From the NCBI RefSeq assembly GCF_009683175.1, contig NZ_WKKW01000002.1:186001-250000 (forward strand): DNA of 64,000 nt, read 5' to 3'. The stretch comes from Bifidobacterium asteroides (GTDB lineage Bacteria > Actinomycetota > Actinomycetes > Actinomycetales > Bifidobacteriaceae). The notes beneath the pieces were generated by a model, which saw nothing but the letters and a program-made list of their open reading frames with translations, made no database searches and was not told the DNA's origin. Shown here piece by piece: positions 1 through 64,000 of this stretch (positions are counted from its first letter, which is position 1; the number at the start of each line of letters is the position of its first letter). The translations under genes were made by a program, and so were the position numbers.

Positions 1-911
1 GCCAGCGGGGTCGCCACCTGGTAGCGCCTGCCCAGGGCGACGACAGCATCGGTGGTGGGTACGCCCTCGGCGACACCCTTGCTGACACGAGTGGCTTCCT
101 CGATGCTTTTGCCCTGGCCCAGATTGAATCCAAAAGTATAGTTCCTGCTCAGGGACGACCCACAGGTGGCGACCAGATCGCCAACCCCGGCAAGGCCGGC
201 GAAAGTCTTGGACTTGGCCCCGCAGGCCTCCCCCAAGGCAGTGAGCTCAGCCAGCCCCCTGGCCTGGATCATGGCGGCCGTGTTCTCCCCGAATCCAGCC
301 CCCCGTGACATCCCGACAGCCAGTGCAGTAACGTTCTTCAGCGACCCGCACATTTCCAGGCCGACCACATCGTCCGAGACGAAGGCCTTGAAATAGTCGG
401 TCGTACAAGCACGGGCTACTCTCATGGCGGTATCGGCATCCGCGCTGGCGACCACAGTGGCGCTCGGTTCGCGGGCAGCCACCTCCTTGCTCAGATTGGG
501 GCCGGAAACGGCCGCAAATCTGACAGGGTCCAGATCAAGCGTCTGGCAGACCACCTGATCCATCCGCCTGTCGGTGCCCCGTTCAATCCCCTTCATCAGG
601 GAAACTGCGATGGCATCATGACCCAGCAGACCCTTGAATTGCGTCAAGGCCTCACAGGCGTGCTGAGCGGCTATGGCAACGACCACGATCTCTGCCCCCG
701 AGACGGCCTTGTCCCGGTCACCCTCGGCGATGATAGCGTCGGGCAGCCTCTCCACGGTCGGCAGGCGGTGAGTATTCGAATGTTGACTGTTGATTTCCTC
801 TACGACATTCGGATCGATGTCCCACATGACCACCTGATTGCCTGCGTCAGCCAGTACCTGGGCAAAAGCGGTTCCCCATGCGCCTGCTCCCAATACCGCG
901 ATCTTCGTCAT
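1..911 (-). CDS. gpsA: Glycerol-3-phosphate dehydrogenase [NAD(P)+], 3' end outside window
   Basis: Reduces dihydroxyacetone phosphate to sn-glycerol-3-phosphate in the cytosol, the entry step of phospholipid synthesis. The translation opens MTKIAVLGAGAWGTAFAQ, a Rossmann nucleotide-binding loop of the GxGxxG kind, and continues with GPNLSKEVA and the catalytic KN region (GSLKNVTALAVG), as in GpsA. About 303 of the usual ~330 residues are visible; the C-terminus runs off the left edge. Two ATGs lie in tandem (914 and 911) behind AAAGGAG; the second has the better spacing and was chosen. It is followed on the same strand logic by plsC and murA upstream, so phospholipid and cell-wall precursor genes are grouped. 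Confidence 0.95.
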   Translation of the reverse strand, partial: MTKIAVLGAGAWGTAFAQVLADAGNQVVMWDIDPNVVEEINSQHSNTHRLPTVERLPDAIIAEGDRDKAVSGAEIVVVAIAAQHACEALTQFKGLLGHDAIAVSLMKGIERGTDRRMDQVVCQTLDLDPVRFAAVSGPNLSKEVAAREPSATVVASADADTAMRVARACTTDYFKAFVSDDVVGLEMCGSLKNVTALAVGMSRGAGFGENTAAMIQARGLAELTALGEACGAKSKTFAGLAGVGDLVATCGSSLSRNYTFGFNLGQGKSIEEATRVSKGVAEGVPTTDAVVALGRRYQVATPL

Positions 912-1027
912 CATTCTCCTTTGCATAATGCCGTGCGCACGGGAACGCCGACCAGCAGCCTCATTCTTGTCTCTACCATCCTATGACACCGCCGCCGGAC
1001 AGTGGGAATTGGAGGTGGGTTCCAGCC

Positions 1028-1921
1028 TTATTGCTCGCTTCTGGGCCGACGGGTCATGGTCACGTAATCGAAGTATCCAGCCGCCGGAGGTTCCTCGCCA
1101 CGGATCTCGGCCATGACCTCCTCCATCCTGTTGCGCAGGCGGACGCAGAGGAGATGCACGGACTGTTTGGGAGGTTCAGCACCCCACTGACCCACGTCTT
1201 CCAGAAGGTCGGAATAGTCAAGGAGCCGGTCATAGCACATAACCACGTTCTTCCGAGGCCAGGGCCACTTGTGATTGATCGAAGCCGCCCCCCAGGTGAT
1301 GCTGGGATAAAGAGGGACCATGCGACCCAACTGCCGCGAAGCCTCCAAGGCGATGAATCCGACCCCGGGCTTGAGCGACATGGGCCACTTCAGGGGGTCA
1401 CGGGTCACGGTCCCCTCGGGCCAGATGGTCAGCGGCCTGCCCGAGGTGATGATGCTGATCGACTCCTCCTCGATCGACCTGGCCTTGCCGGACTTGCGCT
1501 CCACCGGCTGCATGCCCACCATGCGAAACCAGCTGCCGATAAGGGGCCAATGGGCCATCTCGGCCTTGGCCATATAGCGGGGACGACGACCCAGGTGGAA
1601 GAGGGTCATCATGGGAATGAAAACGTCGAACTGGGTCACATGGGTGGCTGCGGTGATAAAGGGCCCGGTCTCCGGAACCCGCTCCAACCCCCAGGCATAG
1701 ACCCGGCAGGAGTCACGCACCACCTGGGAGACCCCGCGCAATAGGCGGGTGGTCCCCACGGGGTGCTGGCCGTCTATCTCGTCCAGTGCCGGTGTGCGAT
1801 GTCCAGTGGGATAGTAGCGGGTTGGATCCACCAACCTGTGCCGTTGGGCCAGCAGGGCCACCTGCTGGTCGGACAGGGCAGGCACCGCAGACCGGGGGGA
1901 GGGTTTGCCTTTGGAAGCCAT
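1028..1921 (-). CDS. 1-acyl-sn-glycerol-3-phosphate acyltransferase (PlsC/LPLAT family)
   Basis: Predicted to acylate lysophosphatidic acid to phosphatidic acid at the membrane. The 297-residue product has the family's HX4D motif as HVTQFD (His94, Asp99) and the glycerophosphate-binding PEGT motif at about residues 168-171, in the right order and spacing. The first ~50 residues are polar and lie outside the conserved domain. It starts 14 bp after the murA stop and is followed by gpsA, which makes its substrate backbone, so a three-gene transcript is plausible. No clear Shine-Dalgarno precedes the ATG, which fits translation coupled to murA. Substrate preference cannot be read from the sequence. 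Confidence 0.88.
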   Translation of the reverse strand: MASKGKPSPRSAVPALSDQQVALLAQRHRLVDPTRYYPTGHRTPALDEIDGQHPVGTTRLLRGVSQVVRDSCRVYAWGLERVPETGPFITAATHVTQFDVFIPMMTLFHLGRRPRYMAKAEMAHWPLIGSWFRMVGMQPVERKSGKARSIEEESISIITSGRPLTIWPEGTVTRDPLKWPMSLKPGVGFIALEASRQLGRMVPLYPSITWGAASINHKWPWPRKNVVMCYDRLLDYSDLLEDVGQWGAEPPKQSVHLLCVRLRNRMEEVMAEIRGEEPPAAGYFDYVTMTRRPRSEQ

Positions 1922-1935
1922 CTATGTCTGCCGGA

Positions 1936-3267
1936 TCAGTCGATCTGCGCGTCCAGGGCCAGCAGCTTGTCGCGGAAGTCCTCGTAACCGCGGTCGATCA
2001 GGGAGATGCCGTGGACGGTGGAGGGGCCGGAGGCCGTCAGTGCGGCGATCAGGTGGCTGAAGCCGCCACGCAGGTCGGGCACATCGATGTCCTGGCCGGT
2101 CAGCGGGGTGGGCCCGAAGATGACCGCCGAGTGGTTGAAGTTGCGCTGCTGGAAGCGGCAAGGAAGGGACCCCAGGCACTCCTTATAGAGCTGAATGGTA
2201 GCGCCCATCTGAATCAGCGGCTTGGTGAAGCCGAAGCGATTCTCGTAGACGGTCTCGTGAACGATGGAAAGACCCTTGGCCTGGGTGAGGGCCACCACCA
2301 GGGGCTGCTGCCAGTCGGTCATGAACCCGGGGTGCACGTCGGTCTCGATGGCCACGGGCCGCAGGTCGCCACCCGGATGCCAGAAGCGGATGCCGTCGTC
2401 GCGCACATCGAACTGGCCGCCGATCTTGCGGAAGACATTCAGGTAGGTCATCATGTCGGGCTGGTGGGCGCCCTTGACCATGATGTCGCCATGGGTGGCC
2501 AGGGCAGCGGAGGCCCAGGAGGCGGCTTCGATTCGGTCGGGCAGGGAGGTATGGGTGAAGCCCTTCAGGGAGGGCACCCCCTCAATGCGGATTGTCCTGT
2601 CCACGTCCACGGAAATCTGTGCGCCCATCTTCTGCAGAACCGCCACCAGGTCCATAATCTCGGGCTCGGTAGCCGCTCCTGACAGCTCGGTACGCCCCTC
2701 GGCCAGGACTGCCGCCAACAGAGTCTGTTCCGTCGCGCCCACCGAGGGGTAGGGCAGGTGGATCTTGGCTCCATGCAGGCCGTCTGGCGCTGTGATATGG
2801 ATGCCGGCCTCATGCTCCTTGTCGACATTGGCCCCCAGCTTGCGCAGGGTCTCCAGATGGAAGTCAATGGGCCTGCTGCCGATGCGGCAGCCACCCAGAA
2901 CGGGGATGAACGCCTCTCCCATCCGATGCAGGAGCGGTCCGGAGAAGAGGATGGGTATGCGGGAAGAACCCGACAGTGTATCCACATCGGCTACATCAGC
3001 CAGCTCCACATGGCTGGCATCGATGGTGACCACGCCCTCCTGCGGACGGACGTCCACCTTGACACCGTGAAGCCTCAGCAAATCTGAGACCACCTGGACA
3101 TCGCGGATTACAGGCACATTCTTGAGTACTGAGACACCCGGAGCCAAAAGGGCGGCGACCATGGCCTTGCTGACGAAGTTCTTGGCACCGCGGACCTGTA
3201 TGGTGCCATGCAGGGGCCTGCCGCCCACCACATGCAGCACATCATTCTGTGTATTCACCTTGGGCAT
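1936..3267 (-). CDS. murA: UDP-N-acetylglucosamine 1-carboxyvinyltransferase (MurA)
   Basis: Transfers enolpyruvate from PEP to UDP-GlcNAc, the first committed step of peptidoglycan synthesis. The 443-residue protein covers the whole EPSP-synthase-like fold. Lys29-Asn30 sit in the RGAKN segment near the N-terminus. The catalytic loop reads GGCRIGSRP with the Cys at residue 127, the residue that fosfomycin alkylates. Some actinobacteria such as mycobacteria carry Asp at this position; this one keeps Cys, so fosfomycin sensitivity would be expected from the target alone. The start at 3267 follows a weak purine-rich stretch (AGAAAGAAG). Confidence 0.96.
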   Translation of the reverse strand: MPKVNTQNDVLHVVGGRPLHGTIQVRGAKNFVSKAMVAALLAPGVSVLKNVPVIRDVQVVSDLLRLHGVKVDVRPQEGVVTIDASHVELADVADVDTLSGSSRIPILFSGPLLHRMGEAFIPVLGGCRIGSRPIDFHLETLRKLGANVDKEHEAGIHITAPDGLHGAKIHLPYPSVGATEQTLLAAVLAEGRTELSGAATEPEIMDLVAVLQKMGAQISVDVDRTIRIEGVPSLKGFTHTSLPDRIEAASWASAALATHGDIMVKGAHQPDMMTYLNVFRKIGGQFDVRDDGIRFWHPGGDLRPVAIETDVHPGFMTDWQQPLVVALTQAKGLSIVHETVYENRFGFTKPLIQMGATIQLYKECLGSLPCRFQQRNFNHSAVIFGPTPLTGQDIDVPDLRGGFSHLIAALTASGPSTVHGISLIDRGYEDFRDKLLALDAQID

Positions 3268-3407
3268 TTATCGGCTTCTTTCTCGTATCCGCTCAGAGCC
3301 GGGCTTTGGCGCATCATCGGCCCTTATTTGCAAGTCTGCCACAGGGGGTGTGGGGACACCGTGAATTGTCGCCTCAGGCATAGAGCGTCCACCCTGTCAG
3401 ATACCGG

Positions 3408-4460
3408 TCAGGCGCCGGCTGAAACAAAGGGGGTCAGCATCGTGAAGCCCATGATCAACAGCAGCATGATGAAAAATGGGCAGGCCCAGGCGCCATAGAC
3501 GTTCGTGTAGGTGCGGTTTTCATGCAGAAAAGCGGCAATCCGATGACGGCCCAGGTAAAGCACCAGAACGGCCGCCATCATGCCTGCCAGCATCATGAGC
3601 ACATTTATGTAGGAGGACATGTTGTCGCTCATGAACCCGAGAAGGACTTCCAACCCGTCGCTGACGACCAGGTTGTTGAACACGTGCAGGGCTATTGACC
3701 AGAAGATGGAGTATTCGCAGGCCAGATAGCCCAGGAGCAGACCCATGATGAAAGCGAAGAACCCCTGGCCAAGGTCGCCATGGAAGAAGCCGAACATGAC
3801 CGCAGAGGTGACGATGGCGAAGACGTGGCCGTAGGGCTTCAGCGCGTGCAGGATGGCACCTCTGAAGACCAGCTCCTCGATGACCGGGGCCAGCAGGCTG
3901 ACGTATATAAACATGGGAATGGTACCCGAGGCCTGCTGAATCTGCTCGGTCGTGGTCCAGGACTGCTGCACTCCCAACCGCGCTGCGGTCCAGTCCATGC
4001 CCGACTGATACCAGTCGGCCAGGGTCTGCCCGGTCAGCGTCAGTGCAAAGCATCCCAGCAGAACCTGCCATGTCATGGGATGCAGATCAGTGTGGAAAAT
4101 GCCCGAGGGACCGGAGTCGCAGATCTGCCGGCGTCGTGTGAAAACCAGGAAGCAGAGGCCTGTGCAGGCGGCAATCAGATTGATGATGCCCCCATACTCC
4201 TTGTCGGCATGGCTCATCACATATATAAATCCCGAGTGGGCAGGCACCGGATCGAACACGGCATTCCACTCCATCTGAGCCAGGACACCGAACAGAAGGC
4301 CGACGCTGTTGATGATAAGCAGGTAGACCAGCAGCAGGGCGGCCTGACGGTTGAGCATGCCCCTGGCCGCACTCATCCATGCGCGATCCGCCGTGCCTCG
4401 TCTGGGCTTCTGAGTCTGCCCAGTCCCTGACGCGTCGGCCGCCGTCGCTGTCTGCCCCAT
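3408..4460 (-). CDS. CPBP-family intramembrane metalloprotease, copy 1
   Basis: A multi-spanning membrane protein of the CAAX protease/bacteriocin-processing (CPBP, Abi) family. From the ATG at 4460 it has 350 residues. All family motifs are present: EELVFRG (Glu195-Glu196), FGFFHG (His227) and HVFNN (His259), so catalytic competence is likely. Substrate unknown; family members include prenyl-protein proteases and bacteriocin self-immunity proteins. The reading frame is open to 4553, but that far start has no Shine-Dalgarno. A GTG at 4478 behind AGAGG is another candidate, so the start is uncertain. First of three tandem paralogues on this strand and the most divergent of them. Confidence 0.85.
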   Translation of the reverse strand: MGQTATAADASGTGQTQKPRRGTADRAWMSAARGMLNRQAALLLVYLLIINSVGLLFGVLAQMEWNAVFDPVPAHSGFIYVMSHADKEYGGIINLIAACTGLCFLVFTRRRQICDSGPSGIFHTDLHPMTWQVLLGCFALTLTGQTLADWYQSGMDWTAARLGVQQSWTTTEQIQQASGTIPMFIYVSLLAPVIEELVFRGAILHALKPYGHVFAIVTSAVMFGFFHGDLGQGFFAFIMGLLLGYLACEYSIFWSIALHVFNNLVVSDGLEVLLGFMSDNMSSYINVLMMLAGMMAAVLVLYLGRHRIAAFLHENRTYTNVYGAWACPFFIMLLLIMGFTMLTPFVSAGA

Positions 4461-4563
4461 CTCACCATGCCCTTTCACGATCCTCTGCAGGTTTAGCCAT
4501 CCGGCATTGACCTCCAGCTGGTCCAAGTCTACGCCACCACCGGCAGCACCCATACGTCATGCT

Positions 4564-7161
4564 CTAGAGCAGGCCGGGCACGAACTTGAAGATTGCCAGC
4601 AGCAGGCAGAGCAGCAGATAGAGCAGGAACCAGGGCTGCCTCCAGGACACATAGGTTCCCTTAGGCGCTCGATAGCGCCGCCGGTAATCCAAGAGGCTGG
4701 CGCGGTGCAGGAAGAACATGAGCAACCCAGCCAGAACCAAGACCAGAGCCACTGCCAAAACCGACAGACGGGCGGTTCGCGGAGCGTTCATCAGATAGCG
4801 GTTGGGCAAGCCGGTGAAGAGCAGATCGCCGACCACACGGGCTCCGATGGCCCAGATCAGACCATACTCCAGGGAGCAGTATCCCAATGCCAGCCCCAGC
4901 AGGAAGATCCAAAGCCCAGAGACCGGATCACACTGGAGCAGGGCGCAGAGCAGGGATGCGGTCAGGATGGCAAAAACTCGGCCAAACCGACGCAGTCCGT
5001 TGAGGATGATGCCACGGAACACCAGCTCCTCAGCCAGGGGAACCGCCAGGAGGGCGTACAGGGCCATCATCGGCGAGGAAGCACCTGTGACCAGCAGGCT
5101 GCGCGAGGCCAGGGAGGGGATGTGCAGAAGCAGGCAGAAGTGGTTGAGGAACTTGTTCAGTTCATGGACCATCCCCTGGCCCAGCAGGAGCACCGCCACA
5201 AGGGCCAGCAGAGCCGCCACCGTCATTCTTCTGTCTGTGCGCCAATGAACGGCGTCCTGTCCTCGCTGATCCTCGCCTCGAATAACGCTCCACTCTGAAA
5301 TGCAGGCATAAGTCAGCGCCAGCAGGACCGACAGGAGGGTAATACCATCGGATAGGAAGGCGATGGATCTGGGGTCCTTGACCTGCTCCATGATGACAGG
5401 CAGGATCATCCCCGAACCGACCATGAGCACCAGAACGGATATGGCCAGGTAGACGAAGGCGAAGGCGGCCTGGCCGTTGACGGCGTGAAGAACCCCCGAA
5501 CTGGCTGTGTAGGTGGCGGACTTTTTGGCAGCGGGTTTGCCCGCAACTGCAGCAGCTGGCGTGGCAGCGTTGAGTTCACTCGGAACAACGATCGGCTGCG
5601 AATCGGCCGACGCCGGTCGGCCTGCTCCTACGACGGGTTCTGCCGAAGCATTGGAAACGACCCTGGGGGCTGCCGACCCGATTGAAGGACGGGTGCGCTT
5701 ACGGGCAGACCGCCACTTGGACGATCGACGGGCTCCCCCACTCCTTTCATGGCCTCTGGTGGAAAGACCGAGATGAAGACCATGCGAAGAGCCGGACGGC
5801 TTGGCTGCGTCCGTCCTTGCCGCCTCGGCCTCGGCGGACCCGGCCTTGGCAGCCACAGCAGCTGCAGCAGCCTCGGCAGCCTTGGCGGCGAGAGCCACAG
5901 AAGCGCCCGGAGAGGACACGGATGTCGGCGAAGACACAAACTGGACGACCGACTGCTTCCCCGGAGCTGCGTTCACAGCCTCGGAAGATTCAGAGGCGGC
6001 AGGCTGACCGGCATGATTCTTCTGCGCGAGCGCCGGCCCCTGTCCCCCGATAGCCTTTGAGGAAACGACCCGACCACCGGTGCCGTCACTGGCGACTGCA
6101 GCGGGCTGGGCAACTACCCGTGGAGTCGAACAGACACGACGCCCCTGATGTTCGGCCTCGCTGGCCACGGATTGTGCAGCGGCATCGCTCTGTCCTGGAG
6201 CCGAGGAACCGGTGACCAGGGAATTCCAGTCCGCATCCGAACGACGGACAACGACTGGCCGGTCGGCGAATACCACAGGGGTCGCAGGCGCAGAGACCTC
6301 GGGACTCGGTTTCGCAGACATCGAAGCCTGAGAGCCGGAGGCCGAGGGCGCCTCGGCTGTAGTCACCGACTTGGGTTCGGCTGTTTTGACTGCGGAAGGA
6401 ACGGGAGCGGAAGCTTTTGATGACTCCTGCTCAACCTTGGAAGGTGCCCGGACAGCGGAATCGACAGCATTGGCAGACGATGCGGAAGCTGCAGGTTTGC
6501 CTGCACGGATGCTTGTGGACGGCTTACGACGCTTGGGCATATTCCAAGAGAAGACCGGGCCTTTGTTCGTCTCGGGCTTGGTCCAGGACCAAACGACCTT
6601 GACTGCAGGCTGCTCCTGCTGTGCCGAGGTCCCTGAGACCGTCCCGGTGGCCTTGGAAGCCTCCAGCTCTCGGCGTACCACCACACGCCGCGGGGATGGC
6701 TCTTGGCCGGAATCCTTTCCGCTCTGCCCGTCAACCGGCAGGTCTTCCGGGGGAAATGTGGGAACCTCCGGTTGACTGGCCATGGTGACCGAGTTCAAAA
6801 AATCATAGGACCCGGGAAGCACCGAGGGTCGTTCACCGACTGGCATGGCACCCTTGTGCCCTTTGCCACCAGCTCCGTCATCACCCAGAAGAGCAGTCTT
6901 CCTATGGGCTATCCGCCCCGGGTAGGCCAAGCCATCATCCACGGCCTCCCCCGGCAGGCTCAAGGGTGGCAGGCTGATGGACCCTTCCTCATAGTCCCAG
7001 TGGCGTGCGTAGTCCTTGCTGGCACTGTGGCTTGCAGTCATGAGGGCAATAGAGGAGCGAGACACCTTCAAGCGCCCCTGATCGCTTTGGGCATCGGCAG
7101 ACTCACTGCCGCTGTCGCGATCCTCATCATCCCTCATCCGTCGATGATCCTTCCCCTTCAT
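4564..7161 (-). CDS. CPBP-family protein with long disordered N-terminus and lost catalytic histidines
   Basis: An 865-residue fusion-like protein. Residues 1 to about 560 are low-complexity, rich in Ser, Ala, Pro, Glu and Lys, with no hydrophobic segment; they look cytosolic and disordered. Residues ~565-865 form a CPBP membrane domain closely resembling the next gene. The EELVFRG motif is kept (Glu711-Glu712). The histidine of the second motif is Gln743 (LLQCDP where the paralogue has FMHG) and the third-motif His is Arg775, with Asp779 replacing the following Asn. The domain is therefore predicted to be inactive as a protease and perhaps acts as a scaffold or regulator. A start at 7137 (ATGAGGG) is an alternative. 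Confidence 0.82.
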   Translation of the reverse strand: MKGKDHRRMRDDEDRDSGSESADAQSDQGRLKVSRSSIALMTASHSASKDYARHWDYEEGSISLPPLSLPGEAVDDGLAYPGRIAHRKTALLGDDGAGGKGHKGAMPVGERPSVLPGSYDFLNSVTMASQPEVPTFPPEDLPVDGQSGKDSGQEPSPRRVVVRRELEASKATGTVSGTSAQQEQPAVKVVWSWTKPETNKGPVFSWNMPKRRKPSTSIRAGKPAASASSANAVDSAVRAPSKVEQESSKASAPVPSAVKTAEPKSVTTAEAPSASGSQASMSAKPSPEVSAPATPVVFADRPVVVRRSDADWNSLVTGSSAPGQSDAAAQSVASEAEHQGRRVCSTPRVVAQPAAVASDGTGGRVVSSKAIGGQGPALAQKNHAGQPAASESSEAVNAAPGKQSVVQFVSSPTSVSSPGASVALAAKAAEAAAAAVAAKAGSAEAEAARTDAAKPSGSSHGLHLGLSTRGHERSGGARRSSKWRSARKRTRPSIGSAAPRVVSNASAEPVVGAGRPASADSQPIVVPSELNAATPAAAVAGKPAAKKSATYTASSGVLHAVNGQAAFAFVYLAISVLVLMVGSGMILPVIMEQVKDPRSIAFLSDGITLLSVLLALTYACISEWSVIRGEDQRGQDAVHWRTDRRMTVAALLALVAVLLLGQGMVHELNKFLNHFCLLLHIPSLASRSLLVTGASSPMMALYALLAVPLAEELVFRGIILNGLRRFGRVFAILTASLLCALLQCDPVSGLWIFLLGLALGYCSLEYGLIWAIGARVVGDLLFTGLPNRYLMNAPRTARLSVLAVALVLVLAGLLMFFLHRASLLDYRRRYRAPKGTYVSWRQPWFLLYLLLCLLLAIFKFVPGLL

Positions 7162-7304
7162 GCACTACCGTACGACCGCCAAGGGCGTCCAGCGACACGA
7201 ACCTTTCCCCACGTTCATATCAACACTACATGTCCGAGTCTAGCCCGACCCCGCCCTTCCCTCGACAGAATCCCGACAATGGGCCAGTGCCATCGACCGT
7301 CTGC

Positions 7305-8264
7305 TCAGGACAGCCCCGGTACGAATTCGCTCAGGGCCATCAGCAGGCATGCCAGGCAGAAGAGCAGGAACCAAGGCGCCCTCCAGGAAGCGTATATCCC
7401 CTTGGGAGCGCGATTGCTTCGGCAGTAATCACGAAGAGTCCTTAGCTTGAACAGCAGTCCGACGACTCCGGTCAGCAGCACCAGGATCATGAGCAGACCC
7501 AGGCCGATGCGAACCACCTCGGGTGCCAGGGGCATGTACTTGGCCAGCAGACCCGAAGAGAAGGCATTGTTGAGCATGTGCACCAGCAGGGACCAGACCA
7601 GCCCGTACTCCATGGCCAGATAGCCCAGAACCAGGCCGGAAATGAAACCGAACAGACCCTGGACCAAGGAGCCATGCATGAAGCCGAAAAGCAAAGAAGA
7701 GGTAATGATGGCGAAGACTCGGCCAAAGCGGCGCAAGCCATTCATGATGACCCCTCGGAAGACGAGCTCCTCGGCAAAGGGCCCCAAAAGAATGGCATAG
7801 AAGAGCATGATCGGCGTTTCCATGCCGCCGTCGTCGGATGCGGTCGGCGGATGCAGACCAGTACCGGACAGAATGGCGCTCAGTCCAGAGTTGGCAGCAC
7901 CGGCCACCAGCTGACTGAGGAAGAAGCAGGCCAGGGCGATGATCAACGCCAGCAGGCTGAATCGGCGCGCAGTGACCCAACGCACCTGGTCCTGGCCATG
8001 CCGTTCATGGCCGACGATGACCGGCCATTGACTGATCAAGGCAAACATCAGGGCCAGCACCACGGAGACAACCACTGTCCAGTCACCTAAAGGACCGTTG
8101 TATTGCTCCTTGGAAGCATGCGGGAAAAGAGCAGGCAGAACCACCTTGCTTCCCAAAAGACCCGCCAGGGTCTCGATGGCCACATAGATGAAAGCAAAAG
8201 CACTGAGGGCATTCACTGCCTGTCTAACGCCCCAGTTGTGCACATCGCCGCTGCTGTGCCTCAT
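7305..8264 (-). CDS. CPBP-family intramembrane metalloprotease, copy 3
   Basis: A 319-residue membrane protein with an intact CPBP motif set: EELVFRG (Glu165-Glu166), FGFMHG (His197) and HMLNN (His229). It shares long identical stretches with the membrane domain of the downstream 865-residue protein, for example NGLRRFGRVFAI and a common C-terminal RAPKG...SW pattern, so the two are recent duplicates. The ATG at 8264 follows AGAGGGG at a suitable distance. It heads the three-gene CPBP array; 143 bp separate it from copy 2. Its substrate is unknown, and the tandem array suggests a bacteriocin-immunity or surface-protein processing role at best by analogy. Confidence 0.87.
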   Translation of the reverse strand: MRHSSGDVHNWGVRQAVNALSAFAFIYVAIETLAGLLGSKVVLPALFPHASKEQYNGPLGDWTVVVSVVLALMFALISQWPVIVGHERHGQDQVRWVTARRFSLLALIIALACFFLSQLVAGAANSGLSAILSGTGLHPPTASDDGGMETPIMLFYAILLGPFAEELVFRGVIMNGLRRFGRVFAIITSSLLFGFMHGSLVQGLFGFISGLVLGYLAMEYGLVWSLLVHMLNNAFSSGLLAKYMPLAPEVVRIGLGLLMILVLLTGVVGLLFKLRTLRDYCRSNRAPKGIYASWRAPWFLLFCLACLLMALSEFVPGLS

Positions 8265-8378
8265 GATAATCGCCCCTCTTAGCTTGCCAACCGGTCACAG
8301 TCGACCAATGACTGTCACATTCCATGGTAGGCGAAGAAGGGGCGAATGACTTTCATATCAGGGCGCACGGCCCGTCGG

Positions 8379-9065
8379 TCAGATGATGCCGCGGTCAGCC
8401 AGGGGCCCAGGCCAGTCGATTTGACCCTCCCTGGCTGAAGTGACCGGCTCTTCCGGCATATGCCGGGCCGGCAGGGTACGCGGCTTGAAGGGGAAGCGCT
8501 CGGCCCTTATGCGCTCATAGGCACGGATGTCATCCTCGTGCTGCAGGGTCAGATCGATGTCGTCGTACCCGTTCATGAGCCGCCATCGCACATAGTCGTC
8601 CACCTGGAAGGGCAGGGTCACATCCGCGCAGGTGACCGTGCGAGCGCCCAGGTCCACGGTCATCTCGGTGCCGGGGTCCTCCTCCAGGATCTTCCAGAGC
8701 AACTCCACTGATTCCTGGGGCATGATGGCGGCCAGAACCCCGTTCTTGGCGGTATTCCCATAGAAGATGTCGGCAAATCGGGGGGCGATGACCACGCGGA
8801 AGCCATAGTCCCGCAGAGCCCAGACCGCATGCTCCCGCGAGGAGCCGATGCCGAAGTCCGGCCCGGCCACCAGGATGCGGGCACCCGAATATTCGGGCCG
8901 GTTGAGTACGAAATTCGGATCCCTTCGCCAGGCGTAGAAGAGCGCATCCTCGAAGCCTGTCTTCTTCACCCGCTTCAGGAATACGGCGGGGATGATTTGG
9001 TCAGTGTCGACGTTGGAGCGGCGCAAGGGCACCCCGACCCCGGTTACAACGGAAAGTGGCTCCAT
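8379..9065 (-). CDS. leuD: 3-isopropylmalate dehydratase small subunit (LeuD)
   Basis: Small (swivel) subunit of isopropylmalate isomerase, which interconverts 2- and 3-isopropylmalate in leucine synthesis. The 228-residue protein has the family segments [14 protein letters not shown] near the N-terminus and [17 protein letters not shown], the loop that contacts the substrate. The length is usual for bacterial LeuD. An ideal AGGAGG lies 5 nt before the ATG. It follows leuC by about 50 bp on the same strand, so both subunits are made from one transcript. Confidence 0.96.
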
Positions 9066-9117
9066 GATGACCTCCTGCCTGCTGGATGGCGATGATGATG
9101 ACGAATAATTGATGGGC

Positions 9118-10521
9118 TTACAGATCGGCCGGGGAGCAAATGGTTCCCTTGATGGCCGTCGCAGCAGCCACCTCGGGCGAGGCCAGATGCGTCCTGCCGC
9201 CCTTGCCTTGACGACCCTGGAAGTTGCGGTTGGATGTGGAGATGGAACGCTCTCCCGGCACCAGCTGGTCAGGATTCATTCCCAGGCACATGGAGCAGCC
9301 GGCGTTGCGCCATTCGGCTCCGAAGTCCTCGAAGATGCGGTCCAGCCCCTCCTTTTCGGCCTGAATGCGAACGCGCGAAGAAGCCGGAACCACCAGGACG
9401 CGATGCAGGTTCTTGGCCTTGTGATGCCCCTTCATGATGGCCGCTGCCGCGCGCAGATCCTCGATGCGCCCATTGGTGCAGGAGCCGATGAACACGGTGT
9501 CCACGGCGATGTCGCGGATGGGCATCCCCGGCTTCAGGCCCATATAGTCGATGGCCTCCTGGGCTGCCTGGCGCTTGGCCGGATCGGCGATCTTTTCGGG
9601 CACAGGCACATCAGCAGCTATGGGCAGGCCCTGTCCGGGATTGGTGCCCCAGGTCACGTAGGGGGTCAGCTGGTCGGCATCCAGAATGACCTCCTTGTCG
9701 AAGACCGCATCCGGATCGGTGGGCAAAGTTCGCCAGTAGTCCAGGGCCTGATCCCACATGGCCCCCTTGGGGGCGTGCGGCCGGCCCTCCAGGTAGGCGA
9801 AGGTGGTCTCGTCGGGCGCAATCATCCCGGCCCTGGCCCCTGCCTCGATGGACATGTTGCAGATGGTCATGCGTGCGTCCATGGACATCCGCCGAATGGC
9901 CTCGCCCCGGTACTCCAGAACGTGCCCTTGGCCGCCGCCCGTGCCGATTTTGGCGATGACAGCCAGGATGACGTCCTTGGCGCCTACGCCCGGCTTGAGC
10001 TGCCCGCGGACGGTGATGGCCATGGTCTTGAAAGGCTTCAGGCTCAGAGTCTGAGTGGCCAGGACATGCTCCACCTCGGAGGTGCCGATGCCGAAAGCCA
10101 GGGCCCCGAAGGCCCCGTGGGTCGAGGTATGCGAATCGCCGCAGACGATGGTCATGCCGGGCTGGGTCAGCCCCAGGACGGGTGCAAACGCATGCACGAT
10201 GCCCTGGTCGGCATTCCCCAATGGAAGCAGACGGACGCCGAACTCACGGCAGTTGCGCTCCAGGGTGGAGATCTGCAGGGCCGAAACCTTGTCGGCGATG
10301 GGCCGATCGATGTCGATGGTGGGGGTGTTGTGATCCTCGGTGGCGATGACCTGGTCCACGTGACGGATCTTCCGGCCTGCCAGGCGCAGACCCTCGAAAG
10401 CCTGTGGACTGGTCACCTCGTGCATGAGCTGCAGATCGATGTAGATCAGATCGGGCTCGCCGCCTTGGCCCTTTCTGACCAAATGATCGGTCCAGACCTT
10501 TTCCGCCATTGTGCGTCCCAT
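9118..10521 (-). CDS. leuC: 3-isopropylmalate dehydratase large subunit (LeuC)
   Basis: Aconitase-family catalytic subunit that binds a [4Fe-4S] cluster and partners with LeuD. The 467-residue protein has the three cluster cysteines in the expected places: SCTN (Cys348) and CSMC (Cys409, Cys412). The [19 protein letters not shown] segment is also typical. The frame is open further upstream, but the ATG at 10521 is chosen because AGGAGG precedes it by 5 nt and the protein then begins [13 protein letters not shown], matching family N-termini. It is divergent from an IclR regulator across 136 bp, an arrangement seen for leuCD in other actinobacteria. Confidence 0.96.
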
Positions 10522-10657
10522 ATCGCCTCCTGAAAGCCTACGACCGGCCAGGGCACCAATCTCATCGGCACCCCGCCGGCCTCTTACCACCGAGTATGGA
10601 ACTGCCCAACCGTTATGAACTTTTGCATTTCATATACTGAGATGGCATAATTCAACC
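10522..10657. promoter_or_regulatory. Divergent leuC / iclR promoter region
   Basis: The 136 bp between leuC and the IclR gene must hold both promoters. The part near 10615-10655 is much more AT-rich than its surroundings, as expected for promoter DNA. I cannot point to a convincing operator palindrome. Control of leuCD by the neighbouring regulator is inferred from known LtbR/NdgR systems. Confidence 0.5.
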
Positions 10658-11461
10658 ATGGACACACCTTCTATGAACGACGACGACAGATACCCCTCTG
10701 TAAACGATCGGAACATGCATCAGGAGGAGATTCATTCGGGCGTCGGCGTTCTGGACAAGACGGTGCGAATTCTGGACACCCTGGAGACCGGACCCATGAC
10801 CCTGGGCCAGCTGGTCAACGCCACCGGATTGGCTCGACCCACAGCCCACCGGTTGGCCATCGCCTTGGAGCGCCACCGCTTCGTGCTGCGGGACGCGCAT
10901 GGCCGCTTCGTCCTGGGCTCCCGCTTCGCCGAGCTGGCTGCCGCCGCCGGCGAGGATCGACTGCTGACCGCCTCGGGGCCCATCCTGCACACACTGCTCA
11001 ACCGTTCGGGCGAGTCGGCCCAGATTTTCCGCCGTCAGGGCGAAGTCCGTGTCTGCATCGCCGCAGTGGAACGCGCATCGGGCCTGCGCGACTCCATCCC
11101 CGTAGGCGCCCTGCTGTCCATGGAGGCCGGGTCGGCAGCACAGATTCTACTGGCCTGGGAGGAACCTGAGCGCCTCCATCAAGGTCTGCGACACGCCAAG
11201 TTCAACGCAGCGACCCTGGCCACGGTCCGCAAGCGCGGCTGGGCCGAATCCATCAACGAGCGGGAAGAAGGCGTCTGCTCCATCTCGGCCCCCATCCGCA
11301 ACGGATCCGGACAGGTCATGGCCGCCATATCCATCTCCGGGCCGGTCAACCGCATGTCGACCACGCCGGGAAGGCGCTACGCCCCCCTGGTCATGGCCGC
11401 CGGCAAATATCTGACCGAAGCCCTGCTGCGAGCCTCATCTCCCGCCCGTCGTAGGGCCTGA
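10658..11461 (+). CDS. IclR-family transcriptional regulator, LtbR/NdgR-like
   Basis: A 267-residue DNA-binding regulator. After a polar leader of about 27 residues comes GVGVLDKTVRILDTLE, then the winged-helix segment with TGLARPTAHRLAIALERH, and a C-terminal IclR effector domain ending near NRMSTTPGRRYAPLV. This order and the TGLARPTAHRL recognition helix strongly resemble the actinobacterial NdgR/LtbR group, which controls leuCD and other amino-acid genes. The gene is divergent from leuC, as ltbR is in corynebacteria. Start codons at 10658, 10673 and 10715 are all possible; the first was kept, so the real protein may be shorter by up to 19 residues. Confidence 0.88.
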   Translation: MDTPSMNDDDRYPSVNDRNMHQEEIHSGVGVLDKTVRILDTLETGPMTLGQLVNATGLARPTAHRLAIALERHRFVLRDAHGRFVLGSRFAELAAAAGEDRLLTASGPILHTLLNRSGESAQIFRRQGEVRVCIAAVERASGLRDSIPVGALLSMEAGSAAQILLAWEEPERLHQGLRHAKFNAATLATVRKRGWAESINEREEGVCSISAPIRNGSGQVMAAISISGPVNRMSTTPGRRYAPLVMAAGKYLTEALLRASSPARRRA

Positions 11462-11471
11462 GCGGGAATTC

Positions 11472-12941
11472 CTAACCCCTTGGCCCTGATCGCCGCCGGG
11501 AGGAACCCCAGGAGGCGATCAACCCGGCCAGGGCCGTCAGGCCGCCTGCCAAGACCCCGGGCCGACGCAAGAGGTTGACCGCATCTCCGGTGGAGGTGGG
11601 TACATGGCTCATGGCGAAGGTGTAGACCTTGTGGGATCCTGGCCGCCCCACCAATTGCCCGAACTCCAGGAGCTGGGTGCGAGGATGATGGGGATGGCGG
11701 ATGTCGAACTCGAAGAGCCGGGCCGCCCGCTTGCTGGGCACCGGACCGTAGGAACCGAATCCACATGTGGGCGTGGCCCCCAGCGTCAGATCCCCGCTGC
11801 GTCCGACGAAGCCATTGCGATGGTCATGCCCGGCGAAGAGGGCGAAGTAGCCCCGGTTCCGGATCAGCAGGTCATACTCGCCGCTGTCCTCGTCAGGACA
11901 GGAGACGCCTTCGCCCAGGTAGGAGCCCGGGCAGGTGCGCGACTCGTCCAGGATATAGCAACGGGAGTCGAAGCTTCGGTAGCCCTGGACCGCATAGGCT
12001 GTGGTGGCCGGCACCGGCTTGAGCAGATCATAGAACTGGGGGATGGGCATGTGCTGAAAGACTATGGACCGGTTGCCCAGAAGGTCAGGAGCGGCCGCCA
12101 GGAAATCCAGAGCCTGGGCCGAAGGTGAGCCATAGCCGCCTGCTCGGGCATAGTCGCCAGAGTCCAGCAGGACCAGTCCCATGACCACCCCGTTTCCGTC
12201 GCAATCCGCCACAGGCAGGGCGAAGGTACCCGGGGCGCAGACGAAGGCCGTCTGGGAGGGCAGGGCCGACCCGATCAGCGCATGGACCCTATCAGGATGG
12301 GCGACCGTAGCCTCCGGATTCAGACAGCCAGGCACCTCCCGATAGATGGCGTCCATCTGATCGGTGTCCAGGCCGCACTGGAAGTCGTGGTTGCCATATG
12401 TGACGACGAAGGGAATCCCACGTTCAACCAGCGGGCCGGTGATCAGGCCGACGGTTCTGCGGACCAGATCCTCGGTGTGCTTGATGTTCTGCTGACGTAC
12501 ACGCTCGGCATCCCTGCGGTCCGGTTCCCGACGGTCCGCGTCTGCTTGATCCTCCCGGGGCTTGGAGGATCGTTTCAGGGAGGCTCCCCCAAGTCCCAGT
12601 GCGCCGCCCATGCTCAGACCAGCCGAATAGATGCCGTCCAGAGGGGTGCTCCAACGTCTCTTACGGAAGGTGCGCTCGTATGCCGTGTCGTAACCGGCCA
12701 CCTGGTTGCCCGAGAAGACCACCAGATCGGGCTTTGCCGCATCGCAAGCCGCGCCTATCAGCCTGATTGTGTCCGGAGAGACCTTGGGGCCCTCCTGGAC
12801 GTCGGCCAGCTGCAGAAGTCTGAACTTGCCCGAGTAATGGAACTGAAGTCGCCCCAGCCGGGCCGAAACGGACAGCGGTCGATCATGCTCTCCCTCGCCG
12901 CCTTGTGAGGAAACCTGATCCGCGTGGTAATGCTGACTCAT
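11472..12941 (-). CDS. Metallophosphoesterase with atypical metal-ligand motifs and C-terminal membrane anchor
   Basis: A 489-residue calcineurin-like phosphoesterase. Motifs in order are LADVQEGP (Asp47, Gln49), VFSGNQ (Asn79), YGNHD (residues 182-186), QHMP (His297) and GHDH (371-374). The first motif normally reads DxH and the second GD; here they are DxQ and GN, so the metal site differs from the standard dinuclear site. A low-complexity Arg/Asp-rich insert lies at ~125-150. The C-terminus has a hydrophobic helix (about 465-480) followed by an Arg-rich tail, which would anchor it in the membrane. There is no clear N-terminal signal, so topology is uncertain. It is convergent with the IclR gene. 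Confidence 0.82.
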   Translation of the reverse strand: MSQHYHADQVSSQGGEGEHDRPLSVSARLGRLQFHYSGKFRLLQLADVQEGPKVSPDTIRLIGAACDAAKPDLVVFSGNQVAGYDTAYERTFRKRRWSTPLDGIYSAGLSMGGALGLGGASLKRSSKPREDQADADRREPDRRDAERVRQQNIKHTEDLVRRTVGLITGPLVERGIPFVVTYGNHDFQCGLDTDQMDAIYREVPGCLNPEATVAHPDRVHALIGSALPSQTAFVCAPGTFALPVADCDGNGVVMGLVLLDSGDYARAGGYGSPSAQALDFLAAAPDLLGNRSIVFQHMPIPQFYDLLKPVPATTAYAVQGYRSFDSRCYILDESRTCPGSYLGEGVSCPDEDSGEYDLLIRNRGYFALFAGHDHRNGFVGRSGDLTLGATPTCGFGSYGPVPSKRAARLFEFDIRHPHHPRTQLLEFGQLVGRPGSHKVYTFAMSHVPTSTGDAVNLLRRPGVLAGGLTALAGLIASWGSSRRRSGPRG

Positions 12942-13147
12942 ACATCTAGCCTACTTCACCCGTCTTCGCCTCCAGGCCAATCTATGCAGCCCCCTTACGA
13001 ATGGAATCCAGGCCGACACCCGATGTTAGCTTGACCACAGTGGGTACGACGACAGCCAGGACCGGGCCGACAATCTTCAGGGCTGGCCCCGGTCTTGGTA
13101 TATTGGATACGTTGCGGTTCTTAACGAGATAGAGGGAGCGTACCTCC

Positions 13148-14107
13148 ATGGCAGAAGGACAAGAGCTCCTGTTGCGCAAGGATCTTGAGCGGGTCGTTGA
13201 CCGCCTGCACCAGGAACGTACCCATGTGGCCCCCTATCAGGAGGATTACCGTCGACTGCTGGACAACCACGGCAAGATGATTCGCGCCGCCATGGTGGTC
13301 CTCTTTGCCCGGGCCGGAGCACGGACCGGAGGGCAGCTGAACGACACCGTCATCACCGGCGCCGCCGCCATCGAGATGCTTCATCTGGCTACCTTGGTCC
13401 ACGACGACGTTCTGGACAACGCCCCCATCCGCCGCAACAAGCCCACGGTCCACACCATCCGGGGCAACAAGGCAGCCATCTATCTGGGTGATCTGATCCT
13501 TTCGCGCTACATGGAGATCATGGCCTCCATCGCCCCTGACACAGGCTTTATCCGCGAGCAGGCCGGCACGGTCTGCGAGATTGTGGGCGGCGAACTCTAC
13601 CAGGAGTCCGAACGCCACCATACCCACATCACCATTGACGATTACGACCGAGCCATCTCCGGCAAGACCGCAGCCCTCTTCCGACTGGCCTGCCTGACCG
13701 GGATCCGCCTCGATGACCAGCCAACTGACCCGGCCTTGGAGCGGACCGCCAGAGACTTCGGCGGCAATCTGGGCATGGCTTTCCAGATCATCGACGACAT
13801 CAACGATTTTGATCTGGACCGTGACACCGGCAAGCCCAAACTGGAGGACATTCGCGACGGAATATACACTCTGCCGGTTCTGCTGGGATTCCAGGAGGAT
13901 GAGAACTTCAGAGCCCTGGTCCAGCAGGATGATCCCAACCTGGTGGTCGACTACCTCAGAGCACATCCCCAGTTGATGGAAAGCAGCCGTCAAACCGCCA
14001 AAGACTATCTGCGGCGGGCTTCAGACAGCCTGGAGGATTCCCCCATGTCTGAGGGCATACGCAGCTTACTGCAGCGTATTGTGAGCAAACTGACTGCTCA
14101 GGTCTGA
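13148..14107 (+). CDS. Long-chain (all-E) polyprenyl diphosphate synthase
   Basis: Condenses isopentenyl diphosphate with an allylic primer to make a long isoprenoid chain. The 319-residue protein carries the first Asp-rich motif DDVLD (86-90) followed by NAPIRR, and the second motif DDIND (216-220). The residue five before the first motif is Ala, a small residue that in this family permits long products, as in octaprenyl/heptaprenyl synthases. A quinone side chain is the likely destination, which fits the neighbouring NADH:quinone and quinol oxidase genes. Exact chain length cannot be set from sequence. An ATG with AGGGAGCGTACCTCC-type leader at 13148 fits. Confidence 0.9.
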   Translation: MAEGQELLLRKDLERVVDRLHQERTHVAPYQEDYRRLLDNHGKMIRAAMVVLFARAGARTGGQLNDTVITGAAAIEMLHLATLVHDDVLDNAPIRRNKPTVHTIRGNKAAIYLGDLILSRYMEIMASIAPDTGFIREQAGTVCEIVGGELYQESERHHTHITIDDYDRAISGKTAALFRLACLTGIRLDDQPTDPALERTARDFGGNLGMAFQIIDDINDFDLDRDTGKPKLEDIRDGIYTLPVLLGFQEDENFRALVQQDDPNLVVDYLRAHPQLMESSRQTAKDYLRRASDSLEDSPMSEGIRSLLQRIVSKLTAQV

Positions 14108-14277
14108 CCGAATCGGCGCGACGGAACCAAAGCAACATAATCAGAGCGAGCGAGACCAGCCTCGTATTGGCCGCGGGCCGAACATCCGTCATATCTGTCG
14201 CTTCATTCTCTGCATGGCTCTCTTTTCTGAATCTCACCCCCGCCGGCTGCCGCTGACAGCAAACATCCCATGACAGC

Positions 14278-14319
14278 AAATCCCCCGCTCCGAACCATGC
14301 GGTCCGAAGCGGGGGATTT
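14278..14319. terminator. Hairpin terminator between polyprenyl synthase and cydA
   Basis: A perfect 12-bp stem, arms AAATCCCCCGCT (14278-14289) and AGCGGGGGATTT (14308-14319), separated by an 18-nt loop. It lies between two convergent genes and can serve both, since the arm ends are A/T-rich. There is no long U tract, so strength is uncertain. Confidence 0.75.
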
Positions 14320-14356
14320 ACCGAAGGGGAAGGAAGGGTTTGAAATCAGTCGACCA

Positions 14357-15850
14357 TCAGGCCAGGGCCACCCGAGCCGGTGCACCATGCACCTTGGCAG
14401 GCTGCGGCCCATTACCGTCATCCGGCTTGTAGAAGGGTCCTTGGTGCAGGGTCCTCCTGGTGTAGAAGACCATGACTCCGCCCAGAACCAGGAAGAGCAG
14501 GAAGTAGACAATGCAGGTGAAGAGCAGGTTCGGCACCGTGCTGGTGGGCGAAACCCCATCGGCGATGGTCTGGTAACCATAGACCAGCCACGGATAGCGT
14601 CCTAGCTCGGTCACCAGCCAGCCGCTGGTCGTCGCAGCAAATGGAGCAAAGGTGAAGATACCCATGATCCAGAGCTTCCAACGCGTGGTAAAGAGCGTGT
14701 TCTTCTTCTTACGTGTGAACCAGAGCACCAATGCGGATATCAGGGCAAAGGCAAACCCGATCCCGACCATCAGGCGGAAGACCCAGAACAGGGTGGTGAC
14801 TGGCACGTAGTAGTTCATATCCTTGCCGTACTTGGCATCGTACTTCTCGTGCAGCTCCTTGTTCACGGTGTTCATGCCCTTGACGGCGCCTGTTTTCTTG
14901 CCGTAAGCCAGCTGCGACATAGCTCCGGGAATCTCGACGGACCCCTCAATCTTATGGTCCTTCTCATTGATCAGAGCCACGGCATTCCAAGGGGCGGGAT
15001 CACCGGTATCCTCGTAGATGGCCTCGGTGGCAGCCAGTTTCATAGGCTGATCGGTCACAATGAACTTGCCTTGCAAATCACCGTAGGTGATCACGCAGAT
15101 GGAACCGATGAGCCCGAGCAGGGCGGCCAGACGGATGGACTTGGTGAACAGGTTGACCTTGGCCTGCTTCTCGGAGTCGGCCTCGACAGCAGCCACGGCC
15201 TGATCCTTGTTCCCCATGTGCATTCTCAGCAGGCTGAAGGCGCTGCAGCCCATGACCACGAAGGCCCCTGTGCAGACGGCGGCGAAGAAGACGTGGGGGA
15301 ACTCGATCCACAGCTGAGGATTTGCCATAACGTCGCCAAAGCTGCGCAGTCGCACATGACCAGTGGCCTGGTTGATCTCGAAGCCAACCGGGTGCTGCAT
15401 GAAGCTGTTGGCAGCCAGAATCCAGATGGCCGACATGGAGGAACCCAGGAAGGTCAGCCAGATGAAGATCACATGCACGGCCGGCTTGAACCTATTCCAG
15501 GTGAACATCCACACGCCGATGAAAGTGGACTCCAGGAAGAATGCCAGCAGGGCTTCGATGGCCAGGGGGGCGCCGAAGATGTCACCCATGAATCTGGAGT
15601 AGTTGGACCAGTTCATGCCGAACTGGAACTCCTGGATGATGCCCGTGACCACGCCTACCGCAAAGGAGAGCAGGAAGATCTTGGACCAGAACATGGTCAT
15701 CTTCTTGTAGACATCCTTCTTGGTCACCACATAGGTGGTCTCCATGATGGCGACCGCCAGGGCCAGACCGATGGTCATAGGGACATAGAAGAAGTGGAAT
15801 ATCGTCGTCATGGCGAACTGGAATCTAGACAATCCCAATACAGTGAACAT
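14357..15850 (-). CDS. cydA: Cytochrome bd ubiquinol/menaquinol oxidase subunit I (CydA)
   Basis: Heme-bearing quinol oxidase subunit that reduces oxygen to water in the membrane. The 497-residue protein has His19 (TTIFHFFYVPMT), the axial heme ligand position of CydA, and the GRYPWLVYGYQTIADGVSPT signature near the C-terminus. The FRLMVGIGF segment holds the axial Met. The periplasmic Q-loop region includes QPMKLAATEAIYEDTGDPAPW. ATG at 15850 follows GGGAGG at 4 nt. In this locus cydA comes last, 261 bp behind cydC, instead of directly before cydB, so it may have its own promoter. Confidence 0.96.
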   Translation of the reverse strand: MFTVLGLSRFQFAMTTIFHFFYVPMTIGLALAVAIMETTYVVTKKDVYKKMTMFWSKIFLLSFAVGVVTGIIQEFQFGMNWSNYSRFMGDIFGAPLAIEALLAFFLESTFIGVWMFTWNRFKPAVHVIFIWLTFLGSSMSAIWILAANSFMQHPVGFEINQATGHVRLRSFGDVMANPQLWIEFPHVFFAAVCTGAFVVMGCSAFSLLRMHMGNKDQAVAAVEADSEKQAKVNLFTKSIRLAALLGLIGSICVITYGDLQGKFIVTDQPMKLAATEAIYEDTGDPAPWNAVALINEKDHKIEGSVEIPGAMSQLAYGKKTGAVKGMNTVNKELHEKYDAKYGKDMNYYVPVTTLFWVFRLMVGIGFAFALISALVLWFTRKKKNTLFTTRWKLWIMGIFTFAPFAATTSGWLVTELGRYPWLVYGYQTIADGVSPTSTVPNLLFTCIVYFLLFLVLGGVMVFYTRRTLHQGPFYKPDDGNGPQPAKVHGAPARVALA

Positions 15851-16111
15851 CGTTCCTCCCAATCTCTGCAGGGTTCGTCGGGCGCGGGTACACGGGTCGA
15901 ATCCGGACGGATTCAGATATGACCAGGCTTATGCCTACGAGAACCTCTCAGCTCTCCCCGACTTCGCGACCTGGTCGCTTCCGCGGGCTCCGGTTTCCAT
16001 GTCGTCCTGTCCATGAACCGACGGCGCACGGTGACCCGCCGGGAAGCCATCCGCAAAGATCGGCAACCCGGCAACCGTGCAAAATTCATTGCTCGGGAAA
16101 CAGCCTGATGG
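15851..16111. other. Gap between cydC and cydA with no convincing gene
   Basis: 261 bp. The only open frame here (minus, about 15913-16134) is Arg-rich, overlaps the cydC end and has no recognisable feature. A separate cydA promoter is possible, but I see no clear -35/-10 pair. Confidence 0.4.
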
Positions 16112-17971
16112 TCATTCAACAGGGTTCCGTCCATCTGAATCTGACTGCTTCTTTAAGTATATCCCTTGACCGGTACCATTGTCCACGTCCGAGACGTCCA
16201 TGCGATAAAGCTCACGGAAACGGGCGTTCTCATGGTACAAATCAGCAGGCCGACCCTGCATGGCTATATGACCATCCTGCATGAATATAACCTGATCGGC
16301 CTCCTCCAGCCCCTGAAGGTGGTGGGTCACCCAAAGAAGGGTGCGATCCTGGCTGACCTTGAAGATCATGGCCATGAGCCGCCGCTCGGTTATAGGATCC
16401 AGACCGATGGTGGGCTCGTCCAGAAGGATGATCGGGGTGTGCTTGAGCACGATCCTGGCCAAGGCCAGACGCTGGCGCTGACCGCCTGAAAGTCGGCCGC
16501 CGGCCTCATCCACCGGCGTGTCGATTCCCTGGGGCATGTCATCCACGACCTGATCCAGCTGTACAGCCTTCAAGGCCTGGCGAACCTGATCATCATCGGC
16601 CTGTGGAGCGCCCAGACGCACGTTGGAGGCGATGGTGGTGTTGAAGAGGAAGGCCTGCTGGTTCAGGTAGCCAAAGAGCTCAGGACGCTGATCCTGCAAG
16701 GCATCGACCGGTATTCCGTTGATCAGGATGCGGCCGCTGGTTGGGCGCAGGTCTCCCAGGAGCAGCTGAAGGACCGTCGTCTTGCCCTCGCCGCTGGGAC
16801 CGAGCAGAGCCACCCGTTGCCCACCCTCGATTCTCAGGCTGAAGTCGTCCAGCAGCAGGGGGTCATCAGGACCATAGGAGAAGCTGACATGGTCGAAGAC
16901 GATTGACTTGATCGGCCCCTCCAGCCTGGTCTGGGCACTCGGCTCAACCCGCCGGGACTCGACGCGCTCGGTCAGATCATTCAGGTGGTCCAGGGAGTCT
17001 GTGTATAGGGGAACCTCAGCCACAGCCTGGGAGACCACAATGAAGCAGTCGACCAGCGGGAACACCGCCAGGACCACGGCTGCCGCAAAGTCCGCAATGG
17101 AGGTGGAGCTGGTCATGCGCAGATCCGCTCCAACGATCAGAGCCACCACCATGAGGGCGAAAATCATCTGGATGCCACAGTTGCGCCAGCGTTCAAACCG
17201 CTTCTGCTCTCTGCGGCCGGTGGCGATGTCGTTGAAGTCGCCGGACGCCGTATCCACGAAGCGCCGCCGACGGCGGGTAATCACCCAATCCCCCAGGCCC
17301 ATGTAGCTCTCGGTCACTGCAGTGTACTGGTCCTGCCGCCGTGCCTTCTCCCTGTCGTAACGTCCGTCTGAATAAGCCAGCGACACCAGCGGGACCAAAA
17401 TCAGAATCAAAGCGAAAAGCAGGAAGAGCAGGAGCGAGGTCAGCCAGGAGAAGACGCCTACGGCGATGGTGACCACCACCCACATCATGTAGGCCACGAC
17501 CGTAGGGAAAATGGTGCGCAGGTAGAAGTTCTCCAGATGGTCCAGGTCGTCCGAGAGCATGCCCAGGACCGTGCCTGTGCGCTCATGCTCGTTCAGGAAA
17601 GCCGCGTCCTGCGAGAGGGTGCGGTAGAGCTGAACCCGCAGCTTGGAAACCACTCGGAGCACCCAGTCATGGCTCTTGATGCGCTCCATGTACTTGAATG
17701 TGGGTCGTCCGATGCCGAAGGCCCTGGTCAGGACCACCGGCACGTATACGGCGAAGATGTTGAAGGGATGACGGGCCGACCTGCTGATCAGGAATCCCGA
17801 TGTGAACATCAGTCCGGCCGCGCACACGAAGGTAACGGTTCCCAGGAAGAAGATCAGGGCAAGCAGCCCCTTGTTCTCACGCAGGTAGGGCCAGAACCAA
17901 TGGTCCCGGTGCCAGATATGCATGTAGCCTGACAGCCCACGGCCGCGGCGGGAGGTCTTCGACGATCCCAT
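16112..17971 (-). CDS. cydC: ABC exporter subunit CydC (cytochrome bd assembly)
   Basis: Half of the CydDC heterodimeric ABC exporter needed to assemble cytochrome bd; known members export cysteine and glutathione. The 619-residue product has an N-terminal six-helix domain (about residues 25-320) and a nucleotide-binding domain with Walker A GPSGEGKTT, signature LSGGQRQRLALAR and Walker B IILLDEPT, then the H-loop in VTHHLQG. The frame opens at 18034, but the ATG at 17971 has GGAAGAGG before it, and is used here. It overlaps the cydD end by 20-nt-scale proximity only, so the two are co-translated. Assignment as CydC and not CydD rests on order and its canonical NBD. Confidence 0.88.
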   Translation of the reverse strand: MGSSKTSRRGRGLSGYMHIWHRDHWFWPYLRENKGLLALIFFLGTVTFVCAAGLMFTSGFLISRSARHPFNIFAVYVPVVLTRAFGIGRPTFKYMERIKSHDWVLRVVSKLRVQLYRTLSQDAAFLNEHERTGTVLGMLSDDLDHLENFYLRTIFPTVVAYMMWVVVTIAVGVFSWLTSLLLFLLFALILILVPLVSLAYSDGRYDREKARRQDQYTAVTESYMGLGDWVITRRRRRFVDTASGDFNDIATGRREQKRFERWRNCGIQMIFALMVVALIVGADLRMTSSTSIADFAAAVVLAVFPLVDCFIVVSQAVAEVPLYTDSLDHLNDLTERVESRRVEPSAQTRLEGPIKSIVFDHVSFSYGPDDPLLLDDFSLRIEGGQRVALLGPSGEGKTTVLQLLLGDLRPTSGRILINGIPVDALQDQRPELFGYLNQQAFLFNTTIASNVRLGAPQADDDQVRQALKAVQLDQVVDDMPQGIDTPVDEAGGRLSGGQRQRLALARIVLKHTPIILLDEPTIGLDPITERRLMAMIFKVSQDRTLLWVTHHLQGLEEADQVIFMQDGHIAMQGRPADLYHENARFRELYRMDVSDVDNGTGQGIYLKKQSDSDGRNPVE

Positions 17972-17990
17972 GCCACCTCTTCCGGCGGTT

Positions 17991-19934
17991 TCAGTCCTGC
18001 TGGTAGTCGGCAATCTGGTTCCCTCCCATCTCATCGATCAATGCATCCAGGGGTCCGCCCTGACCAATCAGCTCTTGCGGATTGCCCTGGGCCACAATTC
18101 GTCCATGCTCCAGCATGATCACCCAGTCCATGTTGGCCAGCCAGTGCAGCCGGTGGGTGGCCAGGACGACCAGATGCCCGTCCATGATGGGCAGCAGGGT
18201 CTGTTTCAGGTCGTATTCGGTCTCGATGTCCAGGTGGGCTGTGGGCTCGTCAAAGAACAGAATCTCGCGCGAGGGATCCAGGATGCCCCTGGCCAGGGCG
18301 ATTCGCTGTGCCTGGCCACCGCTGATGCCACGGTTGCCCTCCCCGATTTGGGTGTTCAAACCGTCGGGCAATGTGTTCAGCCAGTCGGTCAGTCCAGCCC
18401 GATCGGCTGCACGGGCCACTTGAGCATCGTCTGCTTCCAGGTTGTAAAAGCGGATGTTGTCGGCCACTGTGCCGTGGAAGATGAAGGGGTTCTGCGGAAT
18501 GTAGCTGATGTGCCGCTGCCAGGCAGCCACATTGCAGTGCTCCAGCTGATGACCATCCAGGTCGATGGTGCCTGCCTTGGGCTGGTCAAAGCCAGCCAGC
18601 AGATCCATCAGCGTGGACTTGCCGGCTCCGGAACGACCCACAATGGCCACCTTGGAAAAACCGTGCAGGTTGAAGTCCAGACCGTTCAGGGCCAGAGGCT
18701 GCTCCTGAGAATCCACGGCTGCCTCGGCTCCGGTTCCCTGCGATGCCGCGGAACCGACCTCAGCCGAGACCGCTCCCCCATTACCGTGATGAACCTTGGT
18801 TGCCTTGCGTTTGCTGCCCTTCTTGCCGGACTTTTGGCTCTCGGACTTGGCCATGGCATCCATCTGCGCCCCGGCTGAAGCAGTGCTCTCCACCGGTTTG
18901 GGGCCAGGATAGGCGAAGTCGATTCCTTCCAGGCGCAGGTGGCTGTCTTCCTTCCACCCGGACCAGTCCAGTTCCTCCAAACGTTTGGGCTCTGGTTGCG
19001 CCAGCATGTCCGCGATGTCGTCCAAGGCGTTCTTGCCGTTCAGCGTGGCGTGGAAGTCGTCCCCGAACTGCCGGATGGGCATGAAGTACTCAGGGGCCAG
19101 AATCAGGGCCAGCAGGGCTGGGAAGAGCTCCACCTTGGCGTTGATCAGATTGTTGCCCAGGAAGACGGCCATGATGGCGATGGCCAAGGTGGCGAAGAAG
19201 TCCAGAGCGAAGGTGGAGGTCATGGCCACCCTGATAACGCTCATGGTCCTCTTGCGGAAGCGGTCCGAGACCGAATAGATCTCGTCCTCGTATTCCTTGT
19301 CAATGCCCAGCATCTTCAATGTCGGCAAGCCCAGGACCGTATCCATGAATCGGGTGTTGAGCTTTCGGAACTGAGCGTACTGCCGACTGGAGCGATCCCT
19401 GGCCGCCAGACCCAGAATGACCATGAAGAAGATGAGCAGGGGCAACATGAGCAGGAGAATGAGCCCGGAACCTGCATCCTGGGTCCAGACCACGACCAAG
19501 ACAATCAGCGGGATGAAGATGAGATCCATCATCTTGGGCAGAACCGTCAGCACGTAGGTACGCACCTGGTCAAGCCCATCCACCAGCATGGTGACGGCCG
19601 AGCCCGTGCCACGCCGAGCCAGAGCCGACGGCCCCAGCGAGAAGACCTTGTCCTGAATACGGGGCCGCAGCTCGGCTACGATGGCATCGGCACGGTCGGT
19701 TGCGATACGATCCTTGGCCACATCACAGAGCTGTCGACAGGTGTAGGCGGCCAGAAAAATCAGTACCGGCACCACCAGCACCTTCAAATTCTTAAGGCGC
19801 CAGATACGCACCAGGGCCAGGGTCAATCCATAGGCCTGAACCACCACGCCTATTCCCTGGACCAGGGACAGTGCGGCCAGCAGGCCCAAGGTGAACCGGA
19901 CTCCGTCGAAACGGAAGAGATTTTTGTCAATCAA
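17991..19934 (-). CDS. cydD: ABC exporter subunit CydD with an inserted low-complexity segment
   Basis: Partner of CydC. The 647-residue protein has six transmembrane helices in residues ~10-290 and an ATPase domain with Walker A VGRSGAGKST (about 432-441), signature ISGGQAQRIALARG, and Walker B EILFFDEPTAH. Between IDFAYPGPKP and LNGLDFNL, that is residues ~345-413, lies a polar Ala/Ser/Lys/Gly-rich stretch including SGKKGSKRKATK. This breaks the first beta strands of the ATPase fold and is not part of the usual CydD. The start is TTG at 19934, supported by GGAGG 8 nt upstream; no in-frame ATG or GTG is better placed. Confidence 0.9.
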   Translation of the reverse strand: MIDKNLFRFDGVRFTLGLLAALSLVQGIGVVVQAYGLTLALVRIWRLKNLKVLVVPVLIFLAAYTCRQLCDVAKDRIATDRADAIVAELRPRIQDKVFSLGPSALARRGTGSAVTMLVDGLDQVRTYVLTVLPKMMDLIFIPLIVLVVVWTQDAGSGLILLLMLPLLIFFMVILGLAARDRSSRQYAQFRKLNTRFMDTVLGLPTLKMLGIDKEYEDEIYSVSDRFRKRTMSVIRVAMTSTFALDFFATLAIAIMAVFLGNNLINAKVELFPALLALILAPEYFMPIRQFGDDFHATLNGKNALDDIADMLAQPEPKRLEELDWSGWKEDSHLRLEGIDFAYPGPKPVESTASAGAQMDAMAKSESQKSGKKGSKRKATKVHHGNGGAVSAEVGSAASQGTGAEAAVDSQEQPLALNGLDFNLHGFSKVAIVGRSGAGKSTLMDLLAGFDQPKAGTIDLDGHQLEHCNVAAWQRHISYIPQNPFIFHGTVADNIRFYNLEADDAQVARAADRAGLTDWLNTLPDGLNTQIGEGNRGISGGQAQRIALARGILDPSREILFFDEPTAHLDIETEYDLKQTLLPIMDGHLVVLATHRLHWLANMDWVIMLEHGRIVAQGNPQELIGQGGPLDALIDEMGGNQIADYQQD

Positions 19935-19995
19935 TGCATTATCCTCCGGATGCGCTCCGGTCCTGTCAGCACTGCCCCCCTGCCTCCTTCAATTT

Positions 19996-21048
19996 TCAGA
20001 CGGTCTCAGCCACGGTGGCCGAAGGGCCCACAGGCGAAGCCAGGTGGGCACCATCGGTGTCCAGCCGCTTGCGCTGGATGAAGTAGCTCCAGATGAAGTA
20101 GGCCAGCATGATGGGCAGGAAGATGCAAAGCACCACGGTCATGATCTTCATGGTCAGCGGCGATGCCGAGGCATCCTGGATCAGCAGGTTGTGAGCCGGA
20201 TCGTCAGCGATCATCACCCGCGGGAAGAGCCCGTTGAAGATAAAGGCGATAATGGCCATGAGGGTGATGCCCGAGCAGGTAAAGGCGTAGCCGCCGCGCT
20301 TCTTGAAGACGGCAACGTGACCTCCGATAACCGACGCCAGGATGATGACGGTGATCAGCCAGGTGGACAGGGGGCGTGCCTTGTAGAAGTCGGTGTTGAA
20401 GATGGCCAGGAGCACGAAGACAATCAGGGCCGGATAGGCGATCCAGTAAGCCTTCTCGCTGACGTTGAGCATCCGGCGGGAATCCATGGCGCCCAGCTTC
20501 AGGCTCAGGAAGTGCAGGCCATGAACGAAGCTGAAGAAGACGACAGCGATGCCGCCGACCACGGACAACCAGTTGAACACGTCGAAGAACCCGGGCCAGG
20601 CATCGCCGTTCTTATCCATGGGAATGCCCTGAATCAGGCTGGTCAGCATCATGCCCAGGAAGAGTGGCGCGAAGAGCGAGCCGATGAAGTTGGCCCACTG
20701 CCAGACGCCACGCTCACGGCTGGTCAGCGCGTGGGAGGCGAACTCGAAAGAGACACCACGCAGAATCAGGGAGACGAGCACCAGGAAGAGCAGAAGATAA
20801 TACCCAGAGAAGAGAGAGGCGTACCAGAGCGGGAAAGCAGCAAACATAGCGCCACCGGCGGTAATCAGCCAGACCTCGTTGCCATCCCAGTGGGGGCCGA
20901 TGGCCCTCATGAAGGTGGCGCGCTCATCACCGTCACGGGCCACGAACCTGGTAGCCATGCCAACGCCGAAGTCGAACCCTTCAAGCAGAAGGAATCCTGC
21001 AAAAAGCAGGCCGATGACAAAGAACCACAAACCTTGTAGAAAACTCAT
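19996..21048 (-). CDS. cydB: Cytochrome bd oxidase subunit II (CydB)
   Basis: Second membrane subunit of the bd quinol oxidase. The 350-residue protein begins MSFLQGLWFFVIGLLFAG and continues with LEGFDFGVGM and GPHWDGNEVWLI, both diagnostic of CydB, followed by multiple hydrophobic helices. The length is normal for the family. It is separated from cydD by about 60 bp and lacks cydA immediately upstream, where it normally sits; here ndh is upstream instead. A short open frame ends by ATGA overlap with its start. Confidence 0.96.
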   Translation of the reverse strand: MSFLQGLWFFVIGLLFAGFLLLEGFDFGVGMATRFVARDGDERATFMRAIGPHWDGNEVWLITAGGAMFAAFPLWYASLFSGYYLLLFLVLVSLILRGVSFEFASHALTSRERGVWQWANFIGSLFAPLFLGMMLTSLIQGIPMDKNGDAWPGFFDVFNWLSVVGGIAVVFFSFVHGLHFLSLKLGAMDSRRMLNVSEKAYWIAYPALIVFVLLAIFNTDFYKARPLSTWLITVIILASVIGGHVAVFKKRGGYAFTCSGITLMAIIAFIFNGLFPRVMIADDPAHNLLIQDASASPLTMKIMTVVLCIFLPIMLAYFIWSYFIQRKRLDTDGAHLASPVGPSATVAETV

Positions 21049-21317
21049 GCTAATGCCACTCTCCTCTCGCTCCTGCCAATCCGCGCACAGGCCCGGGAAT
21101 CTTCGCCCAGGCTGTGAGCACTCCAGATATCCGCCCCACTGGAGCGGCAGACCGTGTCTTCCACCGGGAGGAGGAAGAGCAGGAGGTAGTCGATAATCTT
21201 AATGAACACAGGGTCGACGGCCATCGTCGGCAAGGACGAACCGGGGCGAGGCGAGGGCAGGACGAACAGGCCCCCCATCGAAGAACAATGTCGCGACATC
21301 CTCATGGCATTGACCAT
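21045..21317 (-). CDS. Possible small membrane ORF overlapping the cydB start
   Basis: A 90-codon frame between ndh and cydB whose TGA overlaps the cydB ATG as ATGA, a sign of translational coupling. From an internal ATG at 21224 it would give MAVDPVFIKIIDYLLLFLLPV, a single plausible transmembrane helix, then a polar tail. Bd oxidases often have tiny single-helix subunits (CydX, CydH, CydS), but this sequence does not match one I know. Codon use is not clearly coding. It may equally be untranslated leader. Confidence 0.25.
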   Translation of the reverse strand: MVNAMRMSRHCSSMGGLFVLPSPRPGSSLPTMAVDPVFIKIIDYLLLFLLPVEDTVCRSSGADIWSAHSLGEDSRACARIGRSERRVALA

Positions 21318-21370
21318 GTCCGTCCTCCTCTCTCATCGCCTCTAGCCCCTGGCGTCTTTAAGACGCTGGT
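21049..21370. other. ndh-cydB intergenic region
   Basis: About 320 bp. It contains the small open frame described separately and a short hairpin just after ndh, arms GCGTCT and AGACGC at 21351-21365 with a 3-nt loop, without a U tract. A promoter for the cydBDCA part could lie here, but I cannot identify one with confidence. Confidence 0.4.
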
Positions 21371-22546
21371 TCAGTTGCTCTCCAACATGGTACGCACGTT
21401 GGCCAACTCCAGGACCGACCGCTCGTTGACGATCCACTTAACGACCGAGACTATCTTGCCCTTGAGCTTCAGCGTCCCCATTCGGTCGATTTCGGCAACC
21501 CCGGCGTGGGGGCCAAGGGAGCACACGGTCCCTAGGCTTCGGAAGGTGAACCGCTGGGGCTCCTGCCCCCGCATTCTGGCGAGGACATTCGCGGCCGCGG
21601 TATCAGCCTGGGCCATCGAAATCTGCGCAGTGGTCGGGTAGAGCCGACCCGATTGGGGGTCGGGAACGGCACTGACATCACCCACCAGGAACTCCTCTGG
21701 ATGCTGCTCGACCGACAGGTCATCCCTGACCACTACACGGTTACGCTTCTGATTATACCCGGAATCGGCAATAACGTGGCTACCACGCACACCCGTTGTC
21801 CAAATGATCGTATGGGCCTTGAACTCCTGATCATTGGAGACCACGGCATCCTGCCTGACCTCGGTAATGGGGGTGGAGGTGTGGAAGTTGACTCCCCGCT
21901 TGCGCAGGTAATCCACAGCCCAGTCGACCAGGTCCTTGCTGAACATGGGCAGGATCTTGGGCGAGGCCTCAATGCAATCCACCTTGACCTGATCCATGGG
22001 GAAGCCCAGGCGCTTCGAGAGTTGAGGCAGACGGTAGACCAATTCGCCCAGGTACTCGATGCTGGTGAAGCCAGCGCCGCAGACAACGATGCTCAGATCC
22101 AGCGGATCATGGCTGGTCTGGTAGCGGGCCAGCGTCTCTTCCAGCTTCTTGCGGGCCGCCAAGGCGGTGTCCACGTCGACGAGCGGCCATCCATACTCAT
22201 CGGCACCCTTGATGCCGAAGGTTTCGGACTCGAAGCCAAGGGCGTTGATCAGGTAATCATAGGACAGAGGATCGTGATGCTCCAGGCTGACCCGGCGGTT
22301 GTCCTGATCGATGCCGACCACCTTGTCGACAATCAGCTCCACTGAATCGGGCAGGGACTTGCGCAGGTCGAAGACCACGTCCGCCGGCTCCTTGGTTCCC
22401 GCAGCCACCTGGTGCAGCTGAGTGGACTCGTAGTGGTACTCGTTCTTATTGACCAGGACTATATGGGCATCAGTCTTTGCATGAGCCAGCTTCTTGACCA
22501 CGCGAAGACCCGCGTAACCAGCTCCCAACACCATGATTGTCGTCAT
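21371..22546 (-). CDS. ndh: Type II NADH dehydrogenase (NDH-2)
   Basis: Single-subunit, non-proton-pumping NADH:quinone oxidoreductase at the cytoplasmic face of the membrane. The 391-residue FAD enzyme begins MTTIMVLGAGYAGLRVVKKL, the FAD-binding Rossmann loop, and has a second nucleotide-binding region around LSIVVCGAGFTSIEYLGEL for NADH. The FLVGDVSAVPDPQSGRLYP stretch is the conserved FAD-contact GD motif followed by the quinone-site TAQISMAQADTAA region. It would feed electrons to the cytochrome bd encoded next to it. An in-frame ATG two codons upstream (22552) is an alternative start. Confidence 0.93.
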   Translation of the reverse strand: MTTIMVLGAGYAGLRVVKKLAHAKTDAHIVLVNKNEYHYESTQLHQVAAGTKEPADVVFDLRKSLPDSVELIVDKVVGIDQDNRRVSLEHHDPLSYDYLINALGFESETFGIKGADEYGWPLVDVDTALAARKKLEETLARYQTSHDPLDLSIVVCGAGFTSIEYLGELVYRLPQLSKRLGFPMDQVKVDCIEASPKILPMFSKDLVDWAVDYLRKRGVNFHTSTPITEVRQDAVVSNDQEFKAHTIIWTTGVRGSHVIADSGYNQKRNRVVVRDDLSVEQHPEEFLVGDVSAVPDPQSGRLYPTTAQISMAQADTAAANVLARMRGQEPQRFTFRSLGTVCSLGPHAGVAEIDRMGTLKLKGKIVSVVKWIVNERSVLELANVRTMLESN

Positions 22547-22861
22547 AATCACACACCTTTACCGAAAAAATCGTACAATGATTCATATACCGGGTGATGT
22601 TGCCCGATCAGCCGATGATTGGGTTCATCACTCAAGCTTCTATGCTCAACGTATCAGATTCCATCATCGGAAACTCTGACATAACAGTCTGCCGGGCCTC
22701 CTCTTTTTGTTTGCTTGCTCACACCGTGAACAACTCTCGTGGACGCCTCCGTCCGCCGCTTTGCAGGACAGAAGCATTCCTGCAATCCATGGTAATGCGT
22801 AAACAAGAAGAGCGGAACACCGTGTCGGCATTCCGCTCCTTGAGACCTTATGTCCCTACCG
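22547..22861. other. Region between ndh and the tRNA genes
   Basis: About 315 bp, with the ndh promoter presumably in the AT-rich part near 22555-22640. No Rex- or FNR-type palindrome is obvious. The right end holds the tRNA terminator described separately. I see no gene in it. Confidence 0.45.
22810..22838 (-). terminator. Rho-independent terminator of the gltX/tRNA unit
   Basis: Perfect 8-bp stem with arms GAGCGGAA and TTCCGCTC and a 13-nt loop. Read on the minus strand it is followed by a U-rich run (CTTCTTGTTT), placed 24 bp after the last tRNA gene. Confidence 0.8.
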
Positions 22862-22933
22862 CTGGGGTACCTGGACTCGAACCAAGAATGGATGAACCAG
22901 AATCACCTGTGTTGCCAATTACACCATACCCCA
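22862..22933 (-). tRNA. tRNA-Gln (anticodon CTG)
   Basis: 72-nt cloverleaf: acceptor TGGGGTA paired with TACCCCA, discriminator G, and T arm with GGTTCGAGTCC. The anticodon loop reads TTCTGGT around CTG. No CCA is encoded. It follows tRNA-Glu by about 41 bp. Confidence 0.95.
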
Positions 22934-22974
22934 ATTGGCTGTGCGACAACCGCTTGGACGGTTGCCACATGTCG

Positions 22975-23047
22975 TACCCCCGACCGGATTTGGACCGGTG
23001 TTGGCGCCGTGAGAGGGCGTAGTCCTAGACCGCTAGACGACGGGGGC
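22975..23047 (-). tRNA. tRNA-Glu (anticodon CTC)
   Basis: 73-nt cloverleaf: acceptor GCCCCCG paired with CGGGGGT (a G1-U72 wobble), discriminator A. The anticodon loop CCCTCTCAC centres on CTC, and the T arm reads GGTCCAAATCC. It lies 68 bp after gltX on the same strand. Confidence 0.95.
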
Positions 23048-23115
23048 TTCACTTTTCGCCGCGTACGAACCCGGTTCAGCAGGTCAGTAGCACAACAAAA
23101 AAGAAATATACCCGC

Positions 23116-24651
23116 TTAGAGGTTTTGGCGCAAGTTGGCCATCCTTCGGAGTGTTGTACCTTTGCCCAGAATCTCCAGGGACTCGAACAGGGGCGGCGAG
23201 ACGCGCCTTCCCGAGACCGCCACCCTGACCGGACCGAAGGCCAGTCGGGGCTTATAGCCTCCCTCATCCACCAGCGCCTGAGTGAGCAGGTCGTGCAGGT
23301 GATCGGTCTTCCAGTCCTGGTCTGACACATCCTGCAGGGCGGCAATAGCCAGGTCCAGGACCTGCCCGGCCGAGTCCTTGAGCTGTTTGCGGGCGTCCGG
23401 CTCGGGTTCCAGGTAATCATCCTGGCTGAGCAGACTCCCCACCATGCCGGAGACCTCGCCCAACAGACGCACACGAGGCTGGACCAGCGGGGCGGCAGCG
23501 CTCAGAATCCGCTGCTCCCTATCGCTCAGGTCCTGCCAGCACTCGGCACTCACCAGCCCGTCACGCTTGAGGTAGGGCAGGGAGCGATTCAGGAAGTCCT
23601 GCGGCTCCAGCATGCGGATGTGCTCGGCGTTGATGGCCACGGCCTTGTCGATATCGAAGTGGGCGGGATTGGCCTTGACATCGCGGATGTCGAAGTGCTC
23701 AACCATCTCATCCATGGAGAAGACATCCCGGTCCGGGCCGATGGACCAGCCCAGCAGGGCCAGATAGTTGAGCAGGCCCTCGGGAATAAAGCCGTGCTCC
23801 CGGTGCAGGAAGAGGTTGGACTCCGGGTCACGTTTGGACAGCTTCTTCTTGCCCTGGCCCATGACGTAGGGCAGGTGCCCGAACAGGGGCATGGCCCGGG
23901 CTATGCCCAGCTTCATCAGGTACCGGTAGAGGACTATCTGTCGGGGGGTGGAGCTGAGCAGATCCTCACCGCGCAGGACCACGTTGATGCGCATCAGGGC
24001 ATCATCCACCGGGTTGGTCAGAGTGTAAAGGGGATCGCCGTTGGGGCGCACGATCACATAGTCGGGCACGGACCCGGCCTTGAACTCGATATGCCCGCGA
24101 ATCAGGTCGTCAAAGGCGATGTCCTCGTCGGGCATGCGGATGCGCAGGGCAGGACGGCGGCCCTGATCACGGAAGGCCTGACGCTGTTCGTCACTCAGGT
24201 CGCGGTCGTAGCCGTCATAGCCGAAAGCGGCAGGACGGCCGGCGGCCAGGTTGCGCTCCTTGATCTCCTCAGCGGTGGAGTAGGACTCATAGGCGTAGCC
24301 GGCATCCAGAAGCTGCCGGGCCACATCGCGGTAGATATCGCCGCGCTCGGACTGCCGGTAGGGGCCGTCAGGGCCGCCGACCTCCACACCCTCATCCCAG
24401 TCCAACCCCAGCCACTTGAGGGCCTCCAGAATCTGCTGGTAGCTCTCCTCGCTGTCGCGCTGGGCATCGGTGTCCTCGATGCGGAAGACGAAGGTACCAT
24501 GCGAGTGCCGGGCCTGGGCCCAGTTGAAGAGTGCGGTTCGGACCATGCCCACATGCGGGGTGCCGGTCGGCGAAGGGCAGAAGCGGACCCTCAGGTTCTT
24601 GGGCAGGTCGGGTTTGGCGTCGTGATCATGCTCATCAGTCATGACTCCCAT
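23116..24651 (-). CDS. gltX: Glutamyl-tRNA synthetase (GltX)
   Basis: Class I synthetase that charges tRNA-Glu; in organisms with GatCAB a non-discriminating version also charges tRNA-Gln with glutamate. The 511-residue protein has the ATP-site HIGH-type motif in [12 protein letters not shown] near residue 26 and the KMSKS-type motif KKLSKRD at about residue 270. The [18 protein letters not shown] segment is typical. It lies directly upstream of tRNA-Glu and tRNA-Gln genes, so enzyme and substrates may share a transcript. The ATG at 24651 or at 24642 could be the start. Confidence 0.95.
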
Positions 24652-24698
24652 TGTGCCCCGGTAAGGCGACGTAGACCAATTCAGAGGTGGAGCCGGTA

Positions 24699-25421
24699 TC
24701 AGCCCCGCTGCTGCTCCTGCTGCCGATCCTTGCTGTAGGTCTCCGGAATAAACCTGGTCTGGTCGTGCAGTTTGGGCCAGATGACCACCCGGCCCTGCTC
24801 CAGGGAACGCGGCACGTCGATGATCCGCTGGTTGTCCGAGCCCCGGAACTGGAGCAGGCTGTTCTTACGATTCTCCAAGTAGCGTCCGTCCACCAGCACG
24901 TCAAGGTAGGAGATCAGCTGGGCCTTGTCCGGGGTCTCCCCCGGCCGGTTCAGCTCCTCCCAGGTGTAGCCGGTCCAGCACCAGATATCCTTCTCGTGGC
25001 CGAACTCGCGCCGGATTCGCTCTGAAAGGCCGAGCAGCATGGGGGTGTTGAGCAGAGGCTCCCCGCCCAGATAGGTGATGCCCTGCACGTAGGACAGCGA
25101 CAGGTCCTTGATGATCTGGTCCTCAAGCTCCCGGGTATAGGGATGCCCGGCGCCGAAGTCCCAGATGGAAGCGTTGTAGCACCCCTGGCAGCGGAAGGGG
25201 CAGCCACTGACGTAGAGGGAGCAGCGGATCCCCTCGCCGTCGGTCATGACCAGACGCTTGTAGTCCGCCACGATTCCCCGACTGAGTCGGCGACCGTCCC
25301 ACTGGCCGGCCTTGGGATTGTTGGTCAGCGCAGAGGGAACCCCCGGACCACGCCCCTGCTCATCAGCAGCGAAGTCACGGTGGCCACCCGTCTTTCTCAT
25401 GCTTCCCTGTTTGTCCGTCAT
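24699..25421 (-). CDS. nrdG: Anaerobic ribonucleotide reductase activating protein (NrdG)
   Basis: Radical-SAM enzyme that installs the glycyl radical in NrdD. The 240-residue protein contains the CX3CX2C iron-sulfur motif as [11 protein letters not shown] and the glycine-rich ITYLGGEPL segment that binds SAM. An Asn/Arg-rich leader of about 50 residues precedes the core, making it somewhat longer than many NrdG proteins. AGGAGG sits 5 nt before the ATG. It is co-oriented with nrdD, with 70 bp between them containing a strong hairpin. Confidence 0.95.
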
Positions 25422-25438
25422 CTGGTCCTCCTCATGAC

Positions 25439-25471
25439 AATGGCGGGCCGCAAACTACCCGGCCCGCCATT
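25439..25471. other. Strong hairpin between nrdD and nrdG
   Basis: Perfect 12-bp stem, arms AATGGCGGGCCG and CGGCCCGCCATT, with a 9-nt loop, placed 20 bp after nrdD and just before the nrdG Shine-Dalgarno. It could partly terminate transcription or protect the nrdD mRNA end, giving less NrdG than NrdD. Confidence 0.7.
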
Positions 25472-25490
25472 AACTGCGTCTTGTCAGAGC

Positions 25491-27902
25491 CTATTCGGCC
25501 TTGTCGTCGAACCACTCCTTGGTGGATCCGTCCTTGAGGACCACGTGGCCGGTCTCGCCCTCCATATGCTTGACACGGTGGGCGATCTCCTCGTGCCTGC
25601 CGTGGACCATAGGCCGCTGGACGGGGTTGCCCAGGTAACCGCAGGTGCGCTTGGTCACGTTGCACTTATCAGGATCGTCGTTGCCGCACTCGGGGCACTT
25701 GAAGCCCTCCTCGGTGGGCTCGAAGTCACCCTCGTAGCCGCAGACGAAGCAGTGATCGATGGGGGTGTTGGTACCCAGGTAACCGATGCCGATGTCGTAG
25801 GCGTAGTCCCATACAGCCTCCAGGGCCTTGGGGTTCTGCTGCATGGAGGGGAACTCGCAGTAGTTGATGAATCCGCCCGAGGCCAGATAGGGGAAGTCCC
25901 GCTCGTAGCTGAGCTTCTCCATGGGCGTGGGCCGCAGCCAGACCGGGTAGTGGAAGCTGTTGGTGTAGAAGTCGTGGTCGGTCACGCCGTCGACTACGCC
26001 GAACTTCTCCTTGTCCATCCGGGCGAAGCGGTCAGTCAAGGACTCGGCCGGGGTGGAGTAGACCGAGTAGTGGTATCCCTCAGCCTTCTCCCACTGCTTG
26101 CAGAGCTGATTCATCCGACGCACGATGCTCAGGGCGAATTCCTTGCCCTCCGGATCCCAGGAGTGGTCCTTCATCCAGTCCTTGCCGTAGAAGACGCTGG
26201 TGGCCTCATAGAGGCCGATGTAACCCAGCGAAACGGTGGCGCGGCTGTTGCGGAAGAGGGTATCTACACTGTCGGTCGGCTTCAGCCTGCCGAAGGCGCC
26301 GTACTGGTAGAGGGTGGGAGCGTTGATGGGCGTGGCCTGCTTGCAGCGCATGATGCGGAACTGCAGGGCGTGGTGGGCCACCTCCATGCGCTGGTCGAAT
26401 ATCTTCCAGAAGCGATCCTTGTCGCCGCGGGACTCAAGAGCGATGCGGGGGATGTTGACGGTGACGACACCCAGGTTCATGCGGCCGTCCTCCTCGTCCT
26501 CGCCCGTCTCGGGGTTGGTCCAGGCCTGCAGGAAGGAACGGCAGCCCATGGGGGCCTTGAAGGAGCCGGTGATCTTGATCAGGTTCTCGTAGAAGACCAC
26601 GTCAGGGTACATACGCTTGGTCGAGCACTCCAGGGCCAGCTGCTTCATGTCGTAGTTGGGATCGCCCTCGTCCGCATTGAGACCATGCTTGATGGTGAAG
26701 ACCAGCTTGGGGAAGATGGCGGTGTGGCGGTCCTTGCCCAGCCCGCGGATACGGATCAGGAAGATGGCCCGCTGAATCTCCCTGGCGAACCAGGAGGTGC
26801 CCAGGCCGAAGCCCACAGTGACGAAGGGCGTCTGGCCATTGGAGACACGGTTGGAGTTGATCTGGTACTCCATGGTCTGCATGGCATCGTAGATGTTCTT
26901 GCGGGTCAGGATCTTGGCATAGACCTGGCGCAACCGAACAATCTGCGGAGCGTCCAGGTCGAAGGGGGCGTCCTCGCCGATAGGGGCACGATCATCCAGG
27001 TGGAGCCAGTCAGCCTCCCGAGCCTTGAGGCCGCGGACGACATCCTTGGCCACATCGATGGGCTCCTCGTCCGGCAGGACGGCCTCAGCCATGGAATAGT
27101 TCTTCTTGTAGTCCAGACGCGCATACCTGTCCAGCATCTCGTCGCAACGGTTGACCGTCTGGCCGCCGTACTGGGAGCCGGCGATGTCCTTGATGATCTG
27201 GGTGATCTGCGTGGCGGCCGTGCCGATGGACTTGGGCGAGTCCATCATGGCGTTGCCCAGTTCGAAACCGTGGGCCAGCATGTCGCCGAAGTCAGGCAGG
27301 GAGCAGTTGGTCTCGGCCGTAAAAGGCGAGTAGTCCGCGTCGTGGAAGTGAATGTCACCCTTCATATGGGCATTGGAGACATCCTTGGGCAGCATGGCGA
27401 AGGCCGAAGCCTTGGAGACCGCGCCGGCCAGCAGGTCGCGCTGAGTTGCGTAGACGTTGGCATCCTTGTTGGCGTTCTCGCGCACCAGGGTCTCGTCCTT
27501 GCTGGTCAGACGGTGAACAGCCTCGTTGACATCCGTGGCCTTGGCCCGCTGAATGTCACGGTCGAGACGGTAGGAGGTATAGGAGCGAGCGATCTCGTAG
27601 AGGTGGGCATTGACCAGCGCGTGCTCGACCAGGGTCTGGATGTCCTCGATCTTGACCGGGTTGGTGTAGCGATCGGTGATCTCGGACTGAACGGTCAGGG
27701 CCATACCCCGGATCTGCTGACGATCCTCAGGACTGACCTCGTGCTTGACGTCCTTGAAGGCAGCCTCGATGGCGTTCATGATGTTGACGGGATCAAAATC
27801 GACGATCCGGCCGTCGCGCTTCTCGACCAGAATGCCGTCGACAGCATCGCGATCCGAAATGCCACGCTCCTTCACGCTATCGGTCATGACCTCAGTATCC
27901 AT
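25491..27902 (-). CDS. nrdD: Anaerobic (class III) ribonucleoside-triphosphate reductase (NrdD)
   Basis: Glycyl-radical enzyme that makes dNTPs without oxygen. The 803-residue protein begins with an ATP-cone (VEKRDGRIVDFDPVNI, about residues 25-100), which gives allosteric control. The C-terminal zinc site is CFVCGYEGDF...KCPECGND, and the radical-bearing segment is TCGYLGN. Length is typical. ATG at 27902 follows AGGAG at 5 nt; a GTG two codons upstream is less well spaced. Two NrdR-like boxes lie upstream. Its presence beside cytochrome bd and catalase genes indicates a facultative lifestyle in which DNA precursor synthesis still has an oxygen-free route. Confidence 0.97.
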   Translation of the reverse strand: MDTEVMTDSVKERGISDRDAVDGILVEKRDGRIVDFDPVNIMNAIEAAFKDVKHEVSPEDRQQIRGMALTVQSEITDRYTNPVKIEDIQTLVEHALVNAHLYEIARSYTSYRLDRDIQRAKATDVNEAVHRLTSKDETLVRENANKDANVYATQRDLLAGAVSKASAFAMLPKDVSNAHMKGDIHFHDADYSPFTAETNCSLPDFGDMLAHGFELGNAMMDSPKSIGTAATQITQIIKDIAGSQYGGQTVNRCDEMLDRYARLDYKKNYSMAEAVLPDEEPIDVAKDVVRGLKAREADWLHLDDRAPIGEDAPFDLDAPQIVRLRQVYAKILTRKNIYDAMQTMEYQINSNRVSNGQTPFVTVGFGLGTSWFAREIQRAIFLIRIRGLGKDRHTAIFPKLVFTIKHGLNADEGDPNYDMKQLALECSTKRMYPDVVFYENLIKITGSFKAPMGCRSFLQAWTNPETGEDEEDGRMNLGVVTVNIPRIALESRGDKDRFWKIFDQRMEVAHHALQFRIMRCKQATPINAPTLYQYGAFGRLKPTDSVDTLFRNSRATVSLGYIGLYEATSVFYGKDWMKDHSWDPEGKEFALSIVRRMNQLCKQWEKAEGYHYSVYSTPAESLTDRFARMDKEKFGVVDGVTDHDFYTNSFHYPVWLRPTPMEKLSYERDFPYLASGGFINYCEFPSMQQNPKALEAVWDYAYDIGIGYLGTNTPIDHCFVCGYEGDFEPTEEGFKCPECGNDDPDKCNVTKRTCGYLGNPVQRPMVHGRHEEIAHRVKHMEGETGHVVLKDGSTKEWFDDKAE

Positions 27903-28034
27903 CGTCACTCCTCATACGGTCGTCATACGTTTGCTCATGTGCAGTTGCTTTGGCGTTCCCGAATTCCATGCCGGGAACGGCGAATCACATGGATGTCATT
28001 CTTGATGACAAGATTCACTCTATCACGTTGTGAC

Positions 28035-28048
28035 CACCATATGTAGTG
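28035..28048. promoter_or_regulatory. NrdR-like box 1 upstream of nrdD
   Basis: CACCATATGTAGTG matches the known NrdR box core CACTATATATAGTG at 12 of 14 positions. It lies about 133 bp before the nrdD start. NrdR is the universal repressor of ribonucleotide reductase genes and binds paired boxes. Confidence 0.65.
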
Positions 28049-28065
28049 CCTGAGGATGATTCGTT

Positions 28066-28079
28066 TCCTACATCTAGTA
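28066..28079. promoter_or_regulatory. NrdR-like box 2 upstream of nrdD
   Basis: TCCTACATCTAGTA matches the same core at 9 of 14 positions, with the ATxTAGT half conserved. It begins exactly 31 bp from box 1, three helical turns, which is the usual spacing of paired NrdR boxes. Confidence 0.5.
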
Positions 28080-28236
28080 ATTCCCGTGTTTTGTGAGCTG
28101 AGTCACAAATAGTGGGGTATGGACAAGGGCCGCAAATGGCCGAAAGGCCGTTGGAGGTCATTTACAGGGACGATACAGCCGTCCGACACGCACATGATTT
28201 GTCGAGCCCCAACCCCTGCATCAAGCAGGAACAGAC

Positions 28237-29241
28237 CTAAGCCAGCAAGCCCCTTGGCACGAAGAGGGTTTGGGTGCGCAGACGGCGATCCACGCCCATG
28301 CCCTCCGGAGCCTGCCGCCCCGGCTCGATCATGGACAGGAGCATGTCAACGCCCTGGCGGCCCATGCGATCCACCTGTTGGGAGATGACCGACACCTGAG
28401 GACTGATCAGCTGAAAGACCTCCAGGTCGTCGAAGGAGACCAGGGGCACACGTGAGCGCAGGTCGCCCTCCCACTCCATGGCGACGGCCTTGATGGCATC
28501 GGCCGAGTAGCCGAAGATGACGGCATCCACCCCCTGACCGAGCAGGTGGCGCATGGTCGAGGCCGCGCGGGGACGGTCCTCGAACCCCTGGCGGACCACC
28601 AACCCCATCAACCCCTGACGGGCATCCACGCCGTCCAGGAAAGCCTGTTCGCGCTCGCGGAAGGTGTAGGAGCGGCTCTCTGGGCCCGGAACGAAGGCCA
28701 CTCTTCTGCTCCCCCTGGCTGCCAGAGCGTCCAGGGCCGCCTCCATGCCAGGCACAGGGTCGGAATCCACCAGAGGGACACCGGGCAGGGTCCGGTCCGG
28801 ACGATCCACGAAGACCACGGGGAATTCCCTTGCCAGCATGGTGCGCAGCATGGGCGAGGTCGGACCGTCAGGGACAACCAAAACGCCGTCCATATGCCGA
28901 GAAAGAAGGATGCGGTAATAGTCCTCCTGCCTGCTGGCCTGGCAAGAGGACACGCCGATCAGGGGCGCATAGCCTGCCGAGTAGAGCTGGTCCTGAACCG
29001 CGTAGACCAGCTCGGAGAAGTAGGGGTTGCGGATGTCGGGGACCAGCAGGCCTACGGCATGCGAGCGCGAGGATCGCATGGAACGGGCCCGGCTGTCTGG
29101 GATGTAGCCCAGCTCCATGGCCGCCCTGCGGACCCTGTCCTTGGTGGGCGGGGAGATGCGCCCCTTGTCGTTGAGCGCCTGGGAGACCGTGGATACGGAC
29201 ATGCCCGCCTGCTTGGCCACATCACTGATGGTCACCGACAT
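28237..29241 (-). CDS. LacI-family transcriptional regulator
   Basis: A 334-residue repressor. The N-terminal helix-turn-helix reads VTISDVAKQAGMSVSTVSQALNDKGRISPPTKDRV, followed by the hinge AMELGYIPDSRARSMRS and a periplasmic-binding-protein-like effector domain (VGLLVPDIRNPYFSELV onward). The ATG at 29241 follows GGAGGG; the long open frame upstream of it has no support. It is divergent from a thiamine-precursor-type transporter across about 305 bp, so it may control those genes, itself, or both. The effector is unknown; LacI proteins mostly sense sugars, which would be unexpected for a ThiY-like target. Confidence 0.92.
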   Translation of the reverse strand: MSVTISDVAKQAGMSVSTVSQALNDKGRISPPTKDRVRRAAMELGYIPDSRARSMRSSRSHAVGLLVPDIRNPYFSELVYAVQDQLYSAGYAPLIGVSSCQASRQEDYYRILLSRHMDGVLVVPDGPTSPMLRTMLAREFPVVFVDRPDRTLPGVPLVDSDPVPGMEAALDALAARGSRRVAFVPGPESRSYTFREREQAFLDGVDARQGLMGLVVRQGFEDRPRAASTMRHLLGQGVDAVIFGYSADAIKAVAMEWEGDLRSRVPLVSFDDLEVFQLISPQVSVISQQVDRMGRQGVDMLLSMIEPGRQAPEGMGVDRRLRTQTLFVPRGLLA

Positions 29242-29546
29242 GGGAACCCTCCGTCGTACCCTACCGAAATCGGATGTCTTGCTCCGGACGAGACCGACAG
29301 CGGTCGGCCCGCACAGACCTCTCGTGAGTTTCCAGTATAAGGGCAAATGATGCAACCTTTCATCACGGCGAGGCAGGACCGTCTGAGTTGGACTAGAGTG
29401 GTCTTGTTCGCGCGGCTGGTGGCAGCAGCCGTGGCACACATCGCAGAATTCCATCGGTCAAGACCGTACCGGATCGTCGCGCGGGCTCCTCACCTTCCCG
29501 TAACGGCCCCGATGCGGATGGGCACCAGGGGTGCCGGAGAGGCAAG
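29242..29546. other. Divergent lacI / transporter promoter region
   Basis: About 305 bp. It holds a short perfect hairpin near the transporter start, arms GGCACC and GGTGCC (29521-29535), next to the Shine-Dalgarno. I see no TPP-riboswitch core (no CTGAGA block or its partner), and no clear LacI operator palindrome. Confidence 0.5.
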
Positions 29547-30659
29547 GTGACAGTGATGAGCATGTCGGAGAAAAGCGGCTTCAGGAGGATTCCCGGCCAC
29601 AGACTGATCGTACGGGCGCTCGCTCTGACAGCGGCGCTCTGTATGGCAGCCACGAGCGCAGCCTGCGGGGCCAAGGGGGCAGGGAACAAGGCCGATGACG
29701 GCTCCAAGCTCTCCTTCATGCTGGACTGGACGCCCAACACCAATCATGTGGGCATCTACGTGGCCCGTCACCTGGGCTACTTCGACAAGGCCGGCCTGAA
29801 GCTGACCATCCTGCCCACGGCCCAGGCGGGAGCCGAGACCTCCGTTCAGAACGGGGTCGCCGACGTAGGCTTCTCCAAGTTGAGCAACCTTGCCACCTTC
29901 AACTCCCAGGGATCCGACCTGCGGCAGGTCTTCAACATAGGCCAGCATTCCGTGGCACGCTGGTGCTCGCTGGCCTCGCGCACCGACATCCAGACCCCCA
30001 AGGACTTCGACGACAAGACCTTCGTCAGCTTCGGCTCGGCCGAGCAGACGGCCGTGGTCAAGCAGATGATTCGCCATGCAGGCGGCAAGGGCGACTTCAA
30101 ACGGGTGACCAGCGGCACCAACACCTTCGCCACCCTGACCAGCGGCAAGGGTGACTTCGCCGGCTTCTACGCCAACTGGGAGGGCGTAGAGAGCGAGCTC
30201 AAGGGTCCGGCACTGCACTGCTTCACCCAGGCCGACTGGGGAGTGCCCGGCAACCCCGACCAGCTGGGCTTCGTGGTCAAGAATTCCTGGCTGCAGCAGG
30301 CCGGTCACCGCCGCGCCCTGACGGCATTCGTCAAGGCCTGCCTGAAGGGATACGACTACGCCCTGAATCATCCCGACCAGGCGGCGGACATCCTGGTCAA
30401 GGAGACCAAGGGATCGGCCATCGACCCGACCCTGGCCAAGCGCTCCATGCAGAGCATCGTCAAGGAGGGGTACTGGGTTGACAGTCCAGAGCAAAAGAGC
30501 ATCACCGGACTGATCAACGTCAAGGATGCCCAGGACTATCTGGACTTCCAGTTCAAGGCGGGCACCTACCGGGACGCCAAGAAGGGAGACCCCAACAAGG
30601 CCCCTCAGGCCAAGGACCTGTGGACCGATCGCTACGTTCGGGAAGCAGCCGGTCGATGA
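29547..30659 (+). CDS. NMT1/THI5-like substrate-binding lipoprotein (ThiY-like)
   Basis: Extracellular solute-binding lipoprotein, 370 residues. The N-terminus has basic residues, a hydrophobic stretch (LALTAALCMAATSAA) and a lipobox ending at Cys40, which would be lipidated. The mature protein begins with SFMLDWTPNTNHVGIYVARH, the signature of pyrimidine-precursor (HMP/FAMP) binding proteins of the NMT1 family. A thiamine-precursor substrate is therefore likely but unproven. The GTG at 29547 follows GGAGAGG; an ATG three codons later is also possible. The stop overlaps the permease start as ATGA. Confidence 0.85.
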   Translation: MTVMSMSEKSGFRRIPGHRLIVRALALTAALCMAATSAACGAKGAGNKADDGSKLSFMLDWTPNTNHVGIYVARHLGYFDKAGLKLTILPTAQAGAETSVQNGVADVGFSKLSNLATFNSQGSDLRQVFNIGQHSVARWCSLASRTDIQTPKDFDDKTFVSFGSAEQTAVVKQMIRHAGGKGDFKRVTSGTNTFATLTSGKGDFAGFYANWEGVESELKGPALHCFTQADWGVPGNPDQLGFVVKNSWLQQAGHRRALTAFVKACLKGYDYALNHPDQAADILVKETKGSAIDPTLAKRSMQSIVKEGYWVDSPEQKSITGLINVKDAQDYLDFQFKAGTYRDAKKGDPNKAPQAKDLWTDRYVREAAGR

Positions 30660-31444
30660 GGGTGCGGAAGCAGAGCGGAACCCGGGCGCTGCCTCCGACC
30701 ATCACCCTGCTGGCGCTCCTGATCATCTGGGAGCTGGCTGCCCGCCTGGGCGGAGTCAGCGAACAGGTTCTGCCGGCGCCCAGCCGAATCCTGGCTGCAA
30801 CAGTGCAATCCCGGGAGGACCTGCTGCCTGCCACCGCCATCACCGCCCTTGAGGGCCTTCTGGGCTTCCTCCTGGCCTCGGTCCTGGGAATAGTGATCGG
30901 TCTGGCCCTCTACAGCTGGCGCACCCTGCACGACGCCCTCTACCCCCTGATTGCAGGTGCACAGATGATACCGCTGATCACCATCGCCCCTCTGTTTGTG
31001 ATCTGGTTCGGATTCGAGCCCCTGGGCAAGGTGGTCATCGTAGCCGTCTTCGCCCTCTTCCCTATAGTGGTCCAGACTTACCGGGGGCTCAAATCCGTGC
31101 CCCGCTTCTACCAGGATGTAGCGCTGAACTGCGGGGCAACCCGAACCTGGACACTCTGGCACGTCAAGCTGCGAGTGGCCGCCGGGCAGATCTTCGGCGG
31201 TCTGCGCATCAGCGCGGCCTATGTCTTCGCCACCGCGGCCACCTCGGAGTATCTGGGCGCCAGGAACGGCCTGGGCATATGGCTGCAGTCGGCCTTCAAC
31301 TCCTTTAGAACCCCGCTGATCTTCTCGGCCACCCTGGTCATCATCCTGCTGACCGCACTCCTGTTGGGCCTGATCACCCTGACCGAGCGGCTGCTGCTGG
31401 GCGATGCCGGCGATGATCATATGGTCAATCCGGACGACGAGTGA
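30656..31444 (+). CDS. ABC transporter permease (ThiX/SsuC-like)
   Basis: Membrane permease partner of the preceding binding protein, 262 residues, with about six hydrophobic helices. The EAA-type loop for ATPase contact is visible as ALNCGATRTWTLWHVKL followed by GGLRISAAYVFA. It belongs to the BPD_transp_1 group used for sulfonate, taurine and HMP uptake. The ATG at 30656 overlaps the upstream stop by ATGA. No ATP-binding subunit follows: the next gene is unrelated, so the energising protein must be encoded elsewhere or shared. Confidence 0.88.
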   Translation: MRVRKQSGTRALPPTITLLALLIIWELAARLGGVSEQVLPAPSRILAATVQSREDLLPATAITALEGLLGFLLASVLGIVIGLALYSWRTLHDALYPLIAGAQMIPLITIAPLFVIWFGFEPLGKVVIVAVFALFPIVVQTYRGLKSVPRFYQDVALNCGATRTWTLWHVKLRVAAGQIFGGLRISAAYVFATAATSEYLGARNGLGIWLQSAFNSFRTPLIFSATLVIILLTALLLGLITLTERLLLGDAGDDHMVNPDDE

Positions 31445-31623
31445 AGAGTCCTGCAACAGCAATCACCTACCGAATTTAACAGAATGGCTCAAGTAAGTGT
31501 GACGGGTCCCCCATACCCTGCACAAGCCGTGACTAGCAAGCAGAAGAATTGGCCTGCCATAATAGGGATATACGGCAAAGTCAGATTCAGGATTATCAAC
31601 AGAAGATGAGAGGGACGATATCC

Positions 31624-32676
31624 ATGAGCCATCCAGATGATATGAACAACGGGAACCAGACCCCCAATGACCAAGGTTCGGCCGATCAGGGTTCGGCCGA
31701 TCAGGGTCCGGCCAACGACTGGTCCCCGAAGGACCCCGGTGACGGAACCGGCTCAGGAACCACAGCCTACCTGAATCAGCCTCAACCAGGACAGTCCGGC
31801 TATGCACAGACGGTTTCGGACCAGAGCGACATTTACCATCCGATCAGCGAAGCCCAAGGACCTGCCGACGATTACCACCGGGAACAGCCATACCAAGGGC
31901 AGCCATACGGTCAACAGCCAGGCTACAGCCAGCAACAGCCCTATGGTCAACAGCCCGATGAACAGCAGTACTACGGACAGCAGCAGGCGCCCTACGGTCA
32001 AGGTCCGAATCCCGGCCAGGCAAATGGCCAGCCCAATGGCACAACCCCGCCGTCTGGCTATGCATCGGACAACTCTTACCAGGCACCCGAGGGCTGGTCG
32101 CAGGCAGGCTACCAGCCTGGGTATCAAGCAGGCTACCAGCCCGGACCGCAGGTTCCACAGTATCCGGCCTATCCCTATGCGGATGCCGGATTCAACGGCG
32201 AGCCGCCACTGAACGCACCCTGGTACGGCATTGACTTCGTAAATGCCTGCAAGCGTTTCTTCGTCAAATACACCGTCTTCTCCGGGAGGGCCTCCCGTGG
32301 GGAATTCTGGTGGGCTTTTCTGATGATCTTCCTCATCAACTGTGCGATCTCGATCATCACCTCAGGATCCACTTTTGTGGGACGGATCCTGTCCCTCCTG
32401 GTCACCATAGGACTTTTCATACCCAATCTGGCCGTGAGCATACGGCGACTTCATGACACCAATATGTCCGGCTTCTGGATACTCCTGCCCTCCGTAAGCG
32501 AACTGGTGGGCAGCATCCCTGTGATTTTCGCCATCGTGGCTATTGCAGACGGACATCCAGGATCCTCGCTCTCCCTGCTCGGCTTGGGCGCGTTGATCAT
32601 GCTCGCCGGAACCGTCGCCGGAATCATTCTGCTGGCCAGGCCCAGCGATCCACGAGGAGCACGCTTCGACCGCTGA
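31624..32676 (+). CDS. DUF805 membrane protein with Gln/Pro/Tyr-rich N-terminus
   Basis: A 350-residue protein in two parts. Residues ~1-190 are hydrophilic and repetitive, rich in Gln, Pro, Gly and Tyr (QPYGQQPGYSQQQ-type), including an SADQG repeat encoded by two perfect 15-bp units. Residues ~200-345 are a DUF805 domain: FVKYTVFSGRASRGEFWWAF, several membrane helices and the SIRRLHDTNMSGFW motif. DUF805 proteins are small inner-membrane proteins of unknown function. The ATG at 31624 was chosen over upstream ones because it follows GAGAGGG and begins the polar domain. The long tail suggests a cytosolic interaction surface. Confidence 0.85.
   Translation: MSHPDDMNNGNQTPNDQGSADQGSADQGPANDWSPKDPGDGTGSGTTAYLNQPQPGQSGYAQTVSDQSDIYHPISEAQGPADDYHREQPYQGQPYGQQPGYSQQQPYGQQPDEQQYYGQQQAPYGQGPNPGQANGQPNGTTPPSGYASDNSYQAPEGWSQAGYQPGYQAGYQPGPQVPQYPAYPYADAGFNGEPPLNAPWYGIDFVNACKRFFVKYTVFSGRASRGEFWWAFLMIFLINCAISIITSGSTFVGRILSLLVTIGLFIPNLAVSIRRLHDTNMSGFWILLPSVSELVGSIPVIFAIVAIADGHPGSSLSLLGLGALIMLAGTVAGIILLARPSDPRGARFDR
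31678..31707 (+). repeat. Two perfect 15-bp tandem repeats
   Basis: The unit TCGGCCGATCAGGGT occurs twice in a row, with degraded copies on both sides, encoding SADQG repeats in the DUF805 protein. Confidence 0.85.
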
Positions 32677-32683
32677 GCCCAAT

Positions 32684-32721
32684 CTGCCTTTCGCCTTGAC
32701 CGATGCCAAGGCGAAAGGCAG
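32684..32721. terminator. Bidirectional hairpin terminator
   Basis: Perfect 15-bp stem, arms CTGCCTTTCGCCTTG and CAAGGCGAAAGGCAG, 8-nt loop, between two convergent genes. Confidence 0.85.
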
Positions 32722-32727
32722 AAGGTC

Positions 32728-33594
32728 TTAAAGCTCCACAGGAGGCTTGTCGGGGTCCTCGGGCACATGGGCGAACTTGGCCTGCAGGGCTTCGCGGCTC
32801 TTGCGTTCGTCATCCTCCTTGGCCTTGCGCTTGGCTTCCTCGGGATCCCAGAGCACCTCCTGACGATGGTGGTCCCACTCAGCGCCCACCAGAGGAGCCA
32901 ACAGGTCGGCGAAAGCCTCAGGATCATCCAGTAATCCCAAGGCATGAACGACATCCGCGTCAGACAGGAAGGCCTGGGGAATGCCCAGCCGTTCGTTGAG
33001 CTCATTGACATAGACCAGAATTGGCGCGGCGGCCGCAACATGGTCAGAGTCGGCGCCTGCGCGTTGAAGCAGATCCCGGCAAATCTCCAGAATCGTAGCC
33101 AGGGCCTGGGCCACTCCCTCTTTGCTCAGTGGAGATTCGGGGGATTTGTTCTGCTCACCCAGGGACTGCTCGACCTCGGCCGCACCGGCAACCACATCCT
33201 GCTGCCGGGCCTGGTCCCAGCCGCTGCCCAAGGTTTCGGCCAAATCCGCAGGCGTCCTGGACTGGTCGCCCTGCGCCTGTGCAGCCGCCTCGATGGCATC
33301 GTTGGCCGCCATGAGTGCGTCCACCAAATCCTGGGGACGGCCAGGGATGTCCTCAGCACCCTCATAGACGTATTCAGCGTCGGGGATGGTCACATCCTCG
33401 CCCGTCATCAGTTGCGCCAGCACCATGCTGATGCGCACCTGCAGGTCCTCCGCATATTTGGCATCGTTGGCCATATGCTCGGCATTCGTCAAGGGCCAAA
33501 GGTCTACCAGCCTGGCCCCTTGTTCAGCTGCCTCGGCCACGGCGGGCCGTCCGGCTATCGCCTTCGCGCTTGTCTGTACATCCACCATGATCAT
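32728..33594 (-). CDS. Hypothetical protein, acidic, unrecognised
   Basis: A 288-residue soluble protein that I do not recognise. It has no signal peptide, no membrane helix and no cysteine cluster. The first ~95 residues contain LVDLWPLTNAEHMANDAKYAEDLQVRISMVLAQLM. The middle is helical and acidic with EICRDLLQRAG, and the C-terminus (about 250-288) is strongly charged with a KRKAKEDDERKSREAL helix. The gene is a credible CDS: high-GC codon pattern, AAGGAG upstream of the start and a strong terminator after it. GTG at 33597 and ATG at 33588 are alternative starts. It sits in line with the histidine phosphatase gene without a clear functional link. Confidence 0.75.
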   Translation of the reverse strand: MIMVDVQTSAKAIAGRPAVAEAAEQGARLVDLWPLTNAEHMANDAKYAEDLQVRISMVLAQLMTGEDVTIPDAEYVYEGAEDIPGRPQDLVDALMAANDAIEAAAQAQGDQSRTPADLAETLGSGWDQARQQDVVAGAAEVEQSLGEQNKSPESPLSKEGVAQALATILEICRDLLQRAGADSDHVAAAAPILVYVNELNERLGIPQAFLSDADVVHALGLLDDPEAFADLLAPLVGAEWDHHRQEVLWDPEEAKRKAKEDDERKSREALQAKFAHVPEDPDKPPVEL

Positions 33595-33669
33595 CACGCT
33601 CCTTCATCGGGTTCTCGGACAGTCATCCACGACAGCATCCTCAGTCATCCTAAGCCGTGCAAGCGGTCT

Positions 33670-34326
33670 TTACACGCCTGCCGCCGGGTCCGCGTAGGTG
33701 ATTCCCAGCACTTTGCCGGTTTCACAATCCAAGGTAATGGAGGTCACCGAGGCCAGGGCGGTGGCCCGGAGGAGCATATTGTGCTCGGGATGGCCGGTCT
33801 CCAAGAGATGACGATACGACCAGATGGGCGACTCATGCGAGACGGCCAGGACCTGCGCATCAGGATGGCTGCGAACCACCTGCCGGACGAAATCCCCCAC
33901 TCGCCGGGCGATCTGCCGATAGGACTCCCCCCAGCTGGGACGGCGCAGGTCCAGGATCAGCCGCAGGTTGGAGGGTCGCCAGAGGGCCCCCTGCCCGTGA
34001 CCGATGCGCTTGCCGCGGAATTCGTTGCCGGCCTCGATCAGACGACGATCGTAGATAGGCTCCAGCGGTTTCAAACCGTGATGGACACGAGCGGGGTTGA
34101 TCTGCTCAAGCAGGATGGCCGTGGTCTCCCGGGTTCTGTCCAATGGAGAGGAGTAGACGGCTTCCAGATCGCGCATGCCGGGAGCCTCGGCCATAAAGCG
34201 GGCCGTGGCCTCGACCATGGCCCTGCCTCTGTCGGACAGATGGAATCCAGGCAATCGCTCATAGAGAATATGATCGGGATTATCAACCTGGCCATGACGG
34301 ACGAAATGAATGGTCGTCGCAGGCAC
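33670..34326 (-). CDS. Histidine phosphatase family protein (phosphoglycerate-mutase-like)
   Basis: A 218-residue phosphatase/mutase-fold enzyme. The catalytic RHG occurs in IHFVRHGQVDNPD (about residues 6-18), the conserved YSSPLDRTRETT follows near residue 60, and the second catalytic His is in VSHESPIW near residue 165. The fold covers phosphoglycerate mutases, alpha-ribazole phosphatases and broad phosphatases; this sequence does not allow a choice. Length is normal. It lies upstream of the unrecognised 288-residue gene and is divergent from an MFS transporter. Confidence 0.88.
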   Translation of the reverse strand: MPATTIHFVRHGQVDNPDHILYERLPGFHLSDRGRAMVEATARFMAEAPGMRDLEAVYSSPLDRTRETTAILLEQINPARVHHGLKPLEPIYDRRLIEAGNEFRGKRIGHGQGALWRPSNLRLILDLRRPSWGESYRQIARRVGDFVRQVVRSHPDAQVLAVSHESPIWSYRHLLETGHPEHNMLLRATALASVTSITLDCETGKVLGITYADPAAGV

Positions 34327-34492
34327 GACCCACCTCCCAAACTCCCCGACGGGCCCCTTAAGTGACCATGGCGGAGGGTAGAATTATCAGTATCCGAATG
34401 GCACCCATCGGGCGCCGATATGGTTACCACTGTAGCAGTTCCCCCAGCAGCCCCACATCCCTTCATGCCCCTGGAAGGTCCGGCGGAAAAAC

Positions 34493-35878
34493 ATGCTTCG
34501 GGACTGTGAAAACATCCACGGAAAGCGAGACGAACAGCCCATGCCACGGCAATTGAAGGCGGCTCTGGTCGAAGCCGGTCACAGGGTCTTCGGAGGATAC
34601 TCGGCGCTCCTGCGGCTGCCACACACGGCACGGTTCGCCGTGGGGTCGGTCATCGCCTCCATGCCCTTCCCCATGGTGGGCATGACCATCACCATCTCGG
34701 TGCAGCACTACTACGGCAGCTATTCCCTGGCCGGAGCCCTGACCGCCATCCAGGCCGTGGCCCTGGCCCTGGTCAGCCCCATGCTGGGCAAGTTGGTCGA
34801 CAAGTTCGGCCAGAGGCAGGTCTCCATCCCCACGGTTCTGGTCTGGATTGTGGCCGCCACGGTCCTGATTACGGCTATCACCGCCCACGCTCCCACCTGG
34901 GTGCTCTACCTGGTCACCCCCTTCATGGCGGCCATTCCCCCCTGGGGAGCCATGAGCCGGAGCCGGTGGACGCACCTGCTGCGCGGTGACCACCGAGCCA
35001 CCAACCAGGCCCTGTCCCTGTCAGGGGTCTTCGACGAGGCCATGTGGGTGATCGGCAACCCACTGGCTTCCATACTGGCGGTCATTTCAGGCGTGTTGGC
35101 CTTCTCCTTCACCGGGATTTGCGTGCTGGTCGGGGCCTTCATGTTCCTCTCCTGCCGAGAGACCGAGCCGCCCTCGCAGACGGACATGGCCCGCGCCCAG
35201 GGCATCACCCGCAAGGAATACAGAGAACGTCAGGCTCAGCAGGTGGCTCGTCTGCGGGCACAGGAGGGCGGGAACGGCCGCAGCGGCGCCTTCTGGAGTG
35301 CCGGCATGATTGCCGTCTGCGCCACCTGGTTCGGCCTGGGAGCCTTCCAAAGCGCAGCGTCCATCTCCATCATCGCCTTCGCCACAGAGCAAGGAATGAA
35401 GCAGATGACCGGGTTCGTCTTCGCCTGCTTCTCCTTCAGCTCCCTGGTCGGCGCCCTGCTCTACGGGGCCAAGAACTGGACCATTCCACTCTGGAAGCGT
35501 TTCTACTTCTGCTTGCTGGTGGTCAACCTGGGTATCGGAACCTTCATGTTCGCCAGGAATCTGTGGACCATCATGGTCATCTACCTGATCATCGGCGTCT
35601 GCCAGGCACCCACCTGGATCAACGGCAACCAGCTCATGCTCCACCTGGTGCCGCCCATCCGCTTCACCGAAGGTATGGCCTGGCTGAGCGCCATGAATTC
35701 GATCGGGTCCTCGGCCGGTTCTGCTGTAGCAGGGCAGTTCATCGACCGTTACGGATCCCAGGGCGGGTTCGGGGTGGTCACTACTCTGGCTCTGGCCTCG
35801 CTGGCCATCGCCTTTGTGGGCTTCCGTCAGATCCGCAACAGCACCGAGGAGCCCATTCTGACCGAGCTGCCCGCCTGA
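34493..35878 (+). CDS. MFS transporter
   Basis: A major-facilitator protein of 461 residues with about 12 hydrophobic helices. The loop between helices 2 and 3 reads LVSPMLGKLVDKFGQRQ, the classic MFS motif, and a polar central loop at ~205-255 divides the halves. The substrate is not evident; it groups loosely with uncharacterised actinobacterial efflux carriers. The ATG at 34493 has a weak CGGAAA upstream; a second ATG at 34541 starts the conserved MPRQLKAALVEAG, so the protein may be 16 residues shorter. It is followed by gtrA-like and tautomerase genes on the same strand. Confidence 0.88.
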   Translation: MLRDCENIHGKRDEQPMPRQLKAALVEAGHRVFGGYSALLRLPHTARFAVGSVIASMPFPMVGMTITISVQHYYGSYSLAGALTAIQAVALALVSPMLGKLVDKFGQRQVSIPTVLVWIVAATVLITAITAHAPTWVLYLVTPFMAAIPPWGAMSRSRWTHLLRGDHRATNQALSLSGVFDEAMWVIGNPLASILAVISGVLAFSFTGICVLVGAFMFLSCRETEPPSQTDMARAQGITRKEYRERQAQQVARLRAQEGGNGRSGAFWSAGMIAVCATWFGLGAFQSAASISIIAFATEQGMKQMTGFVFACFSFSSLVGALLYGAKNWTIPLWKRFYFCLLVVNLGIGTFMFARNLWTIMVIYLIIGVCQAPTWINGNQLMLHLVPPIRFTEGMAWLSAMNSIGSSAGSAVAGQFIDRYGSQGGFGVVTTLALASLAIAFVGFRQIRNSTEEPILTELPA

Positions 35879-35938
35879 GGGCGTAACGTAAGGCTTTTGC
35901 GCACAAGCGGCTTCCGGTACCCCGCCAGCACATGAGGG

Positions 35939-36463
35939 ATGATTGAATGGGCTACCGTGCGTAGATTAATCGGGCAACTGCTCAAGTTCGGTATCGTGGG
36001 TGTCATCGCCTTCCTTATCGACATCGGCATCATGAACCTGCTGATCATGGGTCCGCACCTGAACAATGTCCTGGCAGGGGCCATCTCCTTCCTGATCTCA
36101 CTGGTCTTCAACTATCTGGCCAGCATGCGTTACGTCTTTAAGCATCGGGAGGACATGGCCCGGTGGATGGAGATGGCGGTCTTCCTGGTCTCCTCGGTCA
36201 TCGGTCTGGGAATCAACGAGGTGATCCTGTGGATGGGCACCGCCATGCTGCCCCCGGACGCCATCACCACCATGCACGCCCGATACCTGCTCTACGCCAA
36301 CATCGCCAAGATCACAGCCACCGTGGTGGTGGCCATCTGGAACTTCCTGATCCGCAAGTGGCTGCTGGACGCGCCAGCGCCAGGAAAGCCGGTCAATCCG
36401 CGGTCGGTGGCCCATCGTCTGGGGGCCTGGTCCCTGAGTCATCGTCCCTTCGGCTGGCGCTGA
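35939..36463 (+). CDS. GtrA-family membrane protein
   Basis: A 174-residue, four-helix membrane protein. It opens with LIGQLLKFGIVGVIAFLIDIGIMN, the start of the GtrA fold, continues with SFLISLVFNYLASMRYVFKHR, the conserved N-Y-x-R-Y-F motif, and ends with a helix carrying WNFLIRKWLL. GtrA proteins flip or deliver undecaprenyl-phosphate-linked sugars for surface polysaccharide decoration. There is no partner glycosyltransferase directly beside it; a glycan cluster lies 2.5 kb away. The ATG at 35939 or a downstream GTG at 35957 could be the start. Confidence 0.9.
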   Translation: MIEWATVRRLIGQLLKFGIVGVIAFLIDIGIMNLLIMGPHLNNVLAGAISFLISLVFNYLASMRYVFKHREDMARWMEMAVFLVSSVIGLGINEVILWMGTAMLPPDAITTMHARYLLYANIAKITATVVVAIWNFLIRKWLLDAPAPGKPVNPRSVAHRLGAWSLSHRPFGWR

Positions 36464-36572
36464 GCTCGTTTCACCAGGTCGAGGCTACTATGGGACGGGA
36501 ATAGTCAGCCATCCGCCAGGCGGATCGAATCATTCTGATCGGTCATGCCGGACGGACCGGAAAGGAAGCACC

Positions 36573-36920
36573 ATGCCCGTTATTCATACTCATGTAAGCA
36601 CGCCCGTTACCGCCGAACAGCGCGAGCGGATCAAGACCGCCTACGGCAAGGCCATCACCGCTGTCCCCGGCAAGTCCGAGGGCTGGCTCATGTGCCCCTT
36701 CGAGTCGGACATGCCCATCTACTTCGGTGGTGATGACAGCAAGCCTGCCGCCTATGTCGAAGTCAACGTCTTCGGCAGCGATGTGCCCAAGTCCGCTTGG
36801 GAAAGCCTGACCAAGACCATCATGGATACGTTGGAATCGGAGCTGTCCATCCCCAAGGACCGCACCTACATCCGCTACACGGCCACCACCGACTGGGGTT
36901 GGAACGGCGGCAATTTCTAA
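36573..36920 (+). CDS. MIF-like tautomerase
   Basis: A 115-residue protein of the macrophage migration inhibitory factor/phenylpyruvate tautomerase superfamily. Pro follows the initiator Met, as required for the catalytic N-terminal proline, and the C-terminal DWGWNGGNF matches the WN motif of MIF proteins. The central stretch VNVFGSDVPKSAWESL is also family-like. It would be cytosolic and trimeric. Substrate unknown. A long hairpin terminator follows directly. The protein has the full usual length. Confidence 0.85.
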   Translation: MPVIHTHVSTPVTAEQRERIKTAYGKAITAVPGKSEGWLMCPFESDMPIYFGGDDSKPAAYVEVNVFGSDVPKSAWESLTKTIMDTLESELSIPKDRTYIRYTATTDWGWNGGNF

Positions 36921-36945
36921 ATCGGATAATGCCCTGTAACGCATA

Positions 36946-36987
36946 AGGAGGCCTTCCCGCGCACAGTCTGCTGCGGGAAGGCCTCCT
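36946..36987. terminator. Strong terminator after MIF-like gene and rplI
   Basis: Perfect 15-bp GC-rich stem, arms AGGAGGCCTTCCCGC and GCGGGAAGGCCTCCT, with a 12-nt loop, between the convergent tautomerase and rplI genes. Confidence 0.85.
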
Positions 36988-37056
36988 GCTTAAGCCCAGA
37001 TCCCTATTTCAAGGGATCCTTATGGGAAGGGATACTTATGGGATAGGTCGCATTTG

Positions 37057-37506
37057 CTACTCAGCGACGACCTTGACCGTGAAAGCGGCCGAGATCTCGG
37101 GGTGCAGAGCTACGGTTGCCGGGAACTCGCCAGTGGTCTTGATGGTCTCCACGGAGATGGTGCGGGGATCCACGTCGGCCAGGGGGCGAAGGGCCTGGGC
37201 GATGGCATCGTTGGAGATGCCGCCGAAAAGCTTGCCCGAATCGGACACCTTGGCTGCGATCTCGACGGTCTGCCCATCGATAGCGGTCTTGGCAGCCACG
37301 GCATCCTCACGGGTGGCCATGGACTTGGCGCGACGGGCCCGCTGCAGGGACTCGATCTGCGCGGCGGCGCCCTTGGACCAGGCGAAAGCCAGTCCCTGGG
37401 GAATCAGGAAGTTGCGCGCATAACCGGGCTTGACTGCGACGACGTCGCCCTTGTGACCCAGATCGGTCACGGTATCGGTCAGAATAACCTTGGTTTCCTT
37501 TGCCAT
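37057..37506 (-). CDS. rplI: 50S ribosomal protein L9
   Basis: A 149-residue L9. It opens with [32 protein letters not shown], the RNA-binding N-terminal domain, and has the long connecting helix ([15 protein letters not shown]) and C-terminal domain of the usual length. Last gene of the rpsF-ssb-rpsR-rplI operon. Confidence 0.97.
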
Positions 37507-37520
37507 AATCCTGACCTCCC

Positions 37521-37769
37521 TCAGCGACCGTTGGTGGCGTAGGGCAGCAGGGCCATCTCGCGGGCGTTCTTGATCGCCTTGGAGATCTCGCGCTGCTCCT
37601 GGACGGTGACGCCGGTGATGCGGCGGGAACGGATCTTGCCGCGGTCAGAGATGAACTTGCGCAGCAGAGCCACGTCCTTGTAATCGATGGTATGAATCTT
37701 AGCGGCCCTCAGAGGATTCGGCTTCTTCTTGAAGGGCTTGACCGGCGGTTGCGGCCTTTTACGTGACAT
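37521..37769 (-). CDS. rpsR: 30S ribosomal protein S18
   Basis: An 82-residue S18 with the family segment [22 protein letters not shown] and C-terminal [16 protein letters not shown]. It ends 14 bp before rplI. It lacks a CXXC zinc ribbon, so it is the zinc-free form. Confidence 0.97.
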
Positions 37770-37805
37770 TGGTACTCCTTAAATGAATGATGACGCTTTG
37801 AAACT

Positions 37806-38423
37806 TCAGAATTCGGGTTCGTCCCCGGAACCACCGAACTCGCCGGTGGACCCGAAGGATCCGAAGGAATCGCCGGACCCGGTCGATGACCAGGGATCCT
37901 GAGCAGGGGCCTGCTGGCTCTGCGCTGGCTGTTGACGACCCATGGGGGCCGATGCCGCGCCGGCGCCGCCCTGGTAGGAAGCCCCACCCTGGTATCCGCC
38001 GTTGTTGGAGCCTGCGAAGCCGCCACGGGATCCTCCGCCACCAGTGTTGGCATTCCTGGTGACCTGTGCGGTATTCCGTGTCAGTGCGGGTCCAATCTCG
38101 TCCAGACGCAGCTCCACGACCGTGCGGTTGTTGCCCTCACGATCCTGATAGGAGCGCTGCACCAGACGACCCTGAGCGATCACCCTCATGCCCTTGGTCA
38201 GGCTGGCCTGGATGTTGGAGGCCATGGGACTGTAGGTGGAATCCCAGGCCGAGCAACGCATGAAGAGCGAGTCGCCGTCCTCCCACTGCCCGGAGTTCCT
38301 GTTGAACTGCCTGGGCGTGGACGCGATGGTCAGGTTGGCCACCGTCCCTCCGTTGGAGGTCGTACGCACCTCCGGATCCGCAGTGAGATTACCCACCACG
38401 GTGATGTATGTATCTCCCGCCAT
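37806..38423 (-). CDS. ssb: Single-stranded DNA-binding protein (SSB)
   Basis: A 205-residue SSB. Residues 1-110 are the OB fold, from GDTYITVVGNLTADPEVR to RTVVELRLDEIGPAL. The rest is a Gly/Gln/Ser-rich linker ending in the acidic tip DEPEF, which recruits partner proteins; the usual tip is DDIPF/DEPPF-like, so this one is slightly divergent. It sits inside the rpsF-rpsR operon, as in most actinobacteria. Confidence 0.96.
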   Translation of the reverse strand: MAGDTYITVVGNLTADPEVRTTSNGGTVANLTIASTPRQFNRNSGQWEDGDSLFMRCSAWDSTYSPMASNIQASLTKGMRVIAQGRLVQRSYQDREGNNRTVVELRLDEIGPALTRNTAQVTRNANTGGGGSRGGFAGSNNGGYQGGASYQGGAGAASAPMGRQQPAQSQQAPAQDPWSSTGSGDSFGSFGSTGEFGGSGDEPEF

Positions 38424-38511
38424 GTCACGACCTTTCCTCGGAATGAGGACTTGGGAATGGGCCTGCTGGGGCGAATGTCAGCCGACGCTCCGACGTCCTT
38501 TTGCTGTTTGC

Positions 38512-38808
38512 TTACTTGTCATCCTTGCGAAGAATCTTGGTGCGGATGACGGACTCGTTCAGGTTGAGCACACGATCGAGCTCAGCGCTGGCGGAGGGCT
38601 CGCAGGTGTACTCGACCACCACGTAGTTGCCTTCCTTGTGCTTGTCGATCTCGTAGGCCAGCTTGCGACGGCCCCAGACATCGATGTTGTCGACGGAGCC
38701 GCCTTCCTTGGTGACCACCTCGAGATACTGGTCGGTTAGCTTCTTCAGCGAGCGCTCATCCATGGCCGGATCGGCAATGAACATCAATTCATACTTATGC
38801 GCAGACAT
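38512..38808 (-). CDS. rpsF: 30S ribosomal protein S6
   Basis: A 98-residue S6 with YELMFIADPAMDERSL at the N-terminus, WGRRKLAYEIDKHKEGNYV in the middle and the usual C-terminal NLNESVIRTKIL. ATG at 38808 is preferred to the GTG one codon upstream because AGGAGG precedes it by 6 nt. First gene of the operon with a structured leader. Confidence 0.97.
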   Translation of the reverse strand: MSAHKYELMFIADPAMDERSLKKLTDQYLEVVTKEGGSVDNIDVWGRRKLAYEIDKHKEGNYVVVEYTCEPSASAELDRVLNLNESVIRTKILRKDDK

Positions 38809-38811
38809 CAC

Positions 38812-38860
38812 CCACCTCCTTTGGACTTACAGGTCACGGACCTTCCGTGACAGGAGGGTG
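38812..38860 (-). promoter_or_regulatory. rpsF 5' leader with hairpin and possible SD sequestration
   Basis: On the minus strand a perfect 7-bp stem, arms GTCACGG and CCGTGAC (38833-38851), lies just before the ribosome site. A flanking CCTCCT can pair with the AGGAGG of rpsF, so folding could hide the ribosome site. S6:S18-binding leaders of this type regulate rpsF operons in many bacteria; whether this is one is an inference. Confidence 0.5.
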
Positions 38861-38947
38861 TATTGCACGCCATTCGCGGCAGAACAGTTCTCTGGCCACG
38901 ATGGGAACCTGACTAGTTTACATCCAAGGGTGGTACAGCCACAAATA

Positions 38948-40021
38948 TCAGTGTCCCTGCGCCCGATAACGAGCTTCGACTGCCTGCTTGTCACCTGCCC
39001 ACCACTTGCGGTGACGACGATACCAATCGATCGTCTCTGCCAGACCCTGCTCGAAGTCTCGGTGCAGAGGCCGCCAACCGAGGTCCCGTCGTATCTTTCC
39101 GGCATCGATGGCATATCTACGATCTCCTCCAGGCCGATCTGCCACCAAGTCGAATTCATCGGGTCCGCGCCCCATGAGGCGCAGGATCATACGGAGCACC
39201 TCCATGTTGCTCAACTCGCCATCCGCGCCGATCAGGTAGGTCGATCCCGGCGCCCCATGCACCAGGATGCTCCAGATGGCCCGACAATCATCCTCCACAT
39301 GAATCCAATCTCGGACAGCACGTCCTTGGCCATAGATTCGTGGACGGATTCCGGACAGGATGTTGGTGATCTGCCGAGGAATGAATTTTTCAATGTGCTG
39401 GTAGGGGCCGTAATTATTGGAGCAGTTGGAGATGGTCACGCGGGTCCCATAGGTGCGACACCAGGCTCGTGCTAGATGGTCCGCCCCTGCCTTGGTGGCC
39501 GAATATGGACTCGATGGCCGGTAGGGGCTGGCCTCGGTGAAGCGGTGTGGGTCATCGAAGTCGAGATCGCCGAAAACCTCGTCAGTGGATACCTGATGGA
39601 AGCGGAGGTCGTGGCGACGGGCCGCCTCCAGCAGAACGTAGGTGCCATAGAGATTGGTCCTGATGAAGGGGGCTGGGTCCTGGATGGAGTTGTCGTTGTG
39701 CGACTCAGCCGCAAAATGGACGATGGCTTCGACATGATACTGGCGGATGGCCCGTTCCACGGATTCGGAGTCGCAGATATCGGCATGGACCATGTCGATT
39801 CGATCGGGAATAAGGCCATGGAGGTTATCCATCTTGGCTGCATAGGTGAGCAGATCGTAAACCACGATGTGCGTGTCGGGATGGTGGGCCAGCACATAGC
39901 GCACAAAGTTCGTACCGATGAACCCGGCACCCCCCGTCACCATCAGGCATGAGGGGTCGGCAGACCCACAGTCCTCAACACTGCCTGAACGAAGCTCGTA
40001 CACCTCACTTTCGTTCTTCAT
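38948..40021 (-). CDS. rfbB: dTDP-glucose 4,6-dehydratase (RfbB/RmlB)
   Basis: SDR-family enzyme that converts dTDP-glucose to dTDP-4-keto-6-deoxyglucose, the precursor of dTDP-rhamnose and related sugars. The 357-residue protein has MVTGGAGFIGTNFVRYVL (NAD site), VHFAAESHNDNSI, the catalytic SATKAGADHL (YxxxK-type, with Tyr in PYSATKAG) and YGPYQHIEKFIPRQ. All are diagnostic of RmlB. The start at 40021 overlaps the licD-like gene's stop; ATG at 39943 is another possibility. The other rhamnose genes (rmlA, C, D) are not in this window, so the sugar made may be finished elsewhere. Confidence 0.92.
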   Translation of the reverse strand: MKNESEVYELRSGSVEDCGSADPSCLMVTGGAGFIGTNFVRYVLAHHPDTHIVVYDLLTYAAKMDNLHGLIPDRIDMVHADICDSESVERAIRQYHVEAIVHFAAESHNDNSIQDPAPFIRTNLYGTYVLLEAARRHDLRFHQVSTDEVFGDLDFDDPHRFTEASPYRPSSPYSATKAGADHLARAWCRTYGTRVTISNCSNNYGPYQHIEKFIPRQITNILSGIRPRIYGQGRAVRDWIHVEDDCRAIWSILVHGAPGSTYLIGADGELSNMEVLRMILRLMGRGPDEFDLVADRPGGDRRYAIDAGKIRRDLGWRPLHRDFEQGLAETIDWYRRHRKWWAGDKQAVEARYRAQGH

Positions 40022-41153
40022 CGCCAAGGGCCTGTCCCCCACCATCCGAAAGCATCCGACGCATGGCTTGTACCGATTCCTGCGAGGCAATGTACTCATC
40101 TGCGACATGCTCATGGGAATGCATGTCGCGCGGCAGAGCCATGTAATCGCCATAGGCCTTACTCAGGTACTCACGATAGTTGCTGGGCACTGGAACGGAG
40201 ATTCCGCGGAAGGGCAGAGTCGTCGAACCGGTCCAGTCACCGGTCAAGTAGGGACCGGATTGGCGCACCTCGTCAATGTTCTCAATGCCTCTGATCAATC
40301 CTGTAGCACCATCAGCCGTGGGCAGGATGGATACGCGAGTCGCCAGATCTTCCAGGTGTGCGTTCAGGTCAGATTCCAAGGCGGGTATCAGAGGATCCGC
40401 GCCGGAAATATAAATATCCCGGCTCCAGGAGGAACTCGCGTATTGTTCGCGGATTCCCTGGACAAACTGTAAACGTTCCTGCGTGCAGACCTGCCATGCA
40501 TCTTCCGGATCGCCAGATACCCAATCCAGGGGAAAAAGATCAACAAAACAGGGGTTGGCCTCATCTATGGACCGGAATCTGATCTGCTTGCAAGACACGT
40601 ACCAATCCCAGACGACCGTGACACGGAAGCGCCCATCCTCGCGCACGGCTTTTTCCAAGCGGCTCAACTGTTCACGAGTGATGTAGACATCAATATCGTC
40701 ATCCCAGGGGATGAAATCCTGTTGGCGGAAGGCGCCCAGCACTGTGCCGCCGGCACCCCAGTAGGAGATCTCATGATCCCGGCAAAACTGATCAAAGAGT
40801 TCGAACAGCCTGGCCTCCGCATCCTGGAAGAGCGCATGGATGCCTTCGGCCTTGGGCAACCCTCTAAAGAATCTGAGTTGTGCCTGCTCAGTCGTCTCGT
40901 TATCTCCCCGGAACAGCTGCCAGTACATGACGCTATTCGAATCATGGACGTATTCCAAGGTCTCATTAAGCGCACGGCATTGCTTCTCCAAGCGATCGAG
41001 ACTCTCCTGAGCCTTATCCAACTCCTTCCGCTGATCATCAATCACCTGAAGGAGTTGGGCGTATCTGGCATCATCCTGCGCCCGGAAGCCTCGCAAAGAC
41101 CGTGAGGAGATGGGCAGGCGCCCCTTGATGCCGGCGATCAGACGGCTATTCAT
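40005..41153 (-). CDS. LicD-family nucleotidyl/phosphotransferase
   Basis: A 382-residue protein with an N-terminal basic and coiled-coil region (about 25-75, QLLQVIDDQRKELDKAQ) and a LicD domain with YWGAGGTVLGAFRQ and PWDDDIDVYI, the metal-binding DDDID. LicD enzymes transfer a phosphate-linked substituent from a CDP donor, such as phosphocholine, onto a glycan. The start overlaps the epimerase stop (ATGAATAG). It forms a tight run with the epimerase and the cytidylyltransferase, which suggests these make the CDP donor. The substituent is unknown. Confidence 0.85.
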   Translation of the reverse strand: MNSRLIAGIKGRLPISSRSLRGFRAQDDARYAQLLQVIDDQRKELDKAQESLDRLEKQCRALNETLEYVHDSNSVMYWQLFRGDNETTEQAQLRFFRGLPKAEGIHALFQDAEARLFELFDQFCRDHEISYWGAGGTVLGAFRQQDFIPWDDDIDVYITREQLSRLEKAVREDGRFRVTVVWDWYVSCKQIRFRSIDEANPCFVDLFPLDWVSGDPEDAWQVCTQERLQFVQGIREQYASSSWSRDIYISGADPLIPALESDLNAHLEDLATRVSILPTADGATGLIRGIENIDEVRQSGPYLTGDWTGSTTLPFRGISVPVPSNYREYLSKAYGDYMALPRDMHSHEHVADEYIASQESVQAMRRMLSDGGGQALGDEERK

Positions 41154-42276
41154 TGTCCATGCCTTTCCTTGCGACATTGCCGGTCTGCAATGTTGACGGC
41201 CGCATGCCAAAATACCGACCGGTGCGTTCCAGTCCTTGTACCAGTCCGACCTCCGCCTCAAACCCCAGAGCCCGTATTTTGGAAGTATCAAGAATATTGT
41301 CCTCCGGAGGGGAGAAGCGCGCAAGCTCTTCCTGATCAGGCTGTTCATACCGCACCAGCCCGCCCGGGCGTCCAAAAAGCTGGGTCAATTGCTGGGCCAC
41401 CCCGGCAATGGGGACTTCTTCCCCGCCATTGGCGATGTTGTATGTCGAATCCTGGCCACGCAAAAGAAGCAACATGATGCCATAAACGGCATCTTTGATA
41501 TAGCAGTAGCTGCGTCGCTGCAGACCAGGACTGTGCATTTCGATGTCCCTGCCCTCTTGAAGCATCCGCAGAAAAAGCGTAATAATCTTGGGATCGTCCA
41601 GCCGGTCACCCGGGCCATACAGGTAGGCCATACGTGCCACAGTCACAGGAAGGCCCAGCTGCAGACGTGCCCCTGCGCAAAGGTTTTCAGCGGCTAGCTT
41701 GCTGATTGGGTAGCAGTTGCGGACCACTGCCGGGTCAAAGCTTCCCCTATCCCCCTCCTTGAGGATCTCCTCCTGGCTATGACCTCCATAGGCTTCAACG
41801 CTGGACAGATAAACCACTCTGAAGGGCTTGGTGTCCAGATCCGCCAGATATTGCAGAATCTGCTCAGTCCCAACCACGTTGGTCATCATGGTCCCCATGG
41901 GATCGGATTGGTAGGCCACCGGGTCGGCATTGCTGGCGGCGTGGATGCAATACTCTATCGGTCCTTCGTTCTTCAGGGAGAGGGGGGCCCGAAGATCCAG
42001 TTCCGCGACTTGCAGCCATGAGCCCTCCCAATCGCTGCCCAAAACATCTTGCAGACGTTTCCGACTCCGGACCAATGCGAGAACATCGATACTCAAGCCG
42101 TGGCGATGTCGCAAAGCAGCTATCAGATGCAGAACGAAGGAGCCCACGAACCCTGTCCCACCGGTAATCAGTATTCTGCAGCCGTCCAACTCCCGCCACA
42201 GGTCCGAATGGGCGTCGGCCAAATCATTCACATCCCGCTTCAGAATGTCTGCATCGACTCGTCTTACCCCAGTCAT
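41146..42276 (-). CDS. NAD-dependent epimerase/dehydratase (SDR), glycan cluster
   Basis: A 376-residue extended SDR enzyme. The cofactor loop is ILITGGTGFVGSFVLHL, followed by IHAASNADP, and the catalytic site falls near YPISKLAAENLC (YxxxK). YLYGPGDRLDDPKI is a substrate-region motif. Its likely substrate is a nucleotide sugar or CDP-alditol from the adjacent cytidylyltransferase, but this is an inference. The ATG overlaps the ispD-like stop as TGATG, showing tight coupling, and its end overlaps the licD-like start. Confidence 0.85.
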   Translation of the reverse strand: MTGVRRVDADILKRDVNDLADAHSDLWRELDGCRILITGGTGFVGSFVLHLIAALRHRHGLSIDVLALVRSRKRLQDVLGSDWEGSWLQVAELDLRAPLSLKNEGPIEYCIHAASNADPVAYQSDPMGTMMTNVVGTEQILQYLADLDTKPFRVVYLSSVEAYGGHSQEEILKEGDRGSFDPAVVRNCYPISKLAAENLCAGARLQLGLPVTVARMAYLYGPGDRLDDPKIITLFLRMLQEGRDIEMHSPGLQRRSYCYIKDAVYGIMLLLLRGQDSTYNIANGGEEVPIAGVAQQLTQLFGRPGGLVRYEQPDQEELARFSPPEDNILDTSKIRALGFEAEVGLVQGLERTGRYFGMRPSTLQTGNVARKGMDNE

Positions 42277-43034
42277 CAAGCCATTCCCTTGGCATCGAGA
42301 TAGGCCTCGAAGAGCGCCACATCCTCGGGACTGGTGAGCTTGAAGTTGGAATTGTCACCGGCTACCGCATGAACCACATGACCAGTCTCAATCAGCAGCG
42401 TGCAGGTAGCTACCGAATCATGAATACCCATCTCATCTGCCTGGCGATGGATTAGTGAAAGATCGCGCAGACGCAGGCTCTGTGGGGTCTGGGTTCGCAT
42501 GACGTGAGAACGTTCAACCACTCTGCTGCTGGACTGGCCGTCATCGGTATGGAGCAAAGCCTCAGTTGCCGGCACTACAGTGACGGCATTGCCGTATTTC
42601 TCCACACCTGCGATGTTGGCGTTGATCACTTCTTCAGTCAACAAGGGGCGAACCCCGTCATGGATCAGAATGATGTCCTCAGGCGAATACTGTTTCTCAA
42701 GATAACGCAAACCACAACGTATGGATTCGAAACCGCTGGCACCTCCAGGTAAAACAGATCGGACCTTGGTCAGTCCACAATCTTTGACATATTGCTCAAC
42801 GATTCCCGTCCACTCGGGCAGGGATACGACAATGATGTCCTCGACGGCCACTGCTCGTTGAAAAGCCTCCAGGGTATAGACCAGTACCGGCTTGTTCCGA
42901 ACTACCAGAAACTGTTTGGGCACTGGTCCGCGCATACGGGCGCCAACCCCACCGGCCAGCACCAAGGCTACGACCCTGACGGTGGGCTCATCTGGGGAAT
43001 CCATGCTCCTCTTTCCCCAACTCTCGTCACTCAT
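42276..43034 (-). CDS. IspD/TarI-family cytidylyltransferase
   Basis: A 252-residue CTP-transferase. The nucleotide-binding loop reads LAGGVGARMRGPVPKQFL, with a DGVRPLLTEEV motif and a C-terminal DNSNFKLTSPEDVAL. The family includes IspD (methylerythritol phosphate) and TarI/Bcs1 (ribitol-5-phosphate). Because it is embedded in a glycan operon and coupled to an SDR and a LicD gene, a CDP-alditol or CDP-sugar role is more likely than isoprenoid synthesis. The two cannot be separated by motif alone. A polar leader of about 20 residues precedes the fold, and an internal ATG might be used. Confidence 0.82.
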   Translation of the reverse strand: MSDESWGKRSMDSPDEPTVRVVALVLAGGVGARMRGPVPKQFLVVRNKPVLVYTLEAFQRAVAVEDIIVVSLPEWTGIVEQYVKDCGLTKVRSVLPGGASGFESIRCGLRYLEKQYSPEDIILIHDGVRPLLTEEVINANIAGVEKYGNAVTVVPATEALLHTDDGQSSSRVVERSHVMRTQTPQSLRLRDLSLIHRQADEMGIHDSVATCTLLIETGHVVHAVAGDNSNFKLTSPEDVALFEAYLDAKGMA

Positions 43035-43072
43035 GTTCCGATTCTATCGAAAGTGCCACAAGAGCGGAAAGG

Positions 43073-44350
43073 TTAGAGTGATTCCTCGCCCAAAAGACTG
43101 ATCTGCAGCCCACGGTCGCTCAACAAGGCGTACTCCCTGTTTCGCTTGTCTCTGATGGCAAAGACACAGGAGTTCTCGTCATTGGTGAAGGCAATCATTT
43201 TTGTGGGGGCATTTTTGTCCGCTTGCGCGGCATCCCGCACGCGCAGGGATACGACGAGACGAAATTCGCCATTGTTGAAAATGTTCAAGGGCACCGAACA
43301 ATGCACCACCTGATGCCCACAGGCTTTTAGACGGATGACATCGGAACCTGTGTCATAGGCTATGCCGCCGCGTCGAGTGTCGTGCATGGCGATGGCCATA
43401 TAGAGATTGTCATACTCAGCGCAGTCGTATTCCACGTCAAAACGGAAGGTATCCGAGCTCTTGCAGACCGAGGATGATACCGGATAGGCGCGCAGAAGGG
43501 GCACCTGAGCGCTCAGACCAGTCGGATATTCGTCCCCTTGCTTCTTGCCATCGGATTGCTTGTCGGGGGCCTTGAGATTCTCCAAGGTGTACCGGTTGGC
43601 GACATCATCCTTGTCGCCATTAATCACCACATGGCCGTCCTTGATCAGAATCGCCCGGTCGCAGTACTTCTTCACGGCACCCATGTCATGGGTGACGAGG
43701 ATGACCGTCTTGTTGGGATCCTTCTTGACCTCGGTGAAGTAATCATCGCACTTGCGTTGGAAGGCCTCATCGCCGACGGCAAGAACCTCGTCCAGGATCA
43801 GTATGTCGCCCTGGGCCTTGATGGCCACCGAAAAGGCCAGGCGCACCTGCATGCCGCTGGAGTAGTTCTTCAGCTTCTGATCCATGAACTCGCCCAGTTC
43901 AGCGAAGTCCACGATGTCATCGTACATGGCATCGACCTCGCTGCGGGTGAATCCCAGCAGGGCTCCATTCAAGTAGACGTTCTCACGGCCTGTCAGCTCC
44001 GGGTTGAAGCCGACGCCCAATTCGATAAAAGGCACCAGCTTGCCCGTATAAGAGATATGACCGCGCTCAGGATAGTAGATGCCCGAAATCAGCTTGAGCA
44101 GGGTTGATTTGCCGCTGCCGTTACGCCCGACGATGCCGAAAAAGTCGCCCCGATGCACCTGGAAGGACACATCCTGCAGCACCTGCTGCTCCTTGTATCC
44201 CTTGATTCCGCGGGTCCAGTTGATAAAGGCCTGCTTGAGCCCTGTGGCCTGTTCGGTAGGCAGCCGAAAGACCTTATCCACATGCTCCACAGACAGGACC
44301 ACGGGCCGATCGTCTTTTTTCTGAGGGATTGGTTCCCCAGCCTTGCTCAT
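43073..44350 (-). CDS. wzt: ABC transporter ATPase with C-terminal glycan-recognition domain (Wzt/TagH-type)
   Basis: Energises export of a lipid-linked polysaccharide or teichoic acid. The 425-residue product has Walker A GRNGSGKST, signature YSSGMQVRLAFS, Walker B ILILDEVLAVGDE, and the H-loop in TLVTHDM. Residues ~280-425 form an extra beta-rich domain (SSVCKSSDTFRFDVEYDCAE onward) like the Wzt C-terminal domain that recognises the chain end. The ATG overlaps the Wzm stop (TGATG-type); GAGGTGA precedes it. The open frame continues upstream into Wzm in another phase and is not real. Confidence 0.9.
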   Translation of the reverse strand: MSKAGEPIPQKKDDRPVVLSVEHVDKVFRLPTEQATGLKQAFINWTRGIKGYKEQQVLQDVSFQVHRGDFFGIVGRNGSGKSTLLKLISGIYYPERGHISYTGKLVPFIELGVGFNPELTGRENVYLNGALLGFTRSEVDAMYDDIVDFAELGEFMDQKLKNYSSGMQVRLAFSVAIKAQGDILILDEVLAVGDEAFQRKCDDYFTEVKKDPNKTVILVTHDMGAVKKYCDRAILIKDGHVVINGDKDDVANRYTLENLKAPDKQSDGKKQGDEYPTGLSAQVPLLRAYPVSSSVCKSSDTFRFDVEYDCAEYDNLYMAIAMHDTRRGGIAYDTGSDVIRLKACGHQVVHCSVPLNIFNNGEFRLVVSLRVRDAAQADKNAPTKMIAFTNDENSCVFAIRDKRNREYALLSDRGLQISLLGEESL

Positions 44351-45240
44351 CACATCACCTCGGCGAATTTGTGATTGTACTTGCGGAATACGCATACACC
44401 CAGCACCACCATGATCACAGTGAGCAGGATGGGGATCATGGTCACGAAGGGATTGCTGATCTGGTTCCATACAGTGGGTGTGGTTTCCGGAGCAATGAAT
44501 GAATGCCGGATATCCTGGATGGATTGCGCTATAGGGTTGAGCAGGAGCAGCTTGGCTACGACGGGACCCCACCAATGGTGGATTCCCGAAACAGCCGTCA
44601 GAGGATAGATGACAGGGATGGAATAGAAAATCACCTGTTGCAACACGTCCCAGATATGCGAGACGTCACGGAAGTAGACATACATGGTAGCCATGATCAG
44701 CGTGAAGCCCAAGGCAAGGATATACAGCTGGAATACGCTGATGGGCAGCAACAGGACCCTCCAGGTGAAATGCACCCGGCAGAAGATGGCAAAGATGAGA
44801 ACCACGATCAGGTTGATGCCGTAGCTGATCAGCGCCCCCATGGTAGCAGATACAACCACGATGTAATTGGGAAAATGCACCTTACGCAGGAGGTCGCCAC
44901 GGTCCACAATAGAACGCAGGCCTATGGAAGTTGACTCGTTGAAGAACTGCCAGGAGCTTATGCCCAGAAGCAGCACGACGGGATAAGTCGGCGTGCCATC
45001 GGTCATCCTGAGGAATTTGGCGAAGACCAGGTACATAACCACGAAGAGCATCAGCGGCTGCAGAACGGACCAGGCAACCCCAAGGAAGGAGCCCTGATAC
45101 CTGAGCTTGAAATCGGTCTTGACAAGCTCACGCAGGATAACCAATGAATAGTGGTATCGCTGGCGTAATCTATCTACGATGCTTCTCACAAGCGTACAGA
45201 CTACCAAACAGCCGTGAAAGATATCCTTCCATCTCTGCAT
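44350..45240 (-). CDS. wzm: ABC-2 type polysaccharide export permease (Wzm/TagG-type)
   Basis: A 296-residue membrane protein with about six helices. It contains the conserved LRYQGSFLGVAWSVLQPLMLF near the N-terminus and the C-terminal LLLNPIAQSIQDIR, both typical of Wzm/TagG permeases. It pairs with the overlapping ATPase. The start is ATG 45240 with a purine-rich GTGAGA before it; the frame continues upstream to a TTG. It is divergent from the acyltransferase gene across about 105 bp. Confidence 0.88.
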   Translation of the reverse strand: MQRWKDIFHGCLVVCTLVRSIVDRLRQRYHYSLVILRELVKTDFKLRYQGSFLGVAWSVLQPLMLFVVMYLVFAKFLRMTDGTPTYPVVLLLGISSWQFFNESTSIGLRSIVDRGDLLRKVHFPNYIVVVSATMGALISYGINLIVVLIFAIFCRVHFTWRVLLLPISVFQLYILALGFTLIMATMYVYFRDVSHIWDVLQQVIFYSIPVIYPLTAVSGIHHWWGPVVAKLLLLNPIAQSIQDIRHSFIAPETTPTVWNQISNPFVTMIPILLTVIMVVLGVCVFRKYNHKFAEVM

Positions 45241-45347
45241 TCTCACAAATAACAACGGGTTGTTGATACTTTACAGCCACTGCTTCAGGTAGGCACCAGG
45301 CATTATCCTTTGACGTATTCATGTCATCTTGATGGGAGATCAGAGTG

Positions 45348-46490
45348 ATGTCTCAACCGGAGAAGGCAACAGGCCGATCAGCTCGCAGCCTCAATATCGA
45401 ACTCCTACGCATATTGGCAATGCTGATGGTCGTCTATTGTCATATGATCATCCACGTTGATTTCACTAACGGGGTCTCGCGCATCGTATTGCCCATGTAC
45501 CCAGGCTGGAAATCTGCGATCAGCTTCACTATTGTGCAATACGGCCAGGTTGGCGTTTCAATCTTCTTTATGATCTCAGGATACTTCCTCGTTAAGAAAC
45601 AGTTTTCGTGGAGACGAATTTTCTCGACCTGGTTCCAGATGTTTCTCTATGCAGTTTTATGCTTAGTGATTGCAATTGTTGCCAAGCAATTCCGACCTCT
45701 GCCGTTCGGCACCAACGAGCTGCTATCTGGTTCCCAGACCCTGGATACAGTCCTATGGAGTTTATGCCCATTTTTGTACAACAGCTACTGGTTCATAGAT
45801 GCGTACATTCTCATGCTGCTTCTTAGCCCATTTATCAATACTGTATATGCGCACATGTCCCAGAAGCAGATTCTTGCGCTGATCGCTCTTCTTATGTTCA
45901 TCGGTACCTGGCCCTTATTTTTCGGCAGAGCAAATCATTGGAACAATGTAGTATACGCCGTTCTCGGATATATCATCGGCGCTTATATCCAGACCTACCA
46001 CGATTCATTGCGGGGCATATCAAATGGCGCGCTGGCCATCTGCACAGTCTTATGTACAGCACTCATGCTGGGGTTCAATCATTTTGTCTTGTCAGAATCC
46101 TACTGGGCACAGAGACTGACATGGACGGCACAAATCCATCAGGGCCTGCAAATACTGCCTATATGCATTGCTTTTTGCCTTTTCGTGGCAGTTTGTCGGC
46201 TACCACAGCTCCACCTCCCACACATATGGAGCAATTTCCTACTGCAGGTATCAGCAGGGACCTTCGGTGTCTACCTCCTGCATGAGAACACATTCGGTTT
46301 CCGATTCATCTGGGGCACTGTCGCTTCGTGGCTACCAAACATATCCAGCAAGACTGGTTTTGTTTTAACTTATATAGTTACGGGGTTGCTCATCTTTGCT
46401 GTTCTTGACATTATCGCCATGCTGGTCGACCGATGGCTTATCCATCCATTGCGTGATTGCATCATTAGCAAAGTGGGATGGATTCAATAA
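45348..46490 (+). CDS. Acyltransferase family 3 membrane protein
   Basis: A 380-residue integral-membrane O-acyltransferase with around ten helices. The first catalytic region reads NIELLRILAMLMVVYCHMII, with the His used by acyltransferase-3 proteins. FFMISGYFLVKK follows, also typical. It would add acetyl or another acyl group to glycan sugars. It is the only gene of this cluster on the plus strand and is in notably AT-rich DNA, with its own promoter region. ATG at 45348 follows GGGAGA; the GTG one codon earlier is less likely. Confidence 0.85.
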   Translation: MSQPEKATGRSARSLNIELLRILAMLMVVYCHMIIHVDFTNGVSRIVLPMYPGWKSAISFTIVQYGQVGVSIFFMISGYFLVKKQFSWRRIFSTWFQMFLYAVLCLVIAIVAKQFRPLPFGTNELLSGSQTLDTVLWSLCPFLYNSYWFIDAYILMLLLSPFINTVYAHMSQKQILALIALLMFIGTWPLFFGRANHWNNVVYAVLGYIIGAYIQTYHDSLRGISNGALAICTVLCTALMLGFNHFVLSESYWAQRLTWTAQIHQGLQILPICIAFCLFVAVCRLPQLHLPHIWSNFLLQVSAGTFGVYLLHENTFGFRFIWGTVASWLPNISSKTGFVLTYIVTGLLIFAVLDIIAMLVDRWLIHPLRDCIISKVGWIQ

Positions 46491-46515
46491 GGCATAAGCT
46501 ACAATAGAGCGTCTT

Positions 46516-48516
46516 TTATGCCGATCTACTTACCTTGCATTCCTTGGTAAGCACTTTGGCAAATGGAATAGCAAGCGTAAGTGCGAAAGCAAAAAGGAAA
46601 CTAAGCGTGTACCTCGCCTGATGCGATGGCAGGAGCAGCAAACTGAACCAAGATACCACGGTAGGAATTAGATAACAAAGGTTCATATAGCGTCTGCTCG
46701 ATATGGTCAGTCCTAATGCTCCCATCGGTAGCCATACAGTATACAAAGCTTCACTACCAAGAAAAGAAAAAGGTGGCACTTTATTTAATGCGTTCTTCAA
46801 GGGAAGTGCAATCTTCTCTTGCGTATAGCTGAGTCCACATTCAGGATATTCATTAAGAATCTGCGATCCACCTGCTTCCCACCAACCACAGCGAACGGGT
46901 CCGCTATAGTAATAGGTATCTCCATATATAAATGGATTTATTAGATAAGGCACTGCAGCAATGTAATCCTTTGGGTATCGGAAAAACAAACGTATCCAAG
47001 TTAAAATAAAGTTTTTCCTGTCAGACGAACTGGCATTCAGTCTGTACCCATAGTGCTTGGCATAATCAGCTGAATCAGCCTGCCAATACGGCTTTAAATG
47101 ATTAATATCAAGGACTTTGTCAATCGCCTCCCGATCGGATCTTGTTAACTCATCTTGATGAAGTATCGCAACTCTCGACAGCTGTTGAATAGGGACAGAT
47201 ATGGCCTCCTGAGAACCTCCAGGTGCTATATCCAACGCGGGAAGCACCGCCACAGGCACAAAACCAATCACTAGAGCAGCGGGTACAATCATAGAAATCA
47301 AGAAAGCGGCGAACTGCTTTCTAATGACAATTATTGCTAATAACAGCGACACTGTAGTAACATAAATTCCCAGCTTTTTTGTTAGACCTGAGAACAAGCC
47401 AAGCACCACAAGGCACAGCGCTAATTTCCAGCCAACTGCATGGTTATTGTTACACCGATATATCGCTTCAAAGAAAGCCACCATCCATAAGAGAAAGATG
47501 GAAACCCAGGTTGAATCCTTGAGCACAATACTCATATACATAGGAAAGGCTGGCAATATCGCTGCCAGGCACCAACAGACGCAAATACAGGAATCTGGAA
47601 GATTCGTTCTTTTCTTAATCCATACTAGCGATACAACTATCGCAAAGGCCGCCACTGTGCTTTGCAATGCTATAAGAATGCGAAAACCCAGAATTTCCTG
47701 ACCAAGCCATAACCCAAGTTCATCAAATAGTCCATATATATAAGTATCAAAAAAAGGGTGGTGATCCTGTCCCGCATATCCCGGTAATTCAGCCATCGTC
47801 ATGGGATCCCAAACATGTCCTGTACGAAACTGAACTAGCTGCACCATAGAATCCACGCCTATAATAGCTGGACCCTGAATTATGAGCATAGGTACCCAAC
47901 AAAGAACCATGGCCAAGGTAGCCACGGTCATGTGTTTAGGTTTGCCATCAAAGAAGCGAACTCCTCTTTCCCAGATACTGAGGTTTGTAGGTGGGATAGA
48001 ATTTGACGCATCGTCTGTGTTCCTGTACTCAACAAAGTTAGCTGCTTTATGCATTAGCCAACAGATAATAACAGCAAGAATAAAACCAATTGTCAGCAAT
48101 TGGACACTAGCAACCATCCAAAAAATCGGCTTGTGCCACTGTGGCACACCACCCACATAATTCGGATAACTGTCGAAAGACACATTAGGCAGTTTCATTA
48201 GACGCGGCACGACAATTGAAAGAGCCAAGAAGAAAGAAAGAATTGCAGAAATCAGCTGATCTCTCTTTCCTGCATGATTAAAATTCGGATAAAACCGATA
48301 AAATAAAACTCCAAGACATACAGCAAGGGCGATAGAACCAGCTGGGCCAAACTGTGCAATTGAATCCAAACCCTTAGCTGTTAAATTGGCGAAGTTATCG
48401 AACGCTGCAGAATCCACGTTCCTAAACGCCAAAGACTGAGCACAAAGGATTCCTACGGCCACAGATAAAAAGCAGCGCAACTTTTGTACGCATGGTCTAT
48501 TCGTTTTGCTGGTCAT
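46516..48516 (-). CDS. Large multi-spanning membrane protein, DUF6020-like
   Basis: A 666-residue protein with many hydrophobic helices and two larger extracytoplasmic loops. The region from IIGVDSMVQLVQFRTG to DHHPFFDTYIYGLFDELG resembles the DUF6020 family, which looks like a C-type (GT-C) glycosyltransferase by topology. That function is an inference. Codon use is clearly more AT-rich than in the genes outside the cluster (for example around 46500-48500), consistent with recent transfer or relaxed composition. ATG at 48516 follows GGAGAG. It is co-oriented with the next three glycosyltransferases. Confidence 0.72.
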   Translation of the reverse strand: MTSKTNRPCVQKLRCFLSVAVGILCAQSLAFRNVDSAAFDNFANLTAKGLDSIAQFGPAGSIALAVCLGVLFYRFYPNFNHAGKRDQLISAILSFFLALSIVVPRLMKLPNVSFDSYPNYVGGVPQWHKPIFWMVASVQLLTIGFILAVIICWLMHKAANFVEYRNTDDASNSIPPTNLSIWERGVRFFDGKPKHMTVATLAMVLCWVPMLIIQGPAIIGVDSMVQLVQFRTGHVWDPMTMAELPGYAGQDHHPFFDTYIYGLFDELGLWLGQEILGFRILIALQSTVAAFAIVVSLVWIKKRTNLPDSCICVCWCLAAILPAFPMYMSIVLKDSTWVSIFLLWMVAFFEAIYRCNNNHAVGWKLALCLVVLGLFSGLTKKLGIYVTTVSLLLAIIVIRKQFAAFLISMIVPAALVIGFVPVAVLPALDIAPGGSQEAISVPIQQLSRVAILHQDELTRSDREAIDKVLDINHLKPYWQADSADYAKHYGYRLNASSSDRKNFILTWIRLFFRYPKDYIAAVPYLINPFIYGDTYYYSGPVRCGWWEAGGSQILNEYPECGLSYTQEKIALPLKNALNKVPPFSFLGSEALYTVWLPMGALGLTISSRRYMNLCYLIPTVVSWFSLLLLPSHQARYTLSFLFAFALTLAIPFAKVLTKECKVSRSA

Positions 48517-48533
48517 TAGTCTCTCCGGATTGC

Positions 48534-49466
48534 TTACAACTGCGGATAATCGATTGATGGGTTGAACCTTATAGCTTCAATCATCTTGCAGTACATCTGT
48601 CGACGCAGCTTCTTGTCGACTCCCCCGGACCGCATGGCATACCAAACCTGGGCGCAAAAGAGCAGATAATGAGCGAGGCTCTTATGATGCAATCTGTAGG
48701 ATCCCTGATTGCGGATGCCATAGGCGAACTTCCAGGCATTCTTCTCGTTGATCATCGAGAAATTGACCCCCTTATTCTCACCCATATCGTGCACCACTAC
48801 GCTATCGAGAACCTGGACTCCGGGACAGTCTCGGGAGATACGAAGAGTGTACTCAGCATCGTCAAACCAGATGAAGTACTCCTTGTAGGGTAGACCGTAG
48901 GCTTCCATAACCCAGCGTGGGATGAGTACGGATACGAAAGATGCCTGATCGATCAGCACCAAATCCCTGAGCCCCATAGCCCGCAGCCGACCCCAGTCCC
49001 ATGTAGGCACAGGATTGTTCATTTCCGAAATGGTCCCATCGATATATTTGATCAAGGAGCAGGCAAAAGGGATATCCGGACTCAGAGCCTTGGTGGCTTG
49101 TTCATAGCCTCCGAGCAGCTTCTCCAAGGCATCCGGCTCAGGATATCCGTCATCATCGAAGATCCACACGTAGTCGAGGCCCATCCTATAGCCCTCGCGC
49201 ATTCCAGCAGAGAAGCCGCCGGCCCCGCCGACGTTTTTGGGTAGGGTGACAATGCGAAGCTCTACCTTCCCTCCCAAGGGGAATGCGTCCTGATATTCAT
49301 GCAGGTAATCCGCAGTCCCATCAGTCGAAGCGTTGTCGACGATGATCAGGGCCTTGGGCAGAAAGGTCTGGGACTCCAGGGAGGCCAGAACCTTCTTCAG
49401 CTTTTCCAGACGGTTGAAGGTGACAACGACAGCGGCCACATTCCTCCGGTTATCTACAGCATTCAT
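48534..49466 (-). CDS. Glycosyltransferase family 2, GlfT/rhamnosyltransferase-like
   Basis: A 310-residue GT-A fold enzyme. It opens AAVVVTFNRLEKLKKVLASL, with LIIVDNASTDGTADYL next, and the DDD metal motif IFDDDGYPEPDALEKL near residue 105. This arrangement resembles galactofuranosyl or rhamnosyl transferases, but the sugar cannot be assigned. ATG at 49466 overlaps the end of the upstream GT4 gene (TGATG). Confidence 0.87.
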   Translation of the reverse strand: MNAVDNRRNVAAVVVTFNRLEKLKKVLASLESQTFLPKALIIVDNASTDGTADYLHEYQDAFPLGGKVELRIVTLPKNVGGAGGFSAGMREGYRMGLDYVWIFDDDGYPEPDALEKLLGGYEQATKALSPDIPFACSLIKYIDGTISEMNNPVPTWDWGRLRAMGLRDLVLIDQASFVSVLIPRWVMEAYGLPYKEYFIWFDDAEYTLRISRDCPGVQVLDSVVVHDMGENKGVNFSMINEKNAWKFAYGIRNQGSYRLHHKSLAHYLLFCAQVWYAMRSGGVDKKLRRQMYCKMIEAIRFNPSIDYPQL

Positions 49467-51232
49467 CACTGCGCCCATTCTCCCAACATCCGGGTGAAGA
49501 AGGAGTCGGCCGATTCCTTCCTTGAAAACTCTTGAAGCCGTTCCAGCTCCACGGTCCACAACCGCCTGCGATCCTGTTCATAATCATCCATCCTCAGCAA
49601 GGAACGGACCGATTGGCGGACAAGGCCTAGCGATTCTCGAGGCAGCAGTCCCTGGGCAGGAACCAGCGTCGATTGGGAACCGACATCAGCGCTCAACACC
49701 GGCATGCCCCGACTGATAGCCTCGATGGTCGTAAGAGTGATGCCCTCATTGATCGAGGTAATCAGCAGGGCGTCCGCCCAATCATATGTTGCAGAAACCG
49801 GCTGAGAGACATCACGACGTTCCACTACATGACCCAAGCCATATTTTGCAAGGAGTTTGCGTACCTCCAAGTCCATATCTCCGCTGCCATGCATGATAAA
49901 GCGAAAACGACCCGGGAAACGACGCTCCATCTCCTTGGCGACATTGATAAATGCCTCCGGGCGCTTCTGCCTGGTCATCCTTCCTACAAAGGCGACGTGG
50001 AACACATCCTGCTGTACCCGGTCCTTGTACTGTGGATTCATCTGATCGGCAGTCAGACCAACCAAGGGCGCCATAACCACCTTTTTTGCCGCTATGCCAT
50101 GATGATTTACCAGCCAATCCTGCAGTTGGGGTGAAATGACATGGTGTAGATCGATGTAAGGGTCACGGCTCACGCTCTGGTTGGGATAGCCACCGCGGTC
50201 ATGGTATTCAAGAATGTGCAGTGAGTCGACAATGAACGTATGCGGGTAGTACCGCTTGATCCACCAGAGCCGGTCGTACATCCACTGATTGTGATGAATC
50301 ATGACGCCACGGATATTGTACTGCTCAAATAGAGCCCTGAGCAGGGGTACGTCACCGATGCTCTCTTGCGCAGGAAAGGTCAGATTGATGACGAGGGCAT
50401 CGTCCAAATCCTTGCTGACAATCCATGGCTGATGACTGTCATTGTTGGTGATGACGATAGGCAATAGTCCCGCTTTACGGGCCAGAGCAACTGTTTCCAT
50501 GGCCCAACGCTCGGCTCCCCCGGGCTGCAGCCAATGCATGGCAATAATGACAGCCTTAGGAGCCGAAGAATCCGGTTGCGCAGGTTCGATAGAACTGCCG
50601 GGATGATGCGCAGCCCCGCGAGCGAACAGATCGCTGGTTGAATCGGGGTGATAAGGCTCAATAGCCTGGTATCCCGCTTTCTCACGCTTACGCCTGAGCA
50701 GCTCACGAACCTGATCGAACAGAAGCGGGAAATGCAGCTCACAGTAGTTATAAATTTGGTTGCGCATGGGCAATCGGGCGGACAGATTCCTGGCTTTGAC
50801 TGTCATATCAGTGGCATCGTCCGGAGTAAGTAACACATACCGTTCATTCCAGTCAACCAGCTGATGATGCAAGTCGAAATAATGAGGCGTAAAGGCGGTC
50901 TTAGGCTTGGATACGGACCGTGCTTTGAATTCGACTACAGGTTTAAGCCCTGCACCCTTGGTTAGAGAACCATTCAGAGTCGACGTATCCGTCAAGCGGG
51001 GATATTGCCAATCTTCACCCATATAGATCTTGTAGAGCAGCTCTCGACCAGGCTGTATCAACGAATGATAGTTAACTGCTGAAATAACCAATCGGCGTTG
51101 CCGCTCGCTCAAGCCACCAAGTTGCTTCCAGGCATCAGGTCCAGTTTCAAATAGATGCTGCATGTGGCCAATGGTAACCTGAACACGGTACGCCAATCGA
51201 TGATGGAGTTGGCTACTGCCCACAAATTCCAT
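49466..51232 (-). CDS. Glycosyltransferase family 4 with long N-terminal extension
   Basis: A 588-residue enzyme. The C-terminal half (about 230-588) has the GT-B fold: IAMHWLQPGGAERWA, then VAFVGRMTRQKRPEAFINVA, and the donor-site segment SINEGITLTTIEAISRGMPV (E-x7-E). Residues 1-225 are an additional region of unknown role with DLHHQLVDWNERYVLL; many GT4 enzymes lack it. It might be a fused modifying domain or chain-length factor. Start at ATG 51232 has only a weak site upstream. Confidence 0.82.
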   Translation of the reverse strand: MEFVGSSQLHHRLAYRVQVTIGHMQHLFETGPDAWKQLGGLSERQRRLVISAVNYHSLIQPGRELLYKIYMGEDWQYPRLTDTSTLNGSLTKGAGLKPVVEFKARSVSKPKTAFTPHYFDLHHQLVDWNERYVLLTPDDATDMTVKARNLSARLPMRNQIYNYCELHFPLLFDQVRELLRRKREKAGYQAIEPYHPDSTSDLFARGAAHHPGSSIEPAQPDSSAPKAVIIAMHWLQPGGAERWAMETVALARKAGLLPIVITNNDSHQPWIVSKDLDDALVINLTFPAQESIGDVPLLRALFEQYNIRGVMIHHNQWMYDRLWWIKRYYPHTFIVDSLHILEYHDRGGYPNQSVSRDPYIDLHHVISPQLQDWLVNHHGIAAKKVVMAPLVGLTADQMNPQYKDRVQQDVFHVAFVGRMTRQKRPEAFINVAKEMERRFPGRFRFIMHGSGDMDLEVRKLLAKYGLGHVVERRDVSQPVSATYDWADALLITSINEGITLTTIEAISRGMPVLSADVGSQSTLVPAQGLLPRESLGLVRQSVRSLLRMDDYEQDRRRLWTVELERLQEFSRKESADSFFTRMLGEWAQ

Positions 51233-51259
51233 ATTTGCCGGTTCACCTTAGTCTCCGTA

Positions 51260-51976
51260 CTAATCAGCTGGTTGCACACCTTTGCGTTGCACAAAACGGT
51301 TCTTGGCCACCCACCATAGGTGACCGAGGCCAGTCTTCAGATATCGTTGCTTAGTCTCACCTTGGCGTGTTTTCTGCACAATTTTCACTTCGCCAAAACG
51401 AGTACCGAGATATCGATGCGCATTAAGTTTAATCTGAGGCGACAAGTTCCAGTCGCCCTCAGTCAAATGGAGTCGAGGGGCCACATCACGACGGAAAACC
51501 CACATGCCCGAGAGGGAGTCGTGAATGACGACTCCATATAGAAGAAACATTTCAAAGTTGAGTACTTTAACGCCAAGTTGCAAAGCAAACGGAATCGTTG
51601 AATCAGGATACCTCGTGCAGGAAGCCAGCAGCAAGTTGCGCTTTTTCATTTCATTGAGAATTCTTGGGGCATCTTCGACAGGATAAGTGCAGTCTGAATC
51701 CGCACAGACAATGATGTCTCCTTTAGCGTGAGCGATGCCAGTCATATGTGCATATCCATAACCGATGCCTGAGGCACATCTATCGTCTATATACATATGA
51801 AACCGATTGTTGGTTTTTTCCAACTTCTTGCCCAGTTTGACGGTATCATCCGTTGATTTGTTGCTGACGCATATTATTTCATCATAAAAGTCGGGGAGCT
51901 CGGCAACCATCTGAGTCAGATGCTTTGCCTCATTTCGGCAAGGCATAACCAAGGAGGTAGTCAAACCATTTATCAT
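51260..51976 (-). CDS. Glycosyltransferase family 2 (DPM1/ArnC-like)
   Basis: A 238-residue GT-A enzyme. MPCRNEAKHLTQMV lies near the N-terminus and the metal motif ADSDCTYP at about residue 90. No long transmembrane C-terminus is seen, which differs from ArnC-type enzymes, so it is probably cytosolic or peripheral. A good AGAGGAG site lies 9 nt before the ATG. It is the most upstream gene of the glycan run on this strand. Confidence 0.85.
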   Translation of the reverse strand: MINGLTTSLVMPCRNEAKHLTQMVAELPDFYDEIICVSNKSTDDTVKLGKKLEKTNNRFHMYIDDRCASGIGYGYAHMTGIAHAKGDIIVCADSDCTYPVEDAPRILNEMKKRNLLLASCTRYPDSTIPFALQLGVKVLNFEMFLLYGVVIHDSLSGMWVFRRDVAPRLHLTEGDWNLSPQIKLNAHRYLGTRFGEVKIVQKTRQGETKQRYLKTGLGHLWWVAKNRFVQRKGVQPAD

Positions 51977-52152
51977 TGCCTGTTACTCCTCTTATAGCCA
52001 CCCGGTTGAGTCCTAAATCCTCTAAGATAGGCGACTCAATGTCCCGAAGATATCTTTTCAAATCATACAGCACCCATAAACATTCACCTTTTAATGAGGA
52101 CCAAGAACCGAAGTGTCCGTGTCATCACCAATCAAAAAGATGCCACAGATTC
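51977..52152. other. Gap between GH25 gene and glycan cluster
   Basis: About 175 bp, AT-rich. It holds a 7-bp stem, arms TTGAGTC and GACTCAA (52006-52039), that could be a leader structure for the glycan run or a terminator for the GH25 gene. No gene seen. Confidence 0.4.
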
Positions 52153-54222
52153 TTATTGGCGTATATCCCATAATTGATTAGCTTGTCGATGAAAAGTATA
52201 AGAAATGAGCCTTGCACCAGGGTTGACGTTAGCCCCACATATGTCGATAGCCTTGTTGTTCAATACACTGCGTATTGAATAGCCTCCTGAATAATGTTGA
52301 AGATACCATAATTGGTTGCTTCTGCCAGTGGAGGGGAACTGAACGACATTACCTTCATCCCCCTGATAACCATATTGAATATCAAGATACAGTCCCGAAT
52401 GAGCAGCTTGAAGAGCAAATTGCCCATTTCCTTTATAAACAAGTATGAATTTTTGGTTATCTCCGCCGTTAGGAGTCCATGTCTGCAAATGTGCGTCAGA
52501 CGCTTGGCTGGCGCCCTCCACATCAAAGCTATTCCCATTGGCAAATCGATTGGTGATACTGTTGGTACCCTGGAAAGCCTCGCTAGCCTGCAAGAGTCTA
52601 AAGGACTGATTCATTCCACCATTGAATTGCCATATCTCCAGCTGCGTCCCGGATGAAGTATTACCGCCAGGTATGTCAAGTGCTGCTGATTTGCCACCAT
52701 TTAATGCCGAAGTGATATAGACAAAACCATCAGGAGCACGGTAAAACCGCCATCGCTGATTTGCCCCACCGTTCTGTGTGTATTGAATGATCTCATTGCC
52801 GTTTTGTGTTGATCCATATCTGACGTCCAAGGCTTTCCCTGAATGTTTCGTAACAATGGAGTAAGTTCCGGATCCTTCGGGCTTTATGTGAAAAAGCTGA
52901 TTCGCACCATCGGTGGGCGCCCAGACCTGAACTGGGAAAGCCTCCGCCTGTGTTCCTCCGGAAATATCCAGGTACTTATCGCCCAAAGAAGATTCGATGT
53001 AGTAATCTCCCTCAACCATATCGGTCAACGCCTCAAGCTGATTCGGGCCATCAACTCCCGAATCAGAATCCTTGACTCCACAAGCACTCAAATCCGTGTT
53101 TACGCCTATACCGCTGATGCGTCCATCATCAGCGTATTGCCAGCAGCGATAGTTAGTGTAAAAATTAAAACCAGGACGACGGCCGTAACTAGCGACCCAA
53201 CTTGTTTTACTTAGTATATCAGGAGAATTCAGCGCCGAATTAAGGTAAGAGACATAAGAATATACAGACAAATTTTGAAATCCAGCATTTTGCAAACAAG
53301 TAAACCAGGCATTAACAATATCTTTGTAAGTGCTTGGCGAACTCGGTGGCACGTGATCTTTCCATACCCACTGCTCAAGATCGTAGTAAATAGGGTAGGT
53401 GAGATCATTCGGACTAATTCCAGCCCGGCGAAGAAGATCCACAATGCTGTTGCCCTCGGCCCGTCCAGTCCCTCCGTCATAGGCGTAAGAATACAGATAG
53501 ATGCCGAACGGGATGCCTAATCGCTTGCATTCGACAATATTCCGCAATGCCTTGCCGTCGAAGCCATTGCCCCAACCCCAGCCAATACGAATAATTGCAC
53601 CTTCTACACCCGAATGGCGGACCTGATCCCAATTAATTGTCCCCTGCCATTGAGATACATCAATTACCCCCTTTGCTTTCTGGGCGAATAAGGAACCATC
53701 AGCTTCAAAAAATGCCGGAGAGCCTGAATATGCACCCCAATATGCCCCATACGAGTTGCCTGCCAACGATGAGGAAATAACCGAACCTGCTTGCGCAGAT
53801 GGACGGAGAGCAGCCGATTTCACCGATTTACCCTTTTCCTCAATATGACGAGTAGTTCTGCCGGGTTTCTCAAGGGACCCCTCACCAAGCGAGGATTCTT
53901 GGCGGCGAGCATCTCCAACCTTGACGGGAATAAAGCTGCGACCGTAGGTTTTTGCGAGTGGGTCAGCCGGCTTGGCAGAGGTCCCAATCAGCTGTTTATC
54001 AGTAACCGAGTGCCCGTTGCTGACAGACTTCAGCGATCCATCTTTTGTAACCGCTAAGTCCTGAGAAACCAAGACGGCGTCATCAGGAATGGACTTCACA
54101 ATAAACTCAGGCACATCTTTATGTTGGTCTACATACCCATCCTGCAGATCAAATGATGAGATTGGCGAAATCAACATAATCAGCCCGGCAAGCAACGTCG
54201 CTACAATAGTTCTTACACCCAT
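52153..54222 (-). CDS. Secreted GH25 muramidase with two ricin-type (QxW) domains
   Basis: A 689-residue exported peptidoglycan hydrolase. Residues 1-~25 (VRTIVATLLAGLIMLISPIS) are a signal peptide. A charged linker leads to the GH25 domain (about 187-390) with VIDVSQWQGTINW, IRIGWGWGNG and YDLEQWVW, which holds the catalytic Asp-x-Glu. The C-terminal ~285 residues contain six repeats ending NQ..., such as GANQRWRF, GMNQSFRL and QANQLWDI, forming two beta-trefoil carbohydrate-binding units. It would cut the cell wall or bind its glycan. It sits beside the glycan cluster and shares its AT-rich composition. Confidence 0.93.
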   Translation of the reverse strand: MGVRTIVATLLAGLIMLISPISSFDLQDGYVDQHKDVPEFIVKSIPDDAVLVSQDLAVTKDGSLKSVSNGHSVTDKQLIGTSAKPADPLAKTYGRSFIPVKVGDARRQESSLGEGSLEKPGRTTRHIEEKGKSVKSAALRPSAQAGSVISSSLAGNSYGAYWGAYSGSPAFFEADGSLFAQKAKGVIDVSQWQGTINWDQVRHSGVEGAIIRIGWGWGNGFDGKALRNIVECKRLGIPFGIYLYSYAYDGGTGRAEGNSIVDLLRRAGISPNDLTYPIYYDLEQWVWKDHVPPSSPSTYKDIVNAWFTCLQNAGFQNLSVYSYVSYLNSALNSPDILSKTSWVASYGRRPGFNFYTNYRCWQYADDGRISGIGVNTDLSACGVKDSDSGVDGPNQLEALTDMVEGDYYIESSLGDKYLDISGGTQAEAFPVQVWAPTDGANQLFHIKPEGSGTYSIVTKHSGKALDVRYGSTQNGNEIIQYTQNGGANQRWRFYRAPDGFVYITSALNGGKSAALDIPGGNTSSGTQLEIWQFNGGMNQSFRLLQASEAFQGTNSITNRFANGNSFDVEGASQASDAHLQTWTPNGGDNQKFILVYKGNGQFALQAAHSGLYLDIQYGYQGDEGNVVQFPSTGRSNQLWYLQHYSGGYSIRSVLNNKAIDICGANVNPGARLISYTFHRQANQLWDIRQ

Positions 54223-54425
54223 CTTGTGCCCCTACTTTCTGCAAGATCACAATTGCAGAGTCAAATTCGCTCTATTTTAGAATAGCCTGGCGCTGGGCAA
54301 ACTTACCATGGCAAGACAGTCCACTATATTTATGCGTTCTCTCTACTGTGCAAGAATTCGACGACGAAGTGCGACTACGAGTTTGCATTCATGCCTGTAT
54401 ATGCGATTCACAAACACATCAACCG

Positions 54426-55139
54426 TTACAAGATGACAGTCTGGATGCGGTCCGCGTCCTTAAGATGAATGGTTTGTTTGGAAGAAAGCTTGTTTTGATT
54501 TCTTTCATCAGCAATGCGCCCGCTCTTCAGGAGATTCAAGCGTATCTGTCCCTGAGGGGCATCCTTGCCCTCCACACGCACAAGACTTCCCGGCACCAAG
54601 CCGATGCGAACCAGGTACCTGAGAGCATTCGAATCCTCGTCGCTGACGCGTTGAACTCGAACCGTTGAGCCGACCGGCACTTCGGATAGCGTACAGGTAG
54701 CAGGAAGTTCAGGCAGAGATCCGCTACCGGTTGGTATGGCATCTCCATGCGGATCCATGGTGGGATGGCCCAGATAGTCGTCGATGCGGTCGACCATCTT
54801 GTCGGAGACGGCGTGCTCAAGGCTGTCCGCCTCCTCATGCACCTCATCCCAGCCGTAACCGAGAACCTGCACCAGGAAGGTCTCCAGCAGTCTGTGGCGC
54901 CGGACCATGGTGACCGCATAGCGACGACCGGTTTCAGTAAGCTCCACCTTGCCGTAAGGCCTATGGGTGACCAGACCGGCATCGACCAGACGACCCAGCG
55001 CGCCCGAGACCGTCGACTGTTTCATGCCCGTCCTTTCGGCCACCGCAGTGGGCTGGACAGGGCCCTGATCCCATTCCTGAAGATCCCAGATGACCTTGAG
55101 ATAATCCTGGGCGCTGGAGGACAGTTCGGCAATTCCCAT
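54426..55139 (-). CDS. mntR: DtxR/MntR-family manganese regulator
   Basis: A 237-residue metal-sensing repressor. The winged helix reads SSSAQDYLKVIWDLQEW...KQSTVSGALGRLVDAGLV, followed by the dimerisation and metal-binding region with MVRRHRLLETFLVQVLGYGWDEVHEEADSLEHAVSD (ligand residues Glu, His). An FeoA/SH3-like C-terminal domain follows (about 165-237, VRVERVSDEDSNALRYLVRIG type). Placement divergent from an Nramp transporter favours a Mn-sensing role over iron. Starts at 55166 or 55220 are possible, but 55139 begins the conserved core. Confidence 0.88.
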   Translation of the reverse strand: MGIAELSSSAQDYLKVIWDLQEWDQGPVQPTAVAERTGMKQSTVSGALGRLVDAGLVTHRPYGKVELTETGRRYAVTMVRRHRLLETFLVQVLGYGWDEVHEEADSLEHAVSDKMVDRIDDYLGHPTMDPHGDAIPTGSGSLPELPATCTLSEVPVGSTVRVQRVSDEDSNALRYLVRIGLVPGSLVRVEGKDAPQGQIRLNLLKSGRIADERNQNKLSSKQTIHLKDADRIQTVIL

Positions 55140-55247
55140 GTTCCACAGTCTATAGCACAGATCCATGGCGCGACCCGCGAGCAACCCCTGCAGGCATATT
55201 TCGACATTGTCACAGATCACCTCTGGTATTCTTCATCGAGCGCCACT

Positions 55248-55271
55248 AGACTTCGAAGGGTCGAAGTCTAT
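55248..55271. promoter_or_regulatory. Perfect inverted repeat, likely MntR operator
   Basis: Two 10-bp arms, TAGACTTCGA and TCGAAGTCTA, separated by AGGG, lie 45-68 bp before the mntH start and about 110 bp from the mntR start. DtxR-family dimers bind palindromes of this size. The mirrored position between the two genes makes it a good candidate operator for both. Confidence 0.75.
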
Positions 55272-55315
55272 AGCCAGCCACACGACCACCACGGTCCAGA
55301 ATCAAGGAAGGTGAC

Positions 55316-56758
55316 ATGCCGAACACTCAGACCCGACCCGCCTCAGGGTCCGCCAGTCCAGCCGGATCCGAAGTCAGGACTCCGCCGTCCAGTCGGCAGC
55401 ACCAATCCCATCCCATCATTGAGACGGCCAATGGGCGCTCTCTGGAGGAGATCAACGCCACGGTCTCCGTACCCAACTCAACCTCCTCCTTCTGGAAGAA
55501 CCTGGCAGCCTTCTCCGGCCCTGGCGCTCTGGTGGCAGTCGGTTACATGGACCCGGGCAACTGGATCACCTCCATCGGCGGCGGCGCCCAGTACGGCTAT
55601 CTGCTCATGAGCGTCATCCTCATCTCCAGCCTGATCGCCATGATGCTGCAGTACATGTCGGCCAAGCTGGGAATCGTGACTGGTCTGGACCTGGCCCAGG
55701 CCACCCGCCAGCACACCAGCCGCCGGCTCAGCTTCGTCCTCTGGATTTGCACGGAGCTGGCTGTGATGGCCACCGACATCGCCGAGGTGATCGGCGGGGC
55801 CATCGCCCTGAAACTGCTCTTCGGCATTCCGCTGATCCTGGGCGTGACGCTGACCGTGCTGGATGTGCTCATCCTCCTGCTGCTGACCAAGATCGGCTTC
55901 CGCCGCATCGAAGCCATCGTGGCCACCCTGATCCTGGTCATCATGGCGGTATTCCTCTACGAGGTCTTCCTGGCCAGGCCCGACATGCCCGCAGTCTTCC
56001 GCGGCTTCATCCCCGACAAGGCCATCCTGGGCAACGGCCAGCTGACCATGGCTCTGGGCATCGTGGGCGCCACGGTCATGCCCCACAACCTCTACCTGCA
56101 CTCATCCATCGTCCAGACCCGCGACTTCGACCGAAGCGATGACCGTCAGGTTGCCAACGCTGTCCGCTTCGCCACCTGGGATTCCAACATCCAGCTGTCC
56201 GCCGCCTTCGTGGTCAACTGCCTGCTGCTGGTGCTGGGTGCGGCCATGTTCTTCGGACACGGCGAAGGGCTGGATACCTTCACCGCCCTCTACAACGCCC
56301 TTGGCGACAAGACCATCGCCGGTCCGGTCGCATCCGGTCTGCTCTCCACCCTCTTCGCCGTAGCCCTGCTGGCCTCGGGCCAGAACTCGACCATCACCGG
56401 CACCTTGACCGGACAGATCGTCATGGAGGGCTTCATCCGCATGAGGATCCCTCTCTGGCTGCGCAGGCTGGTCACCCGTGTGATCTCCATCATCCCCGTG
56501 CTGATCTGCACCATCGCCTTCGGAGGCAAGGAGTCCGCCCTGGATAGTCTACTGGTCTACTCCCAGGTCTTCCTGTGCGTGGCCCTGCCCATATCCATGA
56601 TTCCCCTGGTCTGGTACACCTCCTCCAAGAAGATCATGGGCAAGTATGCCAACCCTCGATGGATGGCCTTCCTGGCCTGGATTGTGGTGGCGGTCCTAAC
56701 GGGGCTCAACCTTCAGCTGGTCATCCAGGATGTGGGCGAACTGATACAGATGCTCTGA
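55316..56758 (+). CDS. mntH: Nramp-family Mn2+ transporter (MntH)
   Basis: Proton-coupled divalent-metal importer, 480 residues, with about 11 helices after a 60-residue polar N-terminus. The metal-site motifs are present: DPGNW in helix 1 ([12 protein letters not shown]) and MPHN in helix 6 ([15 protein letters not shown]). Together they are diagnostic of Nramp. AAGGAAGG precedes the ATG. Divergent from mntR and followed by catalase, it forms a Mn/peroxide defence neighbourhood. Confidence 0.95.
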
Positions 56759-57079
56759 GCACCAGTGCTCTGATGAGAGCCGTCGCCGTTTGCCGATTGA
56801 ATGAGGCATCGTCGGCGGCTCTCTTGTAATTCCGCCCGCAACAGACACATCACTCTTCGGCATCATGAGCATCTTGCTCGATTAGTGACATATCTGACTC
56901 TCGCTCAGCGCGCATATCCACCAACTCAATCCCCCGTCAGATACGGTGGAGAATAGCAGGATTTTATCAAGAGTCCTGCCATCAGCGATCGAGTGGTCAA
57001 CCAGGAGCTGGGTCGCGGACCTGACTCGCATGGGACCGTCAATCGCGAAAATCATAGGTGTCAGAGGAATCGAGCAGAC
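56759..57079. other. Region between mntH and katA
   Basis: About 320 bp. The first part is an imperfect GC-rich stem (56775-56823) that is likely the mntH terminator. The remainder, AT-rich near 56860-56990, should contain the katA promoter. No gene seen. Confidence 0.5.
56775..56823 (+). terminator. Probable terminator after mntH
   Basis: Imperfect stem: GAGAGCCGTCGCCG pairs with CGTCGGCGGCTCTC in about 11-12 of 14 positions, followed by TTGTAATT. Confidence 0.6.
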
Positions 57080-58522
57080 ATGAACGACAAACTTACTACC
57101 AACGAAGGGCAGCACTGGGCAGACAACAACCATAGCCAGACAGCGGGCACCCGGGGGCCCATCCTCATGCAGGACTACCAGCTCCTCGAAAAGCTGGCCC
57201 ACTTCAACCGCGAGCGCATACCAGAGCGCGTAGTCCACGCCAAGGGAGCCGGAGCCAAGGGAACCTTCACCTTGACCAAGGACATGAGCGCCTACACCAA
57301 GGCCGACGTATTCAACGGAGCAGGCAAGACCACGCCCATCCTGCTGCGCTTCTCCCAGGTGGCCGGCGAATCCGGCTATCCCGACACCCTGCGCGACGTC
57401 CGCGGCTTCGCCCTGCGCTTCTACACGCAGGAAGGCAACTACGACGTGGTGGGCAACAACACCCCCGTATTCTTCGTCAACGATCCCCTGAAGTTCCCCG
57501 ACTTCATCCACTCGCAGAAGCGCGACCCGGCCACCCACCTGCGCAGCCAGGAGATGCAGTGGGACTTCTGGTCGCACTCCCCTGAGTCTGTCCACCAGGT
57601 CACCTATCTGATGGGTGACAGGGGCAACCCTGCCAGCTACCGGAACATGAACGGCTACGGAAGCCACACTTTCAAGTGGGTCAATGCGAAGGGTGAACAG
57701 TTCTGGGTCAAGTACCACTTCCTGAGCGAGCAGGGCGTGAAGAACATGACCGATGAGACCGCCGCCAAGGTCGCCTCCGAGGACACGGACTTCCTCCTGC
57801 ATGATCTTTACGATGCCATCGACAGGGGCGACTACCCCAAGTGGAAGGTCTGCGTGCAGATCCTGCCTTACCAGGAGGGCCTGGACTACAAGGACGATAT
57901 CTTCGACGTGACCAAGGTGGTCTCCAAGAAGGACTATCCGCGCATTGAGATAGGCGAGTTCGTGCTGGATACCAACCCGACCAACTACTTTGATGATGTG
58001 GAGGAAGCCGCCTTCTCCCCCGCCAACTTCGTTCCAGGCATCGAGCCCTCGCCCGACAAGCTGCTGCAGGGCCGCCTGTTCGGGTACAAGGATGCTGAGC
58101 GCTACCGTCTGGGCGCCAACTACGAACAGCTGCCCATCAACCGCCCGGTCAACGAGGTCCACAACTACGAACGGGACGGTTTCATGTCCCAAGGTCAGGA
58201 TGGATCGGTCAACTACGAGCCCAACAGCAAGGGCGGCCCCGTGGAAGACAACGATGCCAAAATGCACAGCGATGCCGTCCAAGGGCAGACCGAATACTCC
58301 CGCCCCTATGACAAGGACTACTATTCCGCAGCCGGCCGTCTCTACAGGCTGATGAGCCCGGAAGAGAAGGACCGCCTGATCCAGACCATCAAGAACACCC
58401 TGGGATCCGTCGATGACCAGGAGATCCAGGTTCTCGAGACCAGGCAGTTCTACCAGGCTGACCCCGACTACGGCCAGCGCGTGGCCGAAGCTCTTGGCCT
58501 TTCCATGGATCAGATCAAGTAA
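57080..58522 (+). CDS. katA: Heme catalase (KatA, clade 3 small-subunit type)
   Basis: Splits hydrogen peroxide into water and oxygen. The 480-residue protein contains [13 protein letters not shown] (distal His), [20 protein letters not shown] (distal Asn region) and the proximal Tyr in [13 protein letters not shown]. Length and motifs fit the small-subunit, single-domain catalases. The frame is open upstream to 56993, but ATG at 57080 begins the family N-terminus. Catalase is unusual in bifidobacteria apart from insect-associated species, and it needs heme, which must be imported or made. A terminator follows. Confidence 0.95.
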
Positions 58523-58529
58523 CACAGGA

Positions 58530-58584
58530 ACAGGGCGGGAATTGTCGGCGACACGTCTGGACTGGCCTGCAATCCCCGCCCTGT
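58530..58584 (+). terminator. Terminator after katA
   Basis: Near-perfect 15-bp stem, arms ACAGGGCGGGAATTG and CAATCCCCGCCCTGT (one mismatch), followed by GTTACTATTT. Confidence 0.75.
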
Positions 58585-58648
58585 GTTACTATTTCCTAGT
58601 TGCCTTGATCAGGGTCACGTAGGCTACGGCCCCGCTCACTGCAGCTTT

Positions 58649-58736
58649 GGAGGATTCGCCTAGTGGTCTATGGCGCACGCTTGGAAAGCGTGTTGGGTTC
58701 ACGCCCTCACGAGTTCGAATCTCGTATCCTCCGCCA
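58649..58736 (+). tRNA. tRNA-Ser (anticodon GGA)
   Basis: An 85-nt class II tRNA with encoded CCA. The acceptor GGAGGAT pairs with ATCCTCC, discriminator G. The anticodon loop is CTTGGAAAG with GGA, and a long variable arm follows. The T arm reads GAGTTCGAATCTC. Typical integration target for mobile DNA. Confidence 0.95.
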
Positions 58737-58911
58737 GCAAGGGGTTTTGGGGTTCCAAAACCCCTTTTTGTTACTCACCTCCACGACCCCAAGAGTATTG
58801 GTAATAGTAAGTCGGCAAAGGCTGGTCGCATCCCTATCAACTGATACGACAAGGCACAGAATCCGATGCACACTCATCTCGGCATGATTCCCATCCAAGC
58901 GCCGTCATTGA

Positions 58912-61326
58912 TCAGGCCGATTCAACATCGTCTTTCGCAACTGTCGCAGTCTTCTTTGAGCGATTTTTCTGATTAATCAGCTTCGCCAATTCCTTTTCAC
59001 AGTTATGCATGTACCCCAGGCTCTTCTTAAGACCGGAGAGCTCTTTCTTGGTTTCCTTCTTCTCAGCCTTGTCTAGGTTCTTATCTTCAGAACGCATAGA
59101 GAAGACCTCCTGCTGAATTTCCGTTCGTTCAATCTGATCGAGCAAGCCTTGTCGGATCCGTTCAATCGTCTCTGGCCTCATATCAGCTTGAGCGAAGTCG
59201 GATTGGCAAAATGTTAGGAGCTTCGAACATTCGTCGAGGGCAAACGCTCCTTTGGAATCAGTGAGAAGCGAAGCAACAGCAGTTACCCCACTACCACCGA
59301 CCAAACCCAAGACTGCGCCGCCACCAGCGATTATGGCTGTGCCGCCTGCCATACCGAGGCCTCCAGCAGCCAATGCACCACCGCCAACCGCTGCAAGGCT
59401 CGCACTGGTAAGAGCAGCACCAGATAGGCCGGCAACAGCCGACCCGGCAAACAACGGCGCTATGACTGGCGCTAATGTAAAGGCTGCACCTCCCGTAGCA
59501 ACCGCAACCGCGGCAGTTCCCGCAGCACCGACAATTTTTTTGGTTCGGCTACCATTCAATACGCCGGCATTCCTATTCAGCGCCTTAGCGGTCTGCTGCA
59601 CAGGGGATTTATCCGAATCGCCGCTTACATCACGCCATAATTCTTCGAGGATCTTTGAATCAAATTTTGGGCGTTTAGTTCTCTTGATCGAGGAGTCCGG
59701 CCCTCCCTCAGGATTCTCTGACTCCGTTTCAAAACGATATAGGTCATACGGAGCAAACCGCGCAAGTTCAATCAGAACCAATGCTTTCCATGTGTCTCCG
59801 TCCCGCGCAACAAGTTCTTCAATTCTCCGTTTCACTTGCCCGCGATTAAGGAGATCACAGTCATCAGGCAGGTTTTCAGACCACCTGTCAAACCATTTTT
59901 CCTTTTCTCTCCGATCCACTGCCCTACTTCGATCTATATCCTCATAAAGCGCCAACCGCTCTATCGAGAACAATACAGATAGATGCTCCGGCTTCAACGA
60001 GAGCATTTCCATTGTCACCCGACCGGCCGAATCGTCGTTTTGCCGCCGCTGCCTGTGGCTTGCTCTTCGTTCCCATACCGTTTTGACATCCACACCTATT
60101 GCGAAAACCAGACGAGTCACACCTACATAGTTGATTTTCAGCAGGAAGAGATTGCTATCGAATCCCCCTACTAGAATCCCGACCAAGGCGGCCCGAATAG
60201 CAGCATCCGCTAGATCCACTGCAGTAAAGGTAGCCGAAGCAATGGATACCATGCGGACTACTCTGGAATTATTGAATGGAAGGACCACACCCATATCCAG
60301 CTGTGACAGGTCGTCCAAAGAGTCGACTTCATTGTTTTTCATTTCCAGATAAAGATGATGAAGAAAATAGCAGCCCCGTGTCAGGCACTCATTCAGCAAC
60401 ACTGGGAGCGCCTGACGCCCCAGTACATGCACAATTCCGATTTCAGTTCGCAGGTTAAACCTACGAAGGACTTTACGACCTTCATCGTCAACTTGAGCGA
60501 ATAAGGTCCCATTGAACATCTTGGAAAGAAGTTTCCGTAACCCCATGCCGGAATCCATGGCGTTTTTAAACACGGGCAAGGCGGACAATTCCTTAATAAT
60601 AGAAAGAAAAGGCCCAGGTATTCCCGTGCCCTCACCGGGATTCGAACTTGACCCCGACACGTCTGACGCCATGTGAAAGAACCATTGCACCGTGCCTAAG
60701 AACAGCTTTTCGCAGACAGTATCGCCGATCAAACCTTCCTTAAACCAGTGTTCTTCCACCGGGACTGCAATGAAATCTCCGTTCTGATTGGTGCCGTATA
60801 CCTTTCCTGTAAATTGAGTGAGTATCGAGAACACCAATCCTTCAAGGGAGAAGTGGTGAGAAAAGTCTCTGAGATGATGTTGCAAACCGCCGCCAAATTC
60901 GGCCGTGTACTTATCACCAACAAAAGGATATTGATCTTCTAGGAAATGAATGGCATCACGCAGGGACTCCCCTTTAAAACCAGAATGCTGCTTTGCCACC
61001 CAAACCACGAATTCATTGACTTTCTCCGAACCCCACTCGTTCGCCTTGTCCAGAGAGAACTTGCCAACAAAAATCGAATCACATAAACCCGCAACCACTC
61101 CACAAGCCGCAGCGATCTTGTAATCAAGCTGCGCGTCATCTTGCACATGGCCACTTGCAGCATCTTCTTCAATGGATTCCACATAGATTCCATCACCAAA
61201 ATCTTCGGTCGTTTTATCAGCGCCGAATCCAGCCTCTATACCTTTGTCATTAGCAAGCTCCAGCGAATACTCAACAGAGACCAAATCACCACCGTGCCGT
61301 GGCGAAAGCTCCAACTCCCTTGTCAT
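58912..61326 (-). CDS. Unrecognised 804-aa protein with Gly/Ala-zipper segment
   Basis: I do not recognise the function. Residues ~65-430 are a mixed, partly hydrophobic region that includes DYKIAAACGVVAGLCDSIFVG, of a type seen in uncharacterised gut-bacterial proteins. Residues ~440-540 are charged helices. Residues ~597-690 are almost only Gly, Ala, Ser, Leu and Val (SGAALTSASLAAVGGGALA-like), a glycine-zipper stretch that could insert in a membrane as two or more helices. The last ~100 residues are charged coiled coil. ATG 61326 follows GGAGGGAGAGGG and is better than 61353. The gene is less GC-rich than its flanks and lies 3' of tRNA-Ser, divergent from an HNH nuclease. Confidence 0.75.
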   Translation of the reverse strand: MTRELELSPRHGGDLVSVEYSLELANDKGIEAGFGADKTTEDFGDGIYVESIEEDAASGHVQDDAQLDYKIAAACGVVAGLCDSIFVGKFSLDKANEWGSEKVNEFVVWVAKQHSGFKGESLRDAIHFLEDQYPFVGDKYTAEFGGGLQHHLRDFSHHFSLEGLVFSILTQFTGKVYGTNQNGDFIAVPVEEHWFKEGLIGDTVCEKLFLGTVQWFFHMASDVSGSSSNPGEGTGIPGPFLSIIKELSALPVFKNAMDSGMGLRKLLSKMFNGTLFAQVDDEGRKVLRRFNLRTEIGIVHVLGRQALPVLLNECLTRGCYFLHHLYLEMKNNEVDSLDDLSQLDMGVVLPFNNSRVVRMVSIASATFTAVDLADAAIRAALVGILVGGFDSNLFLLKINYVGVTRLVFAIGVDVKTVWERRASHRQRRQNDDSAGRVTMEMLSLKPEHLSVLFSIERLALYEDIDRSRAVDRREKEKWFDRWSENLPDDCDLLNRGQVKRRIEELVARDGDTWKALVLIELARFAPYDLYRFETESENPEGGPDSSIKRTKRPKFDSKILEELWRDVSGDSDKSPVQQTAKALNRNAGVLNGSRTKKIVGAAGTAAVAVATGGAAFTLAPVIAPLFAGSAVAGLSGAALTSASLAAVGGGALAAGGLGMAGGTAIIAGGGAVLGLVGGSGVTAVASLLTDSKGAFALDECSKLLTFCQSDFAQADMRPETIERIRQGLLDQIERTEIQQEVFSMRSEDKNLDKAEKKETKKELSGLKKSLGYMHNCEKELAKLINQKNRSKKTATVAKDDVESA

Positions 61327-61388
61327 CCGTCCCTCTCCCTCCACAGTGCGCATAGGAACAAAGCAATATAGCCAGAATAAAACAGCAC

Positions 61389-62252
61389 TTGGAGCGTCTG
61401 CAAACAGTCAACAGGGTGCTTGAGCCCAGGGAGTGTGACGACAATGGGCTAGACGTACAGCGTCTGGCGTCATTCCTGCATCGCACTCCCGACTCTATTG
61501 CCTTGAAAATCTGGAACATCGCAGCCCATGACGTCAATCGGAGGGCCCAAGGCAAGGCGGGCATGAAGCATGGCAGCAAGCTGGATTCCCAAGTCTGGCA
61601 ATGGTACGCAGAAAATCCTGATGCCTTCATGGCGGAGTGCCTCGATTTGCTCCAACACGCACTCCTGCAAGCCAGCAAACAACACTTCCACCCAGCACCG
61701 TTGGCCTCTGACCGATATTCCCCGCTCGAAACCGCAACAAAAATGCTGCTTGACAAGCCCAATCCCGAAGGCGGCGAGCGCGAAGCGACCACGATTCAGC
61801 GGATCAACCAGTCCTACTTCCGCAATTCACTGCTCTTGAACTACCAGTGCACATGCTGCATCACCGGCATGCAGATACCTTCAATGCTGATTGTCAGCCA
61901 TGTCAAACCATGGAAAGCCTCAACCCCGACCGAGAAAACTGCCGCATCGAACGGCCTGCTGCTCAATGCCCTCCACGACCGAGCCTTTGACCAAGGGCTC
62001 ATCTCCATCGACGACGATTACCACATCATGGTCAACCACGACAAGGTAAGGCACTCACCGATCAACGATCGATGGCTCTCAGCCTTCGAAAACCGAAGAA
62101 TCACGTTGTCGCCGATCAGCAACCCTCGTATGAATTTATCGAGTACCGCCACAAACACATATTGTTCACCGACACCGAAGGCTTCCTGCTCCCCGTATTT
62201 GGAAGCGCTTTTCCCTTCCCTATCGAATTCATGGCCTCACCCTGGGCAATAG
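61389..62252 (+). pseudogene. HNH endonuclease gene, apparently frameshifted near the 3' end
   Basis: The 287-residue frame has an N-terminal part with RTPDSIALKIWNIA and MKHGSKLDSQVW, common in HNH restriction-like nucleases, and an HNH domain at about 150-215: CTCCITGMQIPSMLIVSHVKPW, NGLLLN and LHDRAFDQGL, giving the His-Asn-His set. After ISNP at about 62125 the frame becomes unlike the family. The +1-shifted frame directly encodes YEFIEYRHKHILFT, the expected C-terminus, continuing to 62305. One missing base would explain it. There is no good start: TTG 61389 is the first candidate, and the N-terminus may also be truncated. Active status is uncertain. Confidence 0.65.
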
Positions 62253-62341
62253 TCGTTTTACGTCCGCAGCATTTCCCACTTGCTAGTCAACCGAACAGCA
62301 TCTGAAAGAGACTATCCAGTAAATGCACAAAATTTTTCCTC

Positions 62342-63775
62342 TTACTCGCCCGTCAGTTTGCGCGGCTTGAGGAAGAGAGAGCCGCATAGACCGATTAGGG
62401 CTACGAGCGTGAGGAAGATGAAGGCCCATTGGTAGCCCTGGTCGAGTGCCTGGGCTGACGTGGCTCCGCTGAGACTGCCGCGCTGAGTGCCGATGGTCAC
62501 AATCATCATGGCTGCGGCCGTACCCAGTGAACCGCCCACCTGGCGGACAGTCGAGGCAGCCGCGTTGCCATGGGCCGTGAGTTCTGCGGGCAATGCGTTG
62601 ATGCCCTCGGTGAAGGTGGTCATCATGACCAGCGCCACTCCTGCCAAGCGCAGAGCATAGCAGGAGGCGATCACGATAAGACTGGTAGTAGTGCCGAACC
62701 ATATCATCGGCAAGGTTCCGGCAAGCAGCACCGTGTACCCCAAAAGGGAAATCTTCCTCGCTCCGATTCTTTGATAGATCAGACCAGAGAGGGGGTTGAA
62801 TATGCCCATGACAATGGCTCCTGGCAGCATGACCAGACCAGAAGTGAGCGCGCTTGACCCGCGCGTATTCTGCAAGTACAGGGGAAGCACCAGCTCCACT
62901 CCGACCATGGCAATGTTGCTCAGGGTGCTCAGCAGACTGGTCAGATTGAAGGTGGCATTCATGAAAACACGCAAATTCACCAGCGGAGACTTCAGATGAA
63001 GCTGACGCCGACAGAACAGGATTACTACCAGCACGCCAGCAAGCAGCAATCCCAGGTCAAGCACTGACGCACCACCCGCGTCTCCAATGGCGGACAGGGC
63101 GTACAGAATGAGCCCGAAACCCAGGCAGGAATAAACTACGGAAGGCACGTCCAGCCGAGTTCTCGCCTGGTGGTTGACCGTATAGACCAGGAAGAACGAG
63201 GCCACCAGAATCGCGGCGCTCAAGACAGCAAGCAGCACAAACAAGGCCCTCCAGGACCAGTGCTCCAAAACAAACCCTGAGAGCGTGGGGCCAACCGTCG
63301 GACCCAAGGCCACCACCAGGCCCACCACGCCCAGGGCCACACCGCGCCTATCCGGCGGGAAAAGCAGCAGTACCACATTCTGAATGAAAGGCATCAACGA
63401 TCCGGCTGCCACGGCCTGAATGATTCTGCCCGCCAACAGCAGCGGGAAATGCCCTTCGCAGAAGACACAGACCAGGGAGCCCATCAGGAAAATACCCATC
63501 ATGGCCATGAAGGTGTGCTTGGACCGGAAGTTGGAAAACACCCAAGCCGATACAGGTATCATCAGCCCCACCACCAACAGATAGGAGGTGCTCAGCCATT
63601 GTGCGGTGGATTGGGACACATGGAATTCCGCCATAATGGTAGGCAGAGCATTGTTAAGGAAAGTCTCCGCCATCAAGGCCAGGAAGGCCCCTGCCAAAAG
63701 CGTGCCCACCATCGCAGTGCGATTTCCCTCAGTCCCGCCTTGGCTTCCTTCCCCTTTGCCGCCATCCTCATTCAT
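62342..63775 (-). CDS. MFS drug exporter, DHA2 (EmrB/QacA) type
   Basis: A 477-residue transporter with about 14 predicted helices. The first helix has AGAFLALMAETFLNNALPTIMAEF, the DHA2 pattern, and QSTAQWLSTSYLLVVGLMIPVSAWV is the typical motif after it. The MFS loop motif lies near VALGVVGLVVALGPTVGPTLSG (motif C of antiporters). Substrate unknown; likely a drug or metabolite exporter. A MarR gene ends 62 bp upstream on the same strand and probably regulates it. Confidence 0.9.
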   Translation of the reverse strand: MNEDGGKGEGSQGGTEGNRTAMVGTLLAGAFLALMAETFLNNALPTIMAEFHVSQSTAQWLSTSYLLVVGLMIPVSAWVFSNFRSKHTFMAMMGIFLMGSLVCVFCEGHFPLLLAGRIIQAVAAGSLMPFIQNVVLLLFPPDRRGVALGVVGLVVALGPTVGPTLSGFVLEHWSWRALFVLLAVLSAAILVASFFLVYTVNHQARTRLDVPSVVYSCLGFGLILYALSAIGDAGGASVLDLGLLLAGVLVVILFCRRQLHLKSPLVNLRVFMNATFNLTSLLSTLSNIAMVGVELVLPLYLQNTRGSSALTSGLVMLPGAIVMGIFNPLSGLIYQRIGARKISLLGYTVLLAGTLPMIWFGTTTSLIVIASCYALRLAGVALVMMTTFTEGINALPAELTAHGNAAASTVRQVGGSLGTAAAMMIVTIGTQRGSLSGATSAQALDQGYQWAFIFLTLVALIGLCGSLFLKPRKLTGE

Positions 63776-63837
63776 ACCGCATCATCCCCGTCCTTCACCG
63801 ACTCGGTCCGAAGCTTGTTTGATCCAACTAAGGCAGA

Positions 63838-64000
63838 TCAGGATTCCATGTTTCTAATGATTCGTTCCAGATAGCCGACAAGCTGTCTGCTCTCCTGCTC
63901 ATCGAACCCTTTCAAGGCAAGCTTGCCCGTGGCCTCCAATGCATGCCGGATCTCGACCTGGTGGGCGTTCAGCTCCTTGCGTGCATGTCCGGTAAGCTCA
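63838..64000 (-). CDS. MarR-family regulator, C-terminal part only
   Basis: The visible 53 codons encode ELTGHARKELNAHQVEIRHA and end GYLERIIRNMES, the last two helices of a MarR-type repressor; the N-terminal and DNA-binding parts lie beyond the right edge. Its position directly upstream of an exporter gene is the common MarR-efflux operon layout. Confidence 0.65.
   Translation of the reverse strand, partial: ELTGHARKELNAHQVEIRHALEATGKLALKGFDEQESRQLVGYLERIIRNMES

Follow-up and report, generated by a model that had tools for sequence, protein, structure and literature searches.

A single-gene fusion of the Bunzi/PDC-M09 type beside a tRNA-Ser gene in Bifidobacterium asteroides

The window, which is the whole stretch of 64,000 nucleotides of B. 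asteroides DNA analysed here, carries next to a tRNA-Ser gene a defence gene whose kind is known but whose one-gene form is new. On its profile matches, the encoded 804-aa protein is a single-gene fusion of the Bunzi/PDC-M09-type module, without TerB. Homology and context support the reading of this gene as a defence gene well, and with a probability of about 0.6 it is a stand-alone, horizontally moving anti-phage gene in which one fused polypeptide would act as a membrane effector of the abortive-infection type. Bunzi was reportedly described by Millman et al. in 2022 as BnzA plus BnzB, and the case for an anti-phage function of the family comes from published work on this system. A published table gives TerB for Shango and Bunzi (PMC10952713), and a 2026 review places Bunzi among the systems of unknown mechanism (PMC12926258). 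No description of a one-gene BnzB/PDC-M09A form was found in the literature searched.

Reading frame, composition and selection of the fused gene

The open frame on the minus strand covers positions 58912-61353 and encodes 813 aa when counted from the first ATG. An inner ATG is located at 61326 with GGAGGGAGAGGG directly upstream, and several relatives start at the same place; 804 aa is therefore the likelier length, as the initial annotation had it. The gene is genuine and intact, and purifying selection acts on it, with dN/dS values of 0.26 against G003, 0.26 against G019, 0.20 against G014 and 0.21 against G022, the last of which has one stop near the end. Its GC content is 49.7% compared with 57.9% for the window. 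The lower GC noted at first is thus correct, but about 10% of the 2.4-kb windows of this DNA are equally low. Among the matches listed, the closest named relatives were from Bifidobacterium sp. 7101, B. mellis and B. polysaccharolyticum, which are bee-gut species. The exporter gene expected next was found beyond the fused gene and the HNH remnant as an MFS gene (62342-63775), and Pfam names for the window neighbours were catalase, Nramp and MFS. The features of the locus are given in Table 1.

Table 1. Features of the locus, with positions in the window
Feature	Position	Strand	Remarks and evidence
tRNA-Ser(gga), integration hot spot in the genus	58649..58736	+	tRNA call, genus comparison
Fused BnzB/PDC-M09A-like protein	58912..61326	-	804 aa, likely start; ORF, PADLOC, dN/dS
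C-terminal helical/coiled-coil tail, residues 701-813	58915..59253	-	PADLOC match, structure model
Gly/Ala-rich glycine-zipper-like hydrophobic segment, residues 605-700	59254..59541	-	composition, PDC-M09A match
Middle helical region, residues 441-600	59554..60033	-	in all 45 intact fused homologues listed; modelled with B domain
B domain, residues 70-440 of 813	60034..61146	-	all-helical BnzB homologue; PADLOC, conserved H/D, AlphaFold
HNH restriction-endonuclease remnant, HNH_2 motif present	61413..62190 (approximate limits)	+	Pfam, PADLOC, alignment to relatives

Domain organization of the 804-aa protein

PADLOC matched residues 75-281 to BnzB (4.5e-43). This match takes up positions 162-375 of the BnzB model PDLC03834, with a second stretch at 386-488, while the first ~160 model positions were unmatched. 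Residues 604-796 match PDC-M09A (9e-17 and 4e-14) as one domain of a larger protein. With both matches in one protein, the B component of Bunzi is joined to the A component of PDC-M09. Pfam, NCBIfam and PHROGs gave nothing useful, and the protein, first described as unrecognised, is so for these three collections but not for PADLOC. Neither Pfam nor PADLOC gave a BnzA or TerB match in the 804-aa protein or the HNH frames, and PDC-M09B models did not match the window protein up to an E value of 1.

An AlphaFold model of residues 63-600, built on an alignment of 73 sequences, was all-helical with a mean pLDDT of 85.4, and structure search found no solved fold matching the B-domain model. In profile-profile comparison the YdjM membrane hydrolases (PF04307), considered for the B domain on a likeness in motif, reached an hhalign probability of 0.2% (E 0.3), which lends them no support. 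The Gly/Ala-rich segment of ~95 residues, followed by a helical tail, is present as annotated; 49 of its 96 residues are Gly or Ala and 3 are charged. It was modelled with low confidence in the full-length structure.

The most likely role of the helical BnzB domain at the N terminus is to sense infection or to keep the protein inactive. On a trigger, the Gly/Ala-rich segment, presented by the coiled-coil tail, would insert or oligomerise in the cell membrane, and the cell would then be depolarised or arrested as in abortive infection. The presence of both halves of an often two-gene defence system in one mobile gene of a bee-gut Bifidobacterium hints that the membrane-inserting half is the one that acts. 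As a natural one-gene version with BnzB and the glycine zipper and without TerB, it also suggests which two parts matter, and it offers a single gene for structure determination and mutagenesis.

Distribution and relationship of one-gene and two-gene forms

A BnzB-profile search of 189 family genomes, which is blind to the glycine-zipper region and is the fairer sample for the ratio of fused to split forms, matched 22 genomes: 16 fused, 4 split and 2 degraded. A core gene order fixed in all bifidobacteria, against which the initial annotation was to be checked, thus does not hold. In all four split genomes a BnzB frame of ~445-487 aa is followed directly downstream by a separate PDC-M09A-type glycine-zipper gene. 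The same profile matched 7 of 396 phylum genomes. A BnzA-type gene adjoins BnzB in two of them (G658 and G568), and in a third, G596, a weak TerB match is followed by BnzB in a single frame (L083:7675-9612). This 645-aa protein represents a second kind of BnzB fusion. It is like the window gene in its one-gene form and BnzB part, but the order is opposite and a TerB match below the Pfam cut-off replaces the PDC-M09A tail.

A scan of 84,980 species genomes gave at least 595 pattern matches and at least 120 relatives, and 80 loci were kept. The patterns were in the glycine-zipper region and cannot find BnzB genes without it, so the ratio of fused to split forms from these loci is biased. Among the matches listed, 45 of the 80 loci have one intact fused gene of 749-864 aa and 29 have two genes spaced by -28 to +28 nt; the remaining six (L105, L114, L124, L133, L135 and L146) are interrupted or unclear, with an interrupted frame in most. 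Separate abutting genes were observed in B. pseudolongum, bacilli, clostridia, one Lactiplantibacillus plasmid read and one gut phage. Five split pairs were scanned, and they matched BnzB at 1.8e-106 to 8.2e-137 and PDC-M09A at 1.8e-13 to 3.7e-89. Profile comparison of the fused tail with the 29 split glycine-zipper genes gave 99.1% probability over 58 columns. In a tree of 82 B domains (48 fused and 34 split rows) only two label changes are needed, and the fused rows group together with a single split row, L124. The glycine-zipper frame of L124 was called on the opposite strand, and this locus may be a broken fusion. In a Lachnospiraceae locus (L095:12656-14344) the fused gene is followed 2.5 kb on by another BnzB relative, which is distant and 562 aa long.

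The window protein shares with Bunzi the BnzB homology of its N-terminal half. In canonical Bunzi, however, BnzB is paired with BnzA as its partner, whereas the locus here lacks BnzA and TerB and its BnzB is fused to a glycine-zipper tail. With the PADLOC candidate system PDC-M09 it shares the PDC-M09A match of its C-terminal third, and its two-gene relatives pair BnzB with PDC-M09A; it differs in being one gene instead of two and in leaving PDC-M09B unmatched. In some split relatives PDC-M09B models do find a match, confined to the region close to the C terminus. The fusion thereby links published Bunzi to PDC-M09, and tools which demand two separate genes may overlook it. A canonical pair is found on a Vibrio plasmid (L284), where full-length BnzA (3.8e-177) is adjacent to BnzB (7.6e-178). 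TerB was matched in the BnzA relative of L080; Vibrio and Lactococcus BnzA-type proteins had no Pfam match at 0.01. The C-terminal half or hydrophobic stretch of BnzA matched the PDC-M09A tail family weakly (0.0014; hhalign 28.9% and 66.7%), which suggests, without proving it, that every form has a Gly/Ala membrane segment as the common partner of BnzB.

The B domain contains a conserved set of histidine and aspartate residues. Of the 48 fused and 34 split rows, 43 and 31, respectively, retain H159, and the same counts hold for H160 and for H166; for H227 the figures are 43 and 32, and for D231 45 and 31; two of the misses in fused rows are alignment gaps. The remaining losses fall nearly all in L130-L132 (fused) and in L064, L065 and L161 (split), where the histidines are gone together, except that L065 retains H227. 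That the residues were lost together in a fused lineage and again in a separate, split one suggests a single functional site, but it also shows that the family can manage without this site. A broader scheme, held tentatively and at somewhat less than even odds, would unite Bunzi, PDC-M09 and the fusions in one superfamily. In it an all-helical BnzB sensor of new fold, with the His/Asp site kept or lost as a set, would control a glycine-zipper membrane effector, with TerB being optional and the window gene the minimal one-protein form.

The tRNA-Ser integration site

The tRNA-Ser(gga) gene, rightly placed beside the fused gene in the initial annotation, is present in all 27 genus genomes, and 26 of the sites were mapped. 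The fused gene is full length or nearly so in five of the 27, at ~12 kb or less from tRNA-Ser(GGA). It is positioned between the tRNA-Ser and the MFS gene in G000, G019 and G014, and this interval is empty (475-1045 bp) in six genus genomes (G004, G007, G008, G011, G013 and G018), so that absence from sister genomes at this tRNA was observed. After the tRNA-Ser, G003 and G022 each have a phage-type integrase, and a copy of the tRNA 3' end is found ~9 kb on (22/24 bp and 26/26 bp, respectively). The fused gene begins 0.2 kb past this repeat in G003, and in G022 2.5 kb past it, after a Schlafen AlbA_2-type gene. Integrases are also found at this site in G010, G005 and G006, with repeats of 14-23 bp. 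In G000, a repeat search that began at window position 55000 and extended 8.5 kb beyond the end of the window gave just a weak 22-bp inverted match. The idea of a mobile defence-type gene with a membrane-insertion-like part by a tRNA is supported by the defence-family matches and by the integrases and tRNA-3'-end repeats of relatives.

Two further observations were made around this site. In G010 (L232) the tRNA-Ser 3' end is present twice (22-23 bp), along with a pair of phage-type integrases, which suggests tandem integrated elements. In the window, positions 52153-54222 contain a lower-GC GH25 lysozyme gene with ricin-type lectin repeats beside a DtxR-type regulator.

The HNH remnant

The HNH frame had been taken for an intact nuclease gene forming one module with the membrane protein. 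It is not intact. Alignment with G003, G022 and G009 shows that 177-178 bp are missing from the 5' end of the window copy, and with them the start codon used in those genomes. Close to the 3' end the reading frame shifts, so that the last ~20 positions of the model are read in a different frame. The G003 copy is frameshifted too, while open copies are found in G022, G009 and G816. The remnant matches the PADLOC HNH type II restriction enzyme PDLC03546 at 3e-131, from which it differs in being truncated and frameshifted, and this truncated copy scores 51 bits against the NCBIfam phosphorothioated-DNA restriction endonuclease, below the curated cut-off of 180.

Joint action of the nuclease and the membrane protein is very unlikely. 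The HNH gene does adjoin the fused gene in G000, G003 and G022 and a remnant of the fused gene in G009, and is 2.7 kb off in G816. However, of the 16 fused-gene genomes in the family only 5 have an HNH match anywhere (the fifth, G777, has it elsewhere), G019 and G014 carry the fused gene at the same tRNA-Ser site without HNH, and 15 of the 20 HNH-matching genomes among the 189 have no intact fused gene. HNH is also not among the 25 Pfam families for 145 near genes, among the matches listed and with the HNH piece of L088 left out. The HNH nuclease is a passenger in decay at the tRNA hot spot that it shares with the fused gene, and not a required partner or working part.

Horizontal transfer, defence neighbourhood and function

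Transfer between distant hosts is seen directly in the DNA that they share. Ureibacillus and Enterococcus share 2766 bp at 98.7%, comprising the two genes and ~230 bp around them; a 4.1-kb stretch that includes the fused gene and its neighbour is common to Olsenella and B. pullorum at 89%; and a Clostridia genome shares 4.3 kb with Olsenella at 83%. Near neighbours of fused copies (145 of 164 genes scanned) matched 293 PADLOC families versus 61 for farther genes (114 of 114), both being counts of overlapping families. By Pfam, products of the near genes range over GmrSD, N6 methylase, MmeI methylase, HerA and Schlafen-type helicase, among others. In three close loci one gene family is situated 15 bp upstream of the fused gene, and the three near genes which match GmrSD are taken to be these. 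In G816 the order is HNH, FRG-domain protein (PDC-S15) and fused gene. By these comparisons the fused form is widespread, transferred horizontally and located among other defence genes. A non-defence envelope or stress protein lying by chance in variable DNA is unlikely; TerB takes its name from tellurite resistance, which would suit such a role, but patchy presence, mobility, carriage on plasmids and phage, and restriction-type neighbour genes argue against it.

On plasmids, 469 of 72,556 records match, all at less than 60% identity and none over more than 80% of the query; the Lactiplantibacillus plasmid has the two-gene form. One of 50,697 phages matches. This human-gut phage, NatCom_3357 (L285:3294-5847), carries BnzB and PDC-M09A as two paired genes, with holin and endolysin genes at a distance of a few kb. 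Bunzi of Salmonella is described as often plasmid-borne (PMC11305592), which fits the mobility observed for the fused gene. The phage copy with its lysis genes nearby, together with the plasmid relatives, would also agree with a non-suicidal role of the same family, in which a membrane-anchored protein blocks phage DNA entry (superinfection exclusion) and the glycine zipper is an anchor, not a pore. This alternative is rather improbable, as a simple anchor would be shorter than the charge-poor segment of ~95 residues, and the B domain combines large size with strong conservation. An abortive-infection-type effector is the preferred reading.

Separately, an E. coli IncHI2 plasmid (L286:5118-7008) carries a distant BnzB relative of ~460 aa, which comes after a short protein annotated as membrane protein and has a trypsin-like protease in its vicinity, and many enterobacterial plasmids match at an equal level.
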